Assembly: GCA_016193065.1 (NCBI GenBank)
Contig: JACPSX010000294.1
Location: forward strand, 1-26,266
DNA length: 26,266 nucleotides
Source: Candidatus Tectimicrobiota bacterium
GTDB taxonomy: Bacteria; JACPSX01
Direction: 5' to 3'
Part shown: positions 1 to 26,266 of the stretch, one piece after another
Layout: each line of letters opens with the position of its first letter
Position numbering within the stretch: position 1 is the stretch's first letter
Position numbers and translations under genes: made by a program
Notes under the pieces: generated by a model
What the model saw: only the letters and a program-made list of their open reading frames with translations
Databases searched by the model: none
Told to the model about the DNA's origin: nothing

Positions 1-73
1 CCTCCTTAAGGAAAGGAGTATGGGGATCTTCCAGACAGAGTGGTATGATGGCCGACGCATCCCAAAACTTCAT
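1..73 (-). CDS. PIN-domain (VapC-like) toxin, partial: first 24 codons only
   Basis: The reading frame opens with an ATG at 73 and runs off the left edge of the window, so only the first 24 residues are visible. They begin MKFWDASAIIPL, with the Asp at residue 5 in the place of the first metal-binding Asp of PIN ribonucleases. The ATG overlaps the stop of the upstream antitoxin gene by four bases (ATGA at 70-73), the usual translational coupling of a toxin-antitoxin operon. Family knowledge: VapC-type PIN proteins cleave RNA, often tRNA or rRNA, and are neutralised by the cognate antitoxin. The call rests on the N-terminal motif plus the Phd-type neighbour. The remaining catalytic acids lie outside the window, so activity cannot be judged. 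Confidence 0.72.
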   Translation of the reverse strand, partial: MKFWDASAIIPLCLEDPHTPFLKE

Positions 74-363
74 CTTCCTCCCGCTCTCTCCTCCAGAAGA
101 GCCTTTAATCCAACCCCCCGTTTATCCTCGGGTCGCGGCATTTTCCAGAATCCTTTCGGCAATTTTCCGGATCCGATGCGAACGAGTCCCGCCCGGGCCA
201 GTTCCTGAAGATGGGGCGAGACCGTCGCGCTCTCGGGATGGAGGGGGACAATCTTGGCAATCGGCTTTCCCCGTTCCGTGACAATGATCTCTTCGCCGGC
301 CTTCACCCGGACCAGATATTCACTCAGGGTAGCTTTCAGTTTGGATATCGCCGCACTCTTCAT
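70..363 (-). CDS. Phd/YefM-type antitoxin
   Basis: This 97-aa protein has the N-terminal layout of the Phd/YefM fold: a short strand and helix (KSAAISKLKATLSEYL), then a basic and acidic stretch ending in EIIVTERGKPIAKIVP, the most conserved part of the family. The C-terminal half is the usual variable toxin-binding tail. I start it at the ATG at 363, preceded by GAGG with a 6-nt gap, rather than at the in-frame TTG at 375. Its stop overlaps the start of the PIN toxin by 4 bp. Antitoxins of this family repress their own operon, and a palindrome lies over the -10 box just upstream. Pairing of Phd antitoxins with PIN toxins is common. The identification as an antitoxin is firm; its specificity is unknown. 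Confidence 0.88.
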   Translation of the reverse strand: MKSAAISKLKATLSEYLVRVKAGEEIIVTERGKPIAKIVPLHPESATVSPHLQELARAGLVRIGSGKLPKGFWKMPRPEDKRGVGLKALLEERAGGR

Positions 364-386
364 AGCAGACCTCAATGGTTAGTTCT

Positions 387-407
387 ATTTGACCATTATA
401 GTCAAAT
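387..407. promoter_or_regulatory. Palindromic operator over the -10 box of the toxin-antitoxin promoter
   Basis: A perfect inverted repeat with 7-bp arms (ATTTGAC at 387-393 and GTCAAAT at 401-407) frames a 7-nt spacer that contains the TATAAT -10 box. Phd-family antitoxins bind short palindromes at their own promoters, so this is the likely autoregulatory site. The palindrome is seen directly; the binding is inferred from position and family. Confidence 0.6.
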
Positions 408-422
408 GAAGTCCTCTGTCAA
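395..422 (-). promoter_or_regulatory. sigma70-type promoter of the left toxin-antitoxin operon
   Basis: Read on the minus strand, TTGACA (417-422) and TATAAT (395-400) are both exact consensus hexamers separated by 16 bp. The predicted start point near 388 lies about 25 nt before the antitoxin ATG. Such a perfect match is rare by chance and points to strong transcription that needs tight repression. The -35 box overlaps the end of a truncated glycosyltransferase stub. Confidence 0.8.
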
Positions 423-556
423 CCGGGTCGTCGGTAGCGGTGCCGCAGGAACACCTGGTGGCCCCCGCGGGCCAGCGCCGCGCAGGTGTTCAGGCTCTGG
501 ATCAAGCGGGCCGCCGGGTTCGGTAAGACCTCGCTTACCGGGTACAGGATCCGCAC
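419..556 (-). pseudogene. Truncated N-terminal fragment of a family 4 glycosyltransferase
   Basis: A 45-codon frame starts at a GTG (556) only five bases beyond the preceding glycosyltransferase stop and ends at TGA (419-421). It reads as the first strand and helix of a GT-B glycosyltransferase: RILYPVSE, then LIQSLNTCAALARGGHQVFL, the classic 'N-sugar-transferase: all of a list of callers, ALA-RGGH-V' N-terminal pattern of GT4 enzymes. Normal members run 350-400 aa, so about 90 per cent of the gene is missing. The homology stops at about 440, close to the promoter of the toxin-antitoxin pair, which suggests that the module or a deletion next to it removed the rest. It would have been the next gene of the glycosyltransferase run. 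The fragment is short, so the call is by pattern, not by alignment. Confidence 0.6.
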
Positions 557-561
557 AACGT

Positions 562-1173
562 TTATGGCCCTGGTCTTTTGCCCCGCCGGGGATCGGATGG
601 TTTTGACTGTACAAGATCATCGTAAACCTCGACCAGTTGCCGAGTGATCTGGTCCCGCGTATACCTGGCCATTACGGTCGCTGAGGCGTTGGCCACGACA
701 GACCTGCGCAGGTTGTCCTCCTCGAGGAGGCGAAGCACGTTCGCAGCCACAGAGGCGAAATCATTCGGACTCGCCAGGAGGCCGTTTTGTTCATGCTCGA
801 TGATCTCATCAATTACAGGGATCCTTGTGCTCACGACCGGACAACGGCAAGCCATCCCTTCGATAACTGAGATGCCAAACCCTTCATATCGGGTCGGCTG
901 GACCAAGGCATCGGCAAAAGAAAGGATCAGAAATTTATTCCTATCGTCGACCTGGGTGAACAGAAAGCACCTCTCACCCGTACCTTGCGCGCGATTGATG
1001 GAATCCAGTTCCCCCCTGCCCTCTAGGCTTTGAGAAATAAAAAGGAACGACGCCCGCGGAAACTTCTGAAGAATTGCCGGCATTGCTCTGGCCAACAAAT
1101 CAAAACCTTTCCGGTGCTTGATCTGGCCGATGTAGATGATGATAGGACGACTCAAAGATCTTCCATCTTCCAT
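562..1173 (-). CDS. Family 4 glycosyltransferase, C-terminal half (frame-split gene)
   Basis: This 203-aa frame is the C-terminal, nucleotide-sugar-binding half of a GT4 (glycosyltransferases group 1) enzyme. It opens in the 7-bp repeat and then shows IIIYIGQIKHRKGFDLL, the start of the second Rossmann domain. RYEGFGISVIEGMA follows, with the EX7E pair, and then the NGLLASPND loop. It lacks the acceptor-binding domain, which is encoded in another frame by the next segment to the right. The ATG at 1173 lies inside the tandem repeat and has no convincing ribosome-binding site of its own, so as a stand-alone gene it is unlikely to work. It is most likely the second part of one gene of about 430 codons, joined when the repeat number changes. 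The last residues (after YDDLVQ) are low-complexity and basic. Confidence 0.8.
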   Translation of the reverse strand: MEDGRSLSRPIIIYIGQIKHRKGFDLLARAMPAILQKFPRASFLFISQSLEGRGELDSINRAQGTGERCFLFTQVDDRNKFLILSFADALVQPTRYEGFGISVIEGMACRCPVVSTRIPVIDEIIEHEQNGLLASPNDFASVAANVLRLLEEDNLRRSVVANASATVMARYTRDQITRQLVEVYDDLVQSKPSDPRRGKRPGP

Positions 1174-1847
1174 CTTCCATCTTCCATCACCTCATGGTCT
1201 CTGCGGACACACTTTTTTATGAACTCCAACAGAATCCCATTAGGGATAACTTTAACGGGTTTCCCGGCTCCGAGGAATTGAGCGCACAGGCTCTTCTCGA
1301 ACACTGAGAGAGCTATGATCGCATCCGCCTTCGAAAACGCCGAGTGCATTCGGAAATTCATATAGTGGTCAAAAAACCTGCCGTCCTTCAGAGCGCTCCT
1401 GGCGACCTCTTTCAGCCGAAAAATTGCCGACTCAAAAGCGATTTTTCCGGCCAGTGGATCCTCCGTATTCTCTACGATGTAAGAATCGTGAAGGAGGCCG
1501 TGAGGAGTAAAGACAACCGGAATCTTCAAGATATTTCCGGCCCAAGCCAATAAAAATCCAAGACGATTTTTCGGATCGTGGATGCGAATAACGTCAGGTC
1601 GTTTCTGTTGAAGTAAAGCCAGCAGGATCCCGGGCGACAGACCATGTCGATGAGGCTTGACCCGCCACACCCTGATTCCTTCCATGAGACTTTTCCTGCA
1701 CCTCATCTGAGGAAAAGGGCTGCGGGGAACCTGGTAGCAAAGAAGCGACACCTGGTGGCCTGCTTCGTGAAGGCCCGTCGCTTGTACATAATCGGGCCAC
1801 GACTTGTAGTAATCAATCCCCGCTCCAGAACAGATCAGGATTCGCAT
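1152..1847 (-). CDS. Family 4 glycosyltransferase, N-terminal half (frame-split gene)
   Basis: The 231-aa product carries the N-terminal GT-B domain of a GT4 glycosyltransferase: MRILICSGAGIDYY at the start, TGLHEAGHQVSLLCY, RPDVIRIHDP, and VVFTPHGLLHDSY. The end of that domain, ADAIIALSVFEKSL then VKVIPNGI, normally leads straight into the sugar-nucleotide domain. Instead the frame enters the 7-bp repeat and stops after about 13 repeat-coded residues. The catalytic donor-binding domain follows in the -1 frame. The ATG at 1847 has a GAGGAG box five bases upstream and lies 9 bp from the previous gene, so it is translated as the last intact-start member of the operon. As written it would make an inactive half enzyme unless the repeat slips or the ribosome shifts. 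Confidence 0.82.
   Translation of the reverse strand: MRILICSGAGIDYYKSWPDYVQATGLHEAGHQVSLLCYQVPRSPFPQMRCRKSLMEGIRVWRVKPHRHGLSPGILLALLQQKRPDVIRIHDPKNRLGFLLAWAGNILKIPVVFTPHGLLHDSYIVENTEDPLAGKIAFESAIFRLKEVARSALKDGRFFDHYMNFRMHSAFSKADAIIALSVFEKSLCAQFLGAGKPVKVIPNGILLEFIKKCVRRDHEVMEDGRWKMEDL
1158..1188 (-). repeat. Heptanucleotide tandem repeat inside a glycosyltransferase gene
   Basis: Four perfect tandem copies of the 7-mer ATCTTCC (plus strand) occupy 1158-1185, followed by a partial unit ATC. On the coding strand the unit reads GGAAGAT and encodes a MEDGRWK-type peptide over three units. Because 7 is not a multiple of 3, each gain or loss of a unit shifts the frame. With four units the upstream half terminates just past the repeat at TGA 1152-1154. 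Two or five units would join both halves into one open frame with no intervening stop. Confidence 0.92.
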
Positions 1848-1856
1848 GATATCTCC

Positions 1857-2933
1857 TCAGAGTTCCGTCTTTGCATCCTGCACAGCCTCGGTCAACCGCT
1901 CCATGCGCCGGGCAAAGGTGTGGTCCCGCTGCACCCTCTCGTACCCTCGCTCGGCGATCTTCCGGCGGGCTTCAGGGTTCGCCAGCAGAAAGTTTATCTT
2001 ATCAACCAGTTCCTCCAGGGAACGGTAGGACTCCACTTCCTCCCCGATCCGGTAGATCTCACTCAGCTCTTCCGAGTGCTCCAGCATGGCCATCCCCCCG
2101 CAGGCCGGTACTTCAAAAGCAAGACCGTTGACCCCCGAAGGGATTCCGTGCCAGGTATGAATGTTGAGACTGATCCGGGCCACATTGAACAGTTTGACGA
2201 CCTGCTCACCGTAAATCCCCGCCCCCTGAACGCAACCCGCCAATCTTCCGTCGCCGGAGAAGGCCTTTCTCCACCCGGGCCCCCAGATCTTCAAAGAAGC
2301 GGAAGTCCGAGAAGCCAGGTGTTCTATGATTTCCTGACGCTCCTTGTTCCACGATCCCACAAAGCTCACATCACAATCGTAACGCTGGCTGTCCGCGGCG
2401 GAGACCGCAAGCCTGCGGTGGATCCCGGGATCCACCGCCAGAGGCAGGTAATGACAGGGAACCTCCACCTGGCGGCGGAACTCGTCGAGAGCCCGCCGGG
2501 AAGTGCTCAGCAGGAGATCACAGCAGCGGACCTCTTCCACCGTATCCGGGTAGATCTTGATGGGTCCCTTGAGCCACCAGTAAGCCAGAACCGGAGAAAT
2601 GGTTTGTCTGATCTCCCGAAGAACCTCCGGAAGGAAGGAGGCCCCTCTCATGACCACCACCGCATCGGGCCGGACTTCTCGAACCGTGCGCAAAAGGCCC
2701 CGGCTCCGGGTGCTCAGATTGCTCCAGCGAGAGCGCATCAGGAATTCCTGATCCCGCCAAATGCGAAGGTTGCTCAGGATCTTGTTGGCCGGCCGGATCA
2801 CCCAGCGATCAAACGGGGTCCGCACGTCACACTCGAACGAAGCCACTTCATGCCCGAGACCGCGCAAAGCTTCCGCGCAGCTCCGTCCCAAGGGCACGGC
2901 CGTGCAGAAATAGTAGCAGAGAAGAATTTTCAT
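1857..2933 (-). CDS. CgeB-like glycosyltransferase
   Basis: This 358-aa protein resembles the CgeB / 'Glyco_trans_1_2' group of GT-B glycosyltransferases. The N-terminal domain has MKILLCYYF, LRGLGHEV and RPDAVVVMRG. The C-terminal domain starts at about residue 190 with DVSFVGSW and holds the hallmark run GLAFEVPACGGMAMLEHSEE, then HTFARRMERL near the end. Members transfer a sugar from a nucleotide donor onto surface glycans or proteins; the sugar cannot be read from sequence. The ATG (2933) directly abuts the upstream stop (2934-2936), so translation is probably coupled. No signal peptide or membrane segment is seen, in keeping with a cytoplasmic enzyme acting on a lipid-linked acceptor. 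Confidence 0.85.
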   Translation of the reverse strand: MKILLCYYFCTAVPLGRSCAEALRGLGHEVASFECDVRTPFDRWVIRPANKILSNLRIWRDQEFLMRSRWSNLSTRSRGLLRTVREVRPDAVVVMRGASFLPEVLREIRQTISPVLAYWWLKGPIKIYPDTVEEVRCCDLLLSTSRRALDEFRRQVEVPCHYLPLAVDPGIHRRLAVSAADSQRYDCDVSFVGSWNKERQEIIEHLASRTSASLKIWGPGWRKAFSGDGRLAGCVQGAGIYGEQVVKLFNVARISLNIHTWHGIPSGVNGLAFEVPACGGMAMLEHSEELSEIYRIGEEVESYRSLEELVDKINFLLANPEARRKIAERGYERVQRDHTFARRMERLTEAVQDAKTEL

Positions 2934-4304
2934 CTACGATCCACCTGCGGACTGCAGCCGGGAGAGGAAGCCCTCCAGATCGGGATCCCAGATTTTCGCG
3001 GGATCCCCGATCGTCTCCGGGAGAAACAGCGCATTCGGAGCACGGTCCGACGACTCCCCCCCCTCACCCCTGCCTGCGCCGCGGGCGCCTGTCCGCGTGC
3101 GGACACGCACAGGCGGGCGGCAGGCAGGCTGACCCCCTCCCGTCAGAGGAGAGGGGAGAGAAACAAGGGGATCGGGCCAGGGGTAAAGCACCAGAAGAGG
3201 GAGATAGCGGCGGAAACGCGCCAGCCAAGCGGCTTCCCTAGAAAGGTAAACGTACTGGTAACGCTTCTTTCTGGCCAGCCGCCGGCAGCGCATGAGAGCA
3301 TACAGTCCAAAGCAGAAGCGGTTCCCCAGGTTCCCTGCGGACAGCGGGCGAACCAAGTAGGTTTTCAGATTTGCATGGGGAGTAAGCCCCAAACTCTCCC
3401 AGAAGGTCTCCGGCCTTAGAGGCTCCGGGAGCCCGGAAACCACCGCTACCCGACAGCGTGAGCGGGCAAACGCATGGGCTTTCTGCAGCAGCTTCACGAA
3501 GGCCTCAAAGGATTCGGGAACCGCGGGCACCCCGACAAAGACCAGCGCCGGCCGCGCAGGCCACTTCGCGTGCAGTCGCTGGCGGTTCTGTTCGGAAATA
3601 TTCTCGCCCCAGTCGGGAATCCGATCGAAGCTGCGGTTTTGAAAATGATGCACCCAGGAGTCCTGGACTTTTACGGAGAGGTAGCCGGCCCGGCGGGCGC
3701 GTTCGCAGTAGTCGTTGTCCTCGAAATTCCCCATGCCGAACGTCTCATCCAGGAAGCCGACGGCTTCAATCACCTCGCGCTTGATGAGCAGGCAGAATCC
3801 GCTGCAGTGCTCGAGCTCCTCGATTTTCCCCCCGCCGCGGGCCAGTCTCAACTGCACTTTCCGCCAGCGTTCCTCGGACCAGGATCCGCCCACGTTCCCC
3901 AGAGGATTCACTAAGCCGACCTGCGGTCGCGCCGCAGCCGCGGCGATCATGCGGGAGAGCCAGCCTTCCGTAACCAGGGTGTCGTTGTTGAGCAGGCAGA
4001 CGTAAGGCGCCTGGGAAGCCCTCAGGCCCTGATTGACAGCCCGCACAAATCCCAAATTCGTCGGGTTGGAGATGAGGACCAGTTTTTCTCCCAATGAAGC
4101 CGAGATCCCCTGCAGGTATTCCCCGGTGCCGTCCGTGCTGCCGTTGTCGATCACGATGAGGCGCGCCAGTTCCGGCGTGTGGCGCAGGATGCTCTCGATG
4201 CACCCCCGCGTGTAGGACAGTTGATTCCACACCGGAATCACCAGGTCGCACAAAGGCTGGCTTCCTCCCTCTTTTGAAATTCTATTTTCCCAGGAGGCCG
4301 CCAT
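2934..4304 (-). CDS. Family 2 glycosyltransferase with C-terminal extension
   Basis: The first 240 residues or so form a GT-A family 2 domain of the rhamnosyltransferase-like type: LVIPVWNQ, VIDNGSTDGTGEYL, TNLGFVRAVNQGL, the nucleotide-sugar motif LLNNDTLV, and the acceptor/catalytic ED motif in FEDNDYCERARRAGY. A second region of about 200 residues has no family I recognise (SRCRVAVVSGLPEPL, YQYVYLSREAAW). Within it, near residues 383-418, lies a Gly/Arg/Pro-rich insert encoded by a palindromic repeat at about 3055-3160, after which the frame continues to a normal end. The ATG at 4304 overlaps the upstream gene by 23 bp and has GGAGG six bases before it. The enzyme probably adds a sugar to the LPS core or a linked glycan. 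Confidence 0.88.
   Translation of the reverse strand: MAASWENRISKEGGSQPLCDLVIPVWNQLSYTRGCIESILRHTPELARLIVIDNGSTDGTGEYLQGISASLGEKLVLISNPTNLGFVRAVNQGLRASQAPYVCLLNNDTLVTEGWLSRMIAAAAARPQVGLVNPLGNVGGSWSEERWRKVQLRLARGGGKIEELEHCSGFCLLIKREVIEAVGFLDETFGMGNFEDNDYCERARRAGYLSVKVQDSWVHHFQNRSFDRIPDWGENISEQNRQRLHAKWPARPALVFVGVPAVPESFEAFVKLLQKAHAFARSRCRVAVVSGLPEPLRPETFWESLGLTPHANLKTYLVRPLSAGNLGNRFCFGLYALMRCRRLARKKRYQYVYLSREAAWLARFRRYLPLLVLYPWPDPLVSLPSPLTGGGQPACRPPVRVRTRTGARGAGRGEGGESSDRAPNALFLPETIGDPAKIWDPDLEGFLSRLQSAGGS
3059..3130. repeat. Dispersed palindromic repeat, copy 1 (inside the family 2 glycosyltransferase gene)
   Basis: Bases 3059-3088 are identical over 30 nt to 5489-5518, and 3119-3130 are identical to 5519-5530. 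Copy 1 differs by a 30-nt insert (3089-3118) that includes a hairpin, GTCCGC-GT-GCGGAC at 3091-3104. The insert is exactly ten codons, so the frame is kept. The flanks carry the CCCCTC...GAGGGG-type pattern (to about 3160) seen in the other copies. The repeat is translated in frame as a Gly/Pro/Arg-rich segment. Confidence 0.85.
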
Positions 4305-5454
4305 AGAGATCCTCCACCTTGCGGGTCACCTCTGTCCAGTCAAACTCCCGCTCCACCCGGGCCCGGCCCCATTCGGCCATGGCGCAACTTCGCGCCGGAT
4401 CCTCCAGAAGAGAGCAAATAGCCGCCCCCAATTGCTCCGGGTCTTCCGGATGGTCCAGCAAAATCCCGTTCCGGCCTTCGCTGACTGCCTCCGAAATCCC
4501 GCCGCGCCGGGAGGCTACGATAGGTAGTCCGCTGGCGGCAGCCTCCAGGAAAACCATGCCGAAGGCTTCCCCTTCCAGGGAGGGAGCAGCGAACAGGTCT
4601 CCCAGGAGATAATAGCGGTGAATCTCGGACGGCGGGATCAAATCCAGAAACTTCACCCGGTCCCCGTAAGGACGGGCCATGGAGATGACGGTTTTGCCGT
4701 ATTCCATGCGCTGCCGGTCTCCACGCAAATCGCGCCGGATCTCGCCAATCAGAACAAGAGCCGCATCGGGGTGGCGGCGCAATACCAGAGGAAAAGCGGA
4801 TATCAGCGTGTTGATCCCCTTTTCCGGAGAAACCCTCCCCACAAACAGGATCACCTTGGAATTTTCCATTCCCAATTCCCGGCGCAGCCGCCGGACCTCC
4901 TCGGGAACTTCCCAGCGGGGGCGGAACTTCCGGGTATCCACCCCATTGGGGAGGATCGCCGTTTCCCCACGAAATCCGTCGAAGCACTCGCAGGCAAAGT
5001 TCAGGATGTACCGGCTGCAGCCCGCCAGGATGTCAAATTCAGGCAGCACTCCGCCGGCAACCGTGAACTTGTTGTGCACGTGGAGCACAACAGGCACCCG
5101 CGCTCCTGACAGGTTTTGCCGCACCGCCCCTAGAAACTGAAAGCGGTTGTGGAGGTGGATGAGCGCCGGGGAAACCCCGGCCACGAGCCGGGCAACCCGG
5201 CGCTCCATAGGGAATGGATCCAGCCGCGTGATCTTCTTGAACAGACGTGTGTAAAGAGTCCCGAACCGAACCCGCCGGTGGCGCACTCTCCGAACCGTCT
5301 CCTGCTCGGGGCGCTGCGGATCCCAGCAAGAGATGACCCAGGGCTCGTAAGACGCCAGGCGTCCGGCCACCTCGTCGATCCAGGTCTCTACGGCGGCCCC
5401 TTTAACGGGGGGAACCGGATGGAACCCCGGAGCGATGAGCGCGACTTTCTCCAT
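4282..5454 (-). CDS. Family 4 glycosyltransferase
   Basis: This is a complete GT4 enzyme of about 390 aa. The N-terminal domain reads VALIAPGFHPVPPVKGAAVE, a glycine-rich acceptor/donor loop, then SPALIHLHNR and VLHVHNKF. The C-terminal domain opens with VILFVGRVSPEKGINTLI and contains GEAFGMVFLEAAASGLPIVA, with the EX7E pair, and RRGGISEAV for the donor phosphates. The layout is close to the spore-coat CotSA group of GT4 enzymes, although an LPS or capsule role fits the context better. I favour the ATG at 5454, which follows AAGGAG at a 9-nt gap, over the GTG at 5472 that overlaps the upstream stop. The end overlaps the next gene by 23 bp. Confidence 0.9.
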   Translation of the reverse strand: MEKVALIAPGFHPVPPVKGAAVETWIDEVAGRLASYEPWVISCWDPQRPEQETVRRVRHRRVRFGTLYTRLFKKITRLDPFPMERRVARLVAGVSPALIHLHNRFQFLGAVRQNLSGARVPVVLHVHNKFTVAGGVLPEFDILAGCSRYILNFACECFDGFRGETAILPNGVDTRKFRPRWEVPEEVRRLRRELGMENSKVILFVGRVSPEKGINTLISAFPLVLRRHPDAALVLIGEIRRDLRGDRQRMEYGKTVISMARPYGDRVKFLDLIPPSEIHRYYLLGDLFAAPSLEGEAFGMVFLEAAASGLPIVASRRGGISEAVSEGRNGILLDHPEDPEQLGAAICSLLEDPARSCAMAEWGRARVEREFDWTEVTRKVEDLYGGLLGK

Positions 5455-5468
5455 GGAGACCCGCTCCT

Positions 5469-6713
5469 TCACGTCCGATTCCGCACGTCCCCCTCACCCC
5501 TGCCTGCGCCGCGGGCGCGGCAGGCAGGCTCCCCTCTCCCCCCTGCGTGGGGAGAGGGTGATTTCGAGAGATTGTAATACTCGTTCTCCAGAGCGCGAGC
5601 CACCCGATCCCAGGTAAATCGCGCCAGGACTCGCTGGCGTCCTTCTCTCCCCATCCTGCCACGCAACTCCGGATCCGCCAGGAGGAGGAGAATCTTTTCA
5701 GCCATCCCGGCCGCATCTCCGGGCTCCGTGAAAAAGCCGGTAAGACGGTCTTCGGCCACTTCGGGAATTCCTCCCACCCGGGTGGCCACCGCGGCAACTC
5801 CGCACGCCATGGCCTCGCACAGAGAGATGCCGAAGGTCTCGTCGGCAATGCTGGGGAGAACGAAAACATCAGCCAGAGCGAGATAGCGGGGAAGACGGGC
5901 GCGCGGAACCGGGCCGGCAAACACGATTTTTTCTGAAAGCCCCAGGTTCCCGCCCAAGTTCTCCAGATTCCGGCGCTCCTCTCCGTCTCCGAGGATTAAC
6001 AGTCTTACCGCGGAGCGGCGCTGGACAACCAGATTGAGAGCCACAATGAGATGACTCACCCCTTTCCAGCCGATGAGACGTCCCACGTAGAGGATCACCT
6101 GTTCTTCCGCGCGAAACCCCAGATCTTCCCGCAAGGATGTGTCTGCAGGAAGGGGCCGGAACTCCTCGGGATCGATCCCGTTATAGATCACCGCCGGGAG
6201 AACGCCGTAGCGATCCTGGACCTGGCGGGCGTTAAACTCGCTGCAGGAAACCGCGGCATCGACGCAGCGAAACCAGAGCCGGTCCGTGCAAAAGAAATCC
6301 CGGCCGTGGCACCCCAGCATCACCCTGACTCCGGAAAACCGCTTGGCCAGGACCGCCACCGGCAGGTCGTAGGGCTTGTGGATGTGCAGGACGTCGTAGC
6401 GCTCCCGGATTACGTCGGGCAGGGCCCGCGCCGCAAAACTCAGGCGCTCGCCGAGCTTGCGAAATCGGCTCCCCAGGTTCGGGATCCGGTGGCGCGGAAG
6501 AAACGGGTAGGAAAACACCCGGACCCCATCCGGGTGGGGCTCCAGATGGCCGCCCCGTCCGGTGAAGATGTGGATCTCATGCCCCAGGCGAGCCAGAGCC
6601 GAGGAAGCCCCCCACACGAAGCTCTCCACCCCCCCGATGCGGGCCGCTGCGGTGACATTGTACATGGCAACTTTCAGCGGCCGGCCGGAAGCCTCGGGAT
6701 TTCTCAAGCTCAC
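5469..6713 (-). CDS. Family 4 glycosyltransferase with repeat-encoded C-terminal tail
   Basis: The 414-aa product has all marks of GT4: KVAMYNVTAAARIGGVESFV at the start, YDVLHIHKPYDLP, MLGCHGRDFF, then VILYVGRLIGWKGVSHLI and DETFGISLCEAMACGVAAVA with the EX7E pair, followed by RVGGIPEVAED. The natural domain ends near residue 382 (ALENEYYNLSKS). The last 30 or so residues, rich in Gly, Arg and Pro, are the translation of palindromic repeat copy 2. The GTG start at 6713 overlaps the upstream stop as GTGA and has a GGAG-type box nine to ten bases before it. The role is most likely transfer of a hexose onto the LPS core; donor and acceptor cannot be read. Confidence 0.9.
   Translation of the reverse strand: MSLRNPEASGRPLKVAMYNVTAAARIGGVESFVWGASSALARLGHEIHIFTGRGGHLEPHPDGVRVFSYPFLPRHRIPNLGSRFRKLGERLSFAARALPDVIRERYDVLHIHKPYDLPVAVLAKRFSGVRVMLGCHGRDFFCTDRLWFRCVDAAVSCSEFNARQVQDRYGVLPAVIYNGIDPEEFRPLPADTSLREDLGFRAEEQVILYVGRLIGWKGVSHLIVALNLVVQRRSAVRLLILGDGEERRNLENLGGNLGLSEKIVFAGPVPRARLPRYLALADVFVLPSIADETFGISLCEAMACGVAAVATRVGGIPEVAEDRLTGFFTEPGDAAGMAEKILLLLADPELRGRMGREGRQRVLARFTWDRVARALENEYYNLSKSPSPHAGGRGEPACRARGAGRGEGDVRNRT
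5489..5558. repeat. Dispersed palindromic repeat, copy 2 (3' end of a family 4 glycosyltransferase gene)
   Basis: This copy has two nested palindromes: TGCCTGC...GCAGGCA (about 5501-5526) around a GC-rich core, and a perfect 10-bp hairpin CCCTCTCCCC (5532-5541) / GGGGAGAGGG (5549-5558) with a 7-nt loop. It shares 30 + 12 identical bases with copy 1. It lies wholly within coding sequence and supplies the last residues before the stop at 5469. A hairpin of the same CCTCTCCCC type recurs at the end of msbA. Confidence 0.88.
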
Positions 6714-7879
6714 GTATTCTCTCTCCCTTGCCGCGTTGCCAGTTCCCGGTAGATTCCCAGGGCTTTCTCCACATTGTCCGCCAGAGAAAACTCGAGGGCC
6801 ACCCTCCGGGCCTCGTGCCCTGCTTCCCGGCGCCGATCCAGGTCGAAAAAATTCTTTATTGAAGAAGCGATGGAGGAGACATCCAGCGGATCCTCGAGGA
6901 TCTCCCCGCCACGCCCCTCTTCGAGAAGCTCCGAGGCTCCATTCGACCGGCTCGTCACCACAGGCACCCCGCTGGCCATGGCCTCCAGGCAGGCATTGCT
7001 GAAGGGGTCGTAGAGGGTGGGGAGAAGGAACAAATCACCGGCGGCGTAGTAGGCTTCCAGATTCCTCCTGGGGCCCAGGAACAAAACCTGCCGGGAAACT
7101 CCCAGATCCGCCGCCAGCCGCTGGTAAGGGGAGCTATCCCCTTTGCCAATTACAGCCAGACGTGGCTCCGGCCGCACCCTCTTCTCTTTTAGCTCCGCCA
7201 GTGCGGCAATGGCATAGCGCAGCCCTTTTCTCTCAAAACCGGAGCCCACAAACAGGAGAAGAAATGCCTCCGCCGGAATCCCCAGCTCCCGACGCAAGGG
7301 ACCCCCGAGCCCCTCCCGGTTGCCGGGGTGAAACCGCTCCAGATCAACCCCGTTGTAAAGCACGTCCACCTTGCCCTCCGGCACCCGGTAGTGGCGCAAG
7401 ATCTCCTCCTTCCCGCGCCGGGAGTTGGTGAGCACTTTGCGGGTGCCGCTCCCCTCAAAGATGGCGCGCTCCACGGCCAGAAGGCTGCGGTGAAACGGGT
7501 GGATGGCCGTCAGCACGCGGTCCCAGGAGGGGGCGCCTCTGGCCCGCCGCAGGAGCCACTCCCGATGGCAGCCGTCTCCGGCCCGGTAGATGTCCTGCCG
7601 CAGGGTGCGCTCGAAGCTGTGCACCACGTCAAAGGCGTTGCGCCGCAGGGCCAGAGCACTGAAGGCGGCAAAGCTCAAGATCCGCAAGGTGCGAGGATAA
7701 GTCAGGGCGGGAACCCGGTGCAGGTGGATCCCCTCCCGCTCTTCTCCATTCCAGCGCCGGGAAAACAGGTGGACCTCGACCCCCTTTTGCAGAAGGACGC
7801 GGGCGAAGCGCGATAGGTAAAGCTCGGCGCCGCCGTACGGAGAATAATTCATCCGCACCAGAGCCACTCGCAGGCTCAT
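6710..7879 (-). CDS. WaaG-like family 4 glycosyltransferase (LPS core)
   Basis: This 389-aa GT4 enzyme resembles the RfaG/WaaG-like group that adds the first hexose to the heptose region of the LPS core. It begins VALVRMNYSPYGGAELYLSR, a glycine-rich loop. It then has VVHSFERTLRQDIYRAGDG followed by CHREWLLRRA, a signature I associate with core-LPS GT4 enzymes. In the C-terminal domain FVGSGFERKGL precedes LYDPFSNACLEAMASG, where Asp stands in the first position of the usual EX7E pair, as is common in this subgroup. The ATG at 7879 overlaps the deacetylase stop by 4 bp (ATGA). No membrane segment is seen. The GT4 call is sure; the WaaG-like assignment is by pattern and by the neighbouring heptosyltransferases. 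Confidence 0.85.
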   Translation of the reverse strand: MSLRVALVRMNYSPYGGAELYLSRFARVLLQKGVEVHLFSRRWNGEEREGIHLHRVPALTYPRTLRILSFAAFSALALRRNAFDVVHSFERTLRQDIYRAGDGCHREWLLRRARGAPSWDRVLTAIHPFHRSLLAVERAIFEGSGTRKVLTNSRRGKEEILRHYRVPEGKVDVLYNGVDLERFHPGNREGLGGPLRRELGIPAEAFLLLFVGSGFERKGLRYAIAALAELKEKRVRPEPRLAVIGKGDSSPYQRLAADLGVSRQVLFLGPRRNLEAYYAAGDLFLLPTLYDPFSNACLEAMASGVPVVTSRSNGASELLEEGRGGEILEDPLDVSSIASSIKNFFDLDRRREAGHEARRVALEFSLADNVEKALGIYRELATRQGRENT

Positions 7880-8700
7880 CGCCTTCCTCCCAGCAGGTCA
7901 TAGAGATCCCCGACCAGAGGATAGGAGTAAATGGCAATGCGGCTCCCGAGCCAGCCGATGTCGGCCCGCTTCACTGGGATACGGGGAATCCCGTAGAGCT
8001 CGGTCCCAGGCCGGCTGCAGCCACGCCGGGTCGTCAAGAGCGCCTGAAAGCCGACAGCCCTTGCAGCAGCCACGGCCTCCCGGGTAAATTCCCCCCAGGG
8101 CCAGCTCAGATACCGGCAATCCCCCTGCAAGCGCTGCCGGATCAGGTCCCGGGATAGCTTGAGTTCCGCCTCCATTTCCTGTACGGTCAGCCCCTGGGAA
8201 GAGATGGGACAATGGCTGTGAGTATGGGACTGCACGTCCACCAGACCGCTTTTTACCATTTCACCGAGCTCCGACCAGTTGACCGAATCCCCGCCGCGCC
8301 CCCGTTGTCCGAAGCGCGCCTTGGCCTCGCGATGGGTCGGGATCTCGGGAAGGCTCAGTCCCCTTGCCGCTCCCGCCTGGGGGCGCGCAGATCCTTCTTC
8401 AACCCAGGAGGTCACTGCAAACAGCGTGGCCTTGATCTCGTAGCGCAGCAGCAGCGGGAACGCGTAAACCCAGTTATCCAGGTAGCCGTCATCGAAGGTC
8501 AGCGCCACGGTCCGGCTGGAGAGGGCAATTTCCCCTTTCAGGAAGCGGACCAGCTCATCCAGAAAAATAGTCCGGAACTGCCCCTTCTTGAGGTAGAGCA
8601 GTTGGGTCTCAAACTCGCCGGGGGTCAGCGTCACCAGATCGCCCCGATGCGGGTTCACATGATGATACAGGAGAACGGGAACCGCCTTAGCCCGTCCCAT
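7876..8700 (-). CDS. NodB-type polysaccharide deacetylase
   Basis: The 274-aa product belongs to carbohydrate esterase family 4 (NodB homology). VPVLLYHHV opens the fold, TFDDGY at about residues 68-73 carries the catalytic base and the first metal-binding Asp, and SHTHSH at about 158-163 supplies the two metal-binding His. A WPWGEFT segment then follows as in the third motif. There is no signal peptide, so it probably acts on a cytoplasmic sugar or lipid-linked intermediate rather than on peptidoglycan. I start it at the ATG at 8700, which has GGGAG six bases upstream, rather than at the ATG at 8730, which would overlap the previous gene by 44 bp. Its place among core glycosyltransferases suggests removal of an N-acetyl group from a core or O-chain hexosamine. 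Confidence 0.88.
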   Translation of the reverse strand: MGRAKAVPVLLYHHVNPHRGDLVTLTPGEFETQLLYLKKGQFRTIFLDELVRFLKGEIALSSRTVALTFDDGYLDNWVYAFPLLLRYEIKATLFAVTSWVEEGSARPQAGAARGLSLPEIPTHREAKARFGQRGRGGDSVNWSELGEMVKSGLVDVQSHTHSHCPISSQGLTVQEMEAELKLSRDLIRQRLQGDCRYLSWPWGEFTREAVAAARAVGFQALLTTRRGCSRPGTELYGIPRIPVKRADIGWLGSRIAIYSYPLVGDLYDLLGGRR

Positions 8701-9826
8701 GTTTGTCTCCCGCCTGGCGCCGCCGGCCATTGCAGAGATCGCGGTAGAGAGCGGCCGTCCTGTCCAGCATCCGGTTCAGGGAAAATTGCTCCTCGACCCG
8801 AAGCCGCCCCTGTTCCCCCATGCGTTGCCGCAGATCAGGGTCCTGAAGCAGCTTGCGCACGGCCTCCGCCAGAGCCCCGCTGTCGGCCGGAGGGACCAGC
8901 AGCCCCGTCTCCTGATCGACAACGGCCTCGGGGATCCCCCCCACACGCGAGGCCACCACCGCTTTTCCTGCCGCCATGGCCTCCAAAACTGCAGTCCCCA
9001 GCGCTTCCTCCAGGGACGGGAACACAAAGACGTCGAAGGTGGCCAGGATCTGGGAGATGTCTTGGCGAAACCCCAGGAAAGAAACGGTGCGATCGAGCTC
9101 CAGCGCTTTGGCCTCGCGCAAGAGATTGTCACGCCCGGGACCATCCCCCACGACGAGGACCTTGAGCCCCGGGTATTCCTGGCGCAGGCGCGCCGCCGCC
9201 TCCAGCAGGATGCGATGTCCTTTTTTCCCCCGCAAAATGGAAACCGTTCCGATGACCGGGCCGGGGGAAGACAACCCGAGAGACTTTCGAAACTCGGAGA
9301 GATTGCCGTCCGGCACAAACGCGGCGGGATCGACTCCGCTGGGAATCACGACGATCTTCCGGGCATCCACCCCTTTCCGTTCAGCCAGGTAGCGGCGCAT
9401 GTACTCCGAGAGCGTGATAATGCAATCGGACAGCAGAGAATAAACCAGCTTGTTTTTCACCCGCCCACCCAGGTGGCGCGTCCTCACGACCCGGGGGCGG
9501 TGTCTCACGAACCTTGCCGCCAGACCCGCATTCCAACTGTCCAGTGAGCTGTGGGTGTGCACGATGTGAAACCGTTCCCTGCTCAAGATCCCTCTAAGCG
9601 TGAAAATGGCCCTGAGGTCCACACTACGGCGAAACGCGAGCGGGTAGACAGGGATATTCCGAGTTGCAGCCTCCAAGGCTAACGGGCTCCTGGCCGGGCA
9701 GGCCAACGACAACGTGAAGTCCGGCGCCGAGAGCCCGGTCAACTCCCGCAAGATTCTCTTTTCCTGCCCGCCCCATCCCGCGGACGACTCCGTGTGCAGA
9801 ATTTTGATCGTGCCGTCGTGAATCAC
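8687..9826 (-). CDS. Family 4 glycosyltransferase
   Basis: This complete 379-aa GT4 enzyme starts IKILHTESSAGWGGQEKRIL, with the glycine-rich N-terminal loop. It then shows FHIVHTHSSLDSWNAGLAAR and RTRHLGGRVKNK in the acceptor domain. The C-terminal domain has VIGTVSILRGKKGHRILLEA, VGDGPGRDNL, LEEALGTAVLEAMAAGKAVV with the EX7E pair, and VGGIPEAVVD. The GTG start at 9826 has AAGGA six bases upstream and follows the 300-bp repeat-rich gap, so this is the first gene of the left run. Its stop lies 14 bp inside the deacetylase gene. The role is probably in LPS core or surface-glycan assembly; substrate unknown. Confidence 0.9.
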   Translation of the reverse strand: MIHDGTIKILHTESSAGWGGQEKRILRELTGLSAPDFTLSLACPARSPLALEAATRNIPVYPLAFRRSVDLRAIFTLRGILSRERFHIVHTHSSLDSWNAGLAARFVRHRPRVVRTRHLGGRVKNKLVYSLLSDCIITLSEYMRRYLAERKGVDARKIVVIPSGVDPAAFVPDGNLSEFRKSLGLSSPGPVIGTVSILRGKKGHRILLEAAARLRQEYPGLKVLVVGDGPGRDNLLREAKALELDRTVSFLGFRQDISQILATFDVFVFPSLEEALGTAVLEAMAAGKAVVASRVGGIPEAVVDQETGLLVPPADSGALAEAVRKLLQDPDLRQRMGEQGRLRVEEQFSLNRMLDRTAALYRDLCNGRRRQAGDKHGTG

Positions 9827-9837
9827 TGTGAATCCTT

Positions 9838-9869
9838 AGCTGTCAGCGTTCAGCAATCAGCTTTCAGCC
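9838..9869. repeat. AGC-rich intergenic repeat, copy 1
   Basis: The segment is built of short imperfect units such as AGCTGTCAGC, TTCAGCAATCAGC and TTTCAGCC. A related copy lies at 22017-22041. Such CAGC/ATCAGC repeats are widespread between genes in environmental genomes. Function unknown. Confidence 0.7.
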
Positions 9870-9878
9870 GTCTCAAGA

Positions 9879-9900
9879 GGGCACCCACCTAGGGGTGCCC
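9879..9900. repeat. Perfect GGGCACCC inverted repeat
   Basis: GGGCACCC (9879-9886) and GGGTGCCC (9893-9900) are 8-bp perfect arms around the loop ACCTAG. It lies in the gap upstream of a family 4 glycosyltransferase. It looks like a dispersed intergenic palindrome more than a terminator, since no T-run follows on either strand. Confidence 0.75.
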
Positions 9901-10089
9901 CTACACAGGGCTGCGCACTGTAACGGATCCTGCCGCGCTTTCCACGCACAGCGACCTAGGATCGCCAGGGACAGCCCCCGCAAGGGCGACTTAGAATTTT
10001 GCCGGCGGTTGAGTCGCACGAGCAAAATCCATTCGTCAGTAAAAAGAACTTTCGAAGAGAACACAAAGCAATGTGCAAAATTGTACTGG

Positions 10090-10104
10090 AGCCCCAAGGG
10101 GGCT
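10090..10104 (-). terminator. Weak candidate terminator hairpin after the family 9 glycosyltransferase run
   Basis: AGCCCC (10090-10095) pairs with GGGGCT (10099-10104) over a 3-nt loop, about 22 bp after the stop at 10127. On the minus strand it is followed by CCAGTACAATTTTG, only a poor T-run. It could slow or end transcription of the right-hand operon, but read-through is likely. Confidence 0.35.
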
Positions 10105-10126
10105 GCCCCTGCCGAGCAACAGTCCT

Positions 10127-11278
10127 TCATGTCCGGAAACCTTCTCGCAACCTGTCTCCGAGTTGTGCTCCCATCTCTATTCCGGCGGGTCTCGACTCCA
10201 GCTGGCGGCGGGCGGCCTCAACCACCTCCTCCACGCTGATCTGCTCCAGGCAGAACGGGTCGGGACAGCGCTTGGTCACGCAGCGCACGCAGGTTTTCTC
10301 CTTCTGGATCGCGATGTGCAAATCGTCGCAAGCATACGGTCCGATCGTGCGCGAGTCCGAAGGACAAAACAGGGACACGGTCGGGGTCCCCACGGCAAAG
10401 GCCAGGTGCATGGGACCCGTGTCGTTGGTGATCAGGAGCCGGCAGCGCGCCAGAAGAGCCGCCGTACCCCGGACCCCGAGCTTGCCGGCCGCCACCAGAG
10501 GCCGGCAGTGAGCTTGGCTTTCGAAGCGGGCCACGCGCAGCTTATCTCCAGGCCCCCCGGTCAGAACAACCCGGGCATCGTAGTCGCGGGCCAGGACGTC
10601 AGCCACCCGGGCGAATCGTTCGGCGGGCCAGCACTTGTAGGGTTGGGCCGCCCCGATGTGAAAAGCGATCAGCGGGTCTCCCTGGCCTCCTCCCACAGCA
10701 TCAAGAAACATCCGGGCCTCATCGTGATCCATGTCGTTGAGACGAAGAATCAGGCGGCGATCCGCCGTGTCGGCGCCCAAGACCCGCACGAGCTCCAGCC
10801 TCTTCTCCACCGTGTGGAGATCCGGTTGCCACGGAACAGCGTCCGTCAGAAGGGATGAGAAGCGCGTATCCCTCGCGTAGCCGATGATTCTTGGTGCCCC
10901 GGTCAGGGCAGCCAGCGGCCAGATATCGGGATCGTTGCCATGGAAGACGAGAACCGCGTCGTAACGGCGCTGGCGCAGCCGGGCGGCCATGATCGGAGTC
11001 CCGATCAGGTGCTTGCGGTACGGGATGAGTGCGTCCACGTGGGGGTTGCCCTGCAGCACCCCCAGGCGGTCACGGTGTACGAGGACTTCCAGGAGGCAGT
11101 CCGGGTACGTTTCCTTGAGGGCGCGCAGCGCCGGCGTTCCCAGAAGAGTATCCCCGATGGCCGTGGTGCTGATCACCAAAATCCGAGCGGCAGATGATGT
11201 TCCCACCGCCTCCGGCCGCCTCGGGAAAGCGCGCACAACCGCTCGGATGATCCGGTCACCAAGCCTGCGGGAACTCAC
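10127..11278 (-). CDS. Family 9 glycosyltransferase (heptosyltransferase family)
   Basis: The 383-aa product is a GT9 enzyme of the ADP-heptose:LPS heptosyltransferase family. ILVISTTAIGDTLLGTPALR is the N-terminal loop, FHIGAAQPYKCWPAERFARV precedes the donor site, and TNDTGPMHLAFAVGTPTVSL is the family signature. A cluster of cysteines follows (CVRC...CPDPFC). The GTG at 11278 overlaps the upstream stop as GTGA. The frame is open much further upstream, but that extension is the antisense-like shadow of the neighbouring gene and is Arg/Gly-rich without any domain. It is the last gene of the right-hand operon and probably adds a late heptose or related sugar. The first 30 or so residues before the Rossmann fold are variable. 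Confidence 0.88.
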   Translation of the reverse strand: MSSRRLGDRIIRAVVRAFPRRPEAVGTSSAARILVISTTAIGDTLLGTPALRALKETYPDCLLEVLVHRDRLGVLQGNPHVDALIPYRKHLIGTPIMAARLRQRRYDAVLVFHGNDPDIWPLAALTGAPRIIGYARDTRFSSLLTDAVPWQPDLHTVEKRLELVRVLGADTADRRLILRLNDMDHDEARMFLDAVGGGQGDPLIAFHIGAAQPYKCWPAERFARVADVLARDYDARVVLTGGPGDKLRVARFESQAHCRPLVAAGKLGVRGTAALLARCRLLITNDTGPMHLAFAVGTPTVSLFCPSDSRTIGPYACDDLHIAIQKEKTCVRCVTKRCPDPFCLEQISVEEVVEAARRQLESRPAGIEMGAQLGDRLREGFRT

Positions 11279-12447
11279 CGGATCCCCTCCCCTGCGGACG
11301 GCTGCTGGACCGCCATCTCTTCCCCGGGCGATAGACCAAACGGGGCTGCCGCCCTCAAACGAAACCCGCGTCGCAAAAGCACGCGATCGACGGCCCTCTT
11401 CACCTCGAAAGCCGGAATCATCTCCAGGCACTCGCTGCGCTTGGAGCCGTAGCAGCCGTCCTGCCCACAAGGGCGGCACGGGAAAGGCTGCGCCACCACC
11501 GTGTGCTCCTCCCCCCATGGACCCCACTGGTGCTCGCCGGAGGGACCGAAAAGGGCGATGACGGGTGTGCCGACCGCGGCGGCAATGTGCATGGGGCCTG
11601 TGTCCACTCCCAAGAAAAGATGGCAAGCCCCGCTCAAGGCGGCCAGATCCTTCAGCGTCGTGCGGCCGGCCCAGTTCAGGGGTCTGTGCCGGCAGATGGA
11701 AACGATGCGGGAAGCCTTCTCCACTTCCCGCGCGGCCGGACCGCTTGTCACAATGACCTGCGCGCCCAGGCCGCCCGCCAGGTAATCAATGACCTCGGCC
11801 ACCGCCTCATCCCGCCAGCATTTGAAAAACCACTTGGAGGTGGGGTGCACGTGGACGCGCAGGCCATCCCCCCCGGCCCCGGCTTCCTCCAGGCGCGCCG
11901 TCACCCGCTCCCGGTCCTCCCGTCCACAGGGCATGAACGGAGCGTAACCAGCCGGCACTGGAATGAAGGGGCGCACGAGATCCAGGCTGTGCTCCACCAT
12001 GTGCTTGATCTGCGCTCCCCATTCCACCTGGTGCGTGTAGAGATACCGCTTCCCCCAGAAGCCCCGGTTAAAATCGTAGCTCACCCTGACCCGGGCGCCG
12101 CTGAAGAGCGCGACAATGGCCGCCCGGTCGCCTCCCGTGAAGTCGAAGACCACGTCGAACCGACGCTTGCGCACTTGCGCGACGAACAATCCTTCCCGCC
12201 AACAGCGTTCTAGAAAAGGGAGATTCTTCCAGCCCCGCTCGAAGACGAGCACCTCATCCAGATCCGGATTCCCCTGCACCACCTCCTCCGTTCCCGAGTT
12301 GACCAGCATGGCCAAGTAGCTCCTGGGGTAAGCGGATCGCACGGCCCGCACGGCAGGAGTAGTCAGCAGGAGATCTCCGATCTCCCGCAGCTTGATGAGG
12401 AGAATGCGCTCCGCCCGGGGGAGCCTAACGGGTCCGGATACGAGCAT
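11275..12447 (-). CDS. WaaQ-like heptosyltransferase (GT9)
   Basis: This 390-aa GT9 enzyme shows ILLIKLREIGDLLLTTPAVR at the N-terminus and RFDVVFDFTGGDRAAI. HPTSKWFFKCWRDEAVAEVI and VIVTSGPAAREVEKA resemble the putative heptosyltransferase III (WaaQ) group. VDTGPMHIAAAVGTPVIALF is the GT9 signature, and a cysteine-rich segment (CRPCGQDGC) precedes the end. WaaQ adds a branching heptose to the second heptose of the inner core. I start at the ATG at 12447, which overlaps the previous gene by 23 bp and has a GGAG box nine bases before it. An upstream in-frame start at 12486 would lengthen the overlap. The GT9 call is firm, the WaaQ-like assignment moderate. Confidence 0.87.
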   Translation of the reverse strand: MLVSGPVRLPRAERILLIKLREIGDLLLTTPAVRAVRSAYPRSYLAMLVNSGTEEVVQGNPDLDEVLVFERGWKNLPFLERCWREGLFVAQVRKRRFDVVFDFTGGDRAAIVALFSGARVRVSYDFNRGFWGKRYLYTHQVEWGAQIKHMVEHSLDLVRPFIPVPAGYAPFMPCGREDRERVTARLEEAGAGGDGLRVHVHPTSKWFFKCWRDEAVAEVIDYLAGGLGAQVIVTSGPAAREVEKASRIVSICRHRPLNWAGRTTLKDLAALSGACHLFLGVDTGPMHIAAAVGTPVIALFGPSGEHQWGPWGEEHTVVAQPFPCRPCGQDGCYGSKRSECLEMIPAFEVKRAVDRVLLRRGFRLRAAAPFGLSPGEEMAVQQPSAGEGIR

Positions 12448-13492
12448 TCCCACGCCACTCCACGGCCGCCACGGCCTCCAGCACATCGTCTACACCGATC
12501 TCGGAAATCTTCTTGCCGGCAGCGACGTGGCGGATCTCCTTGCGGGTCTTGTAGCCTCCGCTGGAACCTCCCACCACCGTGAGCCTGGATGTCCAGGGGT
12601 GCCAGGTCGTCAGCGTCGCCGCCCCCCACAGAACCACCACTGGCACTCCCACGCCGGCAGCCAGGTGCGAAGGACCGCTGTCAATCCCCACGAACAGATC
12701 CGAACGCTCCAGGAGAGCTGCCAGTTCACCCAGGGAGGTTTCCCCGCACCAGTTGAGACCGGCCGTCTTCATTTCGTTGAGAATTCCGTCCACTTCCTCT
12801 CTGTCGCCCGCCGAGCCGATAAAAACAGGCCGCACCTTAAGACTGGAGAGCAGCGCATCGGCCAGAGCGGCGAAATTTTCCGTCCCCCAGCGGTTCGTAT
12901 TCCCCGCCGGGATGGGATGGAACACGACGACGGGTTCCTCCTCGTCGATCCTCTGCTCACGAAGCCTCTCCCGAACCGATTCCCTTGCCCCCGGTTGAAC
13001 AGGCATTACCAGCTCACCGGGTGTTCCCCGAATACCCCCGCAGCGCAAGGTGGCCAGGTGCCTCTCGACCATGTGGAAGGGACCCGGAGAACCCAGGATT
13101 TCCGAGAACGGCGGCACCCGCACATTGTACACCCGGTTCCAGGCGTTGGCCTTCTGCAGCCCCCCGACGCGGCGCTTGGCCCCGGAAGCCAGGGTCATGA
13201 GGGCGCTGCGGGGGCCGCCGTGCAGGTTGAAGACCCAGTCGAAGCGCCCTCGCCGCAGGCGCCGGAGAAAGGTGAGCTGCCGCGCCCAGGAGTTCCCCAC
13301 CGGGCATGACAGGACCTCGTCCACGTAAGGGTTCCCCGCGAAGATCGCCTCGCTCCCCTCGTCGACGGCCACAGCCAGGTAACTATCAGGGTGGGATTCT
13401 TTCACGGCCCGCGTACACGGGGTCATCAGGACCAGATCCCCGAGGGAGCGCAGGCGGATGAGAAGAATTTTAAGAGAATGGCCGCCAGTCAC
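12425..13492 (-). CDS. Family 9 glycosyltransferase lacking the cysteine cluster
   Basis: The product of about 355 aa is a GT9 heptosyltransferase-family protein: ILLIRLRSLGDLVLMTPCTR at the N-terminus, FDWVFNLHGGPRSALMT, HPIPAGNTNRWGTENFAALA, and the signature GIDSGPSHLAAGVGVPVVVL. Unlike the four other GT9 proteins of this cluster it has no cysteine-rich segment before the C-terminus. In its place is TVVGGSSGGYKTRKEIRHV. I use the GTG at 13492, which forms a GTGA overlap with the upstream stop, although the GTG at 13501 is equally possible. The enzyme probably transfers heptose or a related sugar, but it belongs to a different subgroup than its neighbours. Confidence 0.85.
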   Translation of the reverse strand: MTGGHSLKILLIRLRSLGDLVLMTPCTRAVKESHPDSYLAVAVDEGSEAIFAGNPYVDEVLSCPVGNSWARQLTFLRRLRRGRFDWVFNLHGGPRSALMTLASGAKRRVGGLQKANAWNRVYNVRVPPFSEILGSPGPFHMVERHLATLRCGGIRGTPGELVMPVQPGARESVRERLREQRIDEEEPVVVFHPIPAGNTNRWGTENFAALADALLSSLKVRPVFIGSAGDREEVDGILNEMKTAGLNWCGETSLGELAALLERSDLFVGIDSGPSHLAAGVGVPVVVLWGAATLTTWHPWTSRLTVVGGSSGGYKTRKEIRHVAAGKKISEIGVDDVLEAVAAVEWRGNARIRTR

Positions 13493-14559
13493 GAGCCGCA
13501 CTGCCCCACACGCAGCGGTGATCGTCGGGCAGCAGCATTCTTGAGGAGATCCTGGCTCGCCCTGACCACCTCATCCACCCCGATTTCCTCCAGGCAGTAC
13601 GGCTTTCCGGAAGGGGCCGGCATGCACTCCTTGAAGAATTTCTGGCGGCAGGGGGAGCAGGGAAAGCGCTTCGAGACCACCCGGTAGCGGTCGGGATCCA
13701 GAACCGGCCCTGTTCTCTCGGCGGTGCCGGGGCCGAAAATGCCGACCACAGGCGTCCCTACCGCCGCCGCCACATGCATGATGCCGCTGTCATTGCCCAG
13801 GAAAAGATCACACTGTCCGAGCAGGGCAGGCAAATCCTCCAGAGCCACCTGGCCCGCCGCCAGGAAAACTCCCGGCCCCTGAAACACCCCGGCCCACTCC
13901 CGGCCTTCCTCCGCCGTGCCCAGAACAAGAGATCGGGTCCCTTGCCTGGACCAGAGTTCCCGGCAAACCTCCCCGAACCGCTCCACGGCCCAGCCCCGCG
14001 GGCTCTTGGAAGCTCCGGGGTGAACTGCCACCAGAGGTTCTTTCCCATCTAGTCCGTGAACGCGCAGATAGTCCCGCATGCGATCCCTGGCGTCTTCTTC
14101 AACGGCCAGAGTGAGAGGGGGTCTTGTCCCTCCCCAACCCAGGCTGCGAATCAGGTTTAGAAAATAGTCGGCGTGGTGCAAGTTGCGCGTCTGCGGCGGG
14201 CAGGCGACGGGATCGCTCAGGAGGAAACCGCGCCCCTCGCGATCGTATCCCAAGCGACGGCGCGCGCCGCTCAGGCGGGCCAGGAAGGCCGACTTCCAGG
14301 AATTGGGCAGAACCAGGGCCAGGTCAAAACGGCAGGCACGCAGGGAGAGAAGCAGGCCCATTGTCTGCCGCAGGCTCCGGCGGTCCCACGGGTAGACCGC
14401 GTCCACATCCGGATTGTCCTTCAGGATGCCGCATATCTCCCGGCGCACGATCCCCACGACCCGGGCCCGGGGGTAGAGTTCTTTAAGAGCTTTCAGCGCG
14501 GGAAAGCTCAGGACTACATCGCCAATCCAGTTGGGGAGCCAGACAGCAATCCGCTCCAC
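13489..14559 (-). CDS. waaF: Lipopolysaccharide heptosyltransferase II (WaaF)
   Basis: The 356-aa product matches the WaaF type of GT9: IAVWLPNWIGDVVLSFPALK at the N-terminus (the NWIGD motif is characteristic), LVLPNSWKSAFLARLSGARR, HPGASKSPRGWAVERFGEVC, and NDSGIMHVAAAVGTPVVGIF followed by GTAERTGP. A C-terminal cysteine region (CSPC, ECMP, YCLEEI) is present. WaaF transfers the second L,D-heptose from ADP-heptose onto HepI of the inner core in the cytoplasm. The GTG start at 14559 has GGAGG seven bases upstream. It lies 22 bp after msbA, and its stop overlaps the next GT9 gene. Subtype is judged by motif, not alignment. Confidence 0.88.
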   Translation of the reverse strand: MERIAVWLPNWIGDVVLSFPALKALKELYPRARVVGIVRREICGILKDNPDVDAVYPWDRRSLRQTMGLLLSLRACRFDLALVLPNSWKSAFLARLSGARRRLGYDREGRGFLLSDPVACPPQTRNLHHADYFLNLIRSLGWGGTRPPLTLAVEEDARDRMRDYLRVHGLDGKEPLVAVHPGASKSPRGWAVERFGEVCRELWSRQGTRSLVLGTAEEGREWAGVFQGPGVFLAAGQVALEDLPALLGQCDLFLGNDSGIMHVAAAVGTPVVGIFGPGTAERTGPVLDPDRYRVVSKRFPCSPCRQKFFKECMPAPSGKPYCLEEIGVDEVVRASQDLLKNAAARRSPLRVGQCGS

Positions 14560-14581
14560 TCACAATCCTCCACCCCTCTCC

Positions 14582-16366
14582 CTATTCCTCTCCCCGGGGG
14601 GGAGAGGTGACGGTTGAGGGGGACAGGAATTCCCGGGCTTCCTCCGCGGCGAACTGCATGTCGTGGTAGCGCCGGTAGACTCCCCCGCGCTTGATCAGTT
14701 CCTGGTGGCTGCCCTGCTCCACGATGGTCCCCCGGTCCAGGACGATGATCCGGTCGGCGTTCTTGATGGTGGACAGGCGATGGGCGATGACGAAGGTGGT
14801 GCGGGACTTCATGAGGTTGCTCAAGGCAACCTGCACGATCTTTTCGGACTCCGAATCGAGAGAGGAAGTGGCCTCGTCGAGGATGAGGATCGGAGCATCC
14901 TTGAGAAGGGCCCGGGCAATGGCCAGCCTCTGGCGCTCTCCTCCGGAAAGCTTGACCCCGCGCTCGCCGATCACCGTGCCGTACCCCTCCGCAAGCCCCA
15001 GGATGAACTCGTGGGCATAGGCCGCCCGGGCCGCTTCCACAATCTCTTCAAACGCGGCGTCGGGCCGCGCGTAGGCGATGTTGTTGCGCACCGTGTCGTT
15101 GAACAGGAAGGTCTCCTGGGTCACGACCCCAATCTGATGGCGCAGGGATTTGATGGAAACCCGCCGCAAATCGGTGCCGTCAACGATCAGGCTTCCCGAG
15201 GTCACATTGTAAAAGCGCAGCAGGAGGTCCACCAGCGTCGTCTTGCCGGCCCCGCTCATCCCCACAATCGCTACGATCTCCCCCTTGTGCACCGTCAACC
15301 GGATGTCCCTGAGGACGTCTTTCCCTTCCGGCGAATACCGGAAGGAGACCCCACGGAACTCAATATCACGGGAAAAACGAGGCAAGGCCGGCAGTTCTCC
15401 ATCCGCAGCCGCTTCGGTCGGGGACTCCATGAGCGCGAAAACCCTCTCGGCGGCGGCGATGGACTCCTGGACCTGGGAGTACGCCTTGCCCAGAACGCGG
15501 GCCGGATTGTAGAGAAGGAAGAGCCCGCCCACGAAGGCGAAGAAAGTCCCCGTGGTCACCGTACCCTTGAAGACCTGGTTCCCTCCGTACCAGATGATCA
15601 CGGCGGCCCCGCACACCCCCAGGAATTCCATGAGCGGGCTGGTGAGCTCGCTGTACTTCACGCTTTTCATGATCACCTGAAAGAACGCCTTGTTGTCCTT
15701 CTGGAATTTTTTCTCCTCCAGCCCCTCCCCGCCAAAGGCCCGCACCACCCGGACCCCGGAAAAGGATTCCTGCAGCGTGCCGGTGAGTTTCCCCATGATC
15801 TCCTGTCCCCGGTGACCGAGCCGGCGCAGGTGCCGGGCGATCATGGAGACCACGACCGCCGTCACGGGAAACACCAGCAGAGAGATGAGGGCCCAATCCC
15901 ACTTGTAGTAAAACACCCACCCCAGCAGCCCAAGCAGCGTCACCGTGTTGATCAGGACGTCCCGAAAAACGCTGGTGACCGACTTCTGCATGGTGGTGAC
16001 ATCGTACAGGACGCGGGACATGAGGGCCCCTGTGGAGTCCCCGTCGAAGTGGGATAGGGGCAGGCGGTGAATGTGGCGGAAGAGTTCCGTGCGCAGGTCG
16101 ACGAGAAGGCTGCCGCTCACGTAGTACATGAGATAATCCTGCAGGTACGAGCAGGTGGCCTTCACAAAGTAGAGGCCCACGATGGCCAGAGGGAGCAAGG
16201 TGAGCATTTTCCGGTCCCGCCCCGCGAAGATCTGGTCAAAAATCTTCTGGATCAGCGGAACGGGCGAGGTGGCCACGGCTCCCACCACGACGGATAGCAG
16301 CAAGGCCGCCGCCAGGGGAACCAGGTAGGGGCGCAGGTAGGGGAGAAGTTTAGCCAGAATCTTCAT
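14582..16366 (-). CDS. msbA: MsbA-type lipid A / LPS-core ABC exporter
   Basis: This is a 594-aa half-transporter with an N-terminal membrane domain and a C-terminal nucleotide-binding domain. Hydrophobic segments lie near residues 14-35, 58-80, 135-180 and 245-290. The nucleotide-binding domain has Walker A GMSGAGKTT at about 369-377, the signature LSGGERQR near 470, Walker B ILILDEATSSLD near 491 and the H-loop AHRLS. The length and order fit MsbA, which flips lipid A-core across the inner membrane as a homodimer, and the LPS-core neighbours support this. The last 13 residues (SPSTVTSPPRGEE) come from a CCTCTCCCC hairpin repeat. The ATG overlaps the waaE stop by 4 bp (ATGA). A generic multidrug ABC exporter is the alternative. 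Confidence 0.9.
   Translation of the reverse strand: MKILAKLLPYLRPYLVPLAAALLLSVVVGAVATSPVPLIQKIFDQIFAGRDRKMLTLLPLAIVGLYFVKATCSYLQDYLMYYVSGSLLVDLRTELFRHIHRLPLSHFDGDSTGALMSRVLYDVTTMQKSVTSVFRDVLINTVTLLGLLGWVFYYKWDWALISLLVFPVTAVVVSMIARHLRRLGHRGQEIMGKLTGTLQESFSGVRVVRAFGGEGLEEKKFQKDNKAFFQVIMKSVKYSELTSPLMEFLGVCGAAVIIWYGGNQVFKGTVTTGTFFAFVGGLFLLYNPARVLGKAYSQVQESIAAAERVFALMESPTEAAADGELPALPRFSRDIEFRGVSFRYSPEGKDVLRDIRLTVHKGEIVAIVGMSGAGKTTLVDLLLRFYNVTSGSLIVDGTDLRRVSIKSLRHQIGVVTQETFLFNDTVRNNIAYARPDAAFEEIVEAARAAYAHEFILGLAEGYGTVIGERGVKLSGGERQRLAIARALLKDAPILILDEATSSLDSESEKIVQVALSNLMKSRTTFVIAHRLSTIKNADRIIVLDRGTIVEQGSHQELIKRGGVYRRYHDMQFAAEEAREFLSPSTVTSPPRGEE
14587..14607. repeat. CCTCTCCCC hairpin at the 3' end of msbA
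   Basis: CCTCTCCCC (14587-14595) and GGGGAGAGG (14599-14607) form a perfect 9-bp hairpin with a GGG loop. It lies within the msbA coding region, encodes the last residues of MsbA, and matches the hairpin of repeat copy 2. Any role as an attenuator before waaF is unproven. Confidence 0.78.
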
Positions 16367-17124
16367 GCCTTTTCACGCCCCTGCGCCGCCGGCCGGCGCG
16401 CCTTGAAATACTTGGCAAAGGTGTAGTACGCGGTCCCCAGGGCGATGCTCAAGCCCAGCTCCCCTTCCAGAAATCCCAGGCGCAAGACATAGGTTTTCAG
16501 AAAAGCCCCCAGGGGATCCAGGTAGAGGCGATGGGACCCGACGGATTTCCCTTCTCGGATCAACTCCTCGGCGGCCAGGGAGGAATAGCGGTTCAGCCGT
16601 TCGATGTAGTCGCTCAAGCTCTCATAGGTGTGGTGTTCGATTACCCCCTGCAGCGTCCCCACAGGGCCCGAGACGGAAACGGACTCGTGGACCATCCGCT
16701 CGTTAAAGCGGGCCCGGCGCCGGTCGAAGAGGCGCATCGTGTAATCAGGGTACCAACCGCAGCGGCGGATCCAGCGTCCGGCAAAATAGTTGCGCCGGGG
16801 CATGCGATAGACGCTGTGATCGGGTTCTCCGCCCAGAGTCTGCTGGATCTCTTCCTTCAGTTCCGCAGAGACCGTCTCGTCCGCATCCAGGTTCAAGATC
16901 CAGTGGTGGGAAGCCTGTTCGCAGGAATAGTTCTTCTGCCTGCCGTAGCCCTGCCAGTCCCGGCGCAAAACCTTGTCCGTATACCGCCGGCAGACTTCCA
17001 CGGTGTCGTCCTGGCTGAATGCATCGACCACGACGATCTCGTCGGCCCAGAGGAGACTCTCCAGGCAGCGGGCGATCCGTGAACCCTCATTGTAGGCGAT
17101 CACCGTGGCCGAAAGCTTCTCCAT
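16363..17124 (-). CDS. waaE: WaaE-like LPS core family 2 glycosyltransferase
   Basis: The 253-aa product is a GT-A family 2 enzyme of the WaaE/KdtX type. LSATVIAYNEGSRIARCLES opens the fold, EIVVVDAFSQDDTVEV and DWQGYGRQKNYSCEQA follow, and ILNLDADE carries the DXD-like donor/metal motif. The middle (YPDYTMRLFDRRRARFN, VHESVSV) and the basic, amphipathic C-terminus match the family, whose members add a glucose to HepI in the inner core of several Proteobacteria. The ATG at 17124 lies 8 bp after the Trm112-like gene. The family is clear; the sugar transferred in this organism is inferred. Confidence 0.87.
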   Translation of the reverse strand: MEKLSATVIAYNEGSRIARCLESLLWADEIVVVDAFSQDDTVEVCRRYTDKVLRRDWQGYGRQKNYSCEQASHHWILNLDADETVSAELKEEIQQTLGGEPDHSVYRMPRRNYFAGRWIRRCGWYPDYTMRLFDRRRARFNERMVHESVSVSGPVGTLQGVIEHHTYESLSDYIERLNRYSSLAAEELIREGKSVGSHRLYLDPLGAFLKTYVLRLGFLEGELGLSIALGTAYYTFAKYFKARRPAAQGREKA

Positions 17125-17132
17125 GGATCCCC

Positions 17133-17330
17133 TCAGGCCGGATCCCTGCGCTCGGGGTGCTTGGTGAGATCCACGGCCTCATCGATAAGCATGATGGGGA
17201 TGTCTTCCTTGATCTCGTAGAGGAGATTGCAGGCGTCGCAGATGAGACCGTCCCCCGCCTTGTTCAGTCGTATGTCCCCCTTGCACTTGGGACAGGCCAG
17301 AATGTCCAGGAGCTCCTTGTCGATTGCCAT
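17133..17330 (-). CDS. Trm112-like zinc-ribbon protein (UPF0434/YcaR family)
   Basis: This 65-aa protein matches the Trm112p-like UPF0434 family: MAIDKELLDILACPKC near the N-terminus and a second pair at LICDACNLLYEI, then the conserved EDIPIMLIDEA tail. The four cysteines (13, 16, 31, 34) can bind one zinc. Bacterial members often sit next to LPS or lipid A genes (ycaR beside lpxK/kdsB in E. coli), and their function there is not settled. Two ATG codons compete. The second (17330), nine bases after AGGAGG and overlapping the epimerase stop by one base (TGATG), fits better than the ATG at 17336. Confidence 0.9.
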   Translation of the reverse strand: MAIDKELLDILACPKCKGDIRLNKAGDGLICDACNLLYEIKEDIPIMLIDEAVDLTKHPERRDPA

Positions 17331-18274
17331 CAGCATCTACCTCCTTTCTGTAGCCAGGTGAACTCCGCCTCAAGTCCTTGGGCCAGCGTGACCCGGGGCT
17401 CATAGCCGAACGCCCGGTGCGCCTTGGTGATATCCGCCAGGGTGTGCTTCATATCCCCCTTCTGGGTGTCCTCGTAGACGACCCGGCCGGACCCTCCGCT
17501 CATCTCTTCCAGGAGAATGAGAACTTGCTTGACGGACACCCGGGAGCCGCCGCCGATATTGTACACCTCCCCTTCCTTCCCCTTCTCAAAAGCGAGAAGG
17601 GTTCCGGACACGGCATCGGAGACAAAGGTGAAATCCCGGGTCTGTTTGCCGTCCCCATACACGTGGAGTGTCCCCCCCGAAAGCAGAGCGGAGATGAACT
17701 TGTGGAATCCCATGTCCGGCCGCTGGCGGGGGCCGTACACGGTGAAGTAGCGCAGCGCTACTGTGGGAACCGCATAGTTTTTCCAGTACAGGCGGCAGAG
17801 GTGCTCGCAGGCCAGCTTGGTCACCCCGTAGGGGGAGATGGGCTTGACCGGGCTCCTCTCGGTCATGGGAATTTCCTCGCAGTCGCCGTAAACCGACGAG
17901 GAAGAGGCGCACACCACCTTACGAAGGGATCTCCCTTTGCAGGCCTCCAGCAGGCGCTGGGTAGCCAGCACGTTGTTCTCCGTATAGACGGCAAAAGAAT
18001 CCCCCCAGCTTGCCCGCACCCCGGCCTGGGCGGCCAGGTGGTAAATTCCTTCAATCCCCTCCATCCACTGCGTCCAGTTCAGAGAAAGCAAATTCTCCCG
18101 GCACAGGGAAAAACGAGGGGACTTCCGCAGCCCCACCAGGTTGGCCTCCTTGACCGCGGGGGAATAATAATCCGTGAAGCAATCGACCCCGACCACCTCG
18201 TGGCCCCGGGCAATCAGCTCCTCGCACAGGTGGGAGCCGATGAATCCGGCGGCTCCGGTGACCAGCAATTTCAT
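17330..18274 (-). CDS. NAD-dependent sugar-nucleotide epimerase (UDP-glucuronate/UDP-glucose 4-epimerase-like)
   Basis: The 314-aa product is an extended short-chain dehydrogenase: TGAAGFIGSH is the NAD-binding GxxGxxG loop at residues 7-13, YHLAAQAGVRASW follows, CASSSSVYG carries the active-site Ser/Thr, and PYGVTK holds the catalytic Tyr and Lys near 149 and 153. The VDCFTDYYSPAVKEANL and FTVYGPRQRPDM segments resemble UDP-glucuronate 4-epimerase and WbpP-type enzymes. I do not see the usual pattern of HldD, the ADP-heptose 6-epimerase, so this gene may not fill that step even though it sits beside the heptose genes. The ATG at 18274 overlaps the waaC stop as ATGA. A longer start at 18310 is not needed. 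Confidence 0.88.
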   Translation of the reverse strand: MKLLVTGAAGFIGSHLCEELIARGHEVVGVDCFTDYYSPAVKEANLVGLRKSPRFSLCRENLLSLNWTQWMEGIEGIYHLAAQAGVRASWGDSFAVYTENNVLATQRLLEACKGRSLRKVVCASSSSVYGDCEEIPMTERSPVKPISPYGVTKLACEHLCRLYWKNYAVPTVALRYFTVYGPRQRPDMGFHKFISALLSGGTLHVYGDGKQTRDFTFVSDAVSGTLLAFEKGKEGEVYNIGGGSRVSVKQVLILLEEMSGGSGRVVYEDTQKGDMKHTLADITKAHRAFGYEPRVTLAQGLEAEFTWLQKGGRC

Positions 18275-19395
18275 GAGGCCACCCCCACATTGCAGCGCGG
18301 ACCGTTCCACTGCAGCCTCCCAACCAGAGCGCCAACCCGCGTGAAGACTTCCTCAACCGTCAAAATGCGCAGGCACTCGACGCCGTAGGGGCAGGTGCGG
18401 CCGTAGCAATTGCTGCAGGGCAGCGGGATGTGCGCCACCGAGGCCGGCACCCCGTAGGGACCGTTCCGGAGCGGGCTCGTGGGCCCGAAAATCCCCACCG
18501 CCGGCAAGCCGCAGGCAGCCGCCAGGTGAAGCGGGCCCGTGTCCCCCGCCACCAGAAGCCGGCAGCGCGGGAAAAGCGAGATCATCTCCGGAACCGAGGT
18601 CGGGCAGGCCACATGGCCTTCCTCTTTCATCTTCTCTTTCAACCCCCAGGCCATGGCTTCTTCTCCGGGTCCCCACAGGATGAGAATGGTGCCGCCCAGC
18701 TCGCGCCGGATGCGGTCCGCCAGCAGGGCGTACCGCTCCAGGGGCCAGAGCTTGGTCACCCAGCCGGCCCCGGGATGAATGGCCACGAGGCGCTCCGGAG
18801 TCCCGCCGGGCAACGAGGCTAGAAAATAATTCACGGCGCGGTCCACTTCATGGGAGTGAGGCAAGGGAAACGACACTGGCCCATTCCTGGAGATTCCAAC
18901 GGCTTTTAGAAGCTCCAGATGCTGCTCCACCACGTGCTGCTCCCTGGAGGCGGGCCTCCCTTTGCAGTTGGTGAAGAGGGCGCTAAGACTCTCGCGGCAA
19001 TAGTCCGGATCATACCCCAGGCGCAGGCGCGCACCGGAAAGCAGCGTGATGATGCCGCTCTTGACCAGGCCCTGGAGATCGATAGCCAGATCGTAGCGTC
19101 CCCCTCGCAGTTTCCCCATGAGGCCGGCAATTTCCCTCAGGCTCGACAGACCCGGACAGCGCCGCCACTTTGAGGTTTTGGTCACCAGGACGCGGTCGAC
19201 GTCCGGATTCCCCTCCAGGACCCCACGAGCTTTCTCCTCCACCACCCAGTCGATGCGTGCTCCAGGCAGCGCCTGCCTCAATGCCCGGGCCACGGGCAGA
19301 GCATGCACCACGTCGCCCAGAGCACTCATCTTGACGATCAGGATCCGGCCCTGCGCCGGAAGCATGCGCTCAGTCAACCCGATTCTCCTCCGCAT
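18271..19395 (-). CDS. waaC: Lipopolysaccharide heptosyltransferase I (WaaC-like)
   Basis: The 374-aa GT9 protein begins ILIVKMSALGDVVHALPVAR, the WaaC-type N-terminal motif, and has YDLAIDLQGLVKSGIITLLS, ASREQHVVEQHLELL, and HPGAGWVTKLWPLERYALLA for the donor. GDTGPLHLAAACGLPAVGIF is the family signature. The C-terminus carries a cysteine set (CSNCYGRTC, ECL). WaaC adds the first L,D-heptose to Kdo in the inner core. The ATG at 19395 overlaps the end of rfaE2 by 26 bp. A TTG at 19377, seven bases after GGAG, and an ATG at 19365 are other possible starts. The assignment over other GT9 subtypes is by motif and by its place next to the ADP-heptose genes. Confidence 0.86.
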   Translation of the reverse strand: MRRRIGLTERMLPAQGRILIVKMSALGDVVHALPVARALRQALPGARIDWVVEEKARGVLEGNPDVDRVLVTKTSKWRRCPGLSSLREIAGLMGKLRGGRYDLAIDLQGLVKSGIITLLSGARLRLGYDPDYCRESLSALFTNCKGRPASREQHVVEQHLELLKAVGISRNGPVSFPLPHSHEVDRAVNYFLASLPGGTPERLVAIHPGAGWVTKLWPLERYALLADRIRRELGGTILILWGPGEEAMAWGLKEKMKEEGHVACPTSVPEMISLFPRCRLLVAGDTGPLHLAAACGLPAVGIFGPTSPLRNGPYGVPASVAHIPLPCSNCYGRTCPYGVECLRILTVEEVFTRVGALVGRLQWNGPRCNVGVAS

Positions 19396-19882
19396 CCAGG
19401 AAAAGTTTCAAACGGGACCCGATCTCCGAGGAAGACCGGGTTTTCAGATCTCCCGTAATGGCAATTCGCCCCCCATAGGAGAGAACCACCTCCCGTTCGG
19501 GAACCGTCTCCTCCGTATAATCGGCCCCTTTGGCGTGGATGTGGGGCTTGAGACGCAGCAGCAGTTCCGCCACCGTAGCCTCGTCAAAGAGCAGAAGATG
19601 ATCCACGCATTCCAGCGCGGCCAGGATCTCCAGGCGCTCGTCCTGTGGGGTGAACGGGCGCCCCGGCCCCTTCAAGCGGCGCGCCGAGCGGTCGCTGTTG
19701 ACGGCCACGACGAGCGCATCTCCCAGGGCTCTGGCGGCTTTGAGATAGCGGACATGCCCCACGTGGAGAAGGTCAAAGCAGCCGTTGGCGAAAACGAGCA
19801 CTTTGCCGTTTTTCTTCAACTCCGCCCCGATAGTCTCCATCTCCGCGAGGGTGCGGAGCTTCCCGTTCTCCGTGTTCCCCAT
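19370..19882 (-). CDS. rfaE2: D-glycero-beta-D-manno-heptose 1-phosphate adenylyltransferase (RfaE2/HldC)
   Basis: This 170-aa protein is the stand-alone form of the C-terminal domain of HldE. VLVFANGCFDLLHVGHVRYL contains the nucleotidyltransferase HxGH motif (His40-His43), followed by VAVNSDRSARRLKGPGRPFT and SSSEIGSRLK near the end. It joins AMP from ATP to heptose-1-phosphate to give ADP-D,D-heptose in the cytoplasm. The kinase partner is the separate gene just upstream, 17 bp away. The frame is open far upstream of the chosen ATG (19882), but that part is the out-of-frame shadow of the kinase gene, with no domain and a Gly/Arg bias. The ATG follows an AGGGG box. Confidence 0.93.
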   Translation of the reverse strand: MGNTENGKLRTLAEMETIGAELKKNGKVLVFANGCFDLLHVGHVRYLKAARALGDALVVAVNSDRSARRLKGPGRPFTPQDERLEILAALECVDHLLLFDEATVAELLLRLKPHIHAKGADYTEETVPEREVVLSYGGRIAITGDLKTRSSSEIGSRLKLFLDAEENRVD

Positions 19883-19899
19883 CCCACCCCTGTCCACCC

Positions 19900-20952
19900 T
19901 CAGATCCCTGCCGCTTCCGCCGTCGCGTCTGTTTCGACGGCCTGCTGGAGCTCCTCCAGAGAGACGGTCCCCGTGCCGCTCTTCATGACCACGATCCCCC
20001 CGGCATAATTGGCCAGCATCGCCGCCTCCGCCATGGTGGCGCCGGCCACCAGGGCCAGGGTGAACGTGCCGATGACCGTATCGCCGGCTCCGGTCACATC
20101 GGCCACCTCGTCGCCGCCGTAAATATCGATGAAGACCGGCTCCTGGCCGCGCTCGAAGAGGGCCATCCCTTTGTTCCCCCGGGTAATGAGGACACCGCGA
20201 GCTCCCGTTTTTTCCAGCAAGGTGGCCCCGGCCAGCGCAATGTTGTCGTCCCGGGTCTCCATGCCCAGAGAGCCGTCCACCTCGGGCTCGTTGGGCGTAA
20301 CGGCGGTTGGATTCTTGAAGTTCAGGAGATTGCGGCGGGAATCCACCGTCACCAGCAGATCTCCACGGGCGGCGATGGAATTGACCGCATCCACCACAGG
20401 ACCTTTGACGACCCCGAGACTGTAATCCGACACCAGCAGAGCCCGACATTTGGCCACACTTTCCTCCAGGCAGGCCAGCAGTCGCTGCAGGGTTTGCGGT
20501 GATAAGGGGTCTGTCGGGGCCCGGTCGATCCGGACAATTTGCTGCCGGGCCGTGGTGGCGTGATGGCCGCCGGCCAAGATCCGGGTCTTGGTCGCCGTCT
20601 GCCGTCCCTCTTCCACGAGAACCCCCCGCGTGTCAATTCCCTTTTCCTGCAAGAGGCCCATCAGCGTGAACCCTGGCAGGTCATCGCCGGTGACCCCGAT
20701 GGGATAGACGATTCCTCCCAGGCTTCTCACGTTATGGGCCGCATTCCCGCCGCCCCCGAGCAGAACCCGGTCCCACTCATAGTTCAAGATGAGGACCGGA
20801 GCTTCCCGAGACACCCGGGATGTGCGCCCGAACACGTAGCGGTCCGCCACCAGATCTCCAAGGACGGCCACCGTGCAGTTGGGGAACTGCTCCAGACAGC
20901 GCAGCAAGCGGGCGCGATCAAGGCGTGCCTCACCTTTGCGCTTAGCCGTCAT
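19900..20952 (-). CDS. rfaE1: D-glycero-beta-D-manno-heptose-7-phosphate kinase (RfaE1/HldA)
   Basis: The product of about 350 aa is a PfkB/ribokinase-family kinase: VLGDLVADRYVFG, GGGGNAAHNV near 65 (PfkB signature 1), TPNEPEVDG, and DVTGAGDTVIG near 285-295, with the catalytic Asp in GAGD. Its best match is the N-terminal half of HldE, which phosphorylates heptose-7-phosphate at C1. The ATG at 20952 overlaps the gmhB stop by 11 bp and has GGAG six bases upstream. The residues predicted upstream of it are an out-of-frame reading of gmhB. Together with gmhB and rfaE2 it makes three consecutive steps of the ADP-heptose pathway. The kinase is separate rather than fused, as in a minority of Gram-negatives. 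Confidence 0.92.
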   Translation of the reverse strand: MTAKRKGEARLDRARLLRCLEQFPNCTVAVLGDLVADRYVFGRTSRVSREAPVLILNYEWDRVLLGGGGNAAHNVRSLGGIVYPIGVTGDDLPGFTLMGLLQEKGIDTRGVLVEEGRQTATKTRILAGGHHATTARQQIVRIDRAPTDPLSPQTLQRLLACLEESVAKCRALLVSDYSLGVVKGPVVDAVNSIAARGDLLVTVDSRRNLLNFKNPTAVTPNEPEVDGSLGMETRDDNIALAGATLLEKTGARGVLITRGNKGMALFERGQEPVFIDIYGGDEVADVTGAGDTVIGTFTLALVAGATMAEAAMLANYAGGIVVMKSGTGTVSLEELQQAVETDATAEAAGI

Positions 20953-21532
20953 CTCGGGCTCCATCCCCGCACTGCTGCAGGATCCAACCCACCGCCTCCC
21001 GCAGATCGACCGCCACGTGATCCGGCCGGACGTCCAGTGATTGGAGAACCTCCTTCTCCTCGGCGCCATGCCCCGTCAGCACCAGGATCCCCTTGCCCCC
21101 TATACTCTGCATCATCTGTACATCGCTCAGGCGGTCCCCCACCATGTAGGAGCGGCTCAGGTCAAGCTCCAGATCCCCGGCCGCCTGCAGGAGGAGGCCC
21201 GGAGCCGGCTTTCTGCACAGGCACTCCCTCCGGTAAGAGTCCACTTCTCCCAGCGGGTGATGGGGGCAATAGTAGATGCGGTCAATGGAGGCCCCTTCTT
21301 GCCGCAACTGAGCCGTGATGAGCCCGTTCACCTCGTGAATGAAGCTTTCCAGATGAACACCACGCGCAACTCCAGCCTGGTTCGTAATGACCACCACCTT
21401 GAGACCGGACTCATTCAGGCGCCGGATTCCCGCCGCTGCTCCGGGGAGGAGACGCACCTGCTCCAGATGGGTGATATAGCCCACTTCCTCGTTAATGGTC
21501 CCATCCCGATCCAGAAAGACCGCCCGCTCCAA
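20942..21532 (-). CDS. gmhB: D-glycero-beta-D-manno-heptose-1,7-bisphosphate 7-phosphatase (GmhB)
   Basis: The product of about 196 aa is a HAD-superfamily phosphatase of the GmhB type. RAVFLDRDGTINEE holds the nucleophile and acid/base Asp (8 and 10), ITNQAGVARG is motif 2, CRKPAPG motif 3 and GDRLSD motif 4. A zinc-binding cluster (CPHHPLGEVD, then CLCRKP) is typical of GmhB. The enzyme removes the C7 phosphate. I start at the TTG at 21532, nine bases after AGAGGAG. The frame stays open to an ATG at 21817, but the 95 added residues are translated repeat (a MITE-like element and a CCCTCTCC palindrome), and that ATG lies in the -35 box of a good promoter. The longer reading cannot be excluded. 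Confidence 0.85.
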   Translation of the reverse strand: MERAVFLDRDGTINEEVGYITHLEQVRLLPGAAAGIRRLNESGLKVVVITNQAGVARGVHLESFIHEVNGLITAQLRQEGASIDRIYYCPHHPLGEVDSYRRECLCRKPAPGLLLQAAGDLELDLSRSYMVGDRLSDVQMMQSIGGKGILVLTGHGAEEKEVLQSLDVRPDHVAVDLREAVGWILQQCGDGARDDG

Positions 21533-21600
21533 GACCTTCGGCTCCTCTGATCTTTTCCCCCTCCACCATGGGAGGAGAACAACTTTCCCCTCTCCCCTCT

Positions 21601-21732
21601 GAGACTGTGTCGCAATCCACCGTTCGCCCTTCGACACGCTCAGGACGAACGGGTAAGTGGTTGGATTTCCGTGTGTCGTCGTCCGTTCGTGGTGAGCCTG
21701 TCGAACCATGAACGGACTTATGACACAGTCTC
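21601..21732. mobile_element. MITE-like element, 132 bp, with 11-bp perfect terminal inverted repeats
   Basis: GAGACTGTGTC (21601-21611) and its exact complement GACACAGTCTC (21722-21732) bound the element. TCT stands immediately outside each end and may be a 3-bp target duplication. The inside holds a second, longer palindrome-like pair (CGTTCGCCCTTCGACACGCT and the reverse GAGCCTGTCGAACCATGAACG), of the kind found scattered in many environmental genomes. There is no transposase gene, so it would be moved in trans if at all. It interrupts a CCCTCTCC/GGGGAGAG palindrome, which is therefore older. Confidence 0.75.
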
Positions 21733-21788
21733 TCTGGGGAGAGTGCAGGGTGAGGGGACCACCTGCCTCAGCCTCATTAAAGTTATTT

Positions 21789-21817
21789 ATTTTAGTATCT
21801 TGAGAAGGCCCAATCAA
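21789..21817 (-). promoter_or_regulatory. Candidate sigma70 promoter of the LPS heptose operon
   Basis: On the minus strand TTGATT (21812-21817) and TAAAAT (21789-21794) are spaced by 17 bp, four and five matches to consensus. Transcription would start near 21782 and give a leader of about 250 nt carrying the MITE-like element before gmhB. It is the best promoter I see ahead of the 11-kb operon. Confidence 0.55.
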
Positions 21818-21961
21818 TGAAAAATCTTAGGGTTTCGCAGATAACAGCGGACGGCAGTTGCGCATCAGCGTTATGTTCTGTATCCTCACGGAAGCAATCA
21901 GCGATCCGCTTTCATGGACCGTTGATCCACCCGTGCATTATAAAAATCCCCTCCACCCATA

Positions 21962-21983
21962 CCCTCCCCTTTGAGGGGGAGGG
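21962..21983. repeat. CCCTCCCC inverted repeat in the intergenic region
   Basis: CCCTCCCC (21962-21969) and GGGGAGGG (21976-21983) form 8-bp arms around a 6-nt loop, within a wider CCTCCACC...GGAGGTG pattern. It is the same type of palindrome as those at 5532-5558 and 14587-14607 but diverged. It lies upstream of the plus-strand gene. Confidence 0.7.
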
Positions 21984-22016
21984 GTAGGGAGGAGGTGAGC
22001 ACGGCATTTTCTGAGC

Positions 22017-22041
22017 AGCTTTCAGCAACCAGCTATCAGCC
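22017..22041. repeat. AGC-rich intergenic repeat, copy 2
   Basis: AGCTTTCAGCAACCAGC followed by TATCAGCC matches the unit pattern of the copy at 9838-9869. It lies about 80 bp before the start of the molybdenum enzyme gene. Confidence 0.65.
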
Positions 22042-22121
22042 TCGGAAATCGAAGGTTTCTCGCATTTCTCGGGGTCTCAGGCTGAATGCGGATCGCTTAT
22101 TTTTTTTTTAGGAGAATCAAA

Positions 22122-24374
22122 ATGCCCTTTAAAATTATCGGTGCCCCTAACGGTCCGGAGAAAGTCACCGGTCGCGCCAAGTACGCAGCGGACATTCACC
22201 CCCCCGGAACGCTGTGGGGCAGATGTCTGCGCAGCCCCTTGCCCCACGCCCGGTTCACGCGGATCGACATCAGCGCGGCGGCCAAGCTTCCCGGCGTGCA
22301 TGCGGTGCTGACGGCCAAAGATCTTCCCAACAAACTGGTCGGGCGCAGCGTATACGACATGCCCGTGCTGTCCTACGACCACATCCGCTTTGCCGGCGAG
22401 CGCATTGCGGTGGTAGCCGCCGAAGACCCCGACACCGCGGACGAGGCCATTTCCCTCATCGAGGTGGATTATGAGGAGCTGCCGGCGGTCTTCAACCCGC
22501 TGGACGCCATCAAGGAAGACGCGCCGCGGCTCCACCCCCACATCAGCCAGTACGAAAATGCCCCGCCCGAGCCCTTTCAATCCGACCTCCCGAACGTGGG
22601 CTCCCGCGTGTGGTGGAAGTTGGGCAACGTGGAGGAGGGGTTTGCCGCCAGCGATCACATCTTCGAGCACACCTTCACCACTCAGCCTATGCACCAGGGC
22701 TACATCGAACCCCATGCCTGCCTGGTGCAGATTGACGAGACGGGCCACGTTCACGTGTATCTAAGCACCAAGGCTCCGTACGCGGTGAAAAAACAGTTCG
22801 CCCACGTGACCCAGCTCCCTCCGGAACAGGTCACCGTGCACATCGTCCCCGTGGGCGGGGAGTTTGGCGGCAAGGGCTCCGTGATGGATGCCCCGCTCTG
22901 CTATCACCTGGCCAGGCGCAGCGGGCGACCAGTCAAGATGGTGATGAGCTATACCGAAGAATTGATGGCGGCGAACCCGCGGCACGCCGCGATCATCACC
23001 GTCAAAACCGGGATGAGCAAGGAGGGCCGCATCCTGGCGCGGCAGGTCCGGGCCCTGTGGGACTCGGGGGCATATACCGGCTTCAAGCCCACCCCGGTGG
23101 CGAATATGTTCGGAGCCTATGCGGCGGCCGGCCACTACGCGATCCCCCACGTCTCCATCGAAGCGCTCTCCGTGAACACGAACAATCCACCAGCAGGCTA
23201 CATGCGCTCCCCGGGAGAGCCCCAGACGATCTTTGCCGCCGAGTCCCAAATCGACATCATCGCCCACGCTCTCAAGATGGATCCCTACGAATTCCGCATG
23301 AAGAACGTCATCACCGCTGGCTACCCCCTGCCCACCTTCAAACCCACCCCGGAGACTCTGGAACACCTCAAGGGGCGAGAGGTGCTGGAAGCGGGCTTCA
23401 AGGCCTTCGGCTGGGATCGTCCCAAGGCCGGACCCAACCGGGGCAAGGGGATGGCTTTCACGCAGCGCCACATCGGCGTAGGACAATCGAATGCCGCTGT
23501 TACTCTTTTGCCCGATGGCCACGTGGAACTCTTAACCGTGACCCCCGATACCGGCGCGGGCGCCTACGCCATGCTTCAGCAAGTGGTCGGTGAGGCGTTG
23601 CAGATCGATCCTTTGAGGGTGCAGATCAAGGTGGGCACCACGGACAGCTTCGATACGTTCGACACGGGAGCCGCGGCCAACCGCGTCACCTATGTGGCCG
23701 GCAAGGCAACCCTGGGTGCCATCGAGGAATTAAAAACCCGGATTCGCAAGCAACTGGCGGAGCAGTGGCGGTGTGCCGAGGGAGAGATTCTTTTCCAGGA
23801 AGGTCACTGCGTCTGCAAGAGGGATCCCGCGCAAAAAATCTCCTACGGGGATCTGGCCAAGAGGAGTTCGGAGCCACTGACGGCAAAGTATCACTTCTCG
23901 CAGGCTGACTTTCCCCATGTGGTCAACTTCTCCGCTCAGTTCGCCGAGGTGGAGGTGGATCCGGAGACGGGAGAATACAAGATCCTGCGCATGGTCACCG
24001 TGCACGACCCGGGGACCATCCTGAACCCCCTGGGCTTCCAGGGGCAGATCGACGGCGGCCTCGTGCAGGGAATTGGATACGCCAAGATGGAAATTCTGAA
24101 CCGAGACCAAGGGCGGGTCACCACGCTGAACCTGGGAGACTACAAAATCCCCGTGAACAAAGATATTCCGCCCTTGCAGACCGTGCTGGTTCCGGACGAG
24201 CACGGCCCGGGGCCGTTCGGGGGCAAGTCGGTGGGTGAGAGCGCGAACACGATGCCTGCGACGGTAATTGCCAACGCCATCTTCGATGCCACCGGCATCC
24301 GCCTTTTCTCGCTGCCAATCACGGCGGAGCAAATTTACCAGGAACTGCGCAAGCGGCCTGCGCTTCAAAGGTAA
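22122..24374 (+). CDS. Xanthine dehydrogenase-family molybdopterin-binding subunit (orphan)
   Basis: The 750-aa protein has the two domains of the molybdenum subunit of the xanthine dehydrogenase / CO dehydrogenase / 4-hydroxybenzoyl-CoA reductase family. The N-terminal 'a/b hammerhead' domain spans about residues 15-130 (VTGRAKYAADI, LRSPLPHARF). The molybdopterin-binding domain shows GGEFGGKG near 245, YMRSPGEPQ near 361, and GGKSVGES near 700, whose Glu corresponds to the catalytic base. The start at 22122 has AGGAG seven bases upstream; the in-frame ATG at 22086 would translate through a T-run. No iron-sulfur or FAD subunit gene and no Mo-insertion chaperone lies beside it, so the substrate is unknown. 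It is transcribed away from the LPS operon. Confidence 0.93.
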   Translation: MPFKIIGAPNGPEKVTGRAKYAADIHPPGTLWGRCLRSPLPHARFTRIDISAAAKLPGVHAVLTAKDLPNKLVGRSVYDMPVLSYDHIRFAGERIAVVAAEDPDTADEAISLIEVDYEELPAVFNPLDAIKEDAPRLHPHISQYENAPPEPFQSDLPNVGSRVWWKLGNVEEGFAASDHIFEHTFTTQPMHQGYIEPHACLVQIDETGHVHVYLSTKAPYAVKKQFAHVTQLPPEQVTVHIVPVGGEFGGKGSVMDAPLCYHLARRSGRPVKMVMSYTEELMAANPRHAAIITVKTGMSKEGRILARQVRALWDSGAYTGFKPTPVANMFGAYAAAGHYAIPHVSIEALSVNTNNPPAGYMRSPGEPQTIFAAESQIDIIAHALKMDPYEFRMKNVITAGYPLPTFKPTPETLEHLKGREVLEAGFKAFGWDRPKAGPNRGKGMAFTQRHIGVGQSNAAVTLLPDGHVELLTVTPDTGAGAYAMLQQVVGEALQIDPLRVQIKVGTTDSFDTFDTGAAANRVTYVAGKATLGAIEELKTRIRKQLAEQWRCAEGEILFQEGHCVCKRDPAQKISYGDLAKRSSEPLTAKYHFSQADFPHVVNFSAQFAEVEVDPETGEYKILRMVTVHDPGTILNPLGFQGQIDGGLVQGIGYAKMEILNRDQGRVTTLNLGDYKIPVNKDIPPLQTVLVPDEHGPGPFGGKSVGESANTMPATVIANAIFDATGIRLFSLPITAEQIYQELRKRPALQR

Positions 24375-24380
24375 AGAGTT

Positions 24381-24417
24381 CCACCGTTCGCCCTTCGACG
24401 GGTACTCGGTCGAGGGG
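24381..24417. repeat. Repeat fragment with hairpin after the molybdenum subunit gene
   Basis: Bases 24381-24399 are identical over 19 nt to 21617-21635 inside the MITE-like element, so this is a solo fragment of the same repeat. CCCTTCGAC (24391-24399) can pair with GTCGAGGGG (24409-24417), nine pairs with one G-T. Lying just past the stop at 24374, it may also act as a transcription end for the gene, though no T-run follows. Confidence 0.65.
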
Positions 24418-24528
24418 GGGGACGGAGGGTCTTTCAGCACCCCGCTAGCCGCAACAGATAGGAAGCGGAATAACTGGTCAAAGATTTATGAAAGGCCGGT
24501 AGTGATGTTTGGTACGCAGATCGGGAGG

Positions 24529-24843
24529 TTATAACGTTCGCGCTCGGCGGCCGAGACGGGGGCCAACCGAAGCTCTGGCCCGAGTCGAGGTCCGCTGGAG
24601 CGCCCTGCTAGCTCGGGCCGCACGCAGAGATCTCTTCAGCTTTGTGGGAATCTCCAGGGGAAAGAAGCGATCAGACGAATAGGCGTAATCCTCTCCGCTC
24701 TCGTCTACCACGCGCAGATAGCCGTGCTTCTCCGCCTCATCGTCCGAGATGACGCGATAAAGCTTGCCGACTTCGAGGGAAGCCGCGTACCCCTTGTTCT
24801 TCACGCATACGGCGAACGTTGCTCGCGGTTTAGACGTTCTCAT
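24529..24843 (-). CDS. Conserved small protein of unknown function (SH3-like), 104 aa
   Basis: The first 65 residues form a compact domain, FAVCVKNKGYAASLEVGKLY then RVISDDEAEKHGYLRVVDES and GEDYAYSSDRFFPLEIP. I recognise this pattern from short uncharacterised bacterial proteins; its strand-rich layout with a central Gly-x-Leu-Arg-Val suggests an SH3-like barrel. The rest, from about residue 66, is Arg/Ala-rich and probably disordered, perhaps an added tail. The ATG overlaps the stop of the 43-aa gene by four bases (ATGA, 24840-24843), so the two are co-translated. No function is proposed. The accessory neighbourhood of toxin-antitoxin genes is the only hint. Confidence 0.7.
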   Translation of the reverse strand: MRTSKPRATFAVCVKNKGYAASLEVGKLYRVISDDEAEKHGYLRVVDESGEDYAYSSDRFFPLEIPTKLKRSLRAARASRALQRTSTRARASVGPRLGRRARTL

Positions 24844-24971
24844 CTGCTCTCATCCAGAAACGGCCGCTTCAGCTTGAGAACCTTCCTGCCGATCCCATGG
24901 GCCTCGTGCCAGTGAACCTCGGCCTGGCGAATGGTCCCATCCCTGAGCTTGACCGTTGCCCGGCCCTTCAT
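24840..24971 (-). CDS. Conserved 43-aa small protein of unknown function
   Basis: A 44-codon frame runs from the ATG at 24971 to TGA at 24840-24842. It reads MKGRATVKLRDGTIRQAEVH followed by WHEAHGIGRKVLKLKRPFLD. The H-W-x-E-A-H-G-I-G core resembles a family of very short bacterial proteins I have seen next to toxin-antitoxin genes, but no function is known to me. GGAGG lies three bases before the ATG (a tight spacing). Coupling by ATGA to the 104-aa gene supports both being real. It is easily missed by gene finders because of its length. Confidence 0.72.
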   Translation of the reverse strand: MKGRATVKLRDGTIRQAEVHWHEAHGIGRKVLKLKRPFLDESR

Positions 24972-25009
24972 CTTCCTCCATTGCGCCCTGCCTTTGCTGT
25001 TAAGCGACC

Positions 25010-25022
25010 AGCCCGAAGGGCT
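25010..25022 (-). terminator. Weak candidate hairpin after the DUF2283 gene
   Basis: AGCCC (25010-25014) pairs with GGGCT (25018-25022) over GAA, four bases past the DUF2283 stop. There is no T-run on the minus strand after it, so termination is only a possibility. Confidence 0.3.
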
Positions 25023-25025
25023 CCG

Positions 25026-25244
25026 TTAGGCCGAGATCTTCTGTACAACCACGGGTAGTTTGCTGAGCGTAAGCTGTTTGAGATCGACCTTTCGGCTAGC
25101 GTTATCGATGTCGATCCCCACGACATTTCCCTCGGCGTCGTAATCAACAACAATCCCCTCGGAGATTTCCCTGCTTTCGACGCTCGACCGCTCCGACAGG
25201 TCGATATAAAGCGAGTCGGTATCGGGATAATAATTGAGCTTCAT
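25026..25244 (-). CDS. DUF2283 family protein
   Basis: The 72-aa protein matches the DUF2283 family: MKLNYYPDTDSLYIDLSE at the N-terminus, then EISEGIVVDYDAEGNVVGID and a closing VDLKQLTLSKLP. Members are small, frequently lie next to DUF4258 genes, and are suspected of being part of a toxin-antitoxin-like or regulatory pair; no function is proven. The ATG at 25244 overlaps the stop of the broken DUF4258-like frame by four bases (ATGA, 25241-25244), which is the layout of intact pairs. The downstream hairpin at 25010-25022 is weak. Confidence 0.88.
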   Translation of the reverse strand: MKLNYYPDTDSLYIDLSERSSVESREISEGIVVDYDAEGNVVGIDIDNASRKVDLKQLTLSKLPVVVQKISA

Positions 25245-25519
25245 GGCTTGAACCCTCTGTCTGGAAAAGCATTGTGAATCGTCACCTTGTCTTCCAAGGT
25301 GATGACTCTCAAGATCCGTCCCCCAAGCTCCTCGATCTCGCCCCAGAATCGATACCGGTTCCCTTCCTGCGGTTCACTTCTGAGCGGACCCTCCAGAACA
25401 CTAATGCACCACTCCTTAGCGATGATTCGCCTTCTTCACCCTTCGCCTGTCGCGTCCACGATCGGGAAAGTTTTGCCCGACGGAAGTTCGAGCCGCGTGA
25501 TACGCCACCTTGCCGTCAT
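25241..25519 (-). pseudogene. DUF4258-like gene, interrupted by an in-frame TGA
   Basis: From the ATG at 25519 one frame reads 27 codons (MTARWRITRL...DATGEG), meets TGA at 25436-25438, then continues open for 64 codons to TGA at 25241-25243. The second part, REWC-like (IIAKEWCISVLEGPL) followed by RFWGEIEELGGRILRVITLE and NAFPDRGFKP, resembles the C-terminal two thirds of DUF4258 proteins. It has no in-frame ATG or GTG start. The first part does not look like a DUF4258 N-terminus to me, so either the start of the gene was lost or the first 27 codons are unrelated. The gene overlaps DUF2283 by 4 bp as in intact pairs. Between 25520 and 25607 I see only a short frame remnant that ends at 25516 and overlaps this ATG. 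Confidence 0.55.
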
Positions 25520-25607
25520 TCCCCATTGACGGATTCAACCTTCACAGGCGCCAGCTCGTCGGCAATCAGCGGCCGCGGCTTGTCCGCGTCGCCACCAGTG
25601 GGGCGTG

Positions 25608-26030
25608 TTAGCCGATCTCGATACGTCTTGTCCGCAGACCGGCCCGCTTGGCAGCCTTGATCTGGCGGTCGTCGCACGACACGAAAAGCTCTGCCCCCCA
25701 CTCCAGCGCACAGGCGACATGAAGTGCATCCATGGCGCGGAGAAGGTTGGTTTCCAGCAGGAACGTCGATCTGGCGATGACGGCAGGTGTGAGGTTGACA
25801 ATGACGGCATCCGCCACGTCCTCTGACAACCGGCTCTTTGCCGCGATGTACTCTTGCCGAGACAGCCGCTTCTCTCGCACCCACCGGTTCAGGGCGGAGA
25901 TGATTTCCGGAACGCAGACAACGCTGAGCGCGAGCGCCGATGTCGCCCGGCAGACATTATCGACCTCCTGGCTCCCTTTCTCGTCAACATATCGCTTGGC
26001 AAAGGCAGAGGAGTCACACAGCGTCTTCAT
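25608..26030 (-). CDS. vapC: VapC-type PIN-domain toxin
   Basis: The 140-aa protein is a complete PIN-domain ribonuclease. The conserved acids are Asp6 (CDSSAFAKRY), Glu42 (VCVPEIISAL), Asp101 (LRAMDALHVACAL) and Asp120 or Asp121 (FVSCDDRQIKAA), so the metal site appears intact. VapC toxins cut tRNA or rRNA when free of antitoxin. The ATG at 26030 lies one base past the antitoxin stop, which is the tight spacing expected of a toxin-antitoxin operon. The left-edge pair of the window has the same family combination, but the two toxins start with different sequences (MKTLCDSSAF here, MKFWDASAII there), so this is not a recent duplication. Confidence 0.92.
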   Translation of the reverse strand: MKTLCDSSAFAKRYVDEKGSQEVDNVCRATSALALSVVCVPEIISALNRWVREKRLSRQEYIAAKSRLSEDVADAVIVNLTPAVIARSTFLLETNLLRAMDALHVACALEWGAELFVSCDDRQIKAAKRAGLRTRRIEIG

Positions 26031-26031
26031 G

Positions 26032-26262
26032 TCAGGACGCTTCGCGCTCTTCTAGGATGGCTCTTGCCAAATGAACACCCCGAGCTGAAAGCCTCAGTCC
26101 CGGCCTCTTCCATGAGGGTTCCTTGGCTTCTCCCGCCCCGTAAGGGGAGATCTCTGCAACGGGTTTCCCATGCCGAAGCACAATGACCACCTCACCGCCC
26201 TCCACGTCCGAAAACAGTTCTGAAGCGCGATTGCGGAATTCCGTGAACGTAACGGTCTTCAT
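26032..26262 (-). CDS. Phd/YefM-type antitoxin
   Basis: This 76-aa protein has the Phd/YefM layout: MKTVTFTEFRNRASELFSDV as the N-terminal DNA-binding part, then the conserved EVVIVLRHGKPVAEISPY. The short Lys/Arg-rich C-terminal region would bind and neutralise VapC. It lies one base upstream of the VapC start, antitoxin first, as is usual. The ATG at 26262 is close to the right edge, so any promoter or operator is outside the window. Confidence 0.9.
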   Translation of the reverse strand: MKTVTFTEFRNRASELFSDVEGGEVVIVLRHGKPVAEISPYGAGEAKEPSWKRPGLRLSARGVHLARAILEEREAS

Positions 26263-26266
26263 ATCA

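Follow-up and report, generated by a model that had tools for sequence, protein, structure and literature searches.

Switching of genes by the gain and loss of repeat units has been described mostly in pathogens and commensals, a distribution that could reflect a bias of the databases, as a 2025 review points out (PMC11868660). Among the systems reported so far, the nearest known analogue of the locus described here is neuO of Escherichia coli K1, a gene of the CUS-3 prophage that encodes a sialic-acid O-acetyltransferase and carries an array of the heptanucleotide AAGACTC in the 5' region of its coding sequence (PMC13001214). The alleles of neuO contain 3 to 53 units, the commonest having 20, the gene was OFF in 66% of 64 genomes, and mixed unit numbers were measured in colonies (PMC13001214). 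A second precedent is hmw1a of Haemophilus influenzae PittAA, whose ORF contains an (AATTTTG)14 array, located at 3.5 kb, and a frameshift that agrees with slippage; heptamers are also found in the promoters of hmw1a and hmw2a, where they tune transcription, and three heptamer units were the threshold of the survey of this species (PMC2651432). Heptameric repeats are also known as dispersed families, such as GGGAATC in Xanthomonas, GGGGA(T/C)T in Nostoc and TAACTGA in Beggiatoaceae (PMC4692102, PMC4679880), four units being the most common size of the Xanthomonas arrays (PMC4692102).

Here, we analysed a stretch of 26,266 nucleotides from a Candidatus Tectimicrobiota bacterium (hereafter the window), which corresponds to an entire contig (C234) of its genome assembly. 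The highest-scoring tandem array found by TRF in the window is a perfect (ATCTTCC)4.4 repeat at positions 1158-1188 (period 7, 4.43 units, 100% match), whose sequence in the coding orientation (minus strand) is GAT(GGAAGAT)4. It contains no stop codon in any of the frames. The array is far beyond chance: its period-7 self-match of 24 is the longest of the window, against 12 in 200 simulated windows matched to the real one in dinucleotide content, and the period-7 self-match was at most 12 in five simulations of 1.3 Mb. The window has no other perfect tandem array of this size, and nowhere else in the whole genome do two GGAAGAT units stand in tandem. The position of the array coincides exactly with the lesion of a gene.

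This gene, encoded on the minus strand, is split into two ORFs. ORF1 (1152..1847, 231 aa) encodes the acceptor side of a family 4 glycosyltransferase, with its N-terminal GT-B domain (PF13439, 2.2e-18, covering residues 23-207; PF13579, 1.1e-17) and terminates at a frameshift-induced TGA just beyond the array. ORF2 (562..1173, 203 aa) corresponds to the C-terminal, donor-side domain of the same enzyme (PF00534, 8.5e-30, covering residues 8-163), in which the EX7E-type motif EGFGISVIE is intact. The two ORFs are in different frames and meet in the array, where they overlap by 22 bases and where the first in-frame ATG of ORF2 (position 1173) is also found. Both Rossmann-type domains are thus present with family 4 / group 1 profiles, which assigns the gene to the GT4 (GT-B) glycosyltransferases and agrees with the sequence-only reading, in which the ORFs had been taken for the halves of one such enzyme. 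The same reading had proposed that two or five units would reopen one frame without stops, and in silico translation of alleles with n=0-8 units led to the same result, a single open frame being obtained at n=2, 5 and 8 only (423, 430 and 437 aa). With the four units present in the assembly, translation stops at 231 aa. The assembled allele is OFF, and an open frame needs a unit count equal to 2 modulo 3; the coordinates, the frames and the unit arithmetic initially given for the locus all proved correct when compared with TRF, the ORFs and the in silico variation of the unit number. After training on the neighbouring genes, codon log-odds follow the frame of ORF1 up to the array and that of ORF2 beyond it, with weak stretches, the signal being weak or adverse at about 1727-1550 in ORF1. 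Since domains and coding signal are intact on either side of the array, we consider ORF1 and ORF2 as one gene with a single break, located in the array. Neither the Pfam domains nor the coding signal revealed a second lesion in the two ORFs, and the break looks recent and single.

Pfam and homologue alignments both assign the array to the linker between the two domains. The closest homologues among 386 genomes share about 30-34% identity with the GT4 query. The homologues of four further genomes each form one uninterrupted ORF of 407-465 codons, devoid of an array in the linker; those of G201, G332 and G059 are full-length, and the match in G024 spans part of the query only. Their linkers measure 44, 46, 48 and 63 residues in the aligned stretch that was compared, for 52 residues in the joined query with two units; the 63- and 44-residue linkers, 19 residues apart, belong to the same genus. 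As the length of the linker varies among homologues, it tolerates length changes. A scan of a contig collection returned only a 26% match from Prevotella, and no relative was found in the viral-contig collection. At the genome level, the search for relatives yielded genomes sharing the domain only, none of them from the same phylum, and no 16S gene was detected.

The split gene is the last in a run of glycosyltransferase and LPS-type genes on the minus strand, several of which were identified by Pfam. Immediately upstream are a gene for a glycosyltransferase-like protein (PF13524/DUF3880, 1857-2933) and one for a family 2 glycosyltransferase (2934-4304), both recognized by Pfam, then four GT4-type ORFs (4282-5472, 5469-6713, 6710-7879 and 8687-9826), all matched by P0002, with 5469-6713 also covered by the Pfam search, and an ORF that reads as a putative polysaccharide deacetylase (7876-8730). 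Farther upstream, an ABC exporter (14582..16366, minus strand, PF00664/PF00005), MsbA-like from the reading of its sequence, is surrounded by ORFs named in the same way as heptosyltransferase-, HldE- and GmhB-like. Together, the exporter and these putative heptose-pathway ORFs mark what is probably an LPS-type biosynthesis cluster. The cluster is adjoined by a large plus-strand ORF (22086-24374, 762 aa), from its sequence a putative molybdopterin-binding subunit of the xanthine/CO dehydrogenase type. Close to the two ends of the contig, Pfam also recognized a Phd/YefM-type antitoxin ORF (70-375) and a PIN-domain ORF (25608-26030), respectively.

The locus resembles neuO in that a heptanucleotide array lies in the coding sequence of a polysaccharide-type enzyme and controls the reading frame by a modulo 3 rule. 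Unlike neuO, the array is in the middle of the gene, has four units of a different sequence, is known from one sequence and belongs to another enzyme family. The likeness to hmw1a of PittAA lies in the presence of a heptamer array within an ORF together with a frameshift, but hmw1a encodes an adhesin instead of a glycosyltransferase, has 14 units and comes from a species rich in known repeat switches. The dispersed heptamers also form arrays of a few units; however, they occur as many, mainly intergenic copies per genome, whereas the GGAAGAT array is intragenic and is the only one of this genome, which does not correspond to a many-copy dispersed family. Heptamer-switched genes being already known, with neuO and hmw1a as precedents, the GT4 gene would be a candidate addition to them.

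We propose that the array acts as a heptanucleotide microsatellite that is prone to slippage and lies in the GT4 gene where the two domains are linked. The gain or loss of one unit would shift the frame by one. One protein would be made whenever the unit count equals 2 modulo 3, the linker being lengthened by seven residues for each three extra units, so that the GT4 enzyme of restored alleles would differ by a small extension of its linker; all other counts would yield a product truncated after the acceptor domain. Slipped-strand mispairing could in principle restore the gene, which would result in a low-frequency, stochastic on/off control of one sugar-transfer step. As the array has only 4.4 units, slippage should be rare, although three units sufficed for inclusion in the H. 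influenzae survey. Of the features expected of a contingency gene, those of structure that a sequence can reveal are found here: the perfect repeat lies in the coding sequence and is beyond chance, the length of its unit is not a multiple of three and toggles the full-length frame, and both flanks are intact. A function in a surface structure may be suggested by the surroundings of the GT4 gene, where other glycosyltransferase genes and an ABC-exporter gene are located. As the defining feature of the class is variation of the unit number, we describe the locus, known from one assembled sequence, as a candidate SSR phase-variable (contingency) gene, and estimate the chances that a slippage-mutable element toggles the GT4 gene to some degree as about even. 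We further infer that slippage would be frequent enough in the population to be of use, that the joined protein would be active and that the switching would be selected, the enzyme presumably acting on LPS or on another surface glycan.

The alternative that best withstands these observations is a plain loss of function, in which a heptamer array born or expanded by slippage or local duplication in the linker would have shifted the frame and produced a recent pseudogene, which would not be maintained as a switch and may decay. We regard it as rather unlikely. The other GT4 genes of the cluster could render the split one dispensable, and an excess of heptamers among the repeats of many bacterial genomes has been reported, for which a bias of polymerase slippage was suggested as a cause (PMC4692102). 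On the other hand, a decaying gene is not apparent from the two halves, in which domains and coding signal are intact and no further lesion was seen, and the frame state stays revertible by slippage. The difference between a pseudogene and a toggling element is whether the number of units varies in the population.

Other repeats of the same genome (2.90 Mb, 86% complete, 294 contigs) were surveyed in a sample of 1.30 Mb. Among periods 4 to 11, self-matches longer than 13 nt were obtained for period 7 only, with values of 26 for a GATTTCG array on contig C160 (C160:106-138) and 24 for the array at 1158-1188. The sample contains four period-7 repeats of at least 17 bases, in three different units, and two heptamer arrays of at least four units, both within the coding sequence of a polysaccharide enzyme. 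The C160:106-138 array, (GATTTCG)4.7, is within a gene for a PF00953 sugar-phosphate transferase, which adjoins genes for a DegT aminotransferase and a Polysacc_synt_2 dehydratase. The location of both arrays in polysaccharide enzyme genes is suggestive, and amounts to one independent case, the first array having been the starting point of the analysis. A closer look at the second array lends support to a plain loss of function of the GT4 gene: it belongs to an in-frame insertion of 16 residues placed directly before the conserved FMGDSGS motif and missing from 20 homologues, namely a paralogue from the same genome and 19 others. From this alignment, the insertion looks damaging or tolerated rather than an evolved switch, and its position against a conserved motif indicates that arrays can arise in genes at unhelpful-looking places. 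We consider it unlikely that this isolated lineage, outside the well-studied host-adapted species, varies its surface polysaccharide by heptanucleotide slippage, the GT4 gene and the C160 transferase gene being a pair of switches in a single contingency set. Contig C160 has another array of the same CGAAATC-type unit, 19 bases long (C160:3889-3907), in a small ORF located after the Polysacc_synt_2 gene and at a distance of about 3.8 kb from the first.

A further argument for loss of function comes from another genome (G261), where heptamer arrays are found in and between genes without surface functions. In its CobB gene, a GGAAGAT array separates the CbiA domain from the GATase_3 domain, both identified by Pfam, and so occupies the linker joining two enzyme domains, as in the GT4 gene; it differs from the array of the latter in that it is in frame, longer and degenerate and belongs to a cobalamin gene with no surface role. 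The unit is also present close to the starts of putative CobT and CobQ ORFs, and in a degenerate intergenic array of 19 copies. Contig C1 of the same genome carries GGAAGAT/GGAAAAT arrays both within and between genes of cobalamin biosynthesis, as well as behind an asparagine-synthase-like ORF. The arrays of the cobalamin genes and the insertion on C160 together suggest that a heptamer array may appear inside a gene and yet be no switch. The sequence-only reading had recognized in the GT4 locus the signature of slipped-strand phase variation. This view is upheld by the stop-free heptamers, the 2 modulo 3 rule, the intact domains, the run of glycosyltransferase genes and the second heptamer-bearing polysaccharide gene; its use as a diagnostic is weakened by the GGAAGAT array in a cobalamin enzyme linker, the insertion on C160, the shortness of a four-unit array and its position in the middle of the gene. 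The anatomy of the array fits slipped-strand phase variation and does not prove it.

An error of assembly or consensus, by which four units would have been miscalled in a population that has two or five units and an intact gene, appears improbable. The fragmentation of the assembly into 294 contigs at 86% completeness speaks for it, and tandem repeats are known to cause misassembly (PMC6868369). However, a perfect array of 31 bases is shorter than a normal short read and should be spanned by single reads, and the window does not contain any N. Whole 7-base units are rarely added or dropped by short-read errors. Synthesis of ORF1 and ORF2 as two chains that reassemble into a functional split enzyme, with ORF2 starting at the ATG of the array, is highly improbable, because although this ATG (1173) is in frame and the 20 bases upstream of it pair with the anti-Shine-Dalgarno at -12.5 kcal/mol, the pairing probably comes from GAGGTGAT, too far from the ATG (about 12-16 nt), a nearer ATG opens another frame and the four homologues are single chains. 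Programmed -1 frameshifting at A AAA AAG, a heptamer located upstream and in the right frame, was also rejected, as the -1 frame meets a TGA before the array.

If toggling of the GT4 gene by slippage were confirmed, a switch in an uncultured lineage would support the view that the known distribution of such systems reflects a database bias; if the gene is merely broken, it would call for caution, intragenic heptamer arrays not being by themselves evidence of a switch.

Regarding the distribution of the units, a literature search for GGAAGAT returned nothing relevant. The unit was present in three of the 386 genomes, this one included, and in 10 stretches of the viral collection, for 4 with the reversed unit and 14 with a rearranged unit; a special spread of GGAAGAT was rejected. 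Several contigs of the viral collection have GGAAGAT in frame inside ORFs, in a search that would miss out-of-frame cases. Three tandem CGAAATC, the unit of the C160 array, were found in 21 stretches of the viral collection, compared with 3 for its reverse, an excess that gives a mild hint of a favoured heptamer.
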